A DNA stretch of 64,000 bases, taken from the NCBI RefSeq assembly GCF_000455365.1, contig NZ_HG315686.1, forward strand, positions 87,871-151,870, written 5' to 3'. Made by a program: the position numbers and the translations under genes. Positions within the stretch are counted from its first letter, which is position 1, and each line of letters starts with the position of its first letter. This DNA is from Halopiger djelfimassiliensis. GTDB lineage: Archaea; Halobacteriota; Halobacteria; Halobacteriales; Natrialbaceae. Below the pieces are notes generated by a model that saw nothing but the letters and a program-made list of their open reading frames with translations, was not told where the DNA came from and ran no database searches. This document shows, in pieces, positions 1 to 64,000 of this stretch.

Positions 1-422
1 CTGCCCTCTACGCGGCCGCCCGTCAGGCCGGCACTCCCCGCAGCCTCGACGAGATTTCCGCCGTCAGCCGGGTCGAGAAGGACGAAATCGCGCGCACATA
101 TCGGTACGTGATCCGCGAACTCGGCCTCGAGGTCAAACCCGCCGACCCCGAGAGCTACGTCCCGCGGTTCGCAAGCGACCTCGACCTCTCCGACGAGACC
201 GAGCGGCGGGCCCGCCAGTTGCTCAAGACCGCGAAGGAAAGCGGCATCCACAGCGGCAAGTCGCCGGTCGGCCTCGCCGCGGCGGCCGTCTACGCCGGCG
301 CACTGTTGACAAACGAGAAGGTTACCCAGAACGACGTCAGCGAGGTCGCAAGCATCTCCGAAGTCACCATCCGGAACCGGTATCACGAACTGCTCGAGGC
401 GGAGGGCGGGGCCCCCGCCTGA
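1..422 (+). CDS. tfb: Transcription initiation factor TFB, C-terminal part (cut by window edge)
   Basis: The reading frame is open from base 3 and runs about 139 residues to a TGA at 420-422. It covers the end of the first and all of the second cyclin-like repeat of archaeal TFB/TFIIB, which binds the TBP-TATA complex and recruits RNA polymerase. Recognisable segments are LDEISAVSRVEKDEIARTYR, PESYVPRFASDL, and the C-terminal SPVGLAAAAVYAGALL followed by the recognition helix VSEVASISEVTIRNRYHEL that contacts the BRE. The zinc ribbon and N-terminal part lie outside the window. Haloarchaea normally carry several TFB paralogues, so which one this is cannot be told. Family assignment is firm. 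Confidence 0.95.
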   Translation, partial: ALYAAARQAGTPRSLDEISAVSRVEKDEIARTYRYVIRELGLEVKPADPESYVPRFASDLDLSDETERRARQLLKTAKESGIHSGKSPVGLAAAAVYAGALLTNEKVTQNDVSEVASISEVTIRNRYHELLEAEGGAPA

Positions 423-561
423 TCGTCGGCCGAATCGGCCGGCGGCTCTCGGTTCCGTCTCTCGGGAAATCCCACGTTGACTCGAATTACGATGCTACTA
501 ACTGATAGCGATCGGTGATAATCACAGCATACTGAATACCGATCCGTGTCTCGGCGACGGT

Positions 562-687
562 ATGGAGTGCGATAACTGCCAGTCGGACGGGATCGCGTAC
601 ACACTGACGACGTACGTCGACGGTGAATCCGGGGATCGGGTCAATCTGCACTTCTGTTCGGCGGACTGTCTGCGCGTTTGGACGTAA
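562..687 (+). CDS. Small zinc-finger protein (41 aa)
   Basis: ATG at 562 gives a 41-residue protein beginning MECDNCQSDG and ending FCSADCLRVWT. The CxxC near the N-terminus and the CxxxC near the C-terminus form a plausible four-cysteine zinc site, typical of the many haloarchaeal zinc-finger miniproteins. A TATA-like stretch (catactgaata) lies about 27 bp before the ATG, consistent with a leaderless transcript. Function is unknown; small zinc proteins of this type in haloarchaea often modulate other proteins or nucleic acids, but nothing here shows a partner. Confidence 0.7.
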   Translation: MECDNCQSDGIAYTLTTYVDGESGDRVNLHFCSADCLRVWT

Positions 688-723
688 CGGCTCCTCTCGC
701 GGCGATGACTGCTCGATTGGGGG

Positions 724-1500
724 TCACCACTCATCGACCACGGTACGGGTATCATCGACCACAGTGGCCGGGTTTGGCGGCTCGCCGCCGTAAGCACGCT
801 CGACGAGCCCGTTCCGGTTTGCCAACAGGACGAGATTGGAGTGAACGAAGTGGCGGTCGTGGTCTCCATCCGCTCGAGCGGTGTCGGTCCCGCTGTGTTC
901 GTCGGTCGCCTCGTCGCCGGCGGCCGACCCGGGCGCTTCGCCGTCGGCCCGTTCGAACGCCACGCCGAACGTCTCCTCGACGAACGCCCGTGCCTCGCCG
1001 GGCGTCTCCGGCCGCAGGAAGTACCAGTTGCCGATGTCGAAGTCCACGCGCATGTCCTCGCCGTAGGACTCGAGGACGGCGGCGGTATCGTACTCGGGAT
1101 CGAAGGTGACGGCGAGAAACCCGACCTCGTCCTCGTAGCCGCGTTCGGTTGCGTCGTCCTGCACGCGCCGGAGGACGGCGGTCAGCCCCGGACAAACGGT
1201 CGTGCAACTCGTGAAGACGAACGTGAGCAGTACGTGTCGCTCGCCGACGAATTCCGTGGTCGAAACCGAGCGGTCGTGCAGCGGCGCTGGTGCCGTCGCT
1301 TCGGGGAGTTCTTCCCCGTAGATGGGGTGTGGGACGGCGGCGGCATCGACGCGGCCGTGGTTCTCCGGCGGCGAGAGTACGGGTCCGTCACCCGCTTCCT
1401 CGTCGGCATCCGATCGCGAACAGCCAGCCAGGGCCGTGGTCGCCGTCGTACCCGCAACGTACAGGAACGCCCGCCTGTCGAGGGACGATGTAAAGACCAT
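724..1500 (-). CDS. SCO1/SenC family copper chaperone, Tat lipoprotein
   Basis: A 258-residue SCO1/SenC/PrrC thioredoxin-fold protein, which delivers copper to the CuA site of haem-copper oxidases or to nitrous oxide reductase. The start carries a Tat motif (RRAFLYVAG) and a lipobox LAGC, so it is exported and anchored outside the membrane. The copper-binding CTTVCPGL motif is present, and the distal histidine lies in HFVHSNLVLL. An acidic, His-containing insertion precedes that histidine. It sits 129 bp downstream of, and on the same strand as, a halocyanin gene, probably as an operon, which fits a role in copper-dependent respiration. Confidence 0.9.
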   Translation of the reverse strand: MVFTSSLDRRAFLYVAGTTATTALAGCSRSDADEEAGDGPVLSPPENHGRVDAAAVPHPIYGEELPEATAPAPLHDRSVSTTEFVGERHVLLTFVFTSCTTVCPGLTAVLRRVQDDATERGYEDEVGFLAVTFDPEYDTAAVLESYGEDMRVDFDIGNWYFLRPETPGEARAFVEETFGVAFERADGEAPGSAAGDEATDEHSGTDTARADGDHDRHFVHSNLVLLANRNGLVERAYGGEPPNPATVVDDTRTVVDEW

Positions 1501-1629
1501 GCTCTCGAGCGAACCTCGGCGTCGACGGCGCTAAAACGTCGCTGGCATTCCAGAGCGGCGGGAATCGGCCGGACACGTTCAGGTTCCGCCTCGCCGGTCG
1601 AACTCGCGTCCGGTGGCGGGCGTCGGGAC

Positions 1630-2211
1630 TTACGGTCCCGTCTCGAGGACGGGACGGGCCTCCTCGTTGAACGACGCGATCGCTTTCGCCGCTTGGGACG
1701 GGAGTTCGGACTGCGGTTCGGCCATCGCGGGTTCGTCGTCGGGACCCGGCCAGCCGACGACGACGCGACCGATGTTCCCGGCGACCTCGTGGGAGGTACA
1801 GACTTGCTGGGTATCGACGTAGTCGTAGACGCCCTCGCGGTCGAACGTGTGCTCGTACGACGACCCTGCCCCCGTCAGCCGGTCGCTCCCCCAGGGTTCG
1901 GTGCCGTTCGGGGTCCGGTGTGGTCCGTGACCGTCCTCGTGGTACGCGGTCACGTCGTGGCGGCCGGTCTCGACGAGCCACTCGACGGTGCCACCGGTGA
2001 CGACGTGGACGATCTGCGGATCGAACTCCGGGTACGGTCGCGAGTTCGCCGCGACGGTGACCCGTTCGGCGGGCGTTCCGAGTTCCCCTGCGTTTTCGGG
2101 TTCGCCGTCGCCGCTCGAGCGGTCGGTCACGCCGCCGAGACAGCCCCCGAGGGAAACACCGAGTACACAGGTAGTCGACCGAAGAGCGGCACGGCGGGAC
2201 GTTGGTATCAT
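1630..2211 (-). CDS. Halocyanin-like blue copper protein with Asn at the axial-ligand position
   Basis: A 193-residue exported cupredoxin. The N-terminus has Tat-like double arginine (SRRAALRS) and a lipobox-like LGGC. The copper site is visible as the first histidine in GRHDVTAYH and as VCTSHEVAGNIGRVVVG near the C-terminal end of the domain. In typical halocyanins the residue five after the second histidine is the axial methionine; here it is asparagine. Halocyanins shuttle electrons on the outer face of the membrane. About 35 residues follow the cupredoxin domain. The SCO1 gene lies downstream on the same strand. Whether the site is a working electron-transfer centre is not known. Confidence 0.85.
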   Translation of the reverse strand: MIPTSRRAALRSTTCVLGVSLGGCLGGVTDRSSGDGEPENAGELGTPAERVTVAANSRPYPEFDPQIVHVVTGGTVEWLVETGRHDVTAYHEDGHGPHRTPNGTEPWGSDRLTGAGSSYEHTFDREGVYDYVDTQQVCTSHEVAGNIGRVVVGWPGPDDEPAMAEPQSELPSQAAKAIASFNEEARPVLETGP

Positions 2212-2261
2212 GATCGTACCTCGGTACCGTCTACGGTGAACGATCGGTCACTACTATCGAC

Positions 2262-2282
2262 GATTCCATCGAAGACGGAATC
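2262..2282. promoter_or_regulatory. Inverted repeat between halocyanin and hydrolase genes
   Basis: GATTCC (2262-2267) and GGAATC (2277-2282) form a perfect 6-bp dyad with a 9-bp spacer. It lies between the divergent halocyanin (start 2211) and alpha/beta hydrolase (start 2367) genes, so it could be an operator serving either. Short dyads arise by chance; confidence is low. Confidence 0.3.
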
Positions 2283-2366
2283 AGCAGGAACGTGTTCGGG
2301 CTGCCGTTTTCGTTTCCGACGGGTTACCCATACGTTGAAATCGAACTGCATACAATCCTAGCGATT

Positions 2367-3272
2367 ATGGAGTCGAACCGTCCCCCGGCGGAAACCGACG
2401 CATCGCTGCTTTCGACGGTCGACGCGGCGTCGACCGTCCGTACAGTTAATGGTATCCGGCTTCATGCCGTCGTCGCCGGCGACGAGGACGCGCCGCTCGT
2501 CGTTCTCCTTCACGGGTTTCCCGAGTTCTGGTACGCGTGGCGATACCAGATCGAACCGCTCGTCGAAGCCGGCTATCGCGTCCTCGTCCCCGACCAGCGC
2601 GGTTACAATCTCAGCGACAAGCCCGGGTCCGTCCGAGCCTATCGGCAGCGGTACTGCTCACGGGACATCGTCGACCTGATCGCGACCGAAGGCCGATCGT
2701 CCGCCCACGTCGTCGGCCACGACTGGGGCGGCGCCGTCGCCTGGGATCTCGCGCTTCGGTATCCGGACGCCGTCGATCGGCTCGCGATCAGCAACGCCCC
2801 ACACCCGACGGCGTACGTCGAACAGCTCCGTTCGGATCCCGACCAACTGCGTCGGAGCGGGTACGCGTACTTCTTTCAGCTTCCGCGGCTCCCGGAGTGG
2901 TGTCTCCGGTTCGACGGGTTCCGGCTCCTCGAGTGGATGCTACGCGAGTCGTCCGCACCGGGGACGTTCACCGACGAAGAACTGCAACGGTATCGGGCGG
3001 CGTGGCGTCGGGACGGTTCGCTTTCGGCGATGCTCGACTGGTATCGGGCCAGCGCCCGGTACCCCCCATCGACGGCTCGTAACCGAGTCGATCCCCCGAC
3101 GCTTCTCGTCTGGGGCAAAGCCGACGCCGCGCTGGTTCCCGAACTGGCGACCAGAAGCCGTGCTTTCTGCGAGCAGGGCCGCCTCGAAATGCTGTCCGAG
3201 ACGACCCACTGGGTCCCCCACGAGCGACCGGAACGGACGACGGAACTGCTGCTCGAGCACCTGGCTGGCTGA
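2367..3272 (+). CDS. Alpha/beta-hydrolase, epoxide hydrolase-like
   Basis: A 301-residue cytosolic alpha/beta hydrolase. Motifs in order are the oxyanion-hole LLHGFPEFWYAWR, DQRGYNLSDKP, the nucleophile elbow VGHDWGGAVAWD with aspartate as nucleophile, an acid in WGKADAAL, and the catalytic histidine in THWVPHERPE. An Asp nucleophile in GHDWGG is the hallmark of soluble epoxide hydrolases and haloalkane dehalogenases; the HGFP motif favours epoxide hydrolase. The start MESNRPP at 2367 is preferred because the 25 codons before it are not family-like. It is divergent from the halocyanin gene. Substrate unknown. Confidence 0.88.
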   Translation: MESNRPPAETDASLLSTVDAASTVRTVNGIRLHAVVAGDEDAPLVVLLHGFPEFWYAWRYQIEPLVEAGYRVLVPDQRGYNLSDKPGSVRAYRQRYCSRDIVDLIATEGRSSAHVVGHDWGGAVAWDLALRYPDAVDRLAISNAPHPTAYVEQLRSDPDQLRRSGYAYFFQLPRLPEWCLRFDGFRLLEWMLRESSAPGTFTDEELQRYRAAWRRDGSLSAMLDWYRASARYPPSTARNRVDPPTLLVWGKADAALVPELATRSRAFCEQGRLEMLSETTHWVPHERPERTTELLLEHLAG

Positions 3273-3301
3273 CACCGGGCCTCCGGATTCCGACCTGCCG
3301 A

Positions 3302-3571
3302 TCAGTTTTCGGGTTTCCAGATGACGGTCACGACCTCGTCGTCGAGCTCGACGGTCTCGTGTTCGTATCCCCGGTCCTCGAGTTTCGGAAAGAGGAACTG
3401 CGGCACGCGGTCGTTGCGCTGGACCAGCACCGTCCCGTCGGGGAGTTCGACGAGGTGCTCGAGGGTCTCTTTCAGCGGTTCCGGCGGCCCGAGCGAGCGA
3501 ACGTCGATCGTTACCTGTGGGCGGTCGGTCGGGGCATCGGTTCGGTCGACGACGGACGCTGGCGACTGCAT
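3302..3571 (-). CDS. DUF2249 domain protein (89 aa)
   Basis: A small DUF2249 protein: DVRSLGPPEPLKETLEHL at the start of the domain and LFPKLEDRGYEHETVEL in the second half. It is the first of three DUF2249 genes on the same strand between 3.3 and 4.2 kb. The domain is small and cytosolic. In archaea and bacteria such genes commonly sit beside nitrite reductase, nitric oxide reductase or other anaerobic-respiration genes, but no biochemical role is established. This copy has the longest N-terminal extension (about 18 residues). Confidence 0.8.
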   Translation of the reverse strand: MQSPASVVDRTDAPTDRPQVTIDVRSLGPPEPLKETLEHLVELPDGTVLVQRNDRVPQFLFPKLEDRGYEHETVELDDEVVTVIWKPEN

Positions 3572-3690
3572 AGCCGTTCGTTCGTGGCGCTTCAGCCTGT
3601 GTTTCGTCCCGCACGTGTTCGGCCTCGATGGCGGGTTCGACGGCGACCGCGAAACGGAGCGGTGAGTACGTCCGAGAGGCCGCGTCGTTG

Positions 3691-3924
3691 CTACGTGTCT
3701 CGCTTCGGGAAGTGGGCGACGAACTCCTCGGAACCGACCTTCTCGACCTCGTATCCGTCCGCGTCGAAACTCTCGACCTCCGCCTGAAACTCGTAGAACA
3801 GCGGCTTCGGTTCGTGATCGTTGACGATCGTCAGCGTCTCGCCGGGCTCGAGGTCCGCGAACGCCTCGTGGATCTTCGGGTGGCGGTTCACCGGTGGGAT
3901 GTCCCTGACGTCGAGTCGCGTCAT
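3691..3924 (-). CDS. DUF2249 domain protein (77 aa)
   Basis: The second DUF2249 protein, with the most typical family signature: LDVRDIPPVNRHPKIHEAF, LEPGETLTIVNDHEPKPLFYEF and a C-terminal EEFVAHFPKR. The NDHEPKPL segment with its conserved histidine resembles the part of the family thought to bind a metal or haem-like ligand, though this is not proven. It follows the third copy by 73 bp on the same strand, so the two are probably co-transcribed from the divergent promoter region near 4.25 kb. Confidence 0.85.
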   Translation of the reverse strand: MTRLDVRDIPPVNRHPKIHEAFADLEPGETLTIVNDHEPKPLFYEFQAEVESFDADGYEVEKVGSEEFVAHFPKRDT

Positions 3925-3997
3925 GCAGGTGGAGGTCGGGGAGGTGTCGCCATCGTCGTTTGCCCGAACACGTTCGTCCGGTCGAGCCCGGCGGGGA

Positions 3998-4228
3998 TCA
4001 CTCCCGCCGGATCAGGACGTGCCAGACGTCTCCCTCCCGCTGTTGACTTTCGTACGCGTATCCCCGTGCCTCGAGAACCTCGTAGAGCGGCTTCGGTTCG
4101 AACGGCGCGATTAGTCGGAGCCGTTCGCCGTCCTCGAGCGAACCGAGGGCGGAGATGATGTCGTCGAACGGCGGGCCGTCGATCTCTCGGACGTCGAGCG
4201 TTCGGTCGGCGGTATCGGTTGCCATCAC
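3998..4228 (-). CDS. DUF2249 domain protein (76 aa), first gene of the cluster
   Basis: The third DUF2249 protein: TLDVREIDGPPFDDIISALGSL, LIAPFEPKPLYEVLEARGY and GDVWHVLIRRE. Unlike the 77-residue copy the central histidine is replaced (APFEPKPL). It is the promoter-proximal gene of the set and is divergent from the HTH_10 regulator at 4362; a CGAA-N4-TTCG dyad is centred about 42 bp before its start codon. Confidence 0.85.
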   Translation of the reverse strand: MMATDTADRTLDVREIDGPPFDDIISALGSLEDGERLRLIAPFEPKPLYEVLEARGYAYESQQREGDVWHVLIRRE

Positions 4229-4264
4229 CGTCCCGTTCGGACCGGCGACGGTTGGCTATTCAGC

Positions 4265-4276
4265 CGAACGAGTTCG
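4265..4276. promoter_or_regulatory. CGAA-N4-TTCG dyad upstream of the DUF2249 genes
   Basis: CGAACGAGTTCG at 4265-4276, extended by one base pair on each side to a perfect CCGAA...TTCGG dyad. Its centre is about 42 bp from the DUF2249 start at 4228. From memory, CGAA-N4-TTCG repeats are described upstream of TATA boxes of haloarchaeal denitrification and DMSO-respiration genes controlled by NarO/DmsR-type regulators; that recollection should be checked. Confidence 0.55.
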
Positions 4277-4311
4277 GATACCGCCGCATTCCCACGCTGT
4301 AGGAATTGCGC

Positions 4312-4323
4312 CGAATATATTCG
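4312..4323. promoter_or_regulatory. CGAA-N4-TTCG dyad upstream of the HTH_10 regulator
   Basis: CGAATATATTCG at 4312-4323, a perfect palindrome centred about 44 bp upstream of the regulator's ATG at 4362. With the sister motif at 4265-4276 it gives each of the two divergent genes one copy at almost the same distance from its start codon, suggesting common control and possibly autoregulation. Confidence 0.6.
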
Positions 4324-4361
4324 TAGCCATGGGTTTGTAGTCTCGTCTAGAACGAGTCCCC

Positions 4362-5036
4362 ATGGCCCAGGCGACACTCACGATCACGATGCCCGAGCAG
4401 GTCTGGATCCAACAGATCTCGACGGACTACCCCGAAGCGACGTTCCGAGTGCTGGCTGCCGTCCCGGGAGCCGAGACCGGATTCGCGCTCGTCCGGATCG
4501 CCGGTACGGCGGTTCCCGAGGTGGTCGACGACATGAACGACCATCCCCAGATCACCGAGCTCACGCTCGCCCAGTGGAGCGAGAACGAGGCGACGGTCCA
4601 CTTCGAGACGACGGCCCCGCTCTTGCTCTTTTCCTCCCAGGAATCGGGGATGCCGATCGAACTCCCCGTCGAGATCCGGGACGGCGAGGCGACGATCGAC
4701 GTCACCGGCTCGCGCGAGCGCCTCGCCGAACTCGCCGAACAGCTCGAGCACTTCGGACTCCAGTACCGCATCGAAAACGTCCGCGAACGGCTCCACGAGA
4801 GCCAGCTCCTCTCGGAACGGCAACTCGAGATCGTCGTCGCCGCCGTCGAGGAGGGCTACTACGATACTCCCCGTCGCTGTTCGCTGACCGAACTGGCCGA
4901 ATCCCTCGATATCGCCAAGTCGACCTGCAGCGAGACGCTCCATCGGGCCGAGGAGGCGATCGTCAAACGGTTCGTCGAGGACCTTCCCGGCCTCGACGGC
5001 GAGGAACCGCTCGAGGAACAACTCGCCGCCAACTGA
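4362..5036 (+). CDS. HTH_10 (bacterio-opsin activator type) transcription regulator
   Basis: A 224-residue regulator. The C-terminal domain (about residues 164-210; LSERQLEIVVAAVEEGYYDT, then SLTELAESLDIAKSTCSETLHRAEEAIVKRF) is the HTH_10 helix-turn-helix found in Bat, DmsR and NarO. The N-terminal 150 residues form a sensor-like region without the cysteine-rich motif of NarO, so it looks closer to the DmsR type. It lies between the DUF2249 genes and the Fe-S/NrfD operon and is the obvious candidate local regulator. Its promoter contains a CGAA-N4-TTCG palindrome. The signal it senses cannot be read from the sequence. Confidence 0.88.
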   Translation: MAQATLTITMPEQVWIQQISTDYPEATFRVLAAVPGAETGFALVRIAGTAVPEVVDDMNDHPQITELTLAQWSENEATVHFETTAPLLLFSSQESGMPIELPVEIRDGEATIDVTGSRERLAELAEQLEHFGLQYRIENVRERLHESQLLSERQLEIVVAAVEEGYYDTPRRCSLTELAESLDIAKSTCSETLHRAEEAIVKRFVEDLPGLDGEEPLEEQLAAN

Positions 5037-5054
5037 TCGGGAGTGTGAGCCGAT

Positions 5055-5399
5055 TCAATCGGTATTTGGGCCGTCCGCCCGCTTGGCGAGGACGAGCAAC
5101 GCCGTCGCGTCCGTGAGCGCCTTCGGGGCGATATCCTGTGCACCGTCGAACCGAACGACGTCGCCGGCGTCGAGTTCGTGGCTCTCGTCGCCGAGTGTCA
5201 CCGCAAGCCGTCCCTCGAGTACGTGCAGGACGATCTCGCGATCGGGATGCTGGTGTGCCGCGACGCCGTCGCCTTCCGCGAGGGTCAACCGGATCGTCTT
5301 GGGCTCGCCCTCGAACAGTCGTGCGTGGGGAGTGCCGTCGAGGTCCTCGAGCGTTCGTTTCTCCGTTGGCGTGATCGGTGGGTCGTCGGCTGTCGTCAT
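5055..5399 (-). CDS. Small cupin-domain protein
   Basis: A 114-residue single-domain cupin starting MTTADDPP at 5399. The metal-binding motif is seen as GVAAHQHPDREIVLHVLEGRLAVTL, and the second motif as LDAGDVVRFDGAQDIAPKAL. The His residues of motif 1 are present (HQH) with the usual glutamate, but motif 2 lacks a clear histidine. It converges with the HTH_10 gene (stop codons about 20 bp apart). Function unknown; such cupins often bind small ligands or act as isomerases. Confidence 0.8.
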   Translation of the reverse strand: MTTADDPPITPTEKRTLEDLDGTPHARLFEGEPKTIRLTLAEGDGVAAHQHPDREIVLHVLEGRLAVTLGDESHELDAGDVVRFDGAQDIAPKALTDATALLVLAKRADGPNTD

Positions 5400-5775
5400 A
5401 TCCGGAATTCCATTCCGGCGCGGCAAGTATATTCGGCCGAACAGGTCGATCGCTCGAGGATCCATCTATTGTGATATGATACCACCGACCTCGATGTGGT
5501 GACACTTATGCTCGGAAGAGTCACCGCTTCAATACGGTCCATCGCCGGCCGCTCCCCCTCGTTTATTACCGTGCTGGCGGTCGGAACGCAAATGAAACCG
5601 GTTGCGCGCTCGAACACTGTAACGAGGTTTGGTACCACAGAGCTACGGTGTCGGGCGGTATCCGCGGCCTCCCGTAATATATCTACGAACATGTTCGAGT
5701 CCATTCTCACGGCGTGGAAATCGGGTCGATACTTCATCCGGATCTAGTTGTGACTGCGGGGTAGAGGAACCACAA
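5400..5775. other. Intergenic region upstream of the Fe-S/NrfD operon
   Basis: About 375 bp with no convincing gene. It is visibly richer in A and T than its neighbours, with taagtatattcgg and gtgatatgatacc patches near the cupin promoter and cgtaatatatctacg further right. An inverted repeat CGGAAT-TCC-ATTCCG lies at 5403-5417 just before the cupin start. A CGAA-N4-TTCG palindrome is at 5686-5697. An open frame at 5496-5747 exists but its residues look random. Confidence 0.5.
5686..5697. promoter_or_regulatory. CGAA-N4-TTCG palindrome upstream of the Fe-S/NrfD operon
   Basis: CGAACATGTTCG, a perfect 12-bp palindrome and the third copy of the motif seen at both promoters of the 4.23-4.36 kb divergent region. 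It is 79 bp before the small upstream reading frame at 5776 and about 146 bp before the Fe-S gene. If spacing is as at the other copies, transcription would start near 5735, leaving a leader of about 100 nt. Confidence 0.55.
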
Positions 5776-5853
5776 ATGAACGTATTCAAGTGGGTGCTGT
5801 CGAGTATCCACTCCATGATAGGATGTCAAGAGGTGTTCGATCATGAGCGCTGA
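5776..5853 (+). CDS. Possible 25-residue leader peptide overlapping the Fe-S protein start
   Basis: ATG at 5776 opens a 25-codon frame (starts MNVFKWVLSSIHSM, ends QEVFDHER) whose stop TGA at 5851-5853 lies 8 nt inside the Fe-S gene that starts at 5843. A purine-rich GAGGAAC precedes the ATG. The overlap would allow translational coupling. It may equally be a chance frame; there is no family support. Confidence 0.3.
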   Translation: MNVFKWVLSSIHSMIGCQEVFDHER

Positions 5854-7504
5854 CGACGAATCGTTCCACCCGCTCGGCGAGGAGTGGGAGGGCGAACTCG
5901 AGTCGATGCTCGACGATACCGAGTACGACAGCGATCTCGGGATGCGCATGGCCGAGGACGCCATGCGCGTCACCAAGGGCGAGCTGTCGGAAGCCGAATT
6001 CCACGAGAAGTATCACGACGACGTGATGGAGGAGTTCGGCGAGGACAACCGCCCGACCGAGGAGGCCTACGAGGAGGCCAAGAAGAACGCGGGCGGTTTC
6101 GCCGAGATGCTCAAGAGCTTCGACGGCGACGGCGACGAGAGTCGCCGCGAGATGATGAAGAAGATGGGGGCCGGCGCGGCCTTCGTCGGACTCGGGGCCT
6201 GGGGCACCGTCGGCGACGGTCCCCAGCAGAGCCTCGCCGCCGAGGAGGAGCACGGGCGTCACACGGAGACCACGGAGGAAAGCGACGTCCAGTGGGGCAT
6301 GACGATCGACCTCGAGCGCTGTGACGGCTGTCTCTCCTGTATGCAGGCCTGTTCCGAGGAGAACCAGCTGGACCAGGGGGTCAACTGGATGTACGTCATG
6401 GCCTTCGAGGACGATCTCACGTCTTCCCCTGCGCCACAGCCAGACGTGGTCGGCGGACAGAGCGAATACAACATGCTCGTTCGCCCGTGCCAGCACTGTA
6501 CGGACGCTCCCTGTGAGAAGGTCTGTCCGACGACGGCCCGCCACACCCGCGACAAGGACGGGCTGGTGCTGACCGACTACGACGTCTGCATCGGCTGCCG
6601 GTACTGTCAGGTTGCCTGTCCCTACGGGGTCAACTACTTCCAGTGGGACGAACCCGACGTTCCCTACGAGGACCTCGCGAAAAACCAGGAAGCCGACGAC
6701 CCCGACGAGATCACCCACGCCGAGTACGAATACGGCGAGCGCTGGGTCGACAGCCGGGCTCCCCGCGGCGTGATGAGCAAGTGTACGATGTGTCCGTCCC
6801 ATCAGGACGGCAAGCGCGGCGACGACATGCGCGGTACGACCGCGTGTGAGGAGGCCTGTCCGCCGGACGCGATCCAGTTCGGGAACGTCAAGGACCCCAA
6901 AAGCGACGCCAGCCAGCACCGCGAAAACCCGATCAAGAGTCGGGCCATCATCGACATCGCCCCCCTCATGCCCTCGCCCGACGAGATCGACGAGAGCCTC
7001 AGCGAAGACGCCGACCTCGAGTCGGCCCTCGAGGCGGTCGATTCCCTCGACGAGGAACTCGTCAGCGTCATGAAGGCGATCGAGATCTACAGCCGCGACG
7101 GCGAAACCGATCCGGGCGAGGAAGAGAATAACACGATCCTCCGCCAGCAGCAGGACATCCTCGAGGTCCTCGAGGCGTTCGAACAGTACGTCAACCTCGA
7201 AGACGAGGCGACCCTCGAGGAACTGCGACTCGGCTCGGGTGACCACGACGACGCCCAGTCGCGGCTCATGGAGTACGCCGGCAACCCGAGTTCGAAGTTC
7301 CGCTTGCTCGACGAGATCGGCACCAACCCGAACATCACGTACCTCGGTCAGGAACCCGGGCCGGAAGCCGAGCAGGTCGAAGGGCCAAAGATGTACGAGG
7401 AGGCAAAATATGATCAGGGTGACCAAGAGGTCAACCTCGTCGACAAGCGCCAGGAGATCCTCGACGAGGGCACGGTCGGCGGCCTCGACGGGGTGTCGCT
7501 ATGA
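5843..7504 (+). CDS. Four-cluster [4Fe-4S] ferredoxin subunit, NrfC/PsrB/DmsB-like, with long N-terminal extension
   Basis: A 553-residue electron-transfer subunit. About 98 acidic residues precede a twin-arginine-like SRREMMKKMGAGAAFVGLG (from residue 100), suggesting Tat export or membrane targeting with an unusually long leading segment. Four cysteine clusters follow: CDGCLSCMQAC (near 160), CQHCTDAPCEKVC (near 216), CIGCRYCQVAC (near 249), and a split CTMC (near 314) with CEEAC (near 335). This is the classic polyferredoxin layout of NrfC, PsrB and DmsB. A charged helical tail of roughly 170 residues is atypical. It overlaps the NrfD gene (ATGA), so the two form one complex that passes electrons to or from the quinone pool. 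No molybdopterin subunit lies nearby. Confidence 0.9.
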   Translation: MSADDESFHPLGEEWEGELESMLDDTEYDSDLGMRMAEDAMRVTKGELSEAEFHEKYHDDVMEEFGEDNRPTEEAYEEAKKNAGGFAEMLKSFDGDGDESRREMMKKMGAGAAFVGLGAWGTVGDGPQQSLAAEEEHGRHTETTEESDVQWGMTIDLERCDGCLSCMQACSEENQLDQGVNWMYVMAFEDDLTSSPAPQPDVVGGQSEYNMLVRPCQHCTDAPCEKVCPTTARHTRDKDGLVLTDYDVCIGCRYCQVACPYGVNYFQWDEPDVPYEDLAKNQEADDPDEITHAEYEYGERWVDSRAPRGVMSKCTMCPSHQDGKRGDDMRGTTACEEACPPDAIQFGNVKDPKSDASQHRENPIKSRAIIDIAPLMPSPDEIDESLSEDADLESALEAVDSLDEELVSVMKAIEIYSRDGETDPGEEENNTILRQQQDILEVLEAFEQYVNLEDEATLEELRLGSGDHDDAQSRLMEYAGNPSSKFRLLDEIGTNPNITYLGQEPGPEAEQVEGPKMYEEAKYDQGDQEVNLVDKRQEILDEGTVGGLDGVSL

Positions 7505-8898
7505 GCACGAAGACACCCTCCGAGGAGGACATCCTCCGGCCGATCAACACGCTGACCAAGAAGTACATCATCATGTACGCCGCGGCCGCCCTCGGCCTCG
7601 TCGCGTTCCTCGTGGCCTGGGCCTATCAGCTCGAGAAGGGGCTGATCGTCACCGGGCTCGGTGACTGGGGTACCGGTGGCGGCTCGACGTGGGGCCTGTA
7701 CATCGGCGCGTTCATCTGGTGGGTCGGCGTCGCCCACGGCGGGATTATTCTCTCGGCCGCCGTCCGTCTGCTCGGAATGGACCGGTACATGCCCGTCGCA
7801 CGGATCGCCGAGATGACGACGATCGGCGGGCTCTCGGCCGCTGGCTTCTACATTCTGGTCCACATGGGTCGTCCGGACCGGATGGTCACCAGCGTCATCG
7901 GCCACTACCACATCACGGTCAACAACTCGCCGCTGGTGTGGGACGTGACCGTCATTACGGCCTACTTCGTGCTGTCGGCGACCTACCTCGGCCTGACGCT
8001 TCGCTACGACATCTCCCGGCTGCGCGATCAGCTCCCGTCGTTCGCACCGAAGATCGGCGGGGTTCAGCTTCCGGACCTGTACGGGATCGTCTACAACGTG
8101 ATGACGATCGGCTACACCGAGAAGGAAGACGAGGTCATCGAGCGGATGGTCTGGTGGCTCGCGGCTGCGGTCATCATCATGGCCCCGCTCTTGCTCCACG
8201 GCGGCGTTATTCCGTGGCTGTTCTCGCTGCTTCCGGCGATGCCCGCCTGGACCGGCGGAATTCAGGGCCCGATGTTCCTGAGCATCGCGCTGATGTCGGC
8301 GATCAGCGGCGTGATGATCATCTCCTACTCGTTCCGTCGCGCCTACGACTGGGACCACATCATCACCGACGACATCTTCCGCGGGCTGCTCCTGTGGCTC
8401 GGGTTCTTCATCCTGCTGTTCCTCTGGTTCCAGCTGCAGTTCGTCCTCAACGGCGTCTTCCTCGGCCCGCTTGACAAGGCACACGCGGCCGAGGAGAAGA
8501 TCGCAAGCCCGCTCTACCAGATCGCGATCGGGATGATCTTCGCGACGCTCGTGTACATCTTCCTGCAGGCGATCCGCCCGGCGCTGTTCAGCAAGAAGCG
8601 AGCGCTCCTCGCCAGCGCTGCGGTGCTCGTCGGGACGCTGACCGAGAAGGTCCTGTTCGTCGTCGAAGGGTTCATGGACCCGCACTTCAACATCTACGCC
8701 GCGACGCCCGGGACGTACTTCCCGGGCGCGATCGAGTGGCTGTCGCTCGTCGGGACGGGCGGTCTGGTTGCCCTGCTGTTCCTCAACCTCTCGAAGCTCG
8801 TTCCGGTGGTCGAACTCCACGCGATCGAGCACCTGCGCGGTGACCACGACCACGATCACGAACACACTGACGCGACCGAACCCGAGGTGGAAGCATGA
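7501..8898 (+). CDS. nrfD: NrfD/PsrC-type membrane subunit (quinone-interacting)
   Basis: A 465-residue integral membrane protein of the NrfD/PsrC/ActC family, with about ten hydrophobic segments by eye and the family-typical sequence GAFIWWVGVAHGGIILSAAV, followed by HMGRPDRM and NNSPLVWDVT. Such subunits exchange electrons between quinone and a partner Fe-S protein. The start overlaps the Fe-S gene stop (ATGA) and the end overlaps the next small membrane gene (ATGA), so the three genes are translationally coupled. The C-terminus is a His/Asp-rich tail (DHDHDHEHTD) that might bind metal or be flexible. Confidence 0.92.
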   Translation: MSTKTPSEEDILRPINTLTKKYIIMYAAAALGLVAFLVAWAYQLEKGLIVTGLGDWGTGGGSTWGLYIGAFIWWVGVAHGGIILSAAVRLLGMDRYMPVARIAEMTTIGGLSAAGFYILVHMGRPDRMVTSVIGHYHITVNNSPLVWDVTVITAYFVLSATYLGLTLRYDISRLRDQLPSFAPKIGGVQLPDLYGIVYNVMTIGYTEKEDEVIERMVWWLAAAVIIMAPLLLHGGVIPWLFSLLPAMPAWTGGIQGPMFLSIALMSAISGVMIISYSFRRAYDWDHIITDDIFRGLLLWLGFFILLFLWFQLQFVLNGVFLGPLDKAHAAEEKIASPLYQIAIGMIFATLVYIFLQAIRPALFSKKRALLASAAVLVGTLTEKVLFVVEGFMDPHFNIYAATPGTYFPGAIEWLSLVGTGGLVALLFLNLSKLVPVVELHAIEHLRGDHDHDHEHTDATEPEVEA

Positions 8899-9203
8899 AC
8901 GCAGCACTCGCAACCCTTGCGTCGAACCTGCTGTACCACGGCTACGACGGTACCGAAGGCTTTACCGGCTTCGCCAACGAGGGAACCTGGATCATCTTCG
9001 CCGTCATCCTGGTCCCGGTCTACATCATGCTCATCGCTTGGTTCACCGGGGAACCCCGCGACACGAAAAGCGGACTGCTCGGCGTCTCGTATCTCGTCGG
9101 GCTGACGACATCGATGTGGGTCGGCATGTTCTTCCTGACGCTGCTGATCGGCATCGTCTTCTACGGCGGGATGCCCGAACCGGTCGGCGCACCCGGCCCG
9201 TAA
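8895..9203 (+). CDS. Small two-helix membrane protein, third gene of the NrfCD operon
   Basis: A 102-residue protein with two hydrophobic segments (TWIIFAVILVPVYIMLIAWF and SMWVGMFFLTLLIGIVFYGG) separated by a charged loop GEPRDTKSGLLGVSYLVG. It overlaps the end of nrfD by 4 bp, so it is probably an accessory subunit of the same complex. I know no named family. A close paralogue lies at 9361-9663; both share LYHGY(D/E)GTEG near the N-terminus and PEP(V/I)G(A/T)PGP at the C-terminus. Confidence 0.8.
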   Translation: MNAALATLASNLLYHGYDGTEGFTGFANEGTWIIFAVILVPVYIMLIAWFTGEPRDTKSGLLGVSYLVGLTTSMWVGMFFLTLLIGIVFYGGMPEPVGAPGP

Positions 9204-9260
9204 CTGGACCGACGCCGTAGCGATCCCGGATTCGTTTTTTGCGCTCGTAACCCTCGACAT

Positions 9261-9282
9261 GCCGTCTCGACGTTGAGACGGC
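9261..9282. terminator. Hairpin after the NrfCD operon
   Basis: GCCGTCTC (9261-9268) and GAGACGGC (9275-9282) are perfect 8-bp arms with a 6-nt loop. A T-run (gttttttg) lies about 25 bp earlier, 30 bp after the small membrane gene. T-runs terminate archaeal transcription, so this is a reasonable end for the operon, though the hairpin itself may play another role. Confidence 0.45.
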
Positions 9283-9360
9283 TGGTACTCTCGGTGACCC
9301 TGACGACGACCATGATGACGCAGGGGAAACTGCAACCAGCCGTGGCGTGGACGGCCGACC

Positions 9361-9663
9361 ATGTCGGTTCCTGACACGCTCGCGTCGGTCCTCTACCACG
9401 GCTACGAGGGGACCGAGGGGTTGACCGGGTTTCCCAACGACGGCACGTGGCTTATCTTCGGTATCGTCCTGTTGCCGGTCTACGTCATGGTCGTCGCGTG
9501 GTTCGTCGGTTCCCCTCGTAGCCCGAAAACGGGACTGCTCGGCGTCTCGTATCTCGTCGGGCTGACGACGACGATGTGGGTTTCGATGCTGGTCCTGACG
9601 GTAGTGATCGGCTTCGTCTTCTACGGCGAGATACCCGAACCGATCGGTACTCCCGGACCGTAG
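9361..9663 (+). CDS. Second small two-helix membrane protein, paralogue of the operon gene
   Basis: A 100-residue protein closely similar along its whole length to the one at 8895-9203: shared LYHGYEGTEG, GTWLIF, GLLGVSYLVGLTT and PEPIGTPGP. The N-terminal MSVPDTLASV differs. It stands after the operon's likely terminator, 157 bp away, so it probably arose by tandem duplication and may be expressed separately, giving an alternative subunit. Two transmembrane segments; no named family. Confidence 0.78.
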   Translation: MSVPDTLASVLYHGYEGTEGLTGFPNDGTWLIFGIVLLPVYVMVVAWFVGSPRSPKTGLLGVSYLVGLTTTMWVSMLVLTVVIGFVFYGEIPEPIGTPGP

Positions 9664-9773
9664 CTGCGAGCCGCTCGACTGCGTGTGACGCCCCGTTTGC
9701 CCGGTTCGAGTCCCGAACCATCACACGTATCCCGTTCGACCCCCTCCGTTCGACTAGCGTATCTCGACGCACC

Positions 9774-10865
9774 ATGAGTATCACAGAACACGAACTCAAG
9801 ATCAAACTCGAGGGTATCGAAGACCCCGATATCGGCGAGGACATCGTCTCGCTCGGGTTGGTCAACGACGTCACCATCGAGGACGAGACCGCACGTATTT
9901 CGCTTGCATTTAACACTCCCTACGCACCGTCGGAACTGGAGATCGGGAACCGGGTCCGAGAGGTCGTCTCGGAGGCCGGTCTCGAGGCCGATCTGCGCGC
10001 ACACGTCGGTCAGGAACACGGCATCGAGAACGAAATCCTCCCGCGCGTTCGCAACGTCATCGCCGTCGCCTCCGGGAAGGGTGGCGTCGGGAAGACGACC
10101 GTCGCGGCGAACCTCGCGGCCGGACTCGAGAAACGCGGTGCGATGGTCGGCCTGCTGGACGCCGACATTCACGGGCCAAACGTCCCGAAGATCCTGCCGG
10201 TGGAAAACGAGCCTGGGGTAACGCCGAGCGAGGACATCGTGCCGCCCCGCTCCGACGGCGTCCGCGTGATCAGTATGGGCTTTATGATGGAGGAAGACGA
10301 CGACCCGGCGATCCTTCGGGGGCCGATGGTCAACAAGTTCATGATCAAGTTCCTCGAGGGCGTCGAGTGGGGTCGACTCGACTATCTCATCGTCGACCTG
10401 CCGCCGGGGACCGGTGACGCGACGTTGAACCTGCTCCAGTCGATGCCGGTCACGGGATCGGTCGTCGTCACCACGCCACAGGAGATGGCGCTGGAGGACA
10501 CCCGGAAGGGGATCCAGATGTTCAACAAACACGACACGCCGGTGCTCGGCGTCGTCGAGAACATGAGTTCGTTCGTCTGTCCGAGCTGTGGCGACCAGCA
10601 CGGGCTGTTCGGCACCGAAGGGGCCGACTCCATCGTCGACAAGTACGATGTCCCGTTGCTCGGTCGGGTCCCGATCCACCCGGACTTCGGCGCGGACGGG
10701 AGCGAAGGCGCGCTCGTCAAAAACGACGAGAGCGAGGTACAGGAGCCCGTCGAGGAACTCGTCGGCGAAATCGCCGATCGCGTCGGCGAGATCAACCGGC
10801 GGACGGTTTCGGAACACGTGTCCGACGAACCGGACGACAGGCTCCCGACCGAGACCGAAGACTGA
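9774..10865 (+). CDS. Mrp/NBP35/ApbC-family Fe-S cluster carrier ATPase
   Basis: A 363-residue cytosolic P-loop ATPase. An N-terminal DUF59/MIP18-like domain (LEGIEDPDIGEDIVSLGLV, residues about 8-80) precedes the deviant Walker A GKGGVGKTT near residue 100, the LIVDLPPGTGD switch and the CPSCG pair that binds a bridging Fe-S cluster. Proteins of this family assemble or deliver [4Fe-4S] clusters, which fits its position just after a four-cluster Fe-S protein. Start chosen at MSITEHELK because the 66 upstream codons of the open frame are not family-like. Confidence 0.92.
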   Translation: MSITEHELKIKLEGIEDPDIGEDIVSLGLVNDVTIEDETARISLAFNTPYAPSELEIGNRVREVVSEAGLEADLRAHVGQEHGIENEILPRVRNVIAVASGKGGVGKTTVAANLAAGLEKRGAMVGLLDADIHGPNVPKILPVENEPGVTPSEDIVPPRSDGVRVISMGFMMEEDDDPAILRGPMVNKFMIKFLEGVEWGRLDYLIVDLPPGTGDATLNLLQSMPVTGSVVVTTPQEMALEDTRKGIQMFNKHDTPVLGVVENMSSFVCPSCGDQHGLFGTEGADSIVDKYDVPLLGRVPIHPDFGADGSEGALVKNDESEVQEPVEELVGEIADRVGEINRRTVSEHVSDEPDDRLPTETED

Positions 10866-10951
10866 TTTGTTGATCCGGGGTTCGCGTTCGTTTTGCTGGC
10901 GCTGTCGCGCCAACGGGAACACCGATGTATCGCCGCCGCGAACGGCAGACT

Positions 10952-11281
10952 ATGACGCTCGACAGCTACGCCGACGCGCTCGAGTCCCTCGAGCCGGTCC
11001 CGGATGAAGTCGAAACCGCGGAACTGGTCGGTACCGACGACGTCCTCGTCAAGGCGTTTGCGCTCGGCCCGGGTGCGGAACTCGAGGCCCACGAACACGC
11101 CGACAGCACGAACGTGTTTCACGTCCTCGAGGGCACGGTGACCGTCCTGCGAGGCGGCGACCGCGAACGGATCGCCGCGCCCGGCGTCGTCCACCACGAG
11201 CCGGGGGTCGATCACGGCGCGAAAAACGAAACCGACGAGAGGGTGGTCTTCACGGCGAGTCTCTGTCCGCGTCCGTCCTGA
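10952..11281 (+). CDS. Small cupin-domain protein
   Basis: A 109-residue cupin starting MTLDSYADALES. Motif 1 is AELEAHEHADSTNVFHVLEGTV with two histidines and a distal His; motif 2 is VVHHEPGVDHGAKN. The metal-binding set looks complete. It follows the Mrp gene on the same strand by about 85 bp. Function unknown; it is a different subtype from the cupin at 5055-5399. Confidence 0.82.
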   Translation: MTLDSYADALESLEPVPDEVETAELVGTDDVLVKAFALGPGAELEAHEHADSTNVFHVLEGTVTVLRGGDRERIAAPGVVHHEPGVDHGAKNETDERVVFTASLCPRPS

Positions 11282-11317
11282 CGTCGACCGTTCGCCGCCG
11301 GTTGTGGCGTCCGCCGA

Positions 11318-12418
11318 TCACGGCGACGCCGTCTCGTCCTCGAGCAACGACCGAACGTACTTCGTGACGTGATCGTCCATCCGTCGTTTGTAGCCGGCTT
11401 GCCGGGCGAGGCGGTCGAGTTCGCGTGCGACGAGGCTTCCGTACTGGACCGCCTTCTTGTCCCTGTCGGCGACTTCGTCGGGAAGGTAGTTCGCCGCGAC
11501 TCGCCGGAAGCCACGCTTTCGCGTTTCGTCGTCGGCAAGCAACTCCTCCGGGAGCCGAAGCGCTGCTTCGATCACCGCGTCATGAAGCAGCGGGATCACC
11601 GGCTCGAGCCCCGCGGCTTCGATCGTCAAGACGTCGCGGGGAAGCTGTTCGGGGAGGCTGCAAATTCCTTCGCGGACGGCACCGCGGGTCGTCTCGGCGT
11701 CGACGCGGTGGTCGAGCCGAACGACCTTCTCGTAGCCGCCGAACAGTTCGTCAGCGCCCTGTCCGACCGCCAGCGCGTCGAATCCGTCGTCGCTGACGCG
11801 CTCGCCGACGAGATACAGGGGCAACGCGATCTGGACGTCCATCGCATTGGTCCGGCCGATCGCCCGTGCGACCTCGGGGACCGCTCGTTCGAGATCGGCA
11901 GGCTCGAGTTCGACGACCGTCAGCTCGCGGTCCATCGCCGCCGCGGCGGTCCGGGCGGCCTCGACGTCGTGGCTGTCCGGAAACCCGACGACGTACAGCG
12001 GCGCGTCGAGGAGTTCGGCGACGAGCGCCGAATCGACGCCGCCGGAAAACGCCACCGCGATGTCACGGTCGCCGGCGGCCGACTCCTCGATGGCGGTCCG
12101 GAGTCCGGTTTCGAGGCGCTCGAGGGCGCGGTCTCGGTCGGGGTCAGGGTCCGGGAGGTGCCAGCGCGGACCCGGCTCGCCGTTCGGTTCGGCGACGGCC
12201 CCAGCCGGGAACGGGACGGGGTCCTCGAGCGCGGACGGCTCGAACGCCCAGTCCTCCCTGTGGCCGGCGTCGGCCTCGACGAACAGCGGCACGCGACCGA
12301 GGACGTCCCGGACGAGGCGTCCGTCGACCGTGCCCGCAAACCCCGTCGTTCCGGGCAGTGGGTCGCCGCTCTCGAGCGCTCGGCGAACGGTTTCGGGAGT
12401 GGCTCCACGGAGGGTCAT
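11318..12418 (-). CDS. Asparagine synthetase-like protein (AsnB C-domain) with degenerate glutaminase domain
   Basis: A 366-residue protein starting MTLRGATPETVR. The C-terminal two-thirds is an AsnB-type synthetase domain with the pyrophosphate-binding AVAFSGGVDSALVAELL and the family segments ALPLYLVGERV, VGQGADELFGGYEK and EKKAVQYGS-like DKKAVQYGS. The N-terminal about 110 residues resemble a worn class II glutamine amidotransferase (GFAGTVDGRLVRDVLGRVPLF) but the catalytic N-terminal Cys2 is absent, so glutamine hydrolysis is unlikely. It probably uses ammonia or another amine donor. Its ATG overlaps the stop of the PHP gene (ATGA), so both are one operon. Product unknown. Confidence 0.82.
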   Translation of the reverse strand: MTLRGATPETVRRALESGDPLPGTTGFAGTVDGRLVRDVLGRVPLFVEADAGHREDWAFEPSALEDPVPFPAGAVAEPNGEPGPRWHLPDPDPDRDRALERLETGLRTAIEESAAGDRDIAVAFSGGVDSALVAELLDAPLYVVGFPDSHDVEAARTAAAAMDRELTVVELEPADLERAVPEVARAIGRTNAMDVQIALPLYLVGERVSDDGFDALAVGQGADELFGGYEKVVRLDHRVDAETTRGAVREGICSLPEQLPRDVLTIEAAGLEPVIPLLHDAVIEAALRLPEELLADDETRKRGFRRVAANYLPDEVADRDKKAVQYGSLVARELDRLARQAGYKRRMDDHVTKYVRSLLEDETASP

Positions 12419-13101
12419 CGAAACAGCCCCATGACGCCGTTTCGAACGCGTCTCGAGACGCCGCCGGCGGCCTGCCGGAAGCTGATGTGCCACGGCGTGC
12501 GCTTTCCTTCGACGGACGTCCGGCCCTGACGGATGGCTTCGAGGATCGCCTCGACGGATCGTTCGTCGGTGTCGACCCGGGTTACGGCCTGTCCGACCAT
12601 CTCGCTGATGTGGGCGTCGCTGCCCGCGGTCATCGGCAGCTCGCGGGCGGCGGCGAACCGTTCGGCCTGCCGGTTGGCGCGGCCGGTCAGCAGCCGGGAG
12701 TTGTAGACCTCGATCGCGTCACCCGCGGCGAGTTCTTTCTTCGAAATTCGGGCCATAACGCCGTGGCGAGACTCCTGAAAGGGATGAGGGATCACCGCGA
12801 TCCCGCCCTGCTCGTGGATCGCATCGATCGTCGATCCGTATGAGAGTCCCGGGGGGATGGCCTCCTCGACGCCCAGTCCGAGGATGTGGCCGGCCTTGCT
12901 CGAGATCTCGATACCCGGAATCCCGACCAGCCCGTACTCGGGGGCTCGCTCGGCGGCCTCGAGGCTCGCGTCGATCTCGTCGTGATCGGTCACCGCGATC
13001 GCGTCGAGTCCGACCGCTTTCGCCTGTTCGAGGATGAGTTCGACGGGGTCGCGGCCGTCGTAAGACAGCGACGAGTGGACGTGGAGTTCGACCGACAGCA
13101 C
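12415..13101 (-). CDS. PHP-domain phosphoesterase
   Basis: A 228-residue PHP-superfamily metal-dependent hydrolase. Metal ligands are visible in VELHVHSSLSYDG, AVTDHDEIDASLEA, GIEISSKAGHILGLG, IPHPFQESRHG and AGSDAHISEMVG. The best start is GTG at 13101 (V-L-S-V-E-L-H-V-H), since family members begin a few residues before the first HxH and the ATG alternatives are remote. An AT-rich stretch precedes it. It overlaps the AsnB-like gene by 4 bp. Substrate unknown; relatives hydrolyse phosphomonoesters or nucleotides. Confidence 0.85.
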   Translation of the reverse strand: MLSVELHVHSSLSYDGRDPVELILEQAKAVGLDAIAVTDHDEIDASLEAAERAPEYGLVGIPGIEISSKAGHILGLGVEEAIPPGLSYGSTIDAIHEQGGIAVIPHPFQESRHGVMARISKKELAAGDAIEVYNSRLLTGRANRQAERFAAARELPMTAGSDAHISEMVGQAVTRVDTDERSVEAILEAIRQGRTSVEGKRTPWHISFRQAAGGVSRRVRNGVMGLFR

Positions 13102-13209
13102 GACCGTATGTTTATGTTGCCTGATGAAAAACGGCTCGGTCCTCGCGTTCGAACCGGCTCGAACGGACTGCCACGCAATACCGCCAGCCGGCACGAAGGT
13201 AGTGGTGTG

Positions 13210-13227
13210 TATCCACGAACGTGGATA
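13210..13227. promoter_or_regulatory. 18-bp palindrome upstream of purL
   Basis: TATCCACG at 13210-13217 and CGTGGATA at 13220-13227 are perfect 8-bp arms with a 2-bp spacer. The centre is about 49 bp upstream of purL and the site sits just before the TATA-like catttactcc. It lies in the region shared by divergent purL and the PHP gene. No copy is seen before purM at 50.9 kb. A strong operator candidate for an unidentified regulator. Confidence 0.5.
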
Positions 13228-13267
13228 TAGAAACCCATTTACTCCCCGAGTTTCACCACTTAGGTGA

Positions 13268-15430
13268 ATGAGTCTTGCCGATTCGGACCGGGAACTCGTC
13301 GTTTCCGAGCTGGGGCGGGAACCGACGCCGGCGGAGGCGGCGCTGTTCGAGAACCTCTGGAGCGAACACTGCGCGTACCGCTCCTCGAGACCGCTGCTGT
13401 CGGCGTTCGAGAGCGAGGGCGAGCAGGTCGTCGTCGGCCCGGGCGACGACGCGGCGGTCGTCGCGCTGCCGGATAATACGGACGACGGGGAAGGCGAAAA
13501 CACCTACATCACGATGGGCATCGAGAGCCACAACCACCCCTCCTACGTGGATCCGTTCGACGGTGCCGCGACCGGCGTCGGCGGCATCGTTCGGGATACG
13601 CTCTCGATGGGTGCGTACCCGATCGCGCTCGCGGATTCGTTGTACTTCGGCGAGTTCGACCGCGAGCACTCGAAGTATCTCTTCGAGGGCGTCGTCGAGG
13701 GGATCAGCCACTACGGGAACTGTATCGGGGTTCCCACGGTCGCCGGCAGCGTCGACTTCCATCCCGACTACGAGGGGAATCCGCTGGTCAACGTCGCCTG
13801 TGTCGGCCTGACGAACGAGAAGCGGCTGGTAACCGCCGAAGCCCAGCAACCGGGCAACAAACTCGTTCTGGTCGGGAACGCCACCGGCCGCGACGGGCTC
13901 GGCGGCGCGTCCTTTGCCAGCGAGGACCTTGCGGAGGACGCCGAGACCGAGGACCGGCCCGCGGTTCAGGTCGGCGACCCGTACGCGGAGAAGTTGCTCA
14001 TCGAGGCCAACGAGCAACTCGTCGACGAGGGGCTGATCGAGTCCGCGCGCGACCTCGGTGCCGCCGGTCTCGGCGGGGCCTCGAGCGAACTGGTCGCCAA
14101 GGGCGGACTCGGTGCCGAGATCGAACTCGAGCGGGTCCACCAGCGCGAGCCGAACATGTCCGCTCTGGAGATCCTGCTCGCCGAATCCCAGGAGCGGATG
14201 TGTTACGAGGTCGCCCCCGAGAACGTCGACCGCGTTCGCGAGGTCGCCGAGCGGTTCGATCTCGGCTGCTCGGTCATCGGCGAGGTCACGGACGGCAACT
14301 ACGCCGCTACCTTCGAGGGCGAGCGGGTCGTCGACGTCGACGCCGAGTTCCTCGGCGACGGCGCGCCGATGAACGACCTCCCGTCCACGGAGCCGGACCA
14401 GCCCGAGACCGAACTGCCCGCGGTCGATCTCGAGACGGCGTTCGACGCGGTCGTCTCGAGTCCGAACACGGCCTCGAAGCAGTGGGTCTATCGCCAGTAC
14501 GATCACGAGGTCGGCGTCCGAACGAGCGTCGGCCCGGGCGACGACGCGGCGCTGATCGCGATCAGGGAGGCCGGAACGGGGCTGGCGCTCTCGTCGGGCG
14601 CGGCTCCGAACTGGACCGCCGCCGCTCCGTACGAGGGTGCGCGCGCGGTCGCCCTCGAGAACGCGACGAACATCGCGGCCAAGGGCGCAACGCCGCTTGC
14701 CGCCGTCGACTGTCTCAACGGCGGTAATCCCGAGAAACCGGCCGTCTACGGCGGATTCGAGGGGATCGTCGACGGGCTGGCGGAGATGTGCGATCGGCTC
14801 TCGACGCCGGTCGTCGGCGGCAACGTCTCGCTGTACAACGACTCCGTCGCCGGTCCGATCCCGCCGACGCCGACCATCGCGATGGTCGGCACGAAAGCGG
14901 GCTACGACGCGCCACCGCTGTCGGTCGCTCCCGACGGCACGGTGTTGCTCGTCGGGGACGTCGGCCTCGAGAGCGGCGAGTGCCGCCTGGGCGGCTCCGA
15001 GTATCTCGCCCGATTCGGCGGCAGCGACCGGTTCCCGGCGCTACCGCCGGAGCCGTCCGCGTTCGTCGAGGCGCTCGCTGGCGTTGCCGACGACGACACG
15101 ACGCGTGCCGTCCACGACGTCAGCCACGGCGGCCTCGCGGTCGCTCTCGCGGAGATGGTCACCGAAACGGCCGGGCTCGAGGTTTCGATTCCGAGCGCGG
15201 ACGTCGACCCCGCCGGCGCGCTGTTCCACGAACAGCCGGGGCGGGCGCTGGTCCAGACCACGTCTCCCGAGCGTGTTCGTGAGGCGTTCGACGGGCTCGC
15301 ACCGGTCGTCGAACTCGGTTCGGGGACCCCTGACGGCACGCTCACGATCGCTGTCGGCGACCGAACGATCGAGGTCGACGCGTCCGGCATCCGTGACCGG
15401 CGCGCGACCCTCGAGCGCGAACTCGAGTAA
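13268..15430 (+). CDS. purL: Phosphoribosylformylglycinamidine synthase, PurL subunit
   Basis: A 720-residue small-type PurL, the synthetase subunit of FGAM synthase, which works with PurS and PurQ to convert FGAR to FGAM in purine synthesis. Family motifs include [12 protein letters not shown] at the start, [45 protein letters not shown], and the second-half copy [23 protein letters not shown] with [10 protein letters not shown] and [15 protein letters not shown]. The length suits the archaeal/Bacillus type that lacks the glutaminase domain. The partners are not in the window; purM is 35 kb away. A TATA-like element sits about 27 bp before the ATG. Confidence 0.97.
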
Positions 15431-15596
15431 TGAGTTCCGCTCACCCGGTCGACGGCACGCGGTCGCGCCTCTGGACAGTGTGGACTCGGGTTCGGACCGA
15501 ACCCGTTCGCGTCGATCGGTTCGCAGCTCCGGTATCTTGATATACCCCCAGTACTACCCCTACGACGAACCGTCAATTTCGGAGGATTACCGTTCG

Positions 15597-16184
15597 ATGG
15601 CACCCGACACCCCGTCCGTCCTGATCGTCGAAGACGAGCCCGATCTGGCCGACCTGTATGCGGCCTGGCTTCAGGAGGACTGTACCGTCGAGACCGTCTA
15701 CGACGGCAGCGAGGCGCTCGATTCGATCGACGAGAGTATCGACATCGTGCTTCTCGACCGTCGAATGCCGGGGCTGTCGGGTGATACCGTTCTCGATACG
15801 ATCCGCGAGCGGGAACTCAACTGTCGCATCGCGATGGTGACCGCGGTCGAACCGGACTTCGACATCATCGGGATGGGGTTCGACGATTACCTCGTCAAAC
15901 CGGTTTCGAAGGACGAACTCGTCCGGGTCGTCGACCAGCTACGGCTTCGCTCGACCTACGACGAGCAACTCCAGGAGTTCTTCGCGCTCGCGTCGAAGAA
16001 GGCGCTGTTGGACGCCCAGAAGACCGAGGCCGAACGAAAGACCAGCCGGGAGTACGCCGAACTCGAGGATCGCCTCGCCGTGTTGCGCGTGTCGGTCAAC
16101 GAAACGATGGCGGAACTCCTCGAACAGGACGAGTACCGACAGCTCTGTCAGGATCTCACCCGGGAGTCGATCCTCGACGAGTGA
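15597..16184 (+). CDS. Response regulator with receiver and HalX domains
   Basis: A 195-residue regulator. The receiver domain has the acidic pair in VLIVEDEPDLADLY, the phosphoacceptor Asp54 in IVLLDRRMPGLSG, and the conserved lysine in YLVKPVSKDELV. The C-terminal half is a helical HalX domain (about residues 115-190), common in haloarchaea and of unknown output. There is no DNA-binding domain, so output is probably through protein contact. GGAGG lies about 12 nt before the ATG. It converges with a sensor-like protein on the opposite strand (stops 32 bp apart). Confidence 0.92.
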   Translation: MAPDTPSVLIVEDEPDLADLYAAWLQEDCTVETVYDGSEALDSIDESIDIVLLDRRMPGLSGDTVLDTIRERELNCRIAMVTAVEPDFDIIGMGFDDYLVKPVSKDELVRVVDQLRLRSTYDEQLQEFFALASKKALLDAQKTEAERKTSREYAELEDRLAVLRVSVNETMAELLEQDEYRQLCQDLTRESILDE

Positions 16185-16216
16185 GGTGACTGCGGGGTCG
16201 ATCGCGGTCCGACGGA

Positions 16217-18079
16217 TTACGATCGTCGCTCGAGGGTCGTCACGTCCCGGATCTCGATTCGAGTGCCACGGTCCGTTTCGTCGATCGAGAGTGTCCAGTC
16301 GTGGGCTTGCGCGATCGCCCGGACGAGCGCGAGTCCGAGGCCGTCGATGGCACCGTCGTCGTCGCCCGTCGGATCGAGGAGCCGTCCCTGTGCGTGTGCG
16401 CTCGGCGGAACCTCCTCGGCATCGTCGAGCAAAAAGATCGCGCGGGGTCGGTCGGACTCGTCGATCCCGATCACGCCGACCCGAACCGTAACGTCGCCGT
16501 TCGAGCGGGCGGCAACGTCGTCGAACGCCGTCTCAAGCAAGTGGATTAGTCGGTCGTAATCGGCTCTGAGCGTCGCCTCGTCCTCGAGCACGACGTCGGT
16601 TTCATCGAGCCGTGAGCCCTCGACGGCCTCGTCGATCGCTCGCTCGAGGTGGATGCGGCTTCGAGGACCGACGGCAGCGGCGTTGCGTGCGAACTCGCGC
16701 ACGTCGTCGACGAGGCGCTCGGCCCGGTCGAGCGTGGCTTCGACCGAATCTTCCGCGAGGGGGAACTCCCAGGCATCGTCGGCCCCGTCGTCCTCGAGCG
16801 CGTCGGCGACGGCCTCGAGCTGGCGTTTCAGATCCGTCGAGAGCACTTCCGCGATCCCTTCCAGACGCTCGGTCTGGCGCTCGAGTTCGGTCGTCCGTTC
16901 ACGGAGGATTCGTTCCCGATCGGCCCGATCGAGGGCGGCCCGGGTGTTCTCGACGAGCGTCGAGACGAGTTCGACGTCGGTTTCGTCGAACCGGTTCGGC
17001 TCCAGCGCCCCGGTCATGAGGACCCCGTGCGTGCCGATCGGTGCGATGATCTCCGAGCGAAGCGGCGTCTCCGGGTTGTAGAGGCCATCGACCGCCTCGA
17101 GGTCGTCGAACCGCTCGACGTCGCCGGACTCGAAGACGTCCCAGACCAGCCCTTCGCTGGGGTTGAACCGCGGGAGGCCGCCGAACTCGTCGTGAGCGCC
17201 GGCGGTTCCGGCGACGGGGTCGAGATACCCCTGCTCCTCCTCGAGCAGCCAGATGCCGCTGATCGGGAGATCGAGCAGGTCGCTGCCCGCGTGGACGGCG
17301 ATCGCACAGATCTCCTCGGGATCGTTCGACTCGAGGAGCCACCGGGTGATCTCGTGGAGCGAGGCGGCGACGCGTTCGTACTCGTACTGATCGGTCACGT
17401 CGCGGACGACGCCCGCGACGGTCGCTCTGTTGTCCTCGATCGGGACGAACCGGAACTCCCCCATCCGGTCGTCCCCGTCGGCGTCGGTGAACGGAACCTC
17501 GAGTTGTCGTTGCTCGGCCGTGCCGATGTCGACGTCGGTGATCGCTCGCCCGATCTCGACGGCGTCCGCGTCGTCGATCGCGGCCAGTTCGGGAATGATT
17601 TCGACGTGCTCGCCGGTCAACTCGTCGCGGTCAGCACCGAGCAGTGTCTCCATGGCTTCGTTGACGGAGACGATCTCGCGGTTGCGATCCAGCGTCACCA
17701 CGCCGTCGTGGACCGCCTCGACGACGGCGGCGTGCTGTGCGAGCGTTCGCTCCTGTTGCTTGCGCTCGGTGACGTCGCGCATGTACACCGACAGCCCGGT
17801 CTCGGAGGGGTAGGCTCGGGCCTCGAACCAGGTCTCGAGGTGGGTGTGATAGATGTCGAACGAGACGGGGACCTGCTCTTCCATCGCCTGGTGGAAGCCG
17901 TCGGGGAACTGGGTTTCGACGGTCTGGGGGAACTCGTCCCACATCACCCGGCCGATCAACTCCTCGCGGGAGCGTTTGAGCAACGTTTCGGCTCGATCGT
18001 TGAGGTAGGTAAACCGAAAGTCCGTATCGAGCGCGAAGAACGCGTCGGTGACCCGATCGACGACCGGAACCGGTTGCAA
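16217..18079 (-). CDS. PAS-PAS-GAF sensor with a degenerate histidine-kinase module
   Basis: A 620-residue cytosolic sensor. Two PAS domains (about 1-110 and 115-240; ALDTDFRFTYLNDRAETLL, TLDRNREIVSVNEAMETLL) are followed by a GAF domain (250-395) and a kinase-like part. Where kinases have the phospho-accepting histidine (LSHDL type) this protein has VLSTDLKRQLEA, a threonine. The N-box asparagine is also missing (LLETAFDDVAARS) and the G1 DxGxG is worn (LLDDAEEVPP), while the G2 GLGLALVRAIAQAH is kept. The start is a TTG at 18079 after an in-frame stop. It most likely senses and signals without phosphotransfer. Confidence 0.85.
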   Translation of the reverse strand: MQPVPVVDRVTDAFFALDTDFRFTYLNDRAETLLKRSREELIGRVMWDEFPQTVETQFPDGFHQAMEEQVPVSFDIYHTHLETWFEARAYPSETGLSVYMRDVTERKQQERTLAQHAAVVEAVHDGVVTLDRNREIVSVNEAMETLLGADRDELTGEHVEIIPELAAIDDADAVEIGRAITDVDIGTAEQRQLEVPFTDADGDDRMGEFRFVPIEDNRATVAGVVRDVTDQYEYERVAASLHEITRWLLESNDPEEICAIAVHAGSDLLDLPISGIWLLEEEQGYLDPVAGTAGAHDEFGGLPRFNPSEGLVWDVFESGDVERFDDLEAVDGLYNPETPLRSEIIAPIGTHGVLMTGALEPNRFDETDVELVSTLVENTRAALDRADRERILRERTTELERQTERLEGIAEVLSTDLKRQLEAVADALEDDGADDAWEFPLAEDSVEATLDRAERLVDDVREFARNAAAVGPRSRIHLERAIDEAVEGSRLDETDVVLEDEATLRADYDRLIHLLETAFDDVAARSNGDVTVRVGVIGIDESDRPRAIFLLDDAEEVPPSAHAQGRLLDPTGDDDGAIDGLGLALVRAIAQAHDWTLSIDETDRGTRIEIRDVTTLERRS

Positions 18080-18280
18080 CGTCAGGGCTCGTCACCCCCG
18101 TTCAGCCACGGCCGCGAACACGCGTTCCTGTGGCTCCACCCGTCCCTGCATCCCCCGTCATCGAGACGATCGGCTCTCACTGTCGTTGTAATCATCGACA
18201 GACAGTCAGGAAATACTTGGCGAAGCCGCTATTTCAGTGTCGTGGCCGACGAACGACGTTCGAGGTGGCGATCGAACCGC

Positions 18281-19273
18281 TCACAGCGGAACGGTCGTTC
18301 CGACGCCCGCCTCCCGAGCCCGGTCGAAGACGAACGTCGCGGTCGCGGCGTCGAGTACCGCCGTGCCGACGCTCTCGAGGACGACGAGTTCGTCGTCCGT
18401 GTCCCGCCCCCGTTCTCCCGCCAGAACGTCCCCGAAAGGACGTATTTCGCCGTCGTACGCCCGGAGATCACCGGTTTCGGCGGCTTCCGCTGGCACGTCG
18501 CCGAAGAGCTGGTCCGCGCGAGTCACCGTCTCGTCGTCCAGTTCGCGCATTTCGGGGGTGTACGCACCGATCGCGATCACGAGTGTCCCCGCCGAGAGCG
18601 CATCGCCGGAAACGACCGGCTCGGTGCTTGTCGTCGCGGTGACGACGACGGTCGCCGGCGATACGGCCGCCCGCGGACTCGAGACCGCGTTCGCGGGAAC
18701 GCCCAGCTCCGACTCGAGAGCCGTGGCACAGTCGTGTCGCGAGTCGCTGGGGGAGTACACTCGCATCGACTCGAGGCGATCGGTCCCGACCGCGGCGGCG
18801 ATGGCACGCGTTTGCCAGCGGGCCTGTGTCCCGGCTCCGATGACCGCGAGGTCGATCGGCCCGGCCGGGGCGAGTTCGCGGGCGGCGAGGCCGCCGATAC
18901 AGCCGGTCCGGGCGTTGGTGATCCGGTTGCCGGCGAGATAGCCGACGGGCTGGCCGGTTTCGGCGTCGACGAGCGACAGTTGCGCGGTAACGGTCGGTAG
19001 CCCCCGTTCCGGGTTGTCCGTACAGACGGTCACGAGTTTCGTCGCGGCGTAGGGCGATCCGTGTACGTAGGCCGGCATACACAGCCCGGTTCCGGTCGGT
19101 TCCTCGGGGGCGGTCGGATCGACCCCGATCCCGATCGGGTAATGGGGTCGTTCCGGCCGCTCGACGTCGCCCGCCCGCTGGCTCTCGAACGCGTCGGCGA
19201 CGACCGGGAGCAGTTCCTCGAGGTCGAGCACCGACGCGATATCGTCGTCGGAGAGTACGCGGATCGATGGCAT
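18281..19273 (-). CDS. Ornithine cyclodeaminase/mu-crystallin family protein
   Basis: A 330-residue NAD(P)-binding enzyme starting MPSIRVLSDDDIASVL. The family dinucleotide motif is IDLAVIGAGTQARWQTRAI, preceded by TGCIGGLAARELA and the substrate-side KLVTVCTDNPERGLPTV. The family includes ornithine cyclodeaminase, archaeal alanine dehydrogenase and ketimine reductases acting on cyclic imino acids. Two FAD amine oxidases start on the other strand 146 bp away, so an imino-acid or amino-acid degradation role is plausible. Exact substrate not determinable. Confidence 0.88.
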   Translation of the reverse strand: MPSIRVLSDDDIASVLDLEELLPVVADAFESQRAGDVERPERPHYPIGIGVDPTAPEEPTGTGLCMPAYVHGSPYAATKLVTVCTDNPERGLPTVTAQLSLVDAETGQPVGYLAGNRITNARTGCIGGLAARELAPAGPIDLAVIGAGTQARWQTRAIAAAVGTDRLESMRVYSPSDSRHDCATALESELGVPANAVSSPRAAVSPATVVVTATTSTEPVVSGDALSAGTLVIAIGAYTPEMRELDDETVTRADQLFGDVPAEAAETGDLRAYDGEIRPFGDVLAGERGRDTDDELVVLESVGTAVLDAATATFVFDRAREAGVGTTVPL

Positions 19274-19418
19274 ACGCGTACATCGACGGTGATCCACTTC
19301 AGTCGTCCTCCCGGGGCCGTGACGAGCGGCCGGGCTGAGCGTAACGCTCGCCAGCGAGCCACGCTCCGGCGGCCGAACCGAGGGAAGCGGGTTTGTCGCT
19401 GGGCGTCATACGAAAGGC

Positions 19419-20519
19419 ATGGACATCGTCATCGTCGGCGGTGGGATCATCGGGACCGCGATCGCCGCACGGCTCGGCGGGACCGACCACGACGTGACGC
19501 TCGTCGAGCGCTCCCGGATCGGCGAGGAAACCACGGCGGCCTCCGCGGGGATCCTGATGGAGACCGCGGTCGACCCGACGCCGTTCGACCTCCGGTTTCG
19601 CGAGCGCGCCCGCGAGAGCTACGCCGAACTGTTCGATCGGAGCTCGATCGAGACGACACGGGTCGGAACGCTGTACGTCGCCGAAACGCCGGCCTTCGCG
19701 GACCGACTCGAGGACTCCACCGAGCCCCTTCGGGCCAACGGCGTCGAGGCGTCGTTCCTGCCCGCGGCCGAGTTCGAGCGGTTCGGCGTCGACCCCGAGG
19801 GGTTCGTCGGCGGGCTCTACACGCCGGGCGACGAACTCTGTGAGCCGACTGCGGTGGCGCAGTGGTTCGCCGAGTGTGCTCGTGCCAACGGCGCGACCGT
19901 TCGAACCGGCGTGACCGTGACCGATATCCGCACGGACGGTCGGGACGGGATCGCCGTCTCGGGCGTCGAAACCGATGCAGGGCGACTCGAGGCGGACTGC
20001 GTGATCAACGCGGCCGGGCCGTGGGCGACGGAACTGAACGAGATGGTCGGCGTCTCGCTCCCGCTGTGTCACACGCTGGGACCGATGGCGGCCCTCGAGG
20101 CCGACGACCCCATCGAGGGCCCCGTGACCATCCTCGAGTCACACCGATACGTGCGACCGACCGACGGACCCGGCGTCTGGGTCGGCGAGTATCTGACGGA
20201 GTACGTCGATGGACAGCGGTACGATCCGAGTGCCGAGACCGTTTCGGACGAGTTTCTCGAGACGGCTTCCGACGTCGCGGAGATCGTTCCCGCGCTCGAG
20301 GGGGCGACGGTCGAAGACGACTGGCTCGGGCTCCGAACCGTCACGCCGGATGGTCGGCCGCTCGTCGGCGAGACGACCGTCGACGGGTTCGTCGTCGCCT
20401 GCGGCCTGACCGGGCGGGGGATCACCCTCGCGCCGGCCGTCGCGGACGCCGTCGCCGAAACGCTCGCGGGCACGGTCGACGACGAGACCCGCTCTCGGCT
20501 CTCACCGGAGCGTTTCTGA
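19419..20519 (+). CDS. FAD-dependent amino-acid oxidoreductase (DAO family, glycine oxidase-like)
   Basis: A 366-residue DAO-family flavoprotein. The FAD-binding MDIVIVGGGIIGTAIAARLGG opens the protein; VINAAGPWATELNEM and the C-terminal GLRTVTPDGRPLVGETTVDGFVVACGLTGRGITLAPA are typical. The family deaminates glycine, sarcosine, D-amino acids or proline. It lies 51 bp before a second DAO gene, probably in one operon, and is divergent from the ornithine cyclodeaminase-family gene. Confidence 0.88.
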   Translation: MDIVIVGGGIIGTAIAARLGGTDHDVTLVERSRIGEETTAASAGILMETAVDPTPFDLRFRERARESYAELFDRSSIETTRVGTLYVAETPAFADRLEDSTEPLRANGVEASFLPAAEFERFGVDPEGFVGGLYTPGDELCEPTAVAQWFAECARANGATVRTGVTVTDIRTDGRDGIAVSGVETDAGRLEADCVINAAGPWATELNEMVGVSLPLCHTLGPMAALEADDPIEGPVTILESHRYVRPTDGPGVWVGEYLTEYVDGQRYDPSAETVSDEFLETASDVAEIVPALEGATVEDDWLGLRTVTPDGRPLVGETTVDGFVVACGLTGRGITLAPAVADAVAETLAGTVDDETRSRLSPERF

Positions 20520-20570
20520 CGCGTCCTCGCGGAGCGAACGCTTATCTCGGACCGTGTGAATAAGTAACGT

Positions 20571-21719
20571 ATGAACGCAGTCGTCGTTGGCGGTGGTATC
20601 GTCGGTCTCTCGAGCGCGTACGAACTGGCCGTCCGCGGCGTCGACGTGGTCGTCTGCGAGAAGGGGTCGATCGGGAGCGGCAGCACGGAGCGGTCGGCAG
20701 GTGGTATCCGCACGCAGTTCTCGACGCCGGTCAACGTGGACCTGTCGCTCGAGAGCATCCGCGTCTGGGAGTCGTTCGACGAGCGCTTCGGGACGCCGAT
20801 CGACTACCGGACCAACGGGTACCTGTTTCTCGCTCGCACGGCCGAAACCGCCGCGACGTTCGAGTCGACGGTCGAGATGCAAAACGAACGCGGGGTGCCG
20901 AGCGAGATCCTCGACCCAGAGCAGGCTGCGAACCGCTGTGGCGGCATCGATCCAGCGGAGTTCGTCGCCGCCACGTACTCTCCGATGGACGGCTTCGCCG
21001 ACCCCCACCTCGCGTTGCAGGCGTACGCGCGGGCGGCGGCCGAGGAAGGTGTGGACGTCCGGACGAAGACGCCGGTCGTCGACGTCCGTCGGAACGGGGA
21101 CCGCGTCACGGGCGTCGAAACGCCGGGCGGCCGACTCGAGGCGGAGGTCGTCATCAACGCTGCCGGCCCGTGGGCACGCGAGATCGCCGCGATGGCGGGT
21201 ATCGACCTGCCGATCGCACCTAAACGGCGACAGATCGCCGTCGTCGAGCCCGAAACACCGGTTCCGTCGACCGACCCGCTGACGGTCGATCTCGACAGCG
21301 GCTCGTACTTCCGTCCCGAACGTGACGGCGACGCGCTCGTCGGCGGCCACTTCGCCGACGCGGACCCCGATCGCGACCCCGACGCCTTCGCTACGTCGAT
21401 GGACTTCGAGTGGGCCGTCGACGCCCTCGAGGCCGTGGCCGACTGGACGTCCTATTTCGGGCCGGAGTCGGCGATCAAGCGCGGCTGGGCGGGGCTGTAC
21501 GCCGTGACGCCCGACGACAACGCGATCCTCGAGGAAACGGTGCCGGGACTGGTCACCGCGGCCGGCTTCTCCGGCCACGGGTTCCAGCACGCGCCCGCGA
21601 CGGGGCGGATCGTCGCCGAACTCGTGACCGAGGGCGAGGCGACGCTGGTCGATGTCGCGGCGCTCTCGAGCGATCGGTTCGGGACCGGCGACGAACGAAC
21701 GGAAACGAACGTCGTGTGA
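20571..21719 (+). CDS. FAD-dependent oxidoreductase (DAO family, sarcosine/proline oxidase-like)
   Basis: A 382-residue DAO flavoprotein. It begins MNAVVVGGGIVGLSSAYELA, has STERSAGGIRTQFSTPVN after the first domain, VINAAGPWAREIAAMAG, and ends with GWAGLYAVTPDDNAILEE and GFSGHGFQHAPATGRIVAEL. The layout is that of sarcosine oxidase beta or the proline dehydrogenase beta-like subgroup. It differs clearly from its upstream neighbour, so they are not a recent duplicate. No alpha, gamma or delta subunits are seen, so it likely works alone or with the neighbour. Confidence 0.88.
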   Translation: MNAVVVGGGIVGLSSAYELAVRGVDVVVCEKGSIGSGSTERSAGGIRTQFSTPVNVDLSLESIRVWESFDERFGTPIDYRTNGYLFLARTAETAATFESTVEMQNERGVPSEILDPEQAANRCGGIDPAEFVAATYSPMDGFADPHLALQAYARAAAEEGVDVRTKTPVVDVRRNGDRVTGVETPGGRLEAEVVINAAGPWAREIAAMAGIDLPIAPKRRQIAVVEPETPVPSTDPLTVDLDSGSYFRPERDGDALVGGHFADADPDRDPDAFATSMDFEWAVDALEAVADWTSYFGPESAIKRGWAGLYAVTPDDNAILEETVPGLVTAAGFSGHGFQHAPATGRIVAELVTEGEATLVDVAALSSDRFGTGDERTETNVV

Positions 21720-21735
21720 GCGAGCCCGGATCGAC

Positions 21736-23001
21736 TCAGAAGAACTCCCCGAGGTAGACCGACGTTGCCGGAAAGAGCGCCTCGAGCGTCGCCACCGCGT
21801 CCGTATCGAGCGCTTCGAGCCGCCCGGTCCGCTCGAGCGCGCTTGCCGACTGCGAGCCCACGACGAGTCGGGACAGCGCGGCAATGTCGATGCGAACGTC
21901 GACGTCTGCAGTAACGGACGCCGCAGCCGGATCGTCGTGCAGGCGCTCGCACGTGCCGTTCCCGTCCGCGACCTCGAGCGCGAACGTGCCGTCGTTCCAG
22001 TCGGCGACGGGATCCTCGACGGCGATCGTGACGCTCGCATCGCTGCCGGGATACGAGAGCGCGGACAGCGTGTCCGCGACGTCGACGAGTCGGACCATCG
22101 GTCCGGTCTCGAGCGTCGTCTCGATCTCGTCGGGGTCCCGGGCGCTCTCGAGCAACGGACCGTCCGGCGGCGCTCGAAACCGCACCCGCTGTACCTGCGA
22201 ATCGTGAGTGTGACAGAACGACAGCAGCGCCAAGAAGGCCTCGTGATCGACGAACGCGAGTTCGCTGACGGCCATCGTCCGCGGGAGTTCCTCGCCGGCC
22301 ATCGTCCGACTGGCGTCGTCGTCGATCGTGTAGACGAGATACCCCCGAACGCGGCCGTCGCGTTCGTAGGCCGCGACGAACGGATCGACGCCGTGACCGC
22401 CGAAGACCCGATGCCGCCACCACTCCTCGTCGCGCTCGAGCGCGAGGGCGTGCCGATCGGCGTGGGCCGTATACACCGGCTTGAGTGCGGCGTAGTCGTC
22501 CGGTTCGAGTCGGCGAAACGAGCCCGATTCCCGGTCGAACGCGTCCGTGGCAAACGCCAACACCGACGGATCGCACTCGTGGGTCGCGATCCGGTTGCTC
22601 GTTTCCCAGCCGTACTGTCGGTAGAACCGGTACTTGAACGGCCAGAGCACGGAGAACCGACAGCCGCGGTCGCGATACTCCTCGAGCGAGTGTGCGAGCA
22701 ACTGCCCGACGTATCCGCTCCGACGGTACTCCGGCGGTGTCGCGACCGACGCAAGCCCCGCCGTGGGATGGCGGTCGCCGCGGACGCCGGCCTCGAGCCA
22801 GTAGTGCCGACAGACACACCGGGGATCGTCGTCGGCATCGTCTTCGGCCGCGTACAGGCCTCGTCTGGCCCCGCGAAGCGCCCGCGGCGTGTCGTGTTCT
22901 CCCGGGTCGTACGCCGGTCGGCCCTCGTCCGGCCGAAACGCGTAGCTGCGGTACTCGTGGAAGACCTCGCGCTGGTCCGGAATGGGACGGTAGTCGACCA
23001 T
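21736..23001 (-). CDS. Eis-like GNAT N-acetyltransferase
   Basis: A 421-residue member of the Eis/enhanced intracellular survival family: an N-terminal GNAT domain with GLASVATPPEYRRSGYVGQLLAHSL, where RRSGYVG contacts the acetyl-CoA pyrophosphate, a second GNAT-like region, and an SCP2-like C-terminal domain ending in LGEFF. The segment FKYRFYRQYGWE is characteristic of the family. The start is ATG at 23001; an in-frame TTG lies three codons upstream. Eis homologues acetylate amines on small molecules or proteins. It converges with the DAO gene (17 bp apart). Confidence 0.85.
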   Translation of the reverse strand: MVDYRPIPDQREVFHEYRSYAFRPDEGRPAYDPGEHDTPRALRGARRGLYAAEDDADDDPRCVCRHYWLEAGVRGDRHPTAGLASVATPPEYRRSGYVGQLLAHSLEEYRDRGCRFSVLWPFKYRFYRQYGWETSNRIATHECDPSVLAFATDAFDRESGSFRRLEPDDYAALKPVYTAHADRHALALERDEEWWRHRVFGGHGVDPFVAAYERDGRVRGYLVYTIDDDASRTMAGEELPRTMAVSELAFVDHEAFLALLSFCHTHDSQVQRVRFRAPPDGPLLESARDPDEIETTLETGPMVRLVDVADTLSALSYPGSDASVTIAVEDPVADWNDGTFALEVADGNGTCERLHDDPAAASVTADVDVRIDIAALSRLVVGSQSASALERTGRLEALDTDAVATLEALFPATSVYLGEFF

Positions 23002-23052
23002 ACGAACCAACGTGACGGCGATCGGGAAGAACGTTCCTGTGGCGGGTGGCCG

Positions 23053-24210
23053 TCAGGCGTGGTCCTCGACGAACGCCTCGAGACGGTTCATCGCCTCCCG
23101 AAGCTCCTCGAGACCGGTCGCGTAGGAGATCCGGAGGTGGCCGTCGCCGCCCTCGCCGAAGACGTCGCCGGGGACGACGGCCACCCCCTGCTCGCGGAGG
23201 ACGTCCTCGGCGAACTCCGCTGCGGTCCAGCCCGCGGGAACCTCGGGGAAGCAGTAGAACGCGCCTTTCGCCTCGAAAACGTCCATCCCGATCTCGCGGA
23301 ACCGCGAGAGGACGAACCGCCGGCGACGGTCGTACTGGTCGATCATCTCCCGGACGTCGTCGTCACAGGAATCCAGGGCCTCGAGCGCGGCGTACTGGGC
23401 CGTCGTCGGGGCCGAGAGCATCGTGTACTGGTGGATCTTGTTCATCGCGCCGATGGCGTCGGCGGGTCCGAGCGCGTATCCCAGCCGGAGGCCGGTCATC
23501 GCGTGGGCTTTCGAGAAGCCGTTGAAGACGATGGTGCGCTCGCGCATCCCCGGCAGCGTCGCGATCGAGGTGTGCTCGCCGTCGTAGGTCAGCTCGGCGT
23601 AGATCTCGTCGGAAAGGACCGTCAGGTCGTGCTCGCGGGCGAATTCGGCGACGGGCTCGAGGTCGGACTCGCGCATGATCGCGCCCGTCGGGTTGTTGGG
23701 ATAACAGAGCACGAGCAGGTCCGCGTCGGCAGCCCCGGCCGCCTCCAGGGCCTCGACGGTGAGGCGGAACTCGTCTGCCTCCGTCGTCGGCACCGGCAAC
23801 ACGTCGCCGCCGGCGAAGATCACGCCGGGTTCGTAGGAGATGTACGACGGCTGGGCGATCGCGACCGTGTCGCCGGGGTCGACGAACGCCCGGAACGCGA
23901 GGTCGACCGCCTCGCTCGCGCCGGCGGTGACGATGATCTCCTCGTCGGGATCGTAGCCCAGATCGAACCGGTCGGCGACGTAGTCCGCGATCGCCACACG
24001 AAGGTCGCGTTTTCCCCGGTTTGCCGTATAGGAAGTCCTTCCTTGCTCGAGCGACGTAATGGCGGCGTCGCGTGCCGCCCACGGCGTCGAGAAGTCCGGT
24101 TCGCCCACGCCAAGCGAGATGACCTCGTCGCGCTCTTCGGCGATCTCGAAGAACCGCCGGATGCCCGACGGCGGAACCGTCTGCACGCGATCTGACAGTT
24201 CGAACGTCAT
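23053..24210 (-). CDS. Class I/II PLP-dependent aminotransferase
   Basis: A 385-residue fold-type I aminotransferase of the AspC/aromatic type. Visible elements are ISLGVGEPDFSTPWAARDA, YTANRGKRDLRVAIADYV, VTAGASEAVDLAFRAF, YPNNPTGAIM, SDEIYAELTYDGEH, and the PLP lysine in FNGFSKAHAMTGLRLGY. It transfers amino groups between an amino acid and a 2-oxoacid; the substrate is not defined by sequence alone. A Lrp/AsnC regulator ends 2 bp upstream on the same strand, so it is almost certainly co-transcribed and amino-acid regulated. Confidence 0.92.
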   Translation of the reverse strand: MTFELSDRVQTVPPSGIRRFFEIAEERDEVISLGVGEPDFSTPWAARDAAITSLEQGRTSYTANRGKRDLRVAIADYVADRFDLGYDPDEEIIVTAGASEAVDLAFRAFVDPGDTVAIAQPSYISYEPGVIFAGGDVLPVPTTEADEFRLTVEALEAAGAADADLLVLCYPNNPTGAIMRESDLEPVAEFAREHDLTVLSDEIYAELTYDGEHTSIATLPGMRERTIVFNGFSKAHAMTGLRLGYALGPADAIGAMNKIHQYTMLSAPTTAQYAALEALDSCDDDVREMIDQYDRRRRFVLSRFREIGMDVFEAKGAFYCFPEVPAGWTAAEFAEDVLREQGVAVVPGDVFGEGGDGHLRISYATGLEELREAMNRLEAFVEDHA

Positions 24211-24212
24211 GG

Positions 24213-24698
24213 TCAGGGTGAGAACGAGAGGCGGTCGTCGTCCTCGCCGTCGCCGAGTTCGATCCCGTTTTCCTTGTAGGAAGTCATCACGTAATGGGTG
24301 ACCGTCTGGGTGATCTCGGGGACGGGCGCGACCTTCTCGCTGATAAACTGTGACACTTCACGGATGGAGTCGCCCTCGACCTCCATGTCGAAGTCGTAAT
24401 CGCCGCTGACGAGTCGAAGGGCCGTGACCTCCGGAAACCGTGCGAGGCGCTCGGCGATGTCTCCGTATCCGGTCTCGCGATCGAGGCGGACGTTGAGTTC
24501 GACCTCGGCGCGGACGCGTTCGTCCTCGAGTTTGTCCCAGTCGACGACCGCCTGATAGCCGCGGACGACACCTGCTGCCTCGAGTTCTTCGATTACTGCC
24601 TCGACCTCCGACTCCTCGAGGTCGGTCATTCGCGCGATATCCGCGGTCGAATAGCGCGCGTTCTCACGAAGCAACTCGAGCACCTCGCGTTCGCTCAT
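24213..24698 (-). CDS. Lrp/AsnC-family transcriptional regulator
   Basis: A 161-residue regulator: N-terminal HTH (VLELLRENARYSTADIARM, then EESEVEAVIEELEAAGVVRG) and a C-terminal RAM effector domain (ALRLVSGDYDFDMEVEG). These proteins bind DNA as oligomers and respond to amino acids. It directly precedes the aminotransferase, suggesting control of that operon, probably with autoregulation. A minus-strand TATA-like GTTTTTACAC lies about 25 bp upstream of its start. Confidence 0.92.
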   Translation of the reverse strand: MSEREVLELLRENARYSTADIARMTDLEESEVEAVIEELEAAGVVRGYQAVVDWDKLEDERVRAEVELNVRLDRETGYGDIAERLARFPEVTALRLVSGDYDFDMEVEGDSIREVSQFISEKVAPVPEITQTVTHYVMTSYKENGIELGDGEDDDRLSFSP

Positions 24699-24797
24699 AC
24701 CAACGCGAAACGCGAGCGTGTGTAAAAACGTTGTTCTTCATCTTTCGTTTTGGTTAGCGTGTGCCCGACCTCGACGCTGGCTCCGCTCCGACGACGA

Positions 24798-25412
24798 CTA
24801 CCGGTAGTTCTTGAACAGCAGCGCCCGCACGTCGTCTTTCGTCTGGACGTCCTCGGTCGAACCGTCGGGAAGGGTAACGGTGTATCGATAATCCGAGGAG
24901 GCCGACTCCTCCCACTTGTCGTCGTGGGTCTCGAGCAGGCTCATCATCTCGTCTAACATATCGTCGTCGTCGGCCTCGCCGCTCGTATCGTCCGCCGCAT
25001 CGGGGTCGTCGTCGGTCTCCGCCGACTCCGCGTCCGTCTCGGTCGCGCCGTCACTCGCATCGTCGCCGTCCCCGTCGGCCGCGTCGGGTTCCGGATCGCT
25101 GGACTCGTCGTCCGACTCGACCGCGCCGGCCGTCTCGCCGGTTTCGGCGGTCTCGTCGTAGCTGATCGCCTCGAGTTCGTTCGGATCGGCGGTCCCCTCG
25201 ATGGCGGCGTCGACGGACGCGGCGACGTCGTCGGTGGCGGAGGACGCGACGTCGTGATCGATCTCGAGTTCCTCGTCGAGGTTGTCGATCAGGAACTGGA
25301 CGGCGTCCTGTTCGCGGACGAAACCGTACTTTCCGACGACGTCCGCGGCGATCTCTTCCCGGAGGTGCTGGATGAACGCGTACTGTTCGTCGGTAACCTC
25401 GAGCGTCTTCAT
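24798..25412 (-). CDS. Acidic haloarchaeal protein of unknown function (204 aa)
   Basis: Starts MKTLEVTDEQYAFIQHLREE. The N-terminal about 45 residues look like a folded helical segment (VVGKYGFVREQDAVQFLIDNL), then follows a roughly 95-residue low-complexity Asp/Glu/Ala/Thr linker, and a C-terminal part DYRYTVTLPDGSTEDVQTKDDVRALLFKNYR that looks like a small beta domain. Lacks signal peptide and transmembrane segments. The layout of two small domains tethered by a disordered acidic linker is common in haloarchaeal adaptor proteins, but no function can be named. Confidence 0.7.
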   Translation of the reverse strand: MKTLEVTDEQYAFIQHLREEIAADVVGKYGFVREQDAVQFLIDNLDEELEIDHDVASSATDDVAASVDAAIEGTADPNELEAISYDETAETGETAGAVESDDESSDPEPDAADGDGDDASDGATETDAESAETDDDPDAADDTSGEADDDDMLDEMMSLLETHDDKWEESASSDYRYTVTLPDGSTEDVQTKDDVRALLFKNYR

Positions 25413-25490
25413 ACTCCATCGATGATGCGGCGGGTACAAATATGTAAGTCGTCACCCGCTCGCCGAGTCGCGTCCGGAGCCGTCGTCCCG

Positions 25491-25742
25491 TCAGTCGTCA
25501 CTGATCGACCAGACGAGCGTATTTCCGACCTTCCGCGAGGTGATGATTCCCTTCGTTTCGAGCGCTTGAAGGCGTTTGTACGCGGTATCGTGGGCGCACC
25601 CGACCGCCTTCGCGATCTCTCCGGTTCCGACCGGCTCACCTTCGTTTTCGATCGCTTCCACGAAGTCGTCGTCCGAATACGTTCCGGTGTACCGACCCGT
25701 CCCCTCGTCGCGCTCTGGCATCGATCGGTCGTTGACCCCCAT
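25491..25742 (-). CDS. Small winged-helix DNA-binding protein
   Basis: About 83 residues from ATG at 25742 (MGVNDRSMPERDEG); a later ATG at 25721 is also possible. The helix-turn-helix is TGEIAKAVGCAHDTAYKRLQAL followed by a wing TKGIITSRKVGNTLVWSI. It is a single-domain regulator of the kind often found near mobile or stress genes. An inverted repeat at 25781-25816 lies just upstream and could be its operator. Confidence 0.78.
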   Translation of the reverse strand: MGVNDRSMPERDEGTGRYTGTYSDDDFVEAIENEGEPVGTGEIAKAVGCAHDTAYKRLQALETKGIITSRKVGNTLVWSISDD

Positions 25743-25780
25743 ACTGAATAGTCCTAACGGATACCCACGTCCTCCGTTCT

Positions 25781-25816
25781 GAGAATTCCGAAAGGGATTT
25801 ACCAATCGGAGTTCTC
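25781..25816. promoter_or_regulatory. 11-bp inverted repeat upstream of the small winged-helix gene
   Basis: GAGAATTCCGA (25781-25791) and TCGGAGTTCTC (25806-25816) match as inverted repeats at 10 of 11 positions, with a 14-bp spacer. It lies 39 bp upstream of the winged-helix gene start and at the left border of the low-GC islet. It could be an autoregulatory operator or an insertion-associated repeat. Confidence 0.5.
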
Positions 25817-25911
25817 ATTATGGATTGGAATCCCGGCTCCATGGGGCGTGACCGTCGGAGGAAATGCCCGAGTGCTGGTACACTCGAGCCGGGTTCCCGT
25901 GCCGGAAACCC

Positions 25912-25998
25912 ATGTCATCTAACGCGATACCGGGTCATGAAAGTCCCGAAACGACGGTCGTATCGACAACCAAACGTGAGTTCGTGGAGGGGTTCTGA
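25912..25998 (+). CDS. Possible 28-residue protein coupled to the next gene
   Basis: ATG at 25912 opens a 28-codon frame beginning MSSNAIPGHE and ending TTKREFVEGF, with the stop TGA overlapping the ATG of the next gene at 25998 (TGATG). The residues look like real haloarchaeal protein rather than random translation, and the stop-start overlap suggests translational coupling. It might be a tiny gene or the tail of a longer one that was lost. Two inverted repeats (CGAGTG-6-CACTCG at 25869-25886 and a GGGTT/AACCC pair) lie just upstream. Confidence 0.4.
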   Translation: MSSNAIPGHESPETTVVSTTKREFVEGF

Positions 25999-26543
25999 TG
26001 CCCGGAGATGATAGTCTTGATCGTGATGTGGCTGCGGAACTCGCTCGCGATCAACTCGCACAGGAACTCCGTTTTCCTCCCAGGTCTGACCGGAGTGACG
26101 TTGCTGCCCTTGTGGAAAACACGTCCCATATCGCCGCTGCACTCGAAGAGGGAGAAGTCCCCGAGCAAGGCGACATCGAGACTGCTCGTTACTATCTTAC
26201 AGCGGTTGAGAAGTGCCTTGATGAGATAACATCTCTGTTCGGCTGGAATCCGTGGGACACGGGCGCAACGTGGGGAGAGCTTACTGCCGAGCAGCAAACC
26301 GAGGTCTACGAGCAAAATCACCAACGGCTCGGTGAAGACGACGAGAGCAACACGGAAATCGTTGGCAATAGCGATGAAGAGGTTCTGTCCGATAGGGACC
26401 TCGCGGTACTCCGCATGGGCCTCGAAGCGGGCCTCTTGCAGGTCGAACATGGCGAGCGAAACCGTGAAGCCGCCGCTCGGATGCTCGAACGCTATGCTGA
26501 AGCTGTCCGCGACGGGGACGTGTATTCCCGCATCCGTAATTGA
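25998..26543 (+). CDS. Hypothetical 181-residue protein of the low-GC islet
   Basis: An acidic soluble protein beginning MPGDDSLDRDVAAELARDQL. It is mostly helical with a notable TSLFGWNPWDTGATWGELTAEQQTEVYEQN core and ends ERYAEAVRDGDVYSRIRN. I do not recognise a family. Codon use is clearly less GC-rich than in neighbouring genes, with many NNA/NNT codons, suggesting recent acquisition, perhaps from a virus or plasmid. It follows a coupled 28-residue frame and a small winged-helix regulator. A further 17-codon frame (MTTFEDRIVRAGLAALE, 26589-26642) lies after it and may be a gene remnant. Confidence 0.65.
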   Translation: MPGDDSLDRDVAAELARDQLAQELRFPPRSDRSDVAALVENTSHIAAALEEGEVPEQGDIETARYYLTAVEKCLDEITSLFGWNPWDTGATWGELTAEQQTEVYEQNHQRLGEDDESNTEIVGNSDEEVLSDRDLAVLRMGLEAGLLQVEHGERNREAAARMLERYAEAVRDGDVYSRIRN

Positions 26544-26684
26544 AGTCGGCACCTGGACGTTTACAAAGAGTGTGTCGTCTGATTATCGATGACGACGTTC
26601 GAAGACCGAATCGTTCGTGCAGGGCTAGCGGCGCTCGAATAGTTTCCAACAACTGTTAAGAACGAACGACCGGAACCGTTCGGC

Positions 26685-27248
26685 ATGGTCCTACGAGAGT
26701 CCGATTCCGAACTCGAGGCCGGCGACCCCGCGCCCGACTTCGAACTCGACGGCGTCGACGGCGAGCCCTATACGCTCGAGTCGTTTTCCGACGCCGAGGC
26801 CCTGTTGCTCGTGTTCACCTGCAACCACTGCCCGTACGCGGAGGCGAAGTTCGATCTGCTGAACGAACTGGCCGCCGAGTACGACGAACTCGCGGTCGTC
26901 GGGATCAACCCCAACGACGCCGAGGAGTACCCCGAGGACTCGTTCGAGAAGATGCGCGAGTACGTCGACGACGGGACGATCCGGTACGACGCGTACCTCC
27001 GCGACGAAACCCAGACCGTCGCCGAGGCCTACGGCGCGGTCTGTACGCCGGACCCGTTCCTCTTCCGTCGTGAAAACGATACGTTCCGGCTCGCTTACCA
27101 CGGCCGGCTCGACGACGCCCTGAATCCCGAGGACGACCCGACCCGGTTCCACGTCCGGGAAGCCATCGAGTCCGTGCTCGCGGACGAATCGGTCGACCTC
27201 GAGTGGCAGCCCTCCCGGGGTTGTTCAATCAAGTGGCGCGAAGACTGA
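26685..27248 (+). CDS. Thioredoxin-fold redox protein (AhpC/TSA-redoxin type) with CxxC
   Basis: A 187-residue protein with a redoxin/AhpC-TSA fold: GDPAPDFELDGVDGEPYTLESF at the start, then LLVFTCNHCPYAEAKFDLL, with a CNHC redox pair, and GINPNDAEEYPEDSFEKM. It resembles the resA-like/DUF-type thioredoxin family that keeps CxxC rather than a peroxidatic cysteine. It ends with RGCSIKWRED, typical of this subgroup. Cytosolic; probably a disulfide reductase. Converges with the flavin oxidoreductase gene. Confidence 0.88.
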   Translation: MVLRESDSELEAGDPAPDFELDGVDGEPYTLESFSDAEALLLVFTCNHCPYAEAKFDLLNELAAEYDELAVVGINPNDAEEYPEDSFEKMREYVDDGTIRYDAYLRDETQTVAEAYGAVCTPDPFLFRRENDTFRLAYHGRLDDALNPEDDPTRFHVREAIESVLADESVDLEWQPSRGCSIKWRED

Positions 27249-27260
27249 ACCGATCGCAGC

Positions 27261-28346
27261 TCAGCGAACGGCGTGACGGTACTGGATCGGCCACTCCCGG
27301 GTGCCGTCGAGGGCGTCGCTCGATCGGAGGCCGAAGTAGGGATCCCGGAGGAACTCCCGGCCGACGAGGACGAGATCCGCGCGGTCGTTGCGCACGATGG
27401 CGTCGGCCTGTTCGGGTTCGGTGATCCCGCCGACCGCGCCGACGGCGACGTCCGTCCGTTCCCGCAGCTCTTCGGCGAGCGGGACCTGGAAGTTCGGCCC
27501 CGCGGACAGTTCCTGTGCCGGGTGGAGTCCGCCCGAACTGACGTCGATCAGGTCTCCGCCCAGATCCGAGAGGTCGGCGGCGAGGCGGGCCGACTCCTCG
27601 ATCGTCCACGACTCGCGATCGTCCAGCCAGTCCGTTCCGGAGAGACGAACGAAGACGGGTTGGTCGTCGGGCCAGACGTCGCGGACGGCCGCGGTGACCT
27701 CCCGTACGAGTCGCGAGCGGTTCTCGAAGCTCCCGCCGTAGTCGTCTTCGCGCCGGTTCGTGACGGGCGAGAGGAACTCGTGGAGCAGATAGCCGTGGGC
27801 CGCGTGCACTTCCGCGATCTCGAAACCGGCCGCGAGCGCCCGTTCGGCGGCCGCGCGGTAGGCGTCGATCACGCCCTGAATATCGTCCGGGGTCGCCTTT
27901 CGCATCGTCGGCCGATCGCCGTCGAACGGCGGGTATGCCTCCGGCGAGGGCGAGAGCACTTCCCATCCGTTCTCCTCGTCGGCATCGATCGGGACGTTGC
28001 CCTCCCACGGGCGAGTCTTGCTCGCTTTGTGACCCGCGTGGGCGAGCTGGATCCCCGGTACCGTGCCTTGCTCCCGAACGAACTCGGCGATCGGCTCGAG
28101 CGCGGCCGCGTGGTCGTCGCTCCAGATCCCGAGGTCGTAGGGCGTGATTCGCCCGCGGGGGCTGACGGCCGTTGCCTCCGTCATGACGATTCCGGCACCC
28201 CCGACGGCGCGACTTCCGAGGTGGACGCGGTGCCATTCGGTTGCGAGTCCATCACGATCGCAGGAGTACTGACACATCGGCGAGACGGCGACTCGGTTCG
28301 GAATCTCACAATCACGAAGCGACAGCGACGTAAACAGCTCAGCCAT
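27261..28346 (-). CDS. Old yellow enzyme family NADH:flavin oxidoreductase (YqjM-like)
   Basis: A 361-residue FMN beta-barrel enzyme that reduces activated C=C bonds. YqjM-class signatures are VAVSPMCQYSCDRDGLATEWHRVHLGSRAVGG at the start, IQLAHAGHKAS, HAAHGYLLHEFLSPVTNRR, VRLSGTDW and ADLVLVGREFLRDPYFGL. The HAAHGYLL segment holds the substrate-binding histidines. Physiological substrate is not known; related enzymes act on enones and maleimides. Confidence 0.93.
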   Translation of the reverse strand: MAELFTSLSLRDCEIPNRVAVSPMCQYSCDRDGLATEWHRVHLGSRAVGGAGIVMTEATAVSPRGRITPYDLGIWSDDHAAALEPIAEFVREQGTVPGIQLAHAGHKASKTRPWEGNVPIDADEENGWEVLSPSPEAYPPFDGDRPTMRKATPDDIQGVIDAYRAAAERALAAGFEIAEVHAAHGYLLHEFLSPVTNRREDDYGGSFENRSRLVREVTAAVRDVWPDDQPVFVRLSGTDWLDDRESWTIEESARLAADLSDLGGDLIDVSSGGLHPAQELSAGPNFQVPLAEELRERTDVAVGAVGGITEPEQADAIVRNDRADLVLVGREFLRDPYFGLRSSDALDGTREWPIQYRHAVR

Positions 28347-28468
28347 CGCCGGCTCTTGGTCGCAGGCCGGCTAAATCCCCGTGAACGGGGAGGGACTTGC
28401 CGGCAGGTGCCGTCGATCCGAAACCGTGAGAGGAGCAACCCTTTGACGGTCGAGACGCGATCACCACC

Positions 28469-29314
28469 ATGGCCAGTTCACGACGACCCGTTCTTCTCGA
28501 CGCGTTCGACGCGGATCGACCGGTCCTCGGCATGATTCACCTGCCGGCATTACCGGGCGCACCGGCCTCGGACGGCGACCGTGACGCGATCCGGACTCGG
28601 ATGCTCGAGGACGCCCACCGCCTCGAGGACGGCGGGATCGACGGTCTCATCGTCGAGAACTTCGGCGATGCCCCGTTCTATCCCGAGACCGTCCCGAACC
28701 ACGTCGTCGCCGACATGACGGCGCTGGCGACGGCGCTTGGAAACGCCGTCGACGTCCCCGTCGGCGTCAACGTCCTCAGGAACGACGCCGACGCGGCGCT
28801 GTCGATCGCTGCCGCCGCCGGCGCGGCGTTCGTTCGGGTCAACGTCCACGTCGGGACCGCCGCGACGGATCAGGGGGTGCTCGAGGGCCGGGCCCACGAG
28901 ACGCTGCGCCGCCGCGACCGGATCGACGCCGACGTCGCGATCCTCGCGGACGTGCACGTCAAACACGCGACGCCGGTCGGTGACCGGGACATCGAACGGA
29001 CCGCCATCGAGACGGTCGACCGCGGCAAGGCAGACGGCGTCGTCGTCTCCGGAGCCGGGACCGGGGTCACTACGCCGCTCTCGAATATCGAGCGCGTCGC
29101 CGATGCCCTCTCCGGCGAGTACGAGCACGTCCCGGTGTTCGTCGGCAGCGGCGTCACGAGCGACACCGTCGGCGACTGTCTCGAGGCGGGCGCGGACGGC
29201 GTCATCGTCGGGACGGCGCTCAAGGAGGGCGGTGAGACGACCGCCCCCGTCTCGCAGGATCGCGTCGAATCGATCGTCGCGGCGGCTCGAGAGAGCCGGC
29301 CGAACGCCGAATAA
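28469..29314 (+). CDS. BtpA family TIM-barrel protein
   Basis: A 281-residue BtpA/photosystem-I-biogenesis family protein: VLGMIHLPALPGAP, DGGIDGLIVENFGDAPFY, PVGVNVLRNDADAALSIAAAAGAAFVRVNVHVG, DVHVKHATPVG, KADGVVVSGAGTG and GSGVTSDTVGDCLEAGADGVIVGTALKEGG. BtpA was first linked to PSI stability in cyanobacteria, but archaeal members are probably phosphosugar or cofactor-related TIM-barrel enzymes. The adjacent TctA-like gene converges with it. Confidence 0.9.
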   Translation: MASSRRPVLLDAFDADRPVLGMIHLPALPGAPASDGDRDAIRTRMLEDAHRLEDGGIDGLIVENFGDAPFYPETVPNHVVADMTALATALGNAVDVPVGVNVLRNDADAALSIAAAAGAAFVRVNVHVGTAATDQGVLEGRAHETLRRRDRIDADVAILADVHVKHATPVGDRDIERTAIETVDRGKADGVVVSGAGTGVTTPLSNIERVADALSGEYEHVPVFVGSGVTSDTVGDCLEAGADGVIVGTALKEGGETTAPVSQDRVESIVAAARESRPNAE

Positions 29315-29322
29315 GCGACTGT

Positions 29323-30564
29323 TCAGAGGCCGAGCAGTAACGGGCCGATCAACACGCCCATCAGATGCACGCGCCGACACCGGAGTCGAAGCGGTACCAG
29401 TCCGATCGCGGTCGCAACGCCGAAGACTACGACCCCGACGGCCCCGCCGAACAGGTACGACAGGCCGACCAATACCACGAGTACCGCGGTCGAGACCTTC
29501 CAGTACGGAAGCCGACCCACCAACTCGAGGTACGCGTCGCCGACGATGATGACGAGAACGAACCCGAACAGCCCGGCGAGGACGACCCCCACGAGCAGGA
29601 CCGGCAACTCGAGGGGTGCGTTCACGCGGTCGAAGGCGACGAGGACGCCGGTGCGTGGCTGTCCGATCGCGACGAGCGCGAACAGGGCGAACACGGTATT
29701 GGCCGTATCGACGCCGCTCGTCGCGACGATGTACCCCCGATCCCCGGACCGACCGGGAACGAACGCAAGGACGGCGACGGCGGCGATCGCGGCCGTAATC
29801 CCCGGCATGTAGCCGACGGCCGCGCCCGCGAGCGCGCCGGCGAGTGCCGTCGTCCCCACGAGCGGACCGGACACCGCGATCGCGTCTTCGTGCTGTGGTG
29901 GGAGTCCGCTCCCGCGGATCGCGTCGAGCAACATCGGTGCCCCGAACAGGCCGGCGAAAAGCGGTGCCAGCGTTCCGCCGGCTTCGAGGGGTGCATCCGT
30001 GGAGAGATCGAGTGCGACTGCTCCCAGTCCGGCGGCGAGGACGAACGAACACAGCCCCCCGATCCGAGCGTTCCACGTGCGTTCGGCGGCAAGCAGCGCG
30101 ACGACCACCATCGCCAGCACGAGCGACAGGTGTCTCCGAACGATCGGATACGCGGCCGTCACACCCCGCGTGATCGGAACGGCGAGCGGCACCGCCCCGA
30201 GGACCGCAAGCAGGCTTCCGAGTGCCGACAGCCGGATCGCTTCAGGCCCTCGTCCCTCGAGGACCATTCGGTGACCCGGTAGCGCGGTCGCGGCCGTTTC
30301 GGCATCGGGGACGCCGAGGGCCATCGCCGGGACGGCGTTGAGAAACGTATGGACGACGCCTGCCGAAAGCATCGCACAGCCAACCAAAAGCGGCGGGCCG
30401 GGGACCGACGGGGCGATCCCCGCGAGCAAGAGCGCGAAGTTGTTCGCGTGAAGTCCCGGGACGAGACCGCTGCAGCTACCGAGGAAGGCCCCCGCGAGAA
30501 CCCACACGAGTACCTGTAGCGTCAGCGATGGATCGGTGACCAGTCCGGCTGGAACGGCGGCCAT
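29323..30564 (-). CDS. TctA-like/DUF112 multi-spanning membrane transporter
   Basis: A 413-residue membrane protein starting MAAVPAGLVTDPSLTLQV, with about ten hydrophobic segments. The N-terminal GAFLGSCSGLVPGLHANNFALLL resembles the conserved region of the tripartite tricarboxylate transporter TctA subunit, and a second-half copy LAGAAVGYMPGITAAIAAV shows the inverted-repeat architecture. The TctB and TctC partners are not here. In haloarchaea such stand-alone proteins are common; the substrate is unknown. Confidence 0.78.
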   Translation of the reverse strand: MAAVPAGLVTDPSLTLQVLVWVLAGAFLGSCSGLVPGLHANNFALLLAGIAPSVPGPPLLVGCAMLSAGVVHTFLNAVPAMALGVPDAETAATALPGHRMVLEGRGPEAIRLSALGSLLAVLGAVPLAVPITRGVTAAYPIVRRHLSLVLAMVVVALLAAERTWNARIGGLCSFVLAAGLGAVALDLSTDAPLEAGGTLAPLFAGLFGAPMLLDAIRGSGLPPQHEDAIAVSGPLVGTTALAGALAGAAVGYMPGITAAIAAVAVLAFVPGRSGDRGYIVATSGVDTANTVFALFALVAIGQPRTGVLVAFDRVNAPLELPVLLVGVVLAGLFGFVLVIIVGDAYLELVGRLPYWKVSTAVLVVLVGLSYLFGGAVGVVVFGVATAIGLVPLRLRCRRVHLMGVLIGPLLLGL

Positions 30565-30753
30565 CGGACGGTCTGGCCGCGGCCTGATAGATAAGTTCTC
30601 GGTCGGGTACGTGATCGACGGTGTGTGTCCGGCAGTCGATCGGCTCAGGCCGGTGAGTACAATACACGCAGCCAGCGTCGTCACTCACCGTCCGTGTCGA
30701 GCGTTCGCAAAAAATCGGGATTGACGACTCGTCGTCGAAGCGACTGGTCCGGC

Positions 30754-31098
30754 TTAGCCGAAGAGCTCGCCGAGGCCTTCGCCGCTGGCCTCTTCGTCTT
30801 CGTCGTCGTCTTCGTCCTCGTCCGTCGTGTCCGGGACGTCGCTGGTCTCCTCGGCTTCCTCCTCTTCGCCGCCGGCTTCGGCGGCCGCGGCACCGCCTGC
30901 GGCGGCTCCGCCGGCAGGGACCGCAGCAGCCTCGGAGACTGCCTCGTCGATGTCGACGTCCTCGAGTGCGGCGACGAGCGCCTTCACGCGGGACTCTTCG
31001 ACGTCGACGCCGGCAGCGTCGAGCACGTCGGTGAGGTTGTCTTCGTTGATCTCTTCGCCCGTTTCGTTCAGGATGAGTGCAGCGTATACGTATTCCAT
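30754..31098 (-). CDS. rpl12: 50S ribosomal protein L12 (P1)
   Basis: A 114-residue acidic stalk protein. The N-terminal [22 protein letters not shown] dimerises and binds L10; an Ala/Gly hinge and a long Glu/Asp stretch lead to the C-terminal GEGLGELFG, which recruits translation factors. It is the last gene of the L1-L10-L12 operon. The C-terminal motif nearly matches that of L10 (GLGEMFG). Confidence 0.97.
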
Positions 31099-31120
31099 GT
31101 TTGGATCCTCCGTTGATTAG

Positions 31121-32161
31121 TTAGCCGAACATTTCGCCGAGCCCAGCGGCACCGTCACCGTCTTCGTCGTCTTCGTCGGTGTCGTCGTCTTCGGCCTCGG
31201 CGTCAGCCTGGTCGTCTGCCGATTCGTCTTCACCCTCGTCCTCGTCGGGGGCCGCCGGTTCGGCGGGCGCCTCGACGTCCTGCAGTTCCTCAGGCAGGGC
31301 TTCCTCGTCGTCGATCTGGGCCGCGAGCGCACGCAACTGTGCGTCGGCCTTGCTGACGAGGTCGGGCATCAGGTCTTCGTCCTCGATCGCGGCCTGCAGG
31401 CCGAGGCTCTTGGCCTCGCCCGTGGCCTTGGCGATAAGCGTCGGTGCCGTCGTCGCGGTCGGGAAACTCGCGTTGACCGAGAGGTTCCGAGCGCGGGCGG
31501 CAGCCGTCGAGACGTCGCTCCGGTAGGCGTCGACGTCGATGTCGAGGTCCTCGGGGTCGAAGAGTACGCCGTCGGCGACGACGGCACGAAGGTCGAGTCC
31601 GACCTCCTTGGGTTCGATCCCGAGTTCGTTGAGGACGTTCGCCAGGTCCGCAGAGACTTCCCCGCCGGCCTCGAGGACCGTCGAGTCCTCCATGACCTGA
31701 ATCGAACCGTCCTCGATGCGCGCGTTGGCGCCGATGCTCTGAAGTTCGCCCACGAACGGTCCCGGATCGACACCGGTGTCGCCTTCGGGAATGACGATGT
31801 CGTTCGGGGCGACCTCGCCCTCGTTGATCGGGGCGGGCGTCTTCGACGCCTCGAGCTCTTTGTACAGCGTGAACGGATTGTCGTTCGTGCCAATAATTCC
31901 GACCTGCCCTTCGATGTGGTCGACGAGATCGCCGAGTCCAGCAGCCTCCAGTGCACGGACCTGCAAGGTGTTGCGGCTGACGCGCAACTCCGCGGTGCCG
32001 TGTAGGTCACGGCGCATATCCTGGAGCTGTTTGCTCGGGATGCCGGCGATGCCGACGATACCGACGCTCTCGTAGCTCTCGATGAGCTCCTCGAGTTCGT
32101 CGACTTCCTCTTTCTTCCACTGGGGAAGGTTCTCGGTTTTGCGTTCAGCCTGTGCGCTCAT
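31121..32161 (-). CDS. rpl10: 50S ribosomal protein L10 (P0)
   Basis: A 346-residue archaeal P0: the N-terminal rRNA-binding domain ([36 protein letters not shown]) and the archaeal insert domain, then helical spine segments that bind L12 dimers, and an acidic tail ending GLGEMFG. It forms the base of the ribosomal stalk. Follows L1 by a single base and precedes L12 by 22 bp. Confidence 0.97.
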
Positions 32162-32162
32162 G

Positions 32163-32795
32163 TTAGGCCACCTCCACGGACGGCCCCATCGTCGTCTTCA
32201 CGTAGACGGCGTCGATGTTCTGGGGCCCCTTCTCGAGGTCGGCGTGCAGGCGACGCAGGATGACGTCGATGTTGTCGGCGATATCTTCGGCATCCATATC
32301 CTCGGCACCGACGAGCGTGTGGAACGTCCGGCGGTCACCCGAGCGAAGCTGCACGGTGTTTTTGAGCCGGTTGACGGTCTCGACGACGTCGTCGTCGGGC
32401 GAGAGCGGATCCGGCATCTTCCCCCGGGGACCGAGAATGGTACCCAGGTGCCGGGCGATGTCTTGCATCATCGCCTCTTCGGCGATGAAGAAGTCCGTCT
32501 CGTCTGCCATGTCTTTGGCCTCGTCGTCGTCCAGATCGGCCACGTCGTCCTCCGAGAGGACCTCGTCCGCGACCTCCTCGGCACGGACTGCGGTTTCCCC
32601 TTCGGCGATGACGACGATTCGCGTCTCCTGCCCGGTTCCGGACGGGAGGACGACGGACTCGTCAACGCGGTTCGACGGTTCGTTCAGGTCAAGGTCGCGC
32701 AGGTTGATCGCGAGGTCCACCGTTTCGGTAAAGTTCCGATCGGGCGATTCCTCGAGTGCGCGAGCCACTGCGGTTTCAATATCCGAATCTGCCAT
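32163..32795 (-). CDS. rpl1: 50S ribosomal protein L1
   Basis: A 210-residue L1: [59 protein letters not shown] and [13 protein letters not shown]. It binds the L1 protuberance of 23S rRNA and, in archaea, represses its own operon by binding a similar structure in the mRNA leader. A strong Shine-Dalgarno (GGAGGTG) is found 4 nt before the ATG, unusual for haloarchaea where leaderless transcripts prevail, and is consistent with translational control. Confidence 0.97.
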
Positions 32796-32890
32796 CGTTC
32801 ACCTCCGTAGTACGCAGGAATGCTCCTACGGGTCAGTGAAACAGGCGATGCCTGTCTCTGTTGAAGGAAATGCTATGCGGAACTTAAACC
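32796..32890 (-). promoter_or_regulatory. Promoter and structured mRNA leader of the L1-L10-L12 operon
   Basis: On the minus strand a TATA-like GTTTAAGTT lies at 32883-32890, which would start the transcript near 32858 and give a leader of about 60 nt. The leader holds a perfect hairpin ACAGGC-ATC-GCCTGT (32841-32855), a CGTAG/CTACG stem (32806-32810 with 32826-32830) whose edge touches the Shine-Dalgarno GGAGGTG (32800-32806), and the strong Shine-Dalgarno itself. Archaeal L1 operons are known to be autoregulated at the leader; this is the likely site, but the exact L1-binding motif is not proven here. Confidence 0.55.
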
Positions 32891-33063
32891 CGTCGAACTG
32901 GGATAGGACCGGGTTCGCACAACATTTATTTCACCCGATAATGGCCCGAATACACTATTATCTATATTTTAACACGATGTGGCCGGGGCCGTTGTTCCGT
33001 CAATAAGCCGACGTAACGGCGCTGTATCACTGGTTCATCAGCTGACCGAAAGTAATATGATAC

Positions 33064-33690
33064 ATGATAGTGAAACAAATGGATATGTGGCCAGAGGGTT
33101 TATATACATCGAGTGATCCGGCAGGGCGGGAGTCCCTCGAGTATCTCGTGTACGGCGGCGGCCTCGATGCCTACCAGTCGTTCGATCCCATCATCAGGGT
33201 GGGGCTACAGTTTGCTGGAACGCTGGTCGTCGCACTGGTCGTCCTCGGGATGATTCAGGGGTACGGTCCACGTATCGTGGCCAAATCACGTCGAAGCCCG
33301 GTCATCTCGTTCTGTATCGGGCTCCCGGCAGTACTCGTCCTCGGCGGCCTCGCGAGTACCGGTTATCTGATCGTCGGCACCAGTCTCGGAACGTTCTTCG
33401 GCGTTCCGTTAGTCATCCTCGGCTCGACGGTGTTACCGACGGCGACCGCTCTCGGGTTCGTTGCGATCGGGCAAACGATCGGGGCGCGACTCGGACAGAA
33501 CCAACTCGCGGTTGGCATCCTCGTCGGGAGTCTCGTCGGCGGTTTGGCCGCGTTCTCGTTACCGGCTACCGTCGCCGTCACCGCCCTCGCAGCGTCGCTC
33601 GGCGTCGGTGCCGGCGCTCGAGTACTGTTCAACGCCGGGAGTTCGTCCAGCCCGGACGAACGCACCGTTCCACCTGCGAACAAGATTTAG
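33064..33690 (+). CDS. Four- to five-helix membrane protein of unknown function
   Basis: A protein of up to 208 residues with hydrophobic segments such as TLVVALVVLGMIQGYG, GLPAVLVLGGLASTGYLI, FFGVPLVILGSTVLPTATALGF and GILVGSLVGGLAAFSLPATVAV. The RIVAKSRRSPVISFCIGLP loop is reminiscent of a conserved haloarchaeal family. The true start is uncertain: a strong TATA-like TTTATATAC at 33099-33107 lies inside the longest frame and would favour GTG at 33148 (29 codons later). Polar Ser/Pro-rich C-terminal tail. No neighbour suggests a role. Confidence 0.65.
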   Translation: MIVKQMDMWPEGLYTSSDPAGRESLEYLVYGGGLDAYQSFDPIIRVGLQFAGTLVVALVVLGMIQGYGPRIVAKSRRSPVISFCIGLPAVLVLGGLASTGYLIVGTSLGTFFGVPLVILGSTVLPTATALGFVAIGQTIGARLGQNQLAVGILVGSLVGGLAAFSLPATVAVTALAASLGVGAGARVLFNAGSSSSPDERTVPPANKI

Positions 33691-33919
33691 CTCCCGGCCG
33701 GCATATTGACGCGGCAACGTCTTTAGTGCCGATTAGAACGTCATCACGTAGCCGTCCCAGTCGATCCGTGTTCTCGGGTCCACAGCCGTCTCTTCCCAGA
33801 ACTGCGACCGCAGGGATCGGCGTCCAACCTCGTGCGGACGAATCCCTCGTGGCTGGTCACACGCGTTCAAAAAACGATCGTGACCGGCGGCGGCCGAACT
33901 CCGATTCGCGTCGACGCGG

Positions 33920-34408
33920 TTACGCTTCGGCCCCGTCGACCAGTACGTCGTCGTACTCGCCGCCGTCGACCTTTTCCTTGAACTCGCGAGCGTCCTCGCC
34001 TTCGATGGTCACACCCATCGAGGCGCAGGTGCCGACGACTTCCTTCGCGGCGTTTCGCAGGTCGTAGGCGAGCAGGTCGGGATGTTTCTGCTCGGCGATC
34101 TGTTTGACCTGTTCGACCGAAAGGTCCGCGACGAAGTCCTCCTGCGGTTCGCCGCTGCCGGTCTCGAAGCCGGCCTCGTCTTTGATCAGTTCCGCCGTCG
34201 GTGGGACACCGACGTCGATTTCGAAGGAGCCGTCCTCCTCGTACTCGACGGTAACGGGGACTTCGGTGCCGTCGAACGCTTCCGTCTGGTCGTTGATCTC
34301 CTGTACGACCGCCTGTACGTCGACGGGCGTCGGTCCGAGCTCGGGACCGAGCGGCGGGCCAGGATTGGCCTGCCCACCCGGAACGAGCACTTCGATGGTT
34401 CCAGCCAT
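33920..34408 (-). CDS. rpl11: 50S ribosomal protein L11
   Basis: A 162-residue L11: MAGTIEVLVPGGQANPGPPLGPELGPTPVDVQ, the conserved proline-rich start, followed by the rRNA-binding C-terminal domain (LLAYDLRNAAKEVVGTCASMG). It is part of the GTPase-associated centre. Encoded separately from the L1 operon, as usual in haloarchaea. A TATA-like CTTAAAACT lies about 27 bp before its start (34430-34438). Confidence 0.97.
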   Translation of the reverse strand: MAGTIEVLVPGGQANPGPPLGPELGPTPVDVQAVVQEINDQTEAFDGTEVPVTVEYEEDGSFEIDVGVPPTAELIKDEAGFETGSGEPQEDFVADLSVEQVKQIAEQKHPDLLAYDLRNAAKEVVGTCASMGVTIEGEDAREFKEKVDGGEYDDVLVDGAEA

Positions 34409-34519
34409 ACCCGTGAAAACCCGTGCGCGAGTTTTAAGGGTTGCTTTTTCGTGCAGTCTTCGCCTGTGACGATCTGACGCACCCTCGGGAACGGCCGCTA
34501 CGAGGGGTTTCGACCGGTC

Positions 34520-34828
34520 TCACTCGGCCTCGACGCTGTCGGTGCGCCAGTCCGCAAACGACTCGAGAACGTGTTGCTCGTCGAATCGCTCGATGCAGGG
34601 GACGTCGTACGGATGGATCGTCTCGACTCGAGCGACGAGGGCGTCGTAAGCCTCGTCCGTCGTCTTTGCGAGCAGGATTTCCTCGTCGTCGTGGTGGATC
34701 TCACCGTCCCAGCGATAGGTCGATGTCGCGGCAAGTCGGTTGACACAGGCTGCAAGCTGCTCTTCGACGAGCGTTTCGGCGATCCTGTCGGCGTCGGCCG
34801 GCGGTGCCGTAATGTAGACTGTGGGCAT
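34520..34828 (-). CDS. cutA: CutA family divalent-cation tolerance protein
   Basis: A 102-residue CutA1 protein (MPTVYITAPPADADRIAETL, ACVNRLAATSTYRWDGEI, EEILLAKTTDEAYDALVARV, YDVPCIERF). CutA forms trimers with a ferredoxin-like fold and is associated with copper tolerance and other cation responses, though its function is still debated. Start chosen at MPTVY; the upstream open frame is not family-like. Located between L11 and a small zinc finger on the same strand. Confidence 0.93.
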   Translation of the reverse strand: MPTVYITAPPADADRIAETLVEEQLAACVNRLAATSTYRWDGEIHHDDEEILLAKTTDEAYDALVARVETIHPYDVPCIERFDEQHVLESFADWRTDSVEAE

Positions 34829-34895
34829 GGTCGCGGCTACGCTCGAGACGGCAAAAAGACTCCGTACTCGCCGTGGGGTCGGAGAAGCGGTCGCG

Positions 34896-35081
34896 TTACT
34901 GTTCGCCGATCGGGTTGAACGTGCCGTTGATGTCCCACTCGTGGATGCAATGTGGGTTCCCGGCCTGCTTTTCGCCGTTCTCCCGGGCGATTTGCCAGGC
35001 TTCGAGCTCGTCGTCCCACTGTTCGGCTCGGCCACACGTTTCACATACTCTTGCGGTTGGTTTCCGTACCTGTGCGCTCAT
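34896..35081 (-). CDS. Small zinc-finger protein with HEWDINGTFNP tail (61 aa)
   Basis: 61 residues: MSAQVRKPTARVCETCGRAEQWDD..., with CETCG near the start and a GNPHCIHEWDINGTFNPIGEQ C-terminus. The CxxC plus C-x-H arrangement could bind one zinc. It is a conserved haloarchaeal small protein. Minus-strand TATA-like GTTATATG (35103-35110) is about 27 bp upstream of the ATG, so the transcript is probably leaderless. Confidence 0.78.
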   Translation of the reverse strand: MSAQVRKPTARVCETCGRAEQWDDELEAWQIARENGEKQAGNPHCIHEWDINGTFNPIGEQ

Positions 35082-35234
35082 TGGTGGCTGTGTGTACTGA
35101 ACGCATATAACAGTATTCGTGTGGGGCGATCGCTATCCGTGGCCGAGATCGCATGACCCGCTGCGGATGATCACGGACTCTCGTTCGGTGGCCCGCTCTC
35201 GAAAACGGAAACCGGGAATCGGCGTCTGTGGGGC

Positions 35235-36557
35235 TCAGGCTCCAGTGACCGACGCCGTCGCGTCGACGGTCGCCGTTTCGTCAGTTTCGTTGACTGGGTC
35301 GTCGGTTTCGACCGGCCCGTCGTCAACTGGTTCCTCCGCCATCGGCCCATCGGCGCTGATGACGAAGACGGACACCCGCTCGAGCGTCACGCTGAGGTCA
35401 TCGTCCTCGACGGGCTCCTCGTCGACCGGCTCTTCCTCGGCCGGTTCTCCGTCAATCGGCTCCTCTTCGACCGGCGGTTCGGTAACGTTTTCGTCGACTT
35501 CGTCTTCCTCGACAGGCTCCTCGTCACTCACGACGTGAATCGTCGCCTGATCGATACCGATCTGTATCCGATCGCCGTCAAGTGGCTCCCCCTCGAGTTC
35601 ATCGTCATCGAACTCGTCGTCCTCGAATTCGTCCCCGCCACGTAACACGACGATGGTCGCCTGATCGATAGCAACATCATCCTCGAGTTCGTCGTCCTCG
35701 AGTCCGTCGTCGAGTTCGTCATCCTCGAGTTCGTCATCCTCGAGTTCGTCGTCCGGTTCGACCGACTCGTCGTCAACTGGTGCGTCCGCTTCGAGTCCGT
35801 CGGAGTCGACGAAATTCGCCTGATCGATGGTAATCTCGAGTGGGACTTCCTGAACGACTGCGTCCTCAGTCGTGTCGGATTCATCGTCCTCGAGCTCGTC
35901 GTCTTCGGCGACTGAATCAGCGCTATCCTCGAGCATCACGAAAACGGTTGCCTCCTGAAGCGTGAGTTCCCGATCCGAATCGGCTCCGGCGGGTTCTGCT
36001 CCCGATTCGTCTTCGGTGACGACGAAAATCGTTGTCTCGCCGATTCGATCCTCGTCGTCGGTGTCTTCTTCGAACCCGTTCTCTTCCTCGAAGACGTCGT
36101 CTCCCTCTCCAAACTCGTCTTCTTCTTCGATGATGTCGTCCTCTTCCTCGAAGACGTCGTCTCCCTCTCCAAACTCGTCTTCTTCTTCGATGCTGTCGCC
36201 CTCTTCCTCGAAGACATCGTCTCCCTCTCCAAACTCGTCTTCTTCTTCGATGATGCCGTCCTCTTCCTCGAAGACGTCATCTTCCGTTCCGAAACCGTCC
36301 TCTTCGAACACGTCTTCCTCTTCGATGACGTCGTCGTCCGTCCCATCCTCATCGAGTTCCTCGTCCGCATCATCGTGATGGCCGGTAACGACGAGCGTTG
36401 CCCGGTCGATAGTGATGTGTAGTTCACCATCCGTGGGATCATCGCCCTCCTCTTGGGTGGTGCTCGTTGCGGCCGGGGTCGCCGAAACCGCCATTGCTCC
36501 ACCGGAACCCAACATCAGTACGACGACGGCGACGATCAGTATGTTGCGTACGCTCAT
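35235..36557 (-). CDS. Secreted, extremely acidic repeat protein with seven beta-strand-like motifs
   Basis: A 440-residue protein with a signal peptide (MSVRNILIVAVVVLMLGSGG, AMAVSA) and no further membrane segment, so probably secreted. A short alternating motif recurs seven times: ITIDRATLVVTG, IGETTIFVVTE, LTLQEATVFVML, ITIDQANFVD, VAIDQATIVVLR, IGIDQATIHVVS and VTLERVSVFVIS. These are joined by Asp/Glu-rich linkers, some built from internal repeats of 60 bp and 15 bp. No catalytic residues, Cys or His cluster is visible. It may be a cell-surface or matrix protein or a calcium/cation binder. I do not know a named family. Confidence 0.75.
   Translation of the reverse strand: MSVRNILIVAVVVLMLGSGGAMAVSATPAATSTTQEEGDDPTDGELHITIDRATLVVTGHHDDADEELDEDGTDDDVIEEEDVFEEDGFGTEDDVFEEEDGIIEEEDEFGEGDDVFEEEGDSIEEEDEFGEGDDVFEEEDDIIEEEDEFGEGDDVFEEENGFEEDTDDEDRIGETTIFVVTEDESGAEPAGADSDRELTLQEATVFVMLEDSADSVAEDDELEDDESDTTEDAVVQEVPLEITIDQANFVDSDGLEADAPVDDESVEPDDELEDDELEDDELDDGLEDDELEDDVAIDQATIVVLRGGDEFEDDEFDDDELEGEPLDGDRIQIGIDQATIHVVSDEEPVEEDEVDENVTEPPVEEEPIDGEPAEEEPVDEEPVEDDDLSVTLERVSVFVISADGPMAEEPVDDGPVETDDPVNETDETATVDATASVTGA
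35681..35755 (-). repeat. 15-bp imperfect tandem repeats coding for acidic linker
   Basis: Imperfect 15-bp units (cgagttcgtcatcct) repeated about five times encode EDDEL-type units in the acidic protein. In-frame repeats of this kind can expand or shrink by slippage. Confidence 0.7.
36080..36280 (-). repeat. 60-bp tandem repeat inside the acidic protein gene
   Basis: The sequence recurs with an exact 60-bp period, at about 3.3 copies, e.g. ctcttcctcgaagac followed by gtctccctctccaaactcgt at the same offset in three consecutive 60-bp rows. It encodes a 20-residue unit around EEEDEFGEGDDVFEEE. The copies differ by a few substitutions and the period is a multiple of three, so the frame is kept. 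Confidence 0.9.
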
Positions 36558-36935
36558 GCCTCGACCGGAACAACACCTGTCTTGATTCTTAAACCACTAC
36601 TGCCATTACAGTGATCAATTTTCTATTCCGCCGTGAAACACCCTCGAGTCCCGTAGAAACAGCTAGTTACGGATAATTCGGAATGCTATCAATGATGCGA
36701 AACGGAGCGAGAGAGCACGTGTTCTCGCTCTCGTATCATCGACTCTATGAGACGGTTCGAACGGCGGAGGAGAATCACGGCTTTCAACGCGATGCCAGCG
36801 GCGTCCCTGCCGAGAAGTATCGATGGACGTCGGTTCCAACTCCCCGTTACTCGGCCAGTCGTTCGGGATCGGTCTCCAACCGTTCGTTGGAAACGATCGA
36901 ACGAGCGGACTGGCAGGGTTTCGTGACCGTCCGGA
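36558..36935. other. Intergenic region between the acidic protein and PEP carboxykinase
   Basis: About 380 bp. It holds the promoter of the acidic protein gene on the left and the 3-prime flank of PEP carboxykinase on the right. A frame of 90 codons at 36683-36955 overlaps the PEP carboxykinase end and has no convincing composition. The hairpin GAGCGAGA/TCTCGCTC (36705-36730) is the only marked structure. Confidence 0.4.
36705..36730. terminator. Hairpin downstream of PEP carboxykinase
   Basis: GAGCGAGA (36705-36712) and TCTCGCTC (36723-36730) form an 8-bp stem with a 10-nt loop, about 205 bp past the PEP carboxykinase stop codon. It may be a transcript 3-prime structure; no T-run follows, so termination is uncertain. 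Confidence 0.3.
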
Positions 36936-38447
36936 TCAGTAGACGGCGTCTTTGATCTCCTCGCGGAGGTCGTCGAACTGCTCGAGATATTCGCGTCGTT
37001 CCGTCCGGAGGTCCTCGAGTGCCTCGTCGTAGTCATCGACGTGGTCGGGAACGTAGTACTCGTCGACATCGAGGCCGGGCACGGAGTCGGGGATCGTCAA
37101 CCCGGTCCGGTCGTCGTCGGTCCACTCGATCGTTCCACGGGCGGCCTCCGTGAGGATCGTGACGGACTCGGTAACGCCGATATCCGTGGATTTGTCGCCG
37201 AGATATCCCGTGTTGAGTACGTAACAGTCCACGTCGAGGAGACTAATGAGTTCGTGGAAGGTGTTCCCTTCTTGGCCTTCGGAACCGATGATAAACGGGT
37301 TCGTACCGACGACCCGGATCGATTCCCCGGCCCGGGACGGATCGCCTGCGCTCGTCTGGATCGACTCGCCGAGCATGAACGCGACAGCGGCCTGCTCGTC
37401 CTCGAGTTTCGCGACCGGGGGCATCAGGGGGTTTCGGGTGATGAAAAAGACCTGATCGATCCGGTCGAGGTCGATCTCGTCGGCGGCGCTCTCGAGTTGC
37501 TCGCGCTGGACGATCGCCCGCGAGTTCGAGGTGTAGCGGTCCTCGTCGAAATGGACCGTCCCGTCCTCGTCGACGGCGACGTTCTCGAGAATCGCCGATT
37601 CGTGGGTTGCCGCCTCGTAGAGTTCGGGCTGTTCGTCCCCATCGAGACCGATCGTCTTGATGAACAGTCCCTTGCCCTCGCTTCCGGCGACGGAGCCGTC
37701 CGGGAGGAGGCCACAGACGTCGTCCTGTAACATCGTGGCGTCTTCGGGCTCCTCGAGCCAGCAGCCGTGGGAGGTCAGCGTCGATTTGCCGGTCGCGGAC
37801 AGGCCCATGAACACCTGTCCGACGGTGCGCAGGGAGCCGTCGTCGTCGCGGACGCGGACGCGTTTGCTGCCGGCGTGCAGCCCGAGACCGCCCTGCTGTT
37901 TGATGCGGTACATGAACAGTCGCAGGAACGATTTTTTCGCCTCGCCGGTGTAGTCGCTGCCGAGCACCGCAGTAAAGCCGTCCTCGGGGAGCACGCGGAT
38001 GGCGGTTTCGTCGTAGTCGGGGAGCTGGACGGTATAGAGGTCGGGATCGCGGCCGTCGGCCGGTTCGAACAGGTTCGCCCACGCCATAGCGATTCGGGCG
38101 TGTTCGACGGGGACATAGAGGCGACAGCAGAACGTTGCGTCCGGATGTCGCCCCATCAGCCGATCGACACAGATCATCTCGCGGTCGCCGGTCAGACCGA
38201 TGGCGTCGTCGACGAGGGCGTGATCGCGATCGGTGAACTCGTCGTCGACGGTGTTTTTCGTCCGATCGGCGCTCCGCGAACGGTAGTCGCTGACGTACGA
38301 CGGGGAGCCGAACTCGGTCGTCGTCTCCTCGTGGGCAGCAAGGTCACGCAGTTCCCGGAGCGGGGGATTGTTCCGAACGTTCGACGCGGTCGTTGGATCG
38401 GGGAGCCGTCGGACCAACGGGCGGGACTCCGTCCCGGTTTCGGACAT
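36936..38447 (-). CDS. pckA: Phosphoenolpyruvate carboxykinase (ATP type)
   Basis: A 503-residue ATP-dependent PEP carboxykinase, which converts oxaloacetate plus ATP to PEP in gluconeogenesis. Motifs are the phosphate-binding GLSATGKSTLTSHGCW (kinase-1a), the metal-binding VCGLLPDGSVAGSEGKGLF, FIKTIGLDGDEQPELYEA, and the RGT/NPLMPPVAK region. A TATA-like GTTTATACAT about 26-33 bp before the ATG (38471-38480) supports the chosen start. Confidence 0.93.
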   Translation of the reverse strand: MSETGTESRPLVRRLPDPTTASNVRNNPPLRELRDLAAHEETTTEFGSPSYVSDYRSRSADRTKNTVDDEFTDRDHALVDDAIGLTGDREMICVDRLMGRHPDATFCCRLYVPVEHARIAMAWANLFEPADGRDPDLYTVQLPDYDETAIRVLPEDGFTAVLGSDYTGEAKKSFLRLFMYRIKQQGGLGLHAGSKRVRVRDDDGSLRTVGQVFMGLSATGKSTLTSHGCWLEEPEDATMLQDDVCGLLPDGSVAGSEGKGLFIKTIGLDGDEQPELYEAATHESAILENVAVDEDGTVHFDEDRYTSNSRAIVQREQLESAADEIDLDRIDQVFFITRNPLMPPVAKLEDEQAAVAFMLGESIQTSAGDPSRAGESIRVVGTNPFIIGSEGQEGNTFHELISLLDVDCYVLNTGYLGDKSTDIGVTESVTILTEAARGTIEWTDDDRTGLTIPDSVPGLDVDEYYVPDHVDDYDEALEDLRTERREYLEQFDDLREEIKDAVY

Positions 38448-38715
38448 ACGAGTTAACCACCACCACCCTGATGTATAAACGTGGAGGATTTTGACCGGAG
38501 TGTGTCACGACCTGTCCAACGAATGGCTGACGTATGGCAGCTCGTGGCTGTCTGAAGCGCTGCGTGTCCGTCTCCGAATTCTCTGAAAAATGGTATTAGA
38601 ATAGACAATTATGGATTAGTACTCGAGTCAGAATTAATTCTAATGTCGATTCATGCACGATCGGTTTATCCGGATCGAACGGTGGCTGTGGCCGGGGAGT
38701 GAGTCCGGTGGCCGT

Positions 38716-40164
38716 TCAGCCGTCTCGCTCGTCGAGGTTCACCGAGATGTTTTTCGTCTGTAGATACGAATCGAGCGCCTCGAGTCCCTTCTCGCGCCCG
38801 ATGCCGCTTTTTTTCGTTCCGCCGAACGGCGTCTCGGTCGACCCGCCGAACCACTCGTTGACGTAGACGCTTCCGGCGTCGACCTCGCGGGCCATCGCGA
38901 GCGCCTGTTTGACGTCTTGGGAGAAGACGCCGCCGGTCAACCCGTAGTCGACGTCGTTGGCGATCGTAATCGCTTCCTCACGGTCGGAAAACGGGATCAC
39001 CGTGAGTACCGGACCGAAGATTTCCTCCTGCGCGATTCGCATCTCCGGTTCGACGTCCGAGAAGACCGTCGGCGGAACGAACTGTCCCTCCCGCTCGGGG
39101 GGTTCCCCGCCGGTCTCGAGGGTCGCCCCTTCGGTGACGCCGATGTCGATGTAGTCGACGACCTTCTCGAAGTGTTCGGCGTGGTTGAGCGGACCCATAT
39201 CCGGGTCATCCGTTCCGGGACCGAGCGTGTACGACTCGGCCCGCTCGACGATCCGCTCGAGGAACTCGTCGTAGATCGACTCGTGGACGAGGGCCCGATC
39301 GGCCGCCGAACAGATCTGGCCGGCGTTCGTGAAGATCCCGATCGCGGTCCAGAACACCGCTTCGTCGAGATCGGCGTCGGGCATCACGATCGCGGAGTTC
39401 TTCCCGCCGAGTTCGAGCGTCACGGGGGTGATCGTCTCCGCCGCCGACTCCATTACGGCCTGTCCGGTCGGGACGCTCCCGGTAAAGGTGAGCTGGTCGA
39501 CGCCGTCGTGTGCGGTGAGCGCAGCACCGGGTTCCGAACCGCCGGGAACGACGTTTACGACGCCATCGGGAACGCCGGCCTCTCGACAGAGTTCCGCCAG
39601 ATGCAACGCGGAAAGTGGCGTCGTCGGTGCGGGTTTGACGACGACCGTGTTGCCGGCGACCAGCGCGGGTGCGACGCCGCGAGCGGTGAGATTAAACGGG
39701 AAGTTCCACGGGACGACCTGCCCGCTTACGCCGTATGGCTCCCGAACGGTGACGTCGAGTTTGTCCTGTCCGAGCGGAATGCTTTTCCCCTCGAGTTTGT
39801 CCGCTGCGCCCGCGTAGTACTCGAAGAACCGCGCCGCGCCCTCGACGTCGGTTCGGGCCTGTGTGACGGGCTTTCCCTGATCGCGACTCTCGAGGTGTGC
39901 CAGGTCGTCAGCGTTGTCCCGAATTTTCTCAGCGACCCGATGAACGATCCGACCGCGTTCGGCCGGCGTCTTCTCCTGCCACATCGCACTCGCCTCGCGG
40001 GCCGCCTCGACTGCACGGTCTACGTCCGCGGGCGTTGCCGTCGCGACACGGGCGATGGAGTCGCCGGTCGCGGGATCGGTCGTCGTGAAATACTCGTCGG
40101 TCGATGCCTCGACGTGTTCGCCACCGATGAATAGCTGGTAGCGATCCTTCTCCGTAATTGACAT
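38716..40164 (-). CDS. Aldehyde dehydrogenase (NAD(P)+)
   Basis: A 482-residue aldehyde dehydrogenase starting MSITEKDRYQLFIGG. Signatures are GQVVPWNFPFNLTARGVAPAL, TFTGSVPTGQAV, the glutamate in VTLELGGKNSAIVM, and the catalytic cysteine in NAGQICSAADRALVHES. The family covers betaine, aliphatic and glyceraldehyde dehydrogenases; the substrate is not determined. No neighbouring pathway gene suggests one. Confidence 0.92.
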   Translation of the reverse strand: MSITEKDRYQLFIGGEHVEASTDEYFTTTDPATGDSIARVATATPADVDRAVEAAREASAMWQEKTPAERGRIVHRVAEKIRDNADDLAHLESRDQGKPVTQARTDVEGAARFFEYYAGAADKLEGKSIPLGQDKLDVTVREPYGVSGQVVPWNFPFNLTARGVAPALVAGNTVVVKPAPTTPLSALHLAELCREAGVPDGVVNVVPGGSEPGAALTAHDGVDQLTFTGSVPTGQAVMESAAETITPVTLELGGKNSAIVMPDADLDEAVFWTAIGIFTNAGQICSAADRALVHESIYDEFLERIVERAESYTLGPGTDDPDMGPLNHAEHFEKVVDYIDIGVTEGATLETGGEPPEREGQFVPPTVFSDVEPEMRIAQEEIFGPVLTVIPFSDREEAITIANDVDYGLTGGVFSQDVKQALAMAREVDAGSVYVNEWFGGSTETPFGGTKKSGIGREKGLEALDSYLQTKNISVNLDERDG

Positions 40165-40501
40165 AGGTTCCTCGCAGCGGCACCGCGTCGATGGGTTCGA
40201 TACACCGCTGTGGGTCGTGTAACGAGCTCGGATCAAATAACTATATTTATAATATGATGTATATATTAATCACATCTAGTTTCCCTCAACGGTTTCGAGA
40301 ACCATTCTGATGCTGATTCCAGTTACTTCGGCGGCAGGTGTGGAACTCCCTCGAGCGGTCGGCGTGCTCCCGACCGAACCGTTCTCGGCTGATGCGGGAC
40401 GGACGCCGCTATTGCGGTTGTTTCCCGTGCTGCCGTCGCTGATTTTCACATCTGGTACTCGAAGCCAAAGTTCCAAGAGGGGGGTCTGCTATGTCGCGTC
40501 C
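40165..40501. other. AT-rich intergenic region between the aldehyde dehydrogenase and the actin-like gene
   Basis: About 337 bp without a supported gene. The stretch 40234-40271 (aaataactatatttataa, then gatgtatatattaatcac) is very AT-rich, likely promoter or protein-binding DNA. A region from 40310 to 40501 is open in one frame and directly before the actin-like ATG, but its residues are not protein-like, so the true start is taken at 40502. Confidence 0.4.
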
Positions 40502-42229
40502 ATGATAGTCGGTCTCGATATCGGCACGGATGCGATCCGGTCGGCCGTCGACGGTGCCGACGGGCCGGCGATCGAGTCGGTCCCGGCGATCGTCCTTCCG
40601 GTGACGGAGTCGACCCTCGAGTCGGCGTCGCTCTCGCCGGCTGACGGTCGACTCGTCGAAGCGGGTGAGACGACGTACGTGGTCGGTTCGGATGCAGCGG
40701 CCGTCGCCGAGACGGTCGACGCCGAGCCACAGCCGCTGTTTTCGACCGAACGGCTCGCGTCCGAAGGGGACATCGAACTCGCCCTCGAGACGATCGTCGA
40801 CTCGGTTCTCACGGCGTCCTCGTCCGACCGGCTCTGTTATACGCTGTCCGGTACGCCCGTCGATGCCGAGGAGCCGGCAACGTCCCATCGCGAGACCATC
40901 GAATCGGTGATCGCCGATCCCGACTCCACGACGCCGATCAGCAAGGGGTTCGCGGTCGTCTACGATCAACTCGAGGGGGACAACTTCACCGGCCTCGGCA
41001 TCTGCATCGGGGCACAGGTGACAAGCGCCACGCTCGCGTACTACGGTGTCCCGGCGATGTCCGTTTCGATCGGAACCGGGAGCGACTGGATCGTCGAACG
41101 GGCAGCCGGCGAGACCGGCCACGACCCCGCGAAGGTCAGGGACGTTCTCGAGGCGTTCGATCTCGACCCCGATGCGGCGACGGGGGGAATCGAACGTGCG
41201 CTCGCACAGGCCCACGACGATTTCGTCGGTGACCTCGCCGACGCGATACGGGAGGCGGCCGACGAAGGCGACGTCCAGCAGGGGCTTTCGGTACCGATCG
41301 CCGTCGGCGGGACGGGCGCGGTCGAGGGTATCGAATATCTGCTCGGCGGCCGATTCGATGCAGCAAACCTCCCGTTTTCGATTCGCGGCGTTCGGCGGGC
41401 CGACGATCCGGCGACGAGCGCCGCCAGAGGGGCCCTCGCGGCGGCCCGGGACGACGTCGATGTCGACGAAGACGGACTCTGGTCCGACCCCGAGTCCAAC
41501 GCGACGAGTCCCGCAAGCGGAGATGGGAAAACGGGACCGTCACCTCCCGACACCGAAGCCGAGACCGTCGATGTGCGCGTTCCAGGTGCTGCTGCGGATG
41601 ATCGCCAGTCCCGTTCGTTCGATACCGGCTGCTCCGCGGACGACGCCGCCCGGGCCGACGACGCGATCGAGCAACTGTTCGATCGACTCGCGAACCGCGA
41701 CGACGAGATCCGATCGATCGACGCGGCCGTCGACGACCTCTCCGAATCGCTGGGGGATCTCGAAGATCGAACGCCGTCGACCGACGACGTCACAGCCCTC
41801 GAGGAGCGTCTCGATGACCTCGGGGACCGCGCCGAAACCCTCGAGGAACGAACGGCCGGGTTCGGCGAGCGTCTGTCCGCCCTCGAATCGCGTCCCGACG
41901 AAACGACGCTTTCGGCGGTGACCGACGACGTCGAGTCGCTCGAGGCCGCCATCGAGAGCGTCCGGTCGGACCTCGAGGCCGTCGAGGGACAACTCACCGA
42001 GGCGGCGACGCGAGACGAGGAAATCGACGCGCTTCGGGCCGATATCGAGGAGATCCGGGCGGACGCACAGTCGCCGACGGCCATCGCAGCGCCGATAGCT
42101 GCTGGCGGCGGTGCGGCGGGAACCGTCGCCGGAGGCGTCGCGGCGACGAGCGGGAATGGGACGATCGGGGCCGCGGCGATCGGTCTCGGGATCGTACTGC
42201 TCGCGGTCGCGGTGGCGCTCGCTCGCTGA
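40502..42229 (+). CDS. Actin/Hsp70-fold protein with coiled coil and C-terminal membrane anchor
   Basis: A 575-residue protein. The N-terminal about 330 residues have actin-superfamily ATPase motifs: phosphate-1 IVGLDIGTDAIRSAV, phosphate-2 GLGICIGAQVTSATLAYYG followed by MSVSIGTGSDW, and adenosine-type PIAVGGTGAVEGIEYLLGG. After an acidic linker, residues about 400-530 have heptad-like helical repeats (LEDRTPSTDDVTALEERL, LEAAIESVRSDLEAVEGQL), then a C-terminal hydrophobic anchor GAAAIGLGIVLLAVAVALAR. Start MIVGLD chosen because this is the canonical beginning of the fold. The layout suggests a membrane-tethered filament or scaffold protein. Function unknown. Confidence 0.82.
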   Translation: MIVGLDIGTDAIRSAVDGADGPAIESVPAIVLPVTESTLESASLSPADGRLVEAGETTYVVGSDAAAVAETVDAEPQPLFSTERLASEGDIELALETIVDSVLTASSSDRLCYTLSGTPVDAEEPATSHRETIESVIADPDSTTPISKGFAVVYDQLEGDNFTGLGICIGAQVTSATLAYYGVPAMSVSIGTGSDWIVERAAGETGHDPAKVRDVLEAFDLDPDAATGGIERALAQAHDDFVGDLADAIREAADEGDVQQGLSVPIAVGGTGAVEGIEYLLGGRFDAANLPFSIRGVRRADDPATSAARGALAAARDDVDVDEDGLWSDPESNATSPASGDGKTGPSPPDTEAETVDVRVPGAAADDRQSRSFDTGCSADDAARADDAIEQLFDRLANRDDEIRSIDAAVDDLSESLGDLEDRTPSTDDVTALEERLDDLGDRAETLEERTAGFGERLSALESRPDETTLSAVTDDVESLEAAIESVRSDLEAVEGQLTEAATRDEEIDALRADIEEIRADAQSPTAIAAPIAAGGGAAGTVAGGVAATSGNGTIGAAAIGLGIVLLAVAVALAR

Positions 42230-42308
42230 ACCGCGGGATTCGGACGACCGATGAGCAAATCCGGTGGCACCGCTTCCCGGCGTGGTCGCGCGTTCGGCCG
42301 ACAGTCGG

Positions 42309-42440
42309 TTAGTCTCGGATCAACTCGACGTTGCGCATCTCGCCCCCACACTGTCGACAGGTGCTCACGAGCGTGCCGGCGGCCATTTCTCGGCGGCCAC
42401 ACTGGAGACATTCGTACTCGCGTGGGTCCGCGAGTGGCAT
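42309..42440 (-). CDS. Rubrerythrin-like zinc-ribbon miniprotein (43 aa)
   Basis: 43 residues, MPLADPREYECLQCGRREMAAG... with CLQCG and CRQCGGEM, a two-CxxC zinc ribbon. Start ATG at 42440; a minus-strand TATA-like GTTAACATAC about 27 bp upstream supports it. Function unknown; such miniproteins are numerous in haloarchaea. Confidence 0.78.
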   Translation of the reverse strand: MPLADPREYECLQCGRREMAAGTLVSTCRQCGGEMRNVELIRD

Positions 42441-42505
42441 AACGATACGTTCGTTGCCGGTGTATGTTAACGCTTTCCACGGTTGCGTGTTCGAGGAACG
42501 GGGCG

Positions 42506-43726
42506 TCAGTCCGACTCGAAAAGCCAGAGCACTACCGCAAGCACGGTCGCGGCGACGACCGAGGCCGTCAGTAGCCAGAACGCCGGGCGGAAGCCGACCG
42601 TTTCCGACAGCGCTCCGACGACCGCGGGAGCGACAGCCCCTGCGGCCATCAACAGCGTTCGGACGACGCCTAACCCGCCGCCGGCGAGGTCGTCGGGGAT
42701 CGCCGCCATCAGATACGCGCCTCGAACGGGGCGAAACCCGTGTGATCCGATCCCGACGGCGACGAGTAGCGCTCCGAGCGCGATCGGCCCCGCCGTTCCG
42801 GTCAGCGAGACGAACGCAACCAGTGCACTCGAGGCCAGTCCGAGCGTTGCAGTGACGATCGGGAGCTGGCCGACCCGATCGCTGAGGTCGCCGGTCACGA
42901 GTTGCACGAGGCTCGCGAGGAACAGTCCGCTGTAGAGGAATCCGGCCGTTGCTTCCGTCAACCCCGCTTCTTCGGTCAGGTACAGCGGTGCGAACGCGAC
43001 GAACCCGTTGTAGGTGAACGAAAACAGCACCGTCAACAGCGCGAAGGCCGAAAACTGCCAATCGCGAAAGAGCGCCACGTACCGGTCGACCCCGTCGGTG
43101 CCGATGCTGACGGCGGTCGCGTTCGGTTCGTCCGACACGCGGGTCCGGGCCTGCCTTCGAAACGCGGCGGCGAGCGCGAGACCGACGACTCCAGCAGCCA
43201 GATACACCAGTCGCCAGCCCGCTCCCAGCCCGAAGGTGATGCCCGTGACTGCGACGACGGCAGCGGGCGCGACGACCCCGCCGAAGGCCCCGAACGTGTC
43301 CAAAACGCCGAGCGCCCTGCCGGTCCGTGCGGGATAGGCGCGTGACAACAGCCGTACTGCGACGGTCTTGTGCGCGCCGGTTCCGGCACCCATGACGAGC
43401 ATCGCCCCCACGAGGACGACGAACGGCGAATCGACGACCAGGGCAAGCGACGCGACCGTCGCGACGAGTGCACCCGCCGTGATGACGGTCACTGATCCGA
43501 GGCGATCGGCGAGAACGCCCGACGGAAACTGCATGGCCGCATAGACGAGCATAAACCCGGTGAACGCGGTTCCGAGGGCGGCGTTCGAGACGCCGTAACT
43601 CGCGCGGAACGAGCCGAAAAGCGGCGGGAACGTGTACCGAAGGAACTTCGCGAGAAACCAGATCCCCGCCGTCAACAGGAGCACGTCGAAGCGGGCGACC
43701 CGCCGGACCGCCTTGGAAACCACCAT
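42506..43726 (-). CDS. Major facilitator superfamily transporter
   Basis: A 406-residue MFS protein with about 12 hydrophobic segments. The MFS motif is seen at FPSGVLADRLGSVTVITAGAL (between helices 2 and 3), with the second-half equivalent VTGDLSDRVGQLPIV. Start MVVSKAVRRVARFD; the residues before it in the open frame are not family-like. Substrate unknown. It is divergent from a small zinc-finger gene at 43936. Confidence 0.9.
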   Translation of the reverse strand: MVVSKAVRRVARFDVLLLTAGIWFLAKFLRYTFPPLFGSFRASYGVSNAALGTAFTGFMLVYAAMQFPSGVLADRLGSVTVITAGALVATVASLALVVDSPFVVLVGAMLVMGAGTGAHKTVAVRLLSRAYPARTGRALGVLDTFGAFGGVVAPAAVVAVTGITFGLGAGWRLVYLAAGVVGLALAAAFRRQARTRVSDEPNATAVSIGTDGVDRYVALFRDWQFSAFALLTVLFSFTYNGFVAFAPLYLTEEAGLTEATAGFLYSGLFLASLVQLVTGDLSDRVGQLPIVTATLGLASSALVAFVSLTGTAGPIALGALLVAVGIGSHGFRPVRGAYLMAAIPDDLAGGGLGVVRTLLMAAGAVAPAVVGALSETVGFRPAFWLLTASVVAATVLAVVLWLFESD

Positions 43727-43851
43727 TCGGTTCCCAGAGGCGTCCGCGGTGACGAGAATCCTCCGATCGAGATGCGGCGCACCCACCCTCGCGTTCCCCC
43801 GAAGCGCCCGATAGCCGTGATCATTCGAGACGACGTTCGCCGAACGAAGAC

Positions 43852-43892
43852 TTAAGGTGATAATATGGCATATCTATTATATTGCTCCTTAA
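43852..43892. promoter_or_regulatory. Nested inverted repeats upstream of a zinc-finger gene
   Basis: TTAAGG (43852) pairs with CCTTAA (43887), and inside them ATAATA (43860) pairs with TATTAT (43875). The AT-rich nested palindrome lies just upstream of a TATA box (ccttatatac, 43905-43914) of the zinc-finger gene at 43936, and in the region divergent to the MFS gene. A candidate regulator-binding region. Confidence 0.35.
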
Positions 43893-43935
43893 CCGGTGAA
43901 CCTTATATACTCGTTCGTGGTCGAATCGAGTACCG

Positions 43936-44112
43936 ATGACAGTACACACCGAGTGGGTCGATCCGATCACCTGTCCGTTCTGTGGCGACGAACTCGCATC
44001 GCCGGGTGCCGGGTTCGTCGATCACATCGACGAGAGTACCGACTGCGAAACCGGTTTCGAGCAGTGGCGGGAGAACGTGTCCGGAGATCTCGCCGGCGAA
44101 TGGTCGGGCTAA
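43936..44112 (+). CDS. Small C2H2-like zinc-finger protein (58 aa)
   Basis: 58 residues starting MTVHTEWVDPITCPFCGDEL, then FVDHIDESTDCETGFEQW. CPFC with a downstream H and C suggest one zinc site. TATA box ccttatatac lies about 27 bp upstream of the ATG, so the transcript is probably leaderless. No function can be named. Confidence 0.8.
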   Translation: MTVHTEWVDPITCPFCGDELASPGAGFVDHIDESTDCETGFEQWRENVSGDLAGEWSG

Positions 44113-44128
44113 CGCAGCGACGGATCGG

Positions 44129-44599
44129 TTACTCGAAGTCCGGCAGATCCTCGGGCGGTTCGTACTCCGCTTCCCAGTCGATGTACTCCTCTTTGAGGAC
44201 GACCGAGACGATCTGCCCGAGTTCGGTGAGTTCGGCGTTGATCGAGGAGACGGTCCCCCAGGTATCGAGGTCGGGATGGTACTCCCGAACCTGCCAGTCT
44301 TCGGGAATCCCCGGCGCGTGGTAGCCGACCCGGTCGGCGAAATCGTCCCAGAAGAAGTCGAACTCCGCAAAGAGATCGAGATCGCGGATGATCTCGTACT
44401 CCCGCTCGTCGAGGTCGGTCCCGTCGAGCCACTCGTCGACGGCTTGCTCCCATGCACCCTCCGCGAGGAACGTCTCGAGTTCCTCGCGTCGGTAGTCGAT
44501 CTCGTCGGCTCCGTCGGCGCTGATCGTGGCGTCGTCGTACTCGTTCGGATCGACGAACTCCAGTTCCGGCGGATCGGGTGGTTCGACCTCGAGTCCCAT
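44129..44599 (-). CDS. Acidic haloarchaeal protein of unknown function (156 aa)
   Basis: Starts MGLEVEPPDPPELEFVDPNEYDDA. Rich in Asp/Glu and aromatic residues (FDFFWDDFADRVGYHAPGIPEDW). No signal peptide, transmembrane or catalytic motif is visible. The ordered middle segment around DLFAEFDFFWDDF suggests a folded soluble protein. It ends 16 bp after the convergent zinc-finger gene. Confidence 0.65.
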   Translation of the reverse strand: MGLEVEPPDPPELEFVDPNEYDDATISADGADEIDYRREELETFLAEGAWEQAVDEWLDGTDLDEREYEIIRDLDLFAEFDFFWDDFADRVGYHAPGIPEDWQVREYHPDLDTWGTVSSINAELTELGQIVSVVLKEEYIDWEAEYEPPEDLPDFE

Positions 44600-44718
44600 G
44601 CGCGGACGTAGGCCCGGTCGCGGGATAAGGATTCTCACCTCCGTGTACCGCTTGCCGACTCCGTGCCGGCGCACGGCATTCCCGTACAGTTATTTCTGTC
44701 GGACGGGTTACGTTACGT

Positions 44719-45117
44719 ATGGCCAGCGAGAGCGACGGCAGTGACTACAGCCTCACGGAGATTTTCGCAATAAAGTTCGTTCTGGCCGACATCCTGATCA
44801 TCGCCGTCCTGTTACTGGGCGGTCCGTTGTACGCGCTTGCGATCACCGCGTTGTTCGTGCTCAGTACGTTTCTGATCTGGTATCTCACACAACGAACCGG
44901 GACGGAACCGGATCGGACCCACGAGGCCGACTCCTCGTCTCCGTCCCGCGCCGGTTCCGAGCGCGATCCCGTCACGAAACTCCAGAACCGGTACGCCGCC
45001 GGTGAACTCTCCGAATCGGAGTTCGAGGAGAAACTCGAGCGGTTGATCGACGCCAACGAGCGCGCCGAAGCCGCGGGCGTGGATACGGCGGAGTTGTCGC
45101 TGGAGCGCACGAGCTGA
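44719..45117 (+). CDS. Membrane protein with two helices and a SHOCT domain
   Basis: A 132-residue protein. Two hydrophobic segments (KFVLADILIIAVLLLGGPLY and ITALFVLSTFLIWYL) at the N-terminus are followed by a linker and a SHOCT-type C-terminal helix pair (DPVTKLQNRYAAGELSESEFEEKLERLI). SHOCT domains are short oligomerisation or membrane-associated modules. Function unknown. Confidence 0.8.
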   Translation: MASESDGSDYSLTEIFAIKFVLADILIIAVLLLGGPLYALAITALFVLSTFLIWYLTQRTGTEPDRTHEADSSSPSRAGSERDPVTKLQNRYAAGELSESEFEEKLERLIDANERAEAAGVDTAELSLERTS

Positions 45118-45194
45118 GACGGCCGGCGAGGCGGCGTCCGTCAGCGGGGGCTGCGATCCAAACACTCAATCGCCGGTCGATCCTACGATCGACG

Positions 45195-45974
45195 ATGACC
45201 GACTACGAGGCGGCGATCCTCGACGTCGACGGGACGATCGTCCGCGGCGAAACGCTGCTGCCGGACGTAACGGACGGACTACACGCGCTCGAGGACGCTG
45301 GCTGCTCGCGGCTGCTGTTTTCGAACAATCCCACGCGTGGCAGCGACCACTACCGCGGGAAACTCACCCCGCACGGAATCGACGTCGATCCCGGACACGT
45401 CCTCACCTCGGCGACGCTCTCGGCGGAGTTTCTCGCGACGACCCATCCCGACGCAACGGTTTATCTGGTCGGTGGGGAGCGACTCGAGACCATTCTCGAG
45501 GACGCGACCGTCGAGCTGACGAGCGACCCCGACGTGGCCGATGTCGTCCTCGGGTCGTTCGACGACTCGTTCTCCTACGAGACGCTCCGGGATGCACTGC
45601 GAGCGCTCGAGGACGACGTTCCGTTCTACGGGACCGATCCCGACGCGACGATCCCGGTCGACGACGGACTGATTCCCGGATCGGGCGCGATCCTCGCCGC
45701 GATGGAGGCCGTCGCCGGCCGCGAACCCGACGCGATCCTCGGCAAACCGTCGGCGATCGCCGCCGAGGCCGCGACGAACCGACTCGGCGTCGATCCGGCC
45801 GAGACGCTCGTCGTCGGCGATCGACTCGACACCGACATCGCGCTCGGAAACCGGGCCGGAATGACGACGGCGGTCGTCCTTACCGGCGTGACGGACCGGA
45901 CCGACATCCCGGATGCGGCCATCGAACCCGACTACGTGCTCGAGTCGCTCGCCGAACTCGAGACGCTTCTCTGA
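45195..45974 (+). CDS. HAD-superfamily phosphatase (NagD/p-nitrophenylphosphatase type)
   Basis: A 259-residue IIA-subfamily HAD hydrolase: AAILDVDGTIVRGETLL (motif 1 with nucleophile Asp), LLFSNNPTRGSDHY (motif 2), a cap domain, and VVGDRLDTDIALGNRAGMTTAVVLTG (motif 4). Hydrolyses phosphomonoesters such as sugar phosphates or nucleotides; physiological substrate not known. Confidence 0.93.
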   Translation: MTDYEAAILDVDGTIVRGETLLPDVTDGLHALEDAGCSRLLFSNNPTRGSDHYRGKLTPHGIDVDPGHVLTSATLSAEFLATTHPDATVYLVGGERLETILEDATVELTSDPDVADVVLGSFDDSFSYETLRDALRALEDDVPFYGTDPDATIPVDDGLIPGSGAILAAMEAVAGREPDAILGKPSAIAAEAATNRLGVDPAETLVVGDRLDTDIALGNRAGMTTAVVLTGVTDRTDIPDAAIEPDYVLESLAELETLL

Positions 45975-46055
45975 TCGCCGGACCGATCGTATGGCGTCGT
46001 CTCCGACCGACCCGAACGGAATATATTTATCCGGTTCAGTCACGATACTCAAGGT

Positions 46056-46259
46056 ATGAGGGAACGACTCATTCCAGTCCTTCGACGCGCCCGCTATGCG
46101 GCGATCGGTGCGGCCGTCGGGGCCGCGATCGGCGGATTGTTCGACCGAAACGCGGCGAGTACCGGCGGAGCCATCGGCGGGTTCGTGGGTGCTCTCATCG
46201 CCGATACCCGCGGAACGGCCAGTAACTACCTCGAGGACGTCAAAGAGCGGACCGGCTAG
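46056..46259 (+). CDS. Small glycine-zipper protein (67 aa)
   Basis: 67 residues. The central part AAIGAAVGAAIGGLFDRN and GGAIGGFVGALIADT contains glycine-zipper repeats typical of membrane-associated helices. An upstream TATA-like atatatttatcc (46020-46031) lies about 27 bp before the ATG. Function unknown. Confidence 0.72.
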   Translation: MRERLIPVLRRARYAAIGAAVGAAIGGLFDRNAASTGGAIGGFVGALIADTRGTASNYLEDVKERTG

Positions 46260-46405
46260 CTGGTCGGTTCTCGGACGACCGCTCGCACCGCCGGCCACAG
46301 TGCTCCGAAGCGACGCGTCGTCCTTGCTCGATATTCGACGCGTCGATATGTCAATCAGTAACGTATCTCAAGAACGACTATGTTCTCCTCGTCCAGTTAT
46401 CGTGT

Positions 46406-47458
46406 ATGGCCGACTTCGTCACGCCGCCGCCGCTCGAGCCGGGCGACGAGATCGCCGTCGTCGCACCGTCGTCGAACCCGACCGACGAGTTCCCGCACGT
46501 CTACGAACTCGGTCTCGAGCGCCTTCGCGAGGAGTTCGATCTCACGCCGGTCGAGTACCCCACGGTATCGAAATCGGACGAGTACCTCGCCGCCAATCCG
46601 GAAGCGCGCGCTGCGGACGTAATGGACGCCTTCGAGGATCCCGACGTCCGCGGCGTCATCGCGGTCATCGGCGGCAACGATCAGGTGCGGATCCTCGAGC
46701 ACCTCGATCCCGCGGTCCTCCGGGAGAACCCGACGCGGTTCTACGGCTACAGCGACAACACCCACCTCGCGCTGTACCTGTGGAACCTCGGACTCGTTTC
46801 CTACTACGGGCCGACGGTGCTGGCCGAACTCGGGATGGACGGCCGGCTGTTCGACCACACGATCGAGTACACCGAGCGGGCGTTCTTCGACGAGTCGTTC
46901 GGCGAAATCCGGCCGGCCGAGGCATTCACCGACGAACCCGGCGACTGGACCGATCCCGCGTCGCTTTCGGAGCCGCGGACGACCGAACCCAACCCGGGCT
47001 GGCGGTGGGCCGGCGGCGACGACCTCGTCGCGGGCCGGCTCTGGGGCGGCTGTCTCGAAGTCCTCGACCAGCAGTTCCTCGCGGGCCGGTTTCTCCCCGA
47101 CGAGCGGGACCTCGAGGGAACGATTCTTGCCATAGAGACTTCCGAAGAGCTTCCCGATCCCGCCTGGGTGGCGGGCGTGCTCCGGGCGCTCGGCGAACGG
47201 GGGTTACTCGAGCGGTTTGCCGGCGTTCTGGTCGGCCGACCGCCGGCGCGATCCCATCTCGAAGATCGACCCCCGGAACGGCGCGAGACCTACCGGAACC
47301 AACAGCGCGAGGCGATCGCCGGCGTCTTCGAGACGTACAATCCGGACGCGCCGATCGTCTTCGATATCGACGTCGGACACACGTGGCCGACGACGCCGAT
47401 CCCGATCGGCGAACGCGTCGAAATCGATCCACAGAACGAGACGGTCCGGTTCGAGTAA
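46406..47458 (+). CDS. S66 family peptidase (LD-carboxypeptidase/MccF-like)
   Basis: A 350-residue Ser-Glu-His peptidase of family S66: GDEIAVVAPSSNP, VRGVIAVIGGNDQVRIL, the nucleophile region FYGYSDNTHLALYLW, ILAIETSEELPDP, and the catalytic histidine in FDIDVGHTWPTTPIPIG. Family members either cleave murein LD-peptide bonds or, as MccF, hydrolyse aminoacyl-nucleotide antibiotics. Haloarchaea lack murein, so an MccF-like detoxifying or peptide-amide role is more likely. Begins with MADFVTPPP. Confidence 0.88.
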   Translation: MADFVTPPPLEPGDEIAVVAPSSNPTDEFPHVYELGLERLREEFDLTPVEYPTVSKSDEYLAANPEARAADVMDAFEDPDVRGVIAVIGGNDQVRILEHLDPAVLRENPTRFYGYSDNTHLALYLWNLGLVSYYGPTVLAELGMDGRLFDHTIEYTERAFFDESFGEIRPAEAFTDEPGDWTDPASLSEPRTTEPNPGWRWAGGDDLVAGRLWGGCLEVLDQQFLAGRFLPDERDLEGTILAIETSEELPDPAWVAGVLRALGERGLLERFAGVLVGRPPARSHLEDRPPERRETYRNQQREAIAGVFETYNPDAPIVFDIDVGHTWPTTPIPIGERVEIDPQNETVRFE

Positions 47459-47471
47459 GCGGCGACGCGTA

Positions 47472-47918
47472 TCAGCACCCGCCGTTTTCGCCCTCGAGCG
47501 CTCGTTCACGGAGCCGTTTTTCTTCCTCGGTGCTGACGGTCAGTTCGGGAACGTCGGTCGGCGTGTTGTCGTCGTCGATGGCCACGTAGACGAAGTAGGA
47601 TTCGGTCGTCTTCTCCCGCTCTCGCGTCCGCAGGTCTTCCCGTTCGGTGACCAACCGAACGCGGACGCTCGAGGTTCCTGCGGCGTAGACGTAGGCCGTG
47701 ATGTAGGCGGTATCGCCGACCGGAATCGGCCGTTCGAAGTTCATCTGGTTGACCCGTGCGGTGACACACGTCTCCCCCGAAAACCGCATCGCGGACATCG
47801 CACCCACCTCGTCCATCCACTTCATGACGTTGCCGCCGTGGGCAACGTCGAGCATGTTCGCGTGATTCGGCTGCACCATCTCCCGATTCTCGACCAGCGT
47901 CTCCATGAGATCCGTCAT
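47472..47918 (-). CDS. Hotdog-fold acyl-CoA thioesterase
   Basis: A 148-residue hotdog thioesterase: NHANMLDVAHGGNVMKWMDEVGAMSAMRFSG, followed by CVTARVNQMNFERPIPVGD, typical of the BACH/YciA-like family. It cleaves acyl-CoA thioesters to free acids. Stop codon is 14 bp from the S66 gene stop (convergent). Confidence 0.9.
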   Translation of the reverse strand: MTDLMETLVENREMVQPNHANMLDVAHGGNVMKWMDEVGAMSAMRFSGETCVTARVNQMNFERPIPVGDTAYITAYVYAAGTSSVRVRLVTEREDLRTREREKTTESYFVYVAIDDDNTPTDVPELTVSTEEEKRLRERALEGENGGC

Positions 47919-48041
47919 CGGTTGCTGTTCACACGAGACGGCAATCAGTCTTCAGTTTTGGTTCGACTGCCGGCCCCTGCCTGGCCGTCCCACACCATAG
48001 AGTCCGATACTGGTAAAAGTCGTGGCCGAGTTGAGCCGGTA

Positions 48042-49814
48042 ATGAGCGATGCAGGCGACGCCGACGTGCCGGAGCCGCCCTCCCCGCCCGAAACCGATCA
48101 CGGCTCCGTTCACGTCCTCGGGACGGCCCACGTCTCGCAGGCGAGCGTCGACGACGTTCACGAGACGATCGATCGCGAGGAACCCGACGTCGTCGCCGTC
48201 GAACTCGACGAAGGCCGTTACCGGCAGATGCAGGGCGGAACCCCCGACGACATCGAGGCGAAGGATCTCCTTTCGGGAAACACCGTTTTCCAGTTTCTGG
48301 CCTACTGGATGCTTTCGTACGTCCAGTCGCGGCTGGGCGAGAAGTTCGACATCGAACCCGGCGCTGACATGCGAGCCGCCATCGAAGCCGCCGAGCGCAA
48401 CGGCAGCGGCGTCTCCCTCGTCGACCGTGACATTCAGGTGACGATCCAGCGGTTCTGGCAACGACTGTCGTTCACCGAGAAGCTGAAGATGGTCGGCGGT
48501 CTCGCGCTCGGCGTGACCGATCCTCGAACGATCGGCCTCGCACTCGGTGCGGTCGTCGGGATCTTCGTCGGGTTCGTTTTCGCCGCGTTTCTCGCACCGT
48601 TGCTCGGACTCGGCGACCTCCTGTTGCTCGGCGTCACCGCGCCGACGACGCTGCAGTACGTGGGTGCCCTCGGTATCGGCACCGTCGGCGGCGTCCTCGT
48701 TGGCCTCCTCGTTCTCCCCTCGTTCGAGTCGACCGACCGCTATACCGGCGGCGTCCTCAGCGGCGTTTCGATACGGATACTCGCCGGGATCGTCGTCGGG
48801 ATCGCCAGCTGCGTCGCGCTCGTCGCCACCGACACGTTCGTCGGACCGTTCTCCGCCACGACCTTTCAGAACGCCGGGACGTACGCGATCCGCGGAACGA
48901 TCGGCGTTCTCGCCGGCCTTGGTGTCGGCGTCGGTATCGGGGCCGTCATCGGACTCGTCCTCGAGGCGCTCGGCGGCGATGTCGAGGAGATCGACGAGGT
49001 CGATATCGAGGAGATGACCGACGGCGACGTCGTCGCCGCGATGATGGAGGAGTTTCGCCAGTTTAGTCCCCGCGGTGCGAACGCCCTGATCGACGAACGC
49101 GACGCCTACATCGCCCACAACCTCCATACGCTTCGTGAACAGGGATACGACGTCGTCGCCGTCGTCGGGGCCGGCCACAAGGCCGGAATCGAACGATACC
49201 TGCGCAACCCCGAGGAGTTGCCGTCGATGGAGTCGCTAACCGGGACCGCCTCGGGACGTCGATTCTCGCCGCTGAAGATCGTCGGCTATCTGGCGATGGT
49301 CGGGTTCGTCGGCTTTTTCTTCCTGTTGCTTATGGCCGGCGTTCAGAATACGTTCCTGCTTCGGCTCTTTGTAGCGTGGTTCCTGTTCAACGGCATCTTC
49401 GCGTTCACGCTGGCCCGTCTCGCCGGCGCTCGCTGGACCAGCGCCGGCGTCGGCGGGGCGGTCGCGTGGCTGACCAGTATCAACCCGCTGTTGGCCCCCG
49501 GCTGGTTCGCCGGTTACGTCGAACTCAAACACCGCCCGGTCAACGTCAGGGACATCCAGACGCTCAACGACATCATCGGCGATACCGAGCGGCCGATCGG
49601 CGACGCCATCGAAGAGATGTTCGAGGTGCCGCTGTTCCGGCTCATCATGATCGTCGCGCTGACCAATATCGGCAGCATGATCGCGACGTTCCTGTTCTTT
49701 CTCGTCGTCGTCCCCTGGATGGGCCACGAGGTCGGCGGCGTCGACGCACTGATGGGGGAACTGCTCGCCGGCGCCGAGAACAGCCTCGAGTTGATTCGAG
49801 AGGTGATCACGTGA
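48042..49814 (+). CDS. TraB/PrgY family membrane protein
   Basis: A 590-residue protein starting MSDAGDADVPEPPSPP. The N-terminal TraB domain has HVLGTAHVSQASVDDVHETI, VVAVELDEGRYRQM, and a second half DVVAVVGAGHKAGIERYL. Several membrane segments occupy the middle and the last third. TraB/PrgY homologues block peptide-pheromone activity in enterococci and are proposed to be membrane metalloproteases. Its stop TGA overlaps the GTG start of the M50 protease gene, so the two are translationally coupled. Start chosen at 48042; the upstream open frame is not family-like. Confidence 0.88.
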   Translation: MSDAGDADVPEPPSPPETDHGSVHVLGTAHVSQASVDDVHETIDREEPDVVAVELDEGRYRQMQGGTPDDIEAKDLLSGNTVFQFLAYWMLSYVQSRLGEKFDIEPGADMRAAIEAAERNGSGVSLVDRDIQVTIQRFWQRLSFTEKLKMVGGLALGVTDPRTIGLALGAVVGIFVGFVFAAFLAPLLGLGDLLLLGVTAPTTLQYVGALGIGTVGGVLVGLLVLPSFESTDRYTGGVLSGVSIRILAGIVVGIASCVALVATDTFVGPFSATTFQNAGTYAIRGTIGVLAGLGVGVGIGAVIGLVLEALGGDVEEIDEVDIEEMTDGDVVAAMMEEFRQFSPRGANALIDERDAYIAHNLHTLREQGYDVVAVVGAGHKAGIERYLRNPEELPSMESLTGTASGRRFSPLKIVGYLAMVGFVGFFFLLLMAGVQNTFLLRLFVAWFLFNGIFAFTLARLAGARWTSAGVGGAVAWLTSINPLLAPGWFAGYVELKHRPVNVRDIQTLNDIIGDTERPIGDAIEEMFEVPLFRLIMIVALTNIGSMIATFLFFLVVVPWMGHEVGGVDALMGELLAGAENSLELIREVIT

Positions 49815-50443
49815 GCGTCCGCACCCGTCGCCGTTCCGATCCGGAGTTGACCTTCAGCGACAGGGAACTGTTCGACCTCGGCATCGCGTGGACCGCGCTG
49901 TCGGTTGCGTTCGCGTTGTTGCTGGCTCCCGTGCACCGCGGGATGGCATCCATCGGGACCTTCGGTCTAATGGTCGCCCTGAGTTTCATCACGGTCGGCG
50001 TCGCGTTCCTGTTGCACGAACTCGCGCACAAGGTCGTCGCGATCGAACACGGCCAACTCGCCGAGTTCCGCGCGGACTACCAGATGTTGTTTCTCGCCGT
50101 GATGGGCGCGCTCGTGGGCTTTCTGTTCGCCGCGCCGGGAGCCGTCTACCACCGTGGTCGGATCACCGTCCGCGAAAACGCGATGATCGCGCTGGCCGGC
50201 CCGGTTACCAACCATCTGCTCGCGCTCATGTTCTTCCCACTGATGATATTCCCGGGTCTCATCGGGACGATCGGACAGATGGGTGTCTGGATCAACCTGT
50301 TCCTGGCCGCGTTCAACATGATCCCGTTCGGACCGCTAGACGGCAAGTCGGTCTACAACTGGCACAAGGGCGTCTTCGCGATCGTTTTCGTTCCCAGCGT
50401 TCTGCTCGCGGGCTACGTGCTCCTGTTCGTCGGCCTGTTCTGA
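49811..50443 (+). CDS. Site-2-protease-like M50 membrane metallopeptidase
   Basis: A 210-residue integral membrane zinc protease starting at GTG 49811 (MSVRTRRRSDPEL). HExxH is seen in VAFLLHELAHKVVAIEHG and the second metal-binding motif in NMIPFGPLDGKSVYNW. Four to five membrane segments. Family members cut transmembrane peptides. Overlap with the TraB-like gene suggests that both act on membrane or secreted peptides. Confidence 0.88.
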   Translation: MSVRTRRRSDPELTFSDRELFDLGIAWTALSVAFALLLAPVHRGMASIGTFGLMVALSFITVGVAFLLHELAHKVVAIEHGQLAEFRADYQMLFLAVMGALVGFLFAAPGAVYHRGRITVRENAMIALAGPVTNHLLALMFFPLMIFPGLIGTIGQMGVWINLFLAAFNMIPFGPLDGKSVYNWHKGVFAIVFVPSVLLAGYVLLFVGLF

Positions 50444-50584
50444 AAGCAGCGTTTTCGATACCACACACTCGATTCTCGACGTCGAACCTACCGTTTGGCG
50501 CAGCCCGGCTATTCCCTCATATTTAAGACTGTCGCTACTTTGCTACATAGAGCTATCTAATGGGCAAAGGTTTTACTACTGTAA

Positions 50585-50827
50585 ATCGACGATCAGGACG
50601 AACTGGGGATCACCGACGGAAACCTCTCGGGACACATCCAGCGTATGGAGGCTGCAGATGCCGTCAGCGTCGAGAAGCAGTTCGTCGACCGGCGGCCCCA
50701 GACGACCTACGAATTGACCGAGCACGGTCGTGACACGTTCGAATCCCACGTCGACACGCTCGAGGCACTGCTCGAGCAACTCGAGCGGGACGGGTCGGAG
50801 ACGGACGGAGACGCGAGTTCGGAGTGA
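50585..50827 (+). pseudogene. 5-prime-truncated winged-helix regulator
   Basis: An in-frame remnant of about 80 residues begins directly after a stop codon (taa at 50582) and reads DELGITDGNLSGHIQRMEAA, then TYELTEHGRDTFESHV, ending in LEQLERDGSETDGD. This is the recognition helix and wing of a small winged-helix regulator family, but the first two helices and a start codon are missing. The ATG at 50645 would give only the C-terminal part. Probably decayed; a short TATA-like atttaagact is seen upstream at 50521. Confidence 0.6.
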
Positions 50828-50899
50828 TCGGCTCCGGGAACGGAACCCGGCTCGCGCCGGACCGGTGATCTTTTGCTGGCCCCACGCGGTCGTTCCCAC

Positions 50900-51892
50900 A
50901 TGACCGATCCAGCGGACGACGGGACCGACGAGCGGCTCACCTACGCCGACACCGGCGTCGACATCGAAGCCAGCGAGGACGCGACCGCAGCACTGCTCGA
51001 GGCGTTCGGCAGCGACCGACGGACCGAGTACGCCGGGCTGATCGACATCGGCGACCGGTATCTCGCGCTGGCGACCGACGGCGTCGGCACCAAACTACTG
51101 GTCGCGGAGGCGGTCTCCGACTTCTCGACGGTCGGCATCGACTGCATCGCGATGAACGTCAACGACCTCGTCGCCGCGGGCGTCGAACCGGTCGCGTTCG
51201 TCGACTATCTCGCCATCGACGACCCCGACGAGGCGTTGACAAACGAGATCGGCGAAGGGCTCGCGGTGGGTCTCGAGGAGGCCGATCTGACGATGCTCGG
51301 CGGCGAGACGGCGGTCATGCCCGAGGTCGTCAACGGCTTCGACCTCGCGGGTACCTGTGTCGGACTCGCCGGACCGGACGAAGTTCTCGAGGGAGAGGCA
51401 CAAGTCGACGACGTCCTCGTGGGCGTTCCCTCGAACGGGATCCACTCGAACGGGCTCACGCTCGCTCGGGAAGCCGTCACGCGCGAACACGAGTACACCG
51501 ACCCGTTTCCGTACGACGACGAGCGGACGATCGGCGAGGAACTCCTGCGCCCGACCCGGATCTACACGGAACTGCTCGAGCCGATGGGCGAACACGGCGT
51601 TCGGGCGGCCGCCCATATCACGGGCGGTGGCTGGACGAACCTGCTTCGGATGGGCGACCGAAAGTACGTCATCGACGACCCGCTCCCGGCACAGCCGATC
51701 TTCGAGTTCGTCCAGGCGGAAGGGAACGTCACCGACGAGGAGATGCACCGGACGTTCAACATGGGGACCGGATTCGTCGTCGCGCTGTCGGCGGAGCGAG
51801 CCGACGACTTCATCGCAGAGACTGAGGGGAAGCGTATCGGCCGCGTCGAGGAGGGTCACGGCGTCGAGATTCGTGGTCTCAGCCTTCAGTAG
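50900..51892 (+). CDS. purM: Phosphoribosylformylglycinamidine cyclo-ligase (AIR synthetase)
   Basis: A 330-residue PurM that converts FGAM plus ATP to AIR, the step after PurL. Motifs are LTYADTGVDIEASEDA, ALATDGVGTKLLVAE, AMNVNDLVAAGVEPVAFVDY, MLGGETAVMPEV, ITGGGWTNLLRM and FNMGTGFVVAL. Start ATG at 50900, with TATA-like gatcttttgc about 30 bp upstream. No palindrome resembling the one before purL is seen. Confidence 0.96.
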   Translation: MTDPADDGTDERLTYADTGVDIEASEDATAALLEAFGSDRRTEYAGLIDIGDRYLALATDGVGTKLLVAEAVSDFSTVGIDCIAMNVNDLVAAGVEPVAFVDYLAIDDPDEALTNEIGEGLAVGLEEADLTMLGGETAVMPEVVNGFDLAGTCVGLAGPDEVLEGEAQVDDVLVGVPSNGIHSNGLTLAREAVTREHEYTDPFPYDDERTIGEELLRPTRIYTELLEPMGEHGVRAAAHITGGGWTNLLRMGDRKYVIDDPLPAQPIFEFVQAEGNVTDEEMHRTFNMGTGFVVALSAERADDFIAETEGKRIGRVEEGHGVEIRGLSLQ

Positions 51893-52043
51893 CTCGCGGA
51901 ACCGCCACTTTCGTCGAATTATCCGAAATATTAATCTTTTATATCAGGGATTAGTATCACTGGCCTACGGAACGTAATTGCTCCACTATGGCGATTAAAC
52001 GGAGTCCGAAATAGTTAAATAAAATTGATGTTCAGGAAAGGGT

Positions 52044-52430
52044 ATGGAACGGAGAAGTTTCATTGCGATTGCATCGACGGCAGCAACGGCTTCGCTTGCG
52101 GGGTGTATCTTCGGGGATGACAAGTTTTCTACCGAACTTTCGGACGGCGAGAGCGAGTCCTTCGAAGCTAGCGAGGGCGACGAGTACGAAGTGACGGTCG
52201 ATGTCACTGACGGCGACGAGGTATCGGTTCGGATCATGTACGACATGGAAAAGACGAGCCAGGAGTTCGAGAACGAAGAGGACGCTATGAGCGCTGTCGG
52301 CGAGTTGACTAGCGGTCCACTCCTCGATGAATCCGTCGAAGGCGAGTCGACGTTCGACCTCGAAATCGAGACGGACGGCTACTACGAAGTCGCCGTCTCC
52401 GGCGGTACTGCCGAGATTACGGTCGCCTGA
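52044..52430 (+). CDS. Exported lipoprotein, copy 1 of a duplicated pair
   Basis: A 128-residue lipoprotein: MERRSFIAIASTAATASLAGC with Tat double arginine and lipobox LAGC, then an acidic domain ending TFDLEIETDGYYEVAVSGGTAEITV. It is clearly homologous to the gene at 52738 (shared TELSDGESESFEASEGDEYE-like region and the C-terminal beta segment). Function unknown; a small beta-sandwich-like secreted domain. AT-rich promoter upstream (51930-51950). Confidence 0.78.
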   Translation: MERRSFIAIASTAATASLAGCIFGDDKFSTELSDGESESFEASEGDEYEVTVDVTDGDEVSVRIMYDMEKTSQEFENEEDAMSAVGELTSGPLLDESVEGESTFDLEIETDGYYEVAVSGGTAEITVA

Positions 52431-52520
52431 GGCGTCGTCTGCCGAACCGTTAACGACCGCATCGACCGACTCGAGCACTCGTCTATCGGTCCGTCCCGTT
52501 CTCGGTTTCTGGCGTCCGGT

Positions 52521-52583
52521 CTCCTCGGCGACGATCGTTCCGTCGGCGAGGTCGAACCCGGTAGTGCCACAGCCGAGCGCTAG
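52521..52583 (-). pseudogene. Decayed fragment of a macrodomain gene
   Basis: On the minus strand this reads LGCGTTGFDLADGTIVAEE, matching LGCGVAGFDLADGAAIIGEE of the intact macrodomain protein at 53117-53656. The flanks have lost similarity and contain no start or intact frame. It lies just after the first lipoprotein copy, exactly where an intact macrodomain gene follows the second copy, so it is the relic of a duplicated unit. Confidence 0.7.
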
Positions 52584-52737
52584 AAGACAGGGGATCGACG
52601 GCGAAACCCGACGGAATTCGTCCCCTCTTGCGTTCGCAACCGGTCGGTACGGATCGGGCTTTCGATCGGATCGTTCCCGCTCGAGGCGGATGATCGAATA
52701 GAAATAATTAAATTATAATTCATCAGTACTATAATTT

Positions 52738-53091
52738 ATGGATAGACGACAGTTCGTCACCATGGTGACGATAACTGCACTGGGTGGGACCGCCGGTTGT
52801 CTCGGTGATGAGGACGACGAGGGTGAAGTCGTTCTGTCGACGGAACTCTCGACGAGTGAGAGTGAAACCTTCGAGGCCGAAGAGGGCAACGAGTACGAAC
52901 TGACCGCGAACCCCACGGGAAGTCGGGCGAAGTTCCAGATCCGGAAGGACAGTTCCTTTGCCCCGAGCCCGATGCTCCGAGAAACGATCAAAAGCGAATC
53001 GACGTTCGACCTCGATATCGAGACGGACGGGACCTACGAACTCACCGGTCTCGGCGGCGGGGCCGAGATTACCATCATCGAACGGTCGTAA
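52738..53091 (+). CDS. Exported lipoprotein, copy 2 of a duplicated pair
   Basis: A 117-residue lipoprotein: MDRRQFVTMVTITALGGTAGC (Tat RR, lipobox GTAGC), then ELSTSESETFEAEEGNEYEL and STFDLDIETDGTYELTGLGG, paralogous to the gene at 52044. It is followed 25 bp later by the stop of a convergent macrodomain gene. Preceded by an AT-rich stretch (aaataattaaattataatt) that contains its promoter. Confidence 0.78.
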   Translation: MDRRQFVTMVTITALGGTAGCLGDEDDEGEVVLSTELSTSESETFEAEEGNEYELTANPTGSRAKFQIRKDSSFAPSPMLRETIKSESTFDLDIETDGTYELTGLGGGAEITIIERS

Positions 53092-53116
53092 GCGTCGGCC
53101 GCTCTCGAGCGCTCTG

Positions 53117-53656
53117 TTACCGATCCGCCTCGTTCTCCCCGGCCATCTCCGATCGGTCCGCCCGTCCGATCGCCGCCCGGATCGTATCGTACTCCTCGTC
53201 GCTGTAGGCAATCAGACGGACGTCCTCGAGCGTCTCCGGGTCGTGGCGTTCGATCTCCTCACCGATGATTGCGGCCCCGTCGGCGAGGTCGAACCCGGCG
53301 ACACCACAGCCGAGTGCGGGAAGGACGAGCGAGCGACAGCGGAGGTCGTCGGCTTTCTCGAGGGCGTTTCGAGTCGCGTCCCGGATGCTCGCTTCGGTCG
53401 CCTCGCCGTCGCCGTAGTGGGGCATCGCCGCGGCGTGGATGACGTAGTCGGCGTCGAGGTCGTAGGCGTCGGTGATAGCGACCGCGCCGAGGTCGATGGG
53501 GCCCTTCTCGGTCGCCTCGTCGTTGATCTCCTCGCCCGCACCGCGTCGGAGTGCGCCGGCAACCCCTGACCCCATCTCGAGGCTCGTCCCGGCGGCGTTG
53601 ACGAGTGCGTCGGCGGACTGTTCAGCGATATCTCCCTGAACGACGTCGAACTCCAT
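53117..53656 (-). CDS. Macrodomain (ADP-ribose-binding) protein
   Basis: A 180-residue protein that is a single macrodomain: FDVVQGDIAEQSADALVNAAGTSLEMGSGVAGAL holds the adenine- and ribose-binding loops, followed by GAVAITDAYDLDADYVIHAAAM and RSLVLPALGCGVAGFDLADG. Macrodomains bind or hydrolyse ADP-ribose and related metabolites. Start chosen at MEFDVVQGD, the usual family start. A decayed copy of its middle lies at 52521-52583. Confidence 0.92.
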   Translation of the reverse strand: MEFDVVQGDIAEQSADALVNAAGTSLEMGSGVAGALRRGAGEEINDEATEKGPIDLGAVAITDAYDLDADYVIHAAAMPHYGDGEATEASIRDATRNALEKADDLRCRSLVLPALGCGVAGFDLADGAAIIGEEIERHDPETLEDVRLIAYSDEEYDTIRAAIGRADRSEMAGENEADR

Positions 53657-53772
53657 ACGCGCCGGTACGGACTCGATCGGGTTGAAAGTAAACCACGCAC
53701 CTCCCTGTCGATGGGCGACTCCACGAACGACAGTCGCTCCGCCCGACGAGCGAGTTCCCAGTTCCCAGAAAC

Positions 53773-53812
53773 TTAGGCGGACCAAAACCCTTTTAGATTT
53801 AGGCACACCTAA
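53773..53812. promoter_or_regulatory. Iron-box-like repeats in the promoter of a small gene
   Basis: TTAGGCACACCTAA at 53799-53812 is a TTAGG-N4-CCTAA inverted repeat, and a partial copy TTAGGCGGACCAAA lies at 53773-53786. Such sites resemble the DtxR/IdeR/Idr-type iron regulator boxes of haloarchaea. They are positioned 10-49 bp upstream of the ATG at 53822, overlapping the TATA-like ttttagat, so a repressor there could block transcription. Binding protein not identified. Confidence 0.5.
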
Positions 53813-53821
53813 CTCCGGGTG

Positions 53822-53992
53822 ATGGACGTACCCGCCCGCAGGCAGGATTCCGATTCCGACGACGGCGAACTCGAGGAGCAGGCGGCGCTCGTAACCAGTC
53901 ACGAGACCCGCCCCGGCAAGGTCGTCTTTACGGAACGAGACAACACGGACGGCTGGATCGCGACGGACCTGACCGTCGACCTCGAGCGCTGA
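53822..53992 (+). CDS. Small haloarchaeal protein (56 aa) under an iron-box-like operator
   Basis: 56 residues starting MDVPARRQDSDSDDGELEEQ, then a conserved-looking beta segment: VTSHETRPGKVVFTERDNTD, then WIATDLTVDL. Seen as a small conserved haloarchaeal family, function unknown. ATG at 53822. The promoter has TTAGG-N4-CCTAA-type repeats suggestive of iron-dependent control; the nearby Dps gene fits an iron theme. Confidence 0.75.
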   Translation: MDVPARRQDSDSDDGELEEQAALVTSHETRPGKVVFTERDNTDGWIATDLTVDLER

Positions 53993-54199
53993 ACTCGTCG
54001 GAACCGGACGTGGACCGTCGTATCGACGAGCGAGTAGCCCGTTTCCGGACCGTCGAAGGGAGGGCGGTTCGGGTTCTCACGTCGCTTCGGTGGCCGACCG
54101 GACACTGCCGCCGATCCAGTCGGCCCTATCACCTCTTTCCGGACTCGTTATCACTCGGTGCACCGACTGACGGTCCACGAAATAGCGAAACAGCGGGCC

Positions 54200-54745
54200 T
54201 TACTTCGTCGCTTCTTCGAGCACCAGCGTATCGTCCTCGAGGTAGTGCTCGAAGTGGTGGCCGTCCTCTTCGGTGGTGACGAGGATATCACGCAGGATTT
54301 CCGCGGTGGCGTAATCGCCGAAGTTCTCGGCGAGTTCGATGCTGTCGCGCAGGGACTCGATGATGTCGCCGTACATCTCGAGGTCGTTTTGCATCATGGT
54401 GCGGATATCGTGGACGTCCTCGCCCTCGAACTCGACCGTTGCCCGCTCCTCGAGGTTCGCGGGACCCGAGACGGGGACGCCGCCGAGCGCCTGAGCGCGC
54501 TCGGCGATGACGTCCGCACCCTCCTCGACGTGTTCGTAGGCCTCCTCGAAGAACTCGTGCAGCGGGAGGAACTCGGCACCTTCGACGACCCAGTGGTGCT
54601 TTTTCAGCTGGTGGTAGAGGACGTACGAGTTCGCCAGTTCCGTGTTCAATGCGTCGACGATCTGCTCGGCCTTCTCCTGCTCGAGGCGAAGCTCGTTCTC
54701 CTCGACGGTGTCTGCCGACTGCCGGACGGTCTCTTGGGTGCTCAT
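54200..54745 (-). CDS. dpsA: Dps family ferritin-like DNA/iron-binding protein
   Basis: A 181-residue DpsA: MSTQETVRQSADTVEENEL, ELANSYVLYHQLKKHHWVVEG, HEFFEEAYEHVEEGADVIAER, and a C-terminal DGHHFEHYLEDD. The HHWxVEG and DxxHExxEx motif supply the ferroxidase site at the dimer interface. Dps stores iron and protects DNA. ATG at 54745 with TATA-like TTTAAGTA about 27 bp upstream and a palindrome next to it at 54780-54796. Confidence 0.94.
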   Translation of the reverse strand: MSTQETVRQSADTVEENELRLEQEKAEQIVDALNTELANSYVLYHQLKKHHWVVEGAEFLPLHEFFEEAYEHVEEGADVIAERAQALGGVPVSGPANLEERATVEFEGEDVHDIRTMMQNDLEMYGDIIESLRDSIELAENFGDYATAEILRDILVTTEEDGHHFEHYLEDDTLVLEEATK

Positions 54746-54779
54746 CCTATCCAAGGATACACGCGCATCGTACTTAAAG

Positions 54780-54796
54780 CTTCCCCATCGGGGAAG
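54780..54796. promoter_or_regulatory. Palindromic operator candidate at the dpsA promoter
   Basis: CTTCCCCATCGGGGAAG: perfect 7-bp arms around ATC at 54780-54796. It overlaps the BRE position immediately upstream of a TATA-like TTTAAGTA (54769-54778), so binding there would affect transcription initiation of dpsA. A shorter ATCCT-5-AGGAT dyad spans the start codon (54744-54758). Confidence 0.55.
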
Positions 54797-54951
54797 ATTT
54801 CTTTGTATATAGTAAAGACTAGTTCGGAGTTGTCGGTGTGTGATTTCTGCTTGTACAACAATGAAGGTGTCGCCGAACGGCACCGTCAAAAGTTGTGTTG
54901 TTTTTTCAACCGTGAGTAAACATTTTCAGTGTGGGGGTCCAATGGGGACGT

Positions 54952-56421
54952 ATGGCAACGAGAGTGGCACAGCGGAGAGAGCGGATTTACGTCGACGGCG
55001 AGTGGCTCGAGACCGAGAACGCGATTCCGGTCTCGGATCTCGCCGACGGTGGGACGTTCGCCCAGGTCGGCGCGGCGGGACCGGCGGAGGCACGGACGGC
55101 ACTCGAGGCGGCCCACGGGATCAAACCCGAACTGCGTCGGACGACGGTCGTCGAGCGCGCGGCGTGGTGTGAAACGATCGCCGAGGGGCTGCGCGAACGC
55201 GAGGAGGAACTCGCGGAAGTCATCGTCCGCGAGGCCGGCAAGCCGATTTCGTCGGCACGCGGCGAGGTCGGCCAGGCGGCAGAGCGGTTCGACCGCGCTG
55301 CCGAGGAGGCCCGGAACATCGTCAGCAAGGGGGAGTTCCGCGAGGGGTCGACCGAGGGCCACGAGGGCTGGCAGGCAATCGTCAAACACGAACCGATCGG
55401 GGCGGTGCTCTGTATCACGCCGTACAACTACCCGTTGGCGACGACCGCGTTACAGGTTGCCCCTGCACTCGCCGCGGGCAACAGCGTTCTGCTCAAGCCA
55501 GCGAGCAAGACGCCCATCTCGGCGGCGATCCTCGCGGACGTCATCGCCGACGTCGACGGGATCCCCGACGGCGCGTTCAACTTCGTCCCCGGCGAAGCCA
55601 GCGAGATCGGCGACGTGCTTTCGGGCGACGACCGCGTCAACGCCATCGCGATGACCGGGTCCTCGGGCGCGGGTAAACACGTCGCCCGCGAGAGCGGGAT
55701 GGTCAACCTGCACATGGAACTCGGCGGTAACGCCCCGGCGATCGTCTTCGACGACGCCGACCTCGAAGACGTCGCGGGCAACTGCGCCAAGGGATCGTTC
55801 AAGTACGCCGGCCAGCGGTGCTCGGCGATCTCGCGCGTGCTCGCCCACGAGTCGGTCCACGACGACCTCGTCGACATGATCGACGCGCAGATGGACGCCT
55901 GGCAGGCCGGCGACCTCTTCGATGAGGGCACCGCCTTCGGACCGCTCATCAGCGAGGATCAGGCCGACTGGGTCGAGGAACTCGTCGAAGACGCCGTCGA
56001 GAAGGGCGCGGATCTCGTCCGCGGCGGCGAACGCCGCGCACCCGAGGGCGTCCCGGACGAACTCGCCGACCAGTTCTTCGAACCGACGCTGCTGGCGAAC
56101 GTCCCGCGCGATGCCCGCATCGTCGACGAAGAGCAGTTCGGTCCGATCGCCGCCGTCACGACCTTCGAGGACGAGGACGAAGCCGTCGAAATCGCGAACG
56201 GCTCCGACCTCGCGCTCGACGCCGCCGTCTTCACGACCGATTACAAACGCGCCATGCGGGTCGCGGAGGTCGTCGACGCCGGGGCCGTCCGCATCAACGG
56301 CGCGCCAAGCCACGGTCTCGGCGACATCCCGTTCGGCGGCAACAAGGACTCGGGTATTGGCCGTGAGGGACTCGACGCCTCGATACACGAGATGATGCGG
56401 AAGAAAAGCATCGTCCTGTAA
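54952..56421 (+). CDS. Aldehyde dehydrogenase (GAPN/lactaldehyde-dehydrogenase-like)
   Basis: A 489-residue aldehyde dehydrogenase starting MATRVAQRRERIYVDGEW. Motifs are LCITPYNYPLATTALQVAPAL, AIAMTGSSGAGKHVA, the general base in LHMELGGNAPAIVFDDADL and the nucleophile in YAGQRCSAISRVLAHES. This is the subgroup that includes non-phosphorylating glyceraldehyde-3-phosphate and lactaldehyde dehydrogenases. The substrate is not certain. It differs from the enzyme at 38716, so two distinct ALDHs are encoded in this window. Confidence 0.92.
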   Translation: MATRVAQRRERIYVDGEWLETENAIPVSDLADGGTFAQVGAAGPAEARTALEAAHGIKPELRRTTVVERAAWCETIAEGLREREEELAEVIVREAGKPISSARGEVGQAAERFDRAAEEARNIVSKGEFREGSTEGHEGWQAIVKHEPIGAVLCITPYNYPLATTALQVAPALAAGNSVLLKPASKTPISAAILADVIADVDGIPDGAFNFVPGEASEIGDVLSGDDRVNAIAMTGSSGAGKHVARESGMVNLHMELGGNAPAIVFDDADLEDVAGNCAKGSFKYAGQRCSAISRVLAHESVHDDLVDMIDAQMDAWQAGDLFDEGTAFGPLISEDQADWVEELVEDAVEKGADLVRGGERRAPEGVPDELADQFFEPTLLANVPRDARIVDEEQFGPIAAVTTFEDEDEAVEIANGSDLALDAAVFTTDYKRAMRVAEVVDAGAVRINGAPSHGLGDIPFGGNKDSGIGREGLDASIHEMMRKKSIVL

Positions 56422-56481
56422 CGTTCGGGCGTCCATCCGGCTCACGCGCGCCGACGACCGCTCGAGTCGTCGGTCCCGCTC

Positions 56482-57633
56482 TCAGAACGAGACGTCCTCC
56501 GACAGGATTTGCGTTCGCGTGTCGCCCGCTACCGCGATCACCAAAACGGTATCCGAAACGCCGTCCTCGTACTCGAGCGTCCGGGTCTCGCCGACCTCCG
56601 ACAGCGTCGTCTCCCGTCCGCTTTCGGTCTTGATTTCGACGAAATCCGTGTTGCCCGCCGACGTGTACATCACCGTCACTTCTCGAGTTGTTGGATCGAC
56701 GTCGATATCGACTCCTGCTTGAGCTTCCTGACCGACGCTCCGTTGCCGTTCGGCGAAGAGGTCGATGGTCTCTAGTTCGGCGATCGGCGCGGTCCCGGTC
56801 GCCACCGCAGCGGACCCGTCGATTTCGACCGTGAACTCGTCGACCGGGTCCGCGTAGGGATACCCGTCCAGAACCCCTTCGAAGTCGTCCGCCGCGGGTG
56901 GTTCGTCGCTCGACGCAACGCAGATCGTCAGCGTGGCCGCTTCCGTCCCAAGCGACCACGACTGTCCGACCGCGACCTCCTTGTCCCCCAGCGTCTCGGC
57001 CGTGATTCCCGACGAGAGGTGGTCGTCGCCGACCTGCTCGAGCACCGTCTCGAACCGGTCGTCGACGTGTCGGTCACCGTCGGTGCCCGCATCGAGGACG
57101 TCGTCGATATTCCCGACGTCCGGATCGACGACGACGAGCGTCGATTCCGAAACGGCGACGTCGACCGCGGGCTCGGCCGGTTCGTAGCGTTCGAACTCGT
57201 CGATCTCCTCCTCGAGAGGCCACGCCTCGAGGACTGTGGGATCGAACGCCCCGCCGATCACGTGGGTGCTAACGTCGTATTCGGGACCGAACTCGAGGAC
57301 GTACTCGACGGTCGGGTCCTCGAAGCGGTCCAGAACCGTGCCTGTCGGCTCTCGGGGTTCGAGCCTGAGGGCATCGATCGTCTCCCGTCCGAGATCGTCC
57401 TCGCGGGCACGGACGGTTGTGGCGTCGACGTAATTGAAGACGGTCGGCTCGTCCGAGGAGGCGGGGACCCACCGTTCGACCGGTTCGCGATCGGCTGAAC
57501 CGGCTGGTTCATCGTTCGGTTCCTCCGAGTCCGACGGTTCGTCGCTTGTGTCGGAGTCGTTCAGACACCCCGATCCGCTGGCGGTCAGGCCGGCGGTCGT
57601 TGCGAGGACCACCCGTCTCGAAACGTTCATCAT
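56482..57633 (-). CDS. Exported lipoprotein of unknown function (383 aa)
   Basis: A 383-residue protein with N-terminal MNVSRRVVLATTAGLTASGSGC (Tat double arginine, lipobox SGSGC), then an acidic Ser-rich linker and a large domain. No known motif is seen; VFNYVDATTVRAREDDLG and SESTLVVVDPDVGNIDDVL suggest repeats of a beta structure. A TATA-like GTATATATTA (57655-57664) lies upstream. The gene is divergent from the PfkB kinase. Confidence 0.75.
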   Translation of the reverse strand: MMNVSRRVVLATTAGLTASGSGCLNDSDTSDEPSDSEEPNDEPAGSADREPVERWVPASSDEPTVFNYVDATTVRAREDDLGRETIDALRLEPREPTGTVLDRFEDPTVEYVLEFGPEYDVSTHVIGGAFDPTVLEAWPLEEEIDEFERYEPAEPAVDVAVSESTLVVVDPDVGNIDDVLDAGTDGDRHVDDRFETVLEQVGDDHLSSGITAETLGDKEVAVGQSWSLGTEAATLTICVASSDEPPAADDFEGVLDGYPYADPVDEFTVEIDGSAAVATGTAPIAELETIDLFAERQRSVGQEAQAGVDIDVDPTTREVTVMYTSAGNTDFVEIKTESGRETTLSEVGETRTLEYEDGVSDTVLVIAVAGDTRTQILSEDVSF

Positions 57634-57749
57634 TCAGTCCGTTCTTGCAGTCGGTAATATATACTACTTTACATTTTCTCGAAAAATCAGTTCCGGCGGT
57701 GACCGCGGGTTCCGAACCGACTACCACTGTCGGGACCGCAACGCGAGGC

Positions 57750-58754
57750 ATGGCGCGTGACCCGGACCTCACCGTCCTCGTCGCCGGCGAAACGCTGATC
57801 GATTTCCTCCCCGAGCGTCCCGGATCGCTCGCATCCGTCGAGCGGTTCGAGCGCCGACCCGGTGGTGCACCGGCGAACGTCGCCGTCGGTCTCGCCCGAC
57901 TCGCGGCACCGCCGCTGTTCTGGACCCGCGTCGGCGACGATCCCTTTGGACACTATCTCGAGCGGCAACTCGTCGACTACGGACTCCCGGACCGGTTCAT
58001 CGAGCGCGATCCGGTCGCGAAGACGACACTCGCGTTCGTCACCCACGACGACGCTGGCGAGCGGACGTTTACCTTCTATCGGGACGGCACCGCGGACACG
58101 CGCCTCGAGCCCGGCCGGATCGACGACGCGACGCTCGAAGTGCTCGAGTGGGTCCACCTCGGCGGGGTCACGCTCGCGACCGGGTCCGCCCGGGCGGCGA
58201 CGATGGACCTGCTCGAGCGGGCCAGCGATGCAGGGTGTACGGTTTCGTTCGATCCGAACCACAGGCCGGAGCTGTGGCACGACGACGGGACGTTTGTCGA
58301 GGTCGTTCGCGGTGTGTTCCCGCATATCGACGTTTGCAAGGCGACCGTCGGGGAACTCGAGCGGCTCGGGTTCGATGGCGAGACGCCATCGGCACTCGCT
58401 CGAGCCGCGATCGAGCACGGCCCGCAGGTGTGTTTCGTCACGCGCGGGAGCGAGGGTGCCCTCGCCGTCGCCGAACCGTCGTCGCCGTGGACGGGACCCG
58501 ACGACTCGTCGTCGGATCCGATCGTCGCCGAGTTCGGCGGGTACGACGTCGACGCCGTTGATACGACTGGGGCGGGCGACGCCTTCGTCGCGGGCGCGAT
58601 CACGGCGTTGCGCGGGGCGACGTCGCTCGAGAAGACGCTCGCGTTCGCGTGTGCGGTCGCGGCTATCGCGACGACGGAACCGGGGGCGATGGCCGCGCTT
58701 CCCGACCGCGAGTCCGTGCGAGCGTTCCGCCGAGAGCGATCGGAATCACGGTAA
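57750..58754 (+). CDS. PfkB-family sugar kinase
   Basis: A 334-residue ribokinase/PfkB-family kinase starting MARDPDLTVLVAGETLIDFLP. Signatures are RRPGGAPANVAVGLARLA (first PfkB motif), FDPNHRPELW and the ATP/catalytic-base motif AVDTTGAGDAFVAGAI. Likely a fructokinase or 2-keto-3-deoxygluconate kinase; sugar identity not determined. Confidence 0.92.
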   Translation: MARDPDLTVLVAGETLIDFLPERPGSLASVERFERRPGGAPANVAVGLARLAAPPLFWTRVGDDPFGHYLERQLVDYGLPDRFIERDPVAKTTLAFVTHDDAGERTFTFYRDGTADTRLEPGRIDDATLEVLEWVHLGGVTLATGSARAATMDLLERASDAGCTVSFDPNHRPELWHDDGTFVEVVRGVFPHIDVCKATVGELERLGFDGETPSALARAAIEHGPQVCFVTRGSEGALAVAEPSSPWTGPDDSSSDPIVAEFGGYDVDAVDTTGAGDAFVAGAITALRGATSLEKTLAFACAVAAIATTEPGAMAALPDRESVRAFRRERSESR

Positions 58755-58853
58755 AGAGAGGGTCCCGTAACGGGTTCGTGCGGGACGACTATCCCGTACG
58801 ACGGCGAAGCTGCAAGCCGACGGACTATCCTCCTCCGGTCCGCGTCGTTTCCC

Positions 58854-59993
58854 ATGTCCACCGACGTTCGAGACGGCCTCTCGTTCGGCAAGACAGTCGT
58901 GAGGGGAATACAGGAGAAGAACGTGCCGTTTATGGCCGCGAGCATCGCCTATCAGGCGTTTATCTCGTTGTTGCCGTTGCTCGTCCTCGTGTTCTTTCTC
59001 GTCACGATCGTCGGGGACGAGGCGTTCGCGGCCGCAGTCTCGGAGACGACGGAGGGATTTCTCCCGGAGAGCGGACAGTTGCTGGTCGAAAACGCGATCG
59101 AGGACTCACCGGCTACCGCCGGCTCGACGCTCGTCGGTCTCGTCGTCTTACTGTGGGGATCACTGAAAATATTCCGGGGGCTCGACACGGCCTTTTCGGA
59201 GATCTACGGCACGGCCGGCGAGAGTTCGTTCGTCGACCAACTGCGTGATGCCGTGCTCGTCTTCGGCGCGATCGGCGGCGCGCTCCTCGCGGCGACCATC
59301 GCGGGAGTCCTCTTTGCCTTCCTGTCGGCGATCCCGTTCATCGGCGTCGTTCAATCCCTTCTGCTCGTCGTCGTGCTCACGCTCGCGTTCTACCCGATGT
59401 ACTACTACTTCCCCGACGTCGACGTGTCCCGCCGGGAGGTCGTCCCCGGCGTCGTCGTCGCGGCGGTCGGCTGGACGGCACTCCAGTCGCTGTTCCGAGT
59501 CTACGTCTCGTTTGCGTCCGGTTCGGAGTCGGCGGGCCCGGTCGGTGCCATCATCCTCCTTTTGACGTGGCTGTACTTCGGCGGGTTGATCCTGCTCGCC
59601 GGAGCGGTCGTCAACGCGATCGGAACGGGTTATCTCGAGCCCGGAGCCGACGGCGCGGAGTCGACCGAGCGCGTCGAGGATGCGACCGCGGAGACCGAGC
59701 GCGAACCGTTCGTCGACGCGACGAAACGCGAGCGAGACCGGCTCGCGGCCCGCGCCGAAACCCTCGAACGGGAGCGCGATCAGCTCCGAAACGATCTCGC
59801 GGCCCAGCGAACGCGGCGCTACCGGCTCGAGGACCGGGTCGACGACCTCGAGACGAGGGCCCGAGCGCTCGAGGCCGAGAACGAACGGCTCCGCCGGGAA
59901 CTCGAGACGAGCCGCAGGTGGGGAGCACGGCTGCGGGAGCTCCGCTCACGGTTCCGATCGGTGAGCGTCGGTACCGTCGAACGGCAGCCCTGA
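58854..59993 (+). CDS. YihY/BrkB-family membrane protein with coiled-coil tail
   Basis: A 379-residue protein with six membrane segments (MAASIAYQAFISLLPLLVLVF at the start; AVLVFGAIGGALLAATIAG; VVQSLLLVVVLTLAFYPMYYYFPDV) of the YihY/BrkB family. The C-terminal about 110 residues are highly charged helical repeats (RDRLAARAETLERERDQL, LEDRVDDLETRARALEAE), a likely cytoplasmic coiled coil that is longer than in the usual family member. Function unknown; older names as ribonuclease BN or virulence factor are not supported. Confidence 0.85.
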   Translation: MSTDVRDGLSFGKTVVRGIQEKNVPFMAASIAYQAFISLLPLLVLVFFLVTIVGDEAFAAAVSETTEGFLPESGQLLVENAIEDSPATAGSTLVGLVVLLWGSLKIFRGLDTAFSEIYGTAGESSFVDQLRDAVLVFGAIGGALLAATIAGVLFAFLSAIPFIGVVQSLLLVVVLTLAFYPMYYYFPDVDVSRREVVPGVVVAAVGWTALQSLFRVYVSFASGSESAGPVGAIILLLTWLYFGGLILLAGAVVNAIGTGYLEPGADGAESTERVEDATAETEREPFVDATKRERDRLAARAETLERERDQLRNDLAAQRTRRYRLEDRVDDLETRARALEAENERLRRELETSRRWGARLRELRSRFRSVSVGTVERQP

Positions 59994-60124
59994 CGAACCG
60001 ACAGCAGGTCGACGGCCGGTCGCGTCGGGACGGACCGTCCGGACCGTCGACGGGACGCTACGTTGTCGCCTCGAGAGCGGCGGCCTCGAGTTGCTAACTC
60101 CGACCCGCTATTCCGCCGCTTTTT

Positions 60125-60183
60125 GTTAATACACTTCCCCATCGAAGGCAGTAGTTAATAACAAAGATGGATTAGATAATAAC
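60125..60183. promoter_or_regulatory. Direct repeats upstream of the zinc transporter operon
   Basis: GTTAATAAC (60154-60162) and GATAATAAC (60175-60183) are direct repeats exactly 21 bp apart, two helical turns, with a related GTTAATAC at 60125-60132. They lie just upstream of the TATA-like ctcttttagc of the zinc-transporter operon, so a metal-responsive repressor could bind there. No known haloarchaeal Zur-type site was matched. Confidence 0.4.
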
Positions 60184-60213
60184 TCTTTTAGCCGGCGGTG
60201 CGTATTCTCGAAT

Positions 60214-61233
60214 ATGAACCTCTCACGACGGACGTTCCTGCAAGGGAGCGCCGGATCGGTTGCGGTCGGTTCGCTGGCGGGCTGTCTGGACGGCGTCGCT
60301 CGCACCGGCGAGGGCGTCGACTCGGGGTACGCCGCGTTCTTTGCACTGTGGGACTGGACCCAACACGTCACCGGCGACGAAGCATCGTTCGAGAATCCGG
60401 TCGGGGCCGGCGAGATGGGCCACGGGTGGGAACCCGACGGGACGCTCGTCACCGATATCGCGTCGACCGACGCCTTCGTCTATCTCGACTTGCCGGAGTT
60501 CTCCTGGGCACAAGACGTCGCGACGACGCTCGAGGCCGACTACGAGACCGTCGCGGTCATCGACGGTCTCGAAGGACTCGATGACGAGTTGCTGGATTGG
60601 GACCACGATCACGGTCATAACGACCACGACGATCACGGTCATAACGACCACGACGACCACGGCGATCACGACCGCGGCAACGTCGACCCTCACGTCTGGG
60701 TCGACCCGGTTCTCGCCCGGGAGATCGTGACCACCATCGCCGACGAACTCGGCGCGGCCGCGCCAGACAGTGCCGAGACGTTCGAGGACAACGCCGCGGC
60801 CTACAACGACCGACTCGAGACGCTCGACGAGCGGTTTCGGACTCTCGTCGACGAGGCCGAGCGCGACGTCGCCGTCCTCGCCGGGCACAACTCCTACAAG
60901 TATCTCCAGCACCGCTACGGGTTCGAGATTCACACGCCAACCGGCGTCTCGCCACAGGACGAACCGGACTTCGACGCGCTCTCGTCGACGATCGAACTCG
61001 TCGACGATCGAGGGATCGAGACGATCCTGTACGATCGGTTCGAGGTCGCCGGCGAGGACGACCTTCCCCGACAGGCCAGGACGATCCTCGAGGGGAGCTC
61101 CGCAACCGACGCGATGCCGGTCACCCCTGCCGAGGGGACCCTCAAGACGTGGCAGCAAAACGACTGGGGATATCTCGAACAAATGGAAGAGATAAACATC
61201 CCCGCGTTCAGAGAGGCACTTGGAGCACAGTGA
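60214..61233 (+). CDS. znuA: Zinc ABC transporter substrate-binding lipoprotein
   Basis: A 339-residue cluster 9 solute-binding protein. The N-terminus has a Tat motif (SRRTFLQGSAGS) and a lipobox LAGC. A His/Asp-rich loop (about residues 127-150) is typical of zinc-specific ZnuA. Metal ligands are seen in VDPHVWVDPVLAREIV, VLAGHNSYKYLQHRYGFEI and TILYDRFEVAGEDDLPRQ. It captures zinc outside the cell for the ABC transporter encoded next; the genes overlap (GTGA). Confidence 0.9.
   Translation: MNLSRRTFLQGSAGSVAVGSLAGCLDGVARTGEGVDSGYAAFFALWDWTQHVTGDEASFENPVGAGEMGHGWEPDGTLVTDIASTDAFVYLDLPEFSWAQDVATTLEADYETVAVIDGLEGLDDELLDWDHDHGHNDHDDHGHNDHDDHGDHDRGNVDPHVWVDPVLAREIVTTIADELGAAAPDSAETFEDNAAAYNDRLETLDERFRTLVDEAERDVAVLAGHNSYKYLQHRYGFEIHTPTGVSPQDEPDFDALSSTIELVDDRGIETILYDRFEVAGEDDLPRQARTILEGSSATDAMPVTPAEGTLKTWQQNDWGYLEQMEEINIPAFREALGAQ
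60607..60654 (+). repeat. Perfect 24-bp tandem duplication in the znuA His-rich loop
   Basis: The 24 bases at 60607-60630 are repeated exactly at 60631-60654 and followed by a third, diverged unit. Each encodes the 8-residue unit DHGHNDHD, lengthening the histidine-rich metal-capture loop. The absence of silent differences suggests a recent duplication. Confidence 0.9.
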
Positions 61234-61970
61234 CGCCGGTTATCTCCGTCGAGAACGTGACGTTTGCCTACGGCGACCAGCCGGCCGTCCGTGATGTCTC
61301 GTTGACCGTCGAGCAAGGCGACTTCCTCGGGCTGATCGGCCCGAACGGATCCGGAAAGACGACGCTTTTACACCTCATGCTCGGGCTGTACGCGCCCGAT
61401 AGCGGCTCGATCGAACTCTTCGGCGAGCCGATCGAGGCGTTCGAGAACGGCGAGCGGATCGGCTACGTTTCCCAGCAGGCGACCAGCCAGGCCGGGACGA
61501 TGCCCGTTACCGTCCGCGAGGTCGTCACGATGGGGCGGTTCCCCCACGTCGGCCACGGACGGCTGACCGACGAGGATCGGCGTCTCGTCGACGAGGCCCT
61601 CGAGACGGTCGACATCGCCGATCTGGCGGATCGGCGGATCTCTCAGCTCTCCGGCGGCCAGCGCCAGCGGGTCTACATCGCCCGGGCGCTTGCGTCCGAG
61701 GCCGAGTTACTCGCGCTCGACGAACCGACCGTCGGCGTCGACGCCGAGTCACGGGACGCGTTCTATCGGCTGCTGGAGTCGTTGAACGAGTCCGGCATTA
61801 CGATCGTCCTGATCGAACACGACATCGGCGTCGTCACCGATCGCGCGAACCGAATCGCCTGTCTCAACACGGAACTGTACCACCACGGAGACACCGAATC
61901 GTTCGTCGAAAGCGACGCGCTCACCGAAGCGTACGGCACGACCGGACAGGTCGTCCACCACCACCACTGA
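61230..61970 (+). CDS. znuC: Zinc ABC transporter ATP-binding protein
   Basis: A 246-residue ABC ATPase starting at GTG 61230 (V-T-P-V-I-S-V-E-N-V). Walker A GPNGSGKTT, signature LSGGQRQRVYIARALA, Walker B LLALDEPTVGVDAES and the switch His in LIEHDIGVV are all present. It drives zinc import with the ZnuA and ZnuB neighbours. The start overlaps the znuA stop. Confidence 0.94.
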   Translation: MTPVISVENVTFAYGDQPAVRDVSLTVEQGDFLGLIGPNGSGKTTLLHLMLGLYAPDSGSIELFGEPIEAFENGERIGYVSQQATSQAGTMPVTVREVVTMGRFPHVGHGRLTDEDRRLVDEALETVDIADLADRRISQLSGGQRQRVYIARALASEAELLALDEPTVGVDAESRDAFYRLLESLNESGITIVLIEHDIGVVTDRANRIACLNTELYHHGDTESFVESDALTEAYGTTGQVVHHHH

Positions 61971-61973
61971 CCG

Positions 61974-62987
61974 ATGCACGGGAACACGAGACGCCGGCTG
62001 GAACTCGCGGGAATCGTCCTGACGGGACTGCTTGCGACCGCAATGCTCGCGCTGTTGCTCGTCGATTGGCTCCGGGAGTATCCGCTGGTCGCGCCGCTTT
62101 ACGAGCAGCTCCGGCTGGCCGGTCGGCTGCTCGACGACGGCCTCGGGACGAACGTCTTCTCGCACCCGTTCATGTGGCGATCGATGGCGACCGGCGTCCT
62201 CATCGGGGTCGTCGCCCCACTGGTCGGAACCTATCTCGTTCACCGCGAGATGGCACTCATCGGCGAAACCCTCGCCCATACGGCCTTCGCCGGCGTCGCG
62301 ATCGGGCTGTTGTTCAACGCGACGACCGGCTGGGACGGCCCGCTGCTGTTCGTCGCCCTCGTCGTCGCCATCGTGGGGGCACTCGGCGTCCAGTGGCTGA
62401 CCGAGCGGACCGACACGTACGGCGACGTCCCGATCGCGATCATGCTCACGGGGAGTTTCGCCGTCGGGACGCTCATCATCAGCTACGGTCGCGGACTGAC
62501 GGGAATCAGCATCGAGGGGTATCTCTTCGGGAACCTCTCGGTCGTTTCGCCCACGGGGGCGCGCACGATGGCCGTCCTCAGCGTCGTCGTCGTCGCGGTC
62601 GTCGTCGCAACCTACAAACAACTCCTCTTTATCACGTTCGACGAGCAAGCCGCCCGCGTTGCCCGGCTGAACGTCTCGCTGTACAACACGTTGTTGATCG
62701 TGATGACGGCCGTCGTCGTCGTCGGTGCGATGCAGATCCTCGGCGTCATCCTCGTCGCCGCGATGCTGGTCGTCCCGGTCGCGGCCGCTACCCAACTCGC
62801 AAACAGCTTCCGCGAGACGCTTTTCCTCTCGATCCTGATCGGGGAGCTATCGATCGTCGGGGGGTTCGCGTTCGCGATTTCCCAGAGCCTTCCCCCCGGC
62901 GGATCGATCGTCGTCGTCGCTATCTCGGCGTATCTGCTGGCGATTTTCGCCTCCAACCGCTCGGTAGCGGCGATCTCGACGCACTGA
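61974..62987 (+). CDS. znuB: Zinc ABC transporter permease
   Basis: A 337-residue membrane permease of the ABC-3 family: several helices, with the family motif YLVHREMALIGETLAHTAFAGVAIG that contacts the ATPase. Last gene of the zinc operon; starts 3 bp after znuC. Together the three genes form a cluster 9 zinc (or manganese) importer; zinc is preferred because of the His-rich loop in znuA. Confidence 0.93.
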   Translation: MHGNTRRRLELAGIVLTGLLATAMLALLLVDWLREYPLVAPLYEQLRLAGRLLDDGLGTNVFSHPFMWRSMATGVLIGVVAPLVGTYLVHREMALIGETLAHTAFAGVAIGLLFNATTGWDGPLLFVALVVAIVGALGVQWLTERTDTYGDVPIAIMLTGSFAVGTLIISYGRGLTGISIEGYLFGNLSVVSPTGARTMAVLSVVVVAVVVATYKQLLFITFDEQAARVARLNVSLYNTLLIVMTAVVVVGAMQILGVILVAAMLVVPVAAATQLANSFRETLFLSILIGELSIVGGFAFAISQSLPPGGSIVVVAISAYLLAIFASNRSVAAISTH

Positions 62988-63075
62988 CACTGTCCCTCGA
63001 CGACGGCACCCAACCGTCCCTCCTTCGCGGGAATTACCGACCCCTTTAACATCGCCCTCGCGGTACCCCCAACCG

Positions 63076-64000
63076 ATGGGACGGTTATCCGAGCTTTTCG
63101 CACCCGAGGTCGTCGGTGTCGTCGGGGCGACCGACCGCGAAGGCGCAGTTGGCCGGGCGATACTCGAGAACCTGCAAGCCGATTTCGCAGGCGAGGTCGT
63201 GCCGATCAACCCGAACCGTGAGGAAGTGCTCGGGCTCGAGTGTTATCCCGACGTACCGAGCGCGCCGCCGATCGATCTGGCAGTGGTCGTCGTTCCGCCG
63301 CCGGTCGTTCTCGAGACGATCCGGGAACTCGGCGAGGCCGGGACGAACCACGTCGTCGTCATCACCGCCGGCTTCTCCGAGACCGGCAGCGAGGGCGCAA
63401 CGCGCGAACGGGAGCTGCGCGAGATCGCCGAGGAGTACGATCTCAACGTCGTCGGGCCGAACAGCCTCGGCGTCATGTCGACGCCCAACGGGATGAACGC
63501 CACGTTCGGCCCCGAGAACGCCATCGAGGGGTCGATCTCGTTTATGAGTCAGTCCGGGGCGTTCATCACTGCCGTCCTCGACTGGGCCAACGAGCAGGGG
63601 ATCGGCTTTCAGGACGTCGTCTCGCTCGGCAACAAGTCCGTCCTCGACGAAACCGACTTCGTCCGCGAGTGGGGCAACGATCCCGATACGGACGTCGTCA
63701 TCGGCTACCTCGAGGGGATCGACGACGGCAGCGAGTTCGTCCGAACGGCGCGGGAGGTGACCGATGACACCCCGATCGTCCTCGTCAAATCCGGCCGAAC
63801 GGACGCCGGTGCACAGGCGGCGTCCTCCCACACCGGTGCGATCGCCGGCAGCGAGCGAGCCTACGAGGCCGGCCTCGAGCAGGCCGGCGTGCTCCGTGCC
63901 GAGTCGGTGCAGGAACTGTTCGACTACGCGCGGGCCCTTTCGGGACTCCCCGAACCCGATTCCGACGGCGTCGCCGTCGTCACGAACGCGGGCGGTCCCG
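63076..64000 (+). CDS. ADP-forming acyl-CoA synthetase (acetate-CoA ligase), N-terminal part, cut by window edge
   Basis: The frame opens at ATG 63076 (MGRLSELFAPEVVGVVGATD) and runs to the window end, giving 308 residues. The CoA-binding domain (VVGVVGATDREGAVGRAILENL) and the succinyl-CoA ligase-like domain with VGPNSLGVMSTPNGMNATF, SFMSQSGAFITAVLDW and the phosphohistidine-type region VKSGRTDAGAQAASSHTGAIAG are visible. Enzymes of this family make acetate or other acids plus ATP from acyl-CoA plus ADP and phosphate. The C-terminal ATP-grasp part is off the window. Confidence 0.92.
   Translation, partial: MGRLSELFAPEVVGVVGATDREGAVGRAILENLQADFAGEVVPINPNREEVLGLECYPDVPSAPPIDLAVVVVPPPVVLETIRELGEAGTNHVVVITAGFSETGSEGATRERELREIAEEYDLNVVGPNSLGVMSTPNGMNATFGPENAIEGSISFMSQSGAFITAVLDWANEQGIGFQDVVSLGNKSVLDETDFVREWGNDPDTDVVIGYLEGIDDGSEFVRTAREVTDDTPIVLVKSGRTDAGAQAASSHTGAIAGSERAYEAGLEQAGVLRAESVQELFDYARALSGLPEPDSDGVAVVTNAGGP

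Follow-up and report, generated by a model that had tools for sequence, protein, structure and literature searches.

The closest described relatives of the locus are alternative complex III (ACIII; ActABCDEF), NrfABCD, QrcABCD, and DsrMKJOP. ACIII occurs where bc1 is absent and combines an ActC-type quinone subunit with a four-cluster Fe–S partner on the outer face; its ActB carries a molybdopterin-like domain fused to the Fe–S part, and it also contains the heme c subunits ActA and ActE as well as ActF, an NrfD-like subunit that has no quinone site. In Roseiflexus, the acceptor of ACIII is auracyanin, like halocyanin a blue copper protein, and the role of the Fe–S clusters in bacterial ACIII is unsettled, the hemes being thought to carry the electrons (PMC8552683). 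NrfCD of NrfABCD is a molybdopterin-free pair of FeS and NrfD that acts as quinol dehydrogenase toward an extracytoplasmic carrier (multiheme NrfB/NrfA). Neither NrfCD of NrfABCD nor DsrOP is accompanied by a molybdopterin subunit (PMC8076601), which contradicts the premise of a preliminary description of the present DNA that NrfCD sets sit with such a subunit. QrcABCD joins an FeS protein (QrcC) and an NrfD-type protein (QrcD) to a hexaheme cytochrome and the molybdopterin-like QrcB, and runs toward menaquinone. According to reviews, about one third of haloarchaea have no complex III equivalent; how species without bc1 move electrons from menaquinol to halocyanin is unresolved, and no enzyme for this step is known (PMC8305020, PMC3403918).

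The window analyzed here is a stretch of 64,000 nucleotides from Halopiger djelfimassiliensis (contig NZ_HG315686.1), to which all coordinates refer. It contains a conserved haloarchaeal operon with the gene order FeS–NrfD–small membrane protein–Mrp, encoded on the + strand. In our judgment, this operon probably encodes a minimal ACIII-like menaquinol:halocyanin oxidoreductase that replaces cytochrome bc1 and has its own Fe–S carrier (Mrp), a reading inferred from genomes without any biochemistry. FeS (5843..7504) and NrfD (7501..8898) are joined by an ATGA overlap, as are NrfD and small1 (8895..9203), in agreement with the overlapping stop–start codons reported previously. The genes for FeS, NrfD, small1, and small2 (9361..9663) had all been recognized in the preliminary description, but the Mrp/ApbC gene (9774..10865) had been left out.

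FeS (553 aa) was assigned as a putative Tat-type four-cluster Fe–S electron-transfer subunit (NrfC/ActB-FeS-like) based on Pfam Fer4 domains, 16 conserved cysteines, and PDB relatives (ArrB and ActB). The cysteines show four-cluster spacing, in line with the four-cluster ferredoxin described earlier; 15 of them are invariant, and 53 of 57 homologues retain C317. No molybdopterin domain was detected by Pfam scan in FeS or its relatives, unlike in ActB. The acidic leader of 98 residues noted before is present but represents a known Pfam domain, Ferredoxin_N (PF16947, E 6e-36; residues 9–73, 5867..6061, +), which was found in 41/41 FeS relatives scanned and whose position ahead of the Tat motif is a further difference from ACIII; for the N-terminal domain of the FeS model, no separate structural match was found. 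The Tat-like motif following the leader was likewise recovered, with its twin-arginine pair R101–R102 (SRREMMKKMG; 6143..6148, +) kept in 56/57 homologues. What had been described as a long helical tail is instead an acidic helical insert found in Natrialbaceae (about residues 365–480; 6935..7282, +), delimited by sequence lengths over 57 sequences and predicted helices, that precedes the ordinary conserved C-terminal motif. Y254, located in CxxCRYC, is by motif the counterpart of QrcC Y113, which is essential for quinone electron transfer (PMC13059093); a conserved tyrosine in the proximal cluster motif is shared with QrcABCD.

The NrfD-family membrane quinone subunit (PF03916; 465 aa) is of the ActC type, as judged from its predicted fold and its sequence. 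All eight PDB matches of the NrfD model with E < 0.001 were ActC or ActF of ACIII (TM 0.75–0.79 against ActC), and ActC was the only match in a sequence search. Using the residue list for the quinone site and half-channels of PMC8076601, ActC H139, S164, and D169 were found to be retained as H121, S143, and D148 of NrfD, while D253 was not conserved; the alignment was weaker in the second half than in the first. Most residues of the N-side half-channel, a feature also shared with QrcABCD in the form of an N-side proton path, are conserved, whereas those of the P-side half-channel of ACIII mostly are not, and energy conservation may therefore differ or be absent. Each of the 41 operons compared contains one NrfD, and a second NrfD-like subunit (ActF) was not found there; unlinked NrfD paralogues retain the quinone-site motifs. 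The CxxCH heme c motif of the ActA/ActE type was absent from all operon proteins of the window, and no conserved partner gene of the multiheme NrfA/NrfB type was seen across the 41 operons. The haloarchaeal operon shares with NrfCD a molybdopterin-free FeS–NrfD pair but differs from it in its ActC-type NrfD and in lacking the multiheme acceptor. The best NCBIfam matches of FeS and NrfD were DsrO and DsrP, both far below cut-off, and unlike DsrMKJOP the operon has no DsrMKJ genes. The gene set is most likely a heme-free, molybdenum-free membrane enzyme for electron transfer from menaquinol to a copper protein.

In comparison with ACIII, the operon adds small proteins with two membrane helices and a dedicated Mrp. 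Small1 (102 aa) is hydrophobic, with the two helices apparent from sequence, and small2 (100 aa) is its paralogue (69% identity); no relatives of the small proteins were found in Pfam, NCBIfam, or the PDB. A small protein is the third gene in 40/41 operons, usually as a single copy. The duplication of small membrane partners emphasized in the preliminary description is real at this locus but no rule, being present in only 10/41 operons. The Mrp/ApbC/NBP35-type Fe–S carrier ATPase (PF10609 at 303 bits, plus PF01883) is a P-loop NTPase with a CxxC pair (two cysteines in a CPSC motif), and its gene adjoins the operon in 38/41 cases. Some Mrp is encoded in 194/194 genomes, but a housekeeping explanation was rejected, as the operon-specific paralogues stand apart as a high-scoring group whose occurrence follows that of the module (64/65 genomes with the module versus 2/129 without).

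The strongest result is the inverse distribution of the module and cytochrome b. In a survey of 194 haloarchaeal genomes, cytochrome b (PF00033) was absent from 52, including H. djelfimassiliensis, and this absence was confirmed by a PF13631 search. The module was present in 50/52 genomes without cytochrome b versus 15/142 genomes with it. This pattern is dominated by one family, Natrialbaceae, and supported by about three further bc-less lineages; outside Natrialbaceae, the module occurred in 7/9 bc-less genomes versus 12/136 others (p 7e-6). Both bc-less genomes without the module (G007 and G093) are also without COX2 and without cupredoxins/halocyanin. Cupredoxins (halocyanins) were detected in 21/21 tested bc-less genomes with the module, and CuA oxidases in all but one of the tested genomes of this kind; the module is present and COX2 absent in G129. 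Among bc-less genomes, 30/30 inspected COX2 loci retain the CuA site (C-x3-C-x3-H-x2-M). In two lineages, FeS is immediately preceded by a halocyanin gene, which in several genera shares the strand of FeS and lies 46–152 bp upstream of it. In most genomes halocyanin genes are not adjacent to the operon; the operon halocyanins often carry Gln instead of the axial Met. Cox genes were found near the operon at one locus (L042). The operon is the best candidate for the complex III missing in the about one third of haloarchaea without cytochrome bc.

A standard Psr/Dms/Ttr-type arrangement, in which FeS and NrfD serve as electron-transfer and anchor pair for a molybdopterin subunit encoded elsewhere, would be in keeping with the common role of NrfD and four-cluster subunits in molybdopterin enzymes, with some MopB gene being encoded in most module-bearing genomes, and with a related FeS–NrfD pair that adjoins a MopB gene at one locus (L068). 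No such catalytic subunit is encoded in the operon itself, and its absence from the neighborhood, noted before, was upheld, the nearest molybdopterin gene (PF00384) being narG about 66 kb away and the sole other one of the genome a nasA-like gene on another contig. NarG has its own NarH, and the NasA-like protein lies beside an assimilatory-type reductase. The finding that would have overturned the preliminary description, an obligate MopB partner in trans, was ruled out by six of 66 module-bearing genomes (98–99% complete) that encode no PF00384 protein, so that MopB is not obligate for the module. Nitrate reductase could be one client, because NarG of H. djelfimassiliensis has close homologues in 16 genomes, all of which carry the module, but a necessary link to NarGH was rejected, as such a homologue is missing in 49/65 module-bearing genomes (searched in 194 genomes). 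Since NrfD moreover resembles ActC and not PsrC, we regard this arrangement as very improbable.

Electrons could also run in reverse, as in a Qrc-like menaquinone reductase passing them from an extracytoplasmic donor via FeS to menaquinone with use of cytoplasmic protons. This is unlikely. In its favor, the N-side and not the P-side half-channel is conserved, and QrcD takes cytoplasmic protons without pumping (PMC13059093). However, no gene for a donor (hydrogenase, formate dehydrogenase, or multiheme cytochrome) is conserved in the operon, and reverse flow does not predict the link to an absent bc complex, halocyanin, and CuA oxidases. Another view is that haloarchaea without bc dispense with a complex III because quinol oxidases act directly, the module doing something else, e.g., oxidizing quinol on behalf of an oxyanion reductase or serving redox balance. 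Such a reading has been published for sulfur-respiring natronoarchaea (PMC6176080), and 15 genomes do hold both cytochrome b and the module; the CuA site kept in every inspected COX2 locus of bc-less genomes nevertheless marks oxidases that receive electrons from a one-electron carrier, the tested bc-less genomes with the module uniformly encode cupredoxins, and the inverse distribution would become a coincidence. We consider direct quinol oxidation quite unlikely for these reasons.

In the preferred reading as a menaquinol:halocyanin oxidoreductase, the ActC-type NrfD would bind menaquinol and oxidize it close to the membrane's outer face, and electrons would pass to the adjacent Tat-exported four-cluster FeS, on to a membrane-anchored halocyanin, and finally to CuA-containing terminal oxidases. 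Small1 and small2 would be accessory membrane subunits, and Mrp a cytoplasmic Fe–S carrier that loads the clusters ahead of export by the Tat route; the Ferredoxin_N leader may join in quality control at that stage. The direction of electron flow, halocyanin as the direct acceptor, and quinol:one-electron carrier activity are inferred in the absence of a purified complex, as are subunit composition, proton coupling, and the roles of Mrp and the leader; there are no biochemical, expression, or genetic data behind the complex III reading. The earlier suggestion of a molybdopterin-free module whose FeS feeds a separate acceptor, perhaps halocyanin, gains support from the MopB-free genomes and the upstream halocyanin genes, without biochemical proof, but had missed that the module is linked with ActC, a dedicated Mrp, and the lack of a bc complex. 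With somewhat less assurance, we favor the broader view that this is a previously unrecognized kind of complex III, a heme-free and molybdenum-free Fe–S menaquinol:halocyanin oxidoreductase with its Fe–S carrier that takes over from bc1 in several distinct lineages of haloarchaea and is maybe the simplest working ActB/ActC module. No earlier proposal of the operon as complex III was found in a literature search that excluded subscription papers and bioRxiv. If true, neither hemes nor a molybdopterin-like domain would be needed for the Fe–S plus ActC core of ACIII to function, a point relevant to the debate over what the Fe–S clusters do in bacterial ACIII and to the evolutionary replacement of complex III. 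With one conserved operon filling the gap between menaquinol and halocyanin, a deletion can address the question directly.

Three further genes of the window were annotated. An HTH_10 regulator of the bacterio-opsin activator type (PF04967; 4362..5036, +) is encoded 5′ of the operon, as in many Natrialbaceae based on neighborhood comparison, and its role as a regulator is likely but unproven. A halocyanin-like cupredoxin (PF00127, weak TIGR03102; 1630..2211, −) is a candidate for the acceptor or a relative of it, and a cupredoxin gene was also located close to the operon at three other loci (L075, L077, and L079). The window additionally encodes a SCO1/SenC protein of the CuA assembly factor family (PF02630, E 7e-14; 724..1500, −).

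The operon lies on a haloarchaeal chromosome (contig C3, genome 3.78 Mb) and comprises genes for the Fe-S subunit (FeS, 5843-7504), NrfD (7501-8898) and a small membrane protein (small1, 8895-9203) with ATGA overlaps at both junctions, followed by a small1 paralogue of 69% identity (small2, 9361-9663) and, downstream of it, an Mrp/ApbC gene (9774-10865). The genes named in the preliminary description were found at these positions and their overlaps confirmed. FeS was directly followed by NrfD in 41 of 60 fetched genomic regions; the third gene encoded the small protein in 40 of these 41 operons (in two copies in 10), and Mrp was located downstream in 38. The only operon without a small protein (region L068) was also the only one with a gene for a molybdopterin subunit (MopB) directly after. 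The claim that the module lacks a molybdopterin subunit was upheld, as a MopB gene directly follows in only 1 of 41 operons, and PF00384 proteins were not detected in six of 66 module-bearing genomes (G020, G032, G043, G101, G127, and G179; 98–99% complete), so that such a partner is not obligatory. The window's genome encodes two MopB proteins, one NasA-like and the other a NarG that has its own NarH and lies approximately 66 kb from the operon. The operon is conserved and free of molybdopterin. The premise that NrfCD-type pairs normally sit beside a molybdopterin subunit was wrong for NrfABCD and DsrMKJOP (PMC8076601).

FeS contains 16 cysteines in four-cluster spacing, 15 of which were invariant across 57 homologues, while C317 was retained in 53. 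The described leader and Tat-like motif are both present and conserved (RR pair in 56/57 homologues), the leader being the known Pfam family Ferredoxin_N, found ahead of the twin-arginine motif in 41/41 relatives scanned. The FeS of the FeS-NrfD-MopB operon in L068 (9405-15068) has a Ferredoxin_N-like leader without an RR motif; hence, the leader is not confined to the molybdopterin-free module. The supposed long tail is instead a Natrialbaceae insert preceding the usual C-terminal motif (FKLLE..GT.PN..Y.G), some form of which occurs in all relatives; the 766-aa FeS of genome G117 (L062 9288-11588) carries a large insert ahead of it. In both modelled structure and sequence, FeS is similar to ArrB, PsrB, and the Fe-S portion of ActB. 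Y254, between two cluster ligands (CxxCRYC), is the motif-based equivalent of QrcC Y113, a residue indispensable to quinone electron transfer (PMC13059093). FeS paralogues of Tat type also stand alone, with no NrfD, in L033 (9692-11053), L048, and L053, the latter two from one genus and adjoining cox1-cox2 genes.

Some Mrp was present in 194/194 haloarchaeal genomes. Of the 65 genomes with a module NrfD (at least ~500 bits), 64 also carried the operon type (at least 464 bits to the window's Mrp), vs 2 of the 129 without, and by this sequence-based measure Mrp is part of the system. Mrp/NBP35/Ind1 proteins deliver [4Fe-4S] clusters to targets; the four-cluster FeS, needing loading before Tat export, is inferred to be a natural client.

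A PDB sequence search with NrfD returned only chains of ActC, a subunit of alternative complex III (ACIII, ActABCDEF). The AlphaFold model (mean pLDDT 75) gave eight PDB matches at E <0.001, all ACIII ActC or ActF, with TM 0.75–0.79 against ActC. Based on this search and model, the quinone subunit NrfD is an ActC; some haloarchaeal "DmsC" sequences have been assigned to the ActC group (PMC8076601). ActC residues listed in the same publication were transferred to NrfD by alignment (42 sequences). Quinone-site H139, S164, and D169 correspond to NrfD H121, S143, and D148 (retained in 38–41/42 sequences), and D253 to Leu. Ten of 13 N-side half-channel residues are retained and an eleventh is Ser/Thr. 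On the P side, E394 is the sole residue of six to be retained (R395 is Lys). With the N-side path conserved and the P-side divergent, energy conservation remains undecided for the module. A second NrfD of the same genome (70% identical, without FeS; L093 8981-10804, 10945-12189) adjoins a Pyr_redox_2 FAD/NAD(P) oxidoreductase; solitary NrfD genes of several other Natrialbaceae neighbour a gene of ~407–412 aa, and a third, wholly solitary paralogue has intact quinone-site motifs (L094 8746-10065).

The window's genome is one of 52, out of 194, that lack cytochrome b (PF00033); PF13631 gave no match above cut-off in these 52 and matches in six controls. The module was present in 50/52 genomes without cytochrome b vs 15/142 with it. 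As this inverse pattern is dominated by the window's family, it was retested without that family, yielding 7/9 bc-less genomes vs 12/136 others (p 7e-6, related genomes counted as independent). Module-bearing bc-less lineages comprise the bulk of family f1, two genera of family f3 (g33, g52), and one of f10 (g57). G007 and G093, the two bc-less genomes in which the module is absent, had neither COX2, the CuA oxidase subunit, nor a PF00127 cupredoxin, so that such an enzyme would serve no purpose there. COX2 was found in 22/25 bc-less genomes tested, with the CuA motif intact at 30/30 loci inspected, and PF00127 cupredoxins in 21/21 module-bearing bc-less genomes tested. One module-bearing genome without COX2 (G129) is left unexplained. 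Haloterrigena turkmenica, Natrialba magadii, and Natronomonas pharaonis were reported without cytochrome bc1 and the quinone-to-halocyanin step was called unresolved (PMC3403918), a gap still noted in 2021, with reference to roughly one third of haloarchaea (PMC8305020); complex III genes were not found in N. pharaonis (PMC2881530), and related strains were concluded to lack complex III or alternatives, and hence to be obliged to use quinol oxidases (PMC6176080). No earlier proposal of the operon as complex III was found in the literature searched (subscription papers and bioRxiv not covered). The module is real and widespread and, with comparative genomics as sole basis, a strong candidate for taking the place of the bc complex and answering this open question.

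The suggestion of halocyanin as acceptor gained support from gene linkage, the role itself being inferred only. In G047, G045, G104, G179, and G117, a halocyanin gene of the same orientation precedes FeS by 46–152 bp (TIGR03102 matches, one just under cut-off); the same arrangement occurs in records bearing the names Natronosalvus, Natronobiforma, Halovivax, and Natronoglomus (G104 and Natronobiforma proteins identical). Most of the encoded proteins carry a Tat motif and lipobox Cys, and many of these upstream halocyanins (recorded at L054 9057-9572, L111 7179-7688, L112 7844-8335, L165 4178-4672, and L192 4045-4554) have Gln (GQKG) replacing the usual axial copper ligand Met, which may reduce their potential. 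In the window, a halocyanin-like and an SCO1 gene lie 3.6–5 kb upstream on the opposite strand (comparable pairs in L075, L077, and L079), and in G020, which lacks cytochrome b and MopB, cox1-cox2 lies ~7 kb from FeS. Menaquinol would most likely bind near the outer face of NrfD, and be oxidised through the FeS cluster chain, with one-electron steps reducing halocyanin, which would then feed CuA oxidases; the direction of electron flow, the identity of the acceptor, the subunit make-up, and proton coupling are all inferred. The module is like ACIII in core and probable role but fails membership, having no hemes, no molybdopterin-like domain, and no ActF in the operon.

A close homologue of the window genome's NarG was present in 16 genomes, and as all 16 have the module, the module may additionally feed nitrate reductase. 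The narGHJ genes of the window's genome (L035 6556-13679) are preceded by a different Mrp paralogue, with no adjacent cytochrome b/Rieske gene. Near the operon, three tandem DUF2249 genes (window 3302-4228, minus strand) are flanked by the regulator on one side and by an alpha/beta hydrolase on the other; such tandem genes are frequently retained close to the operon in Natrialbaceae.
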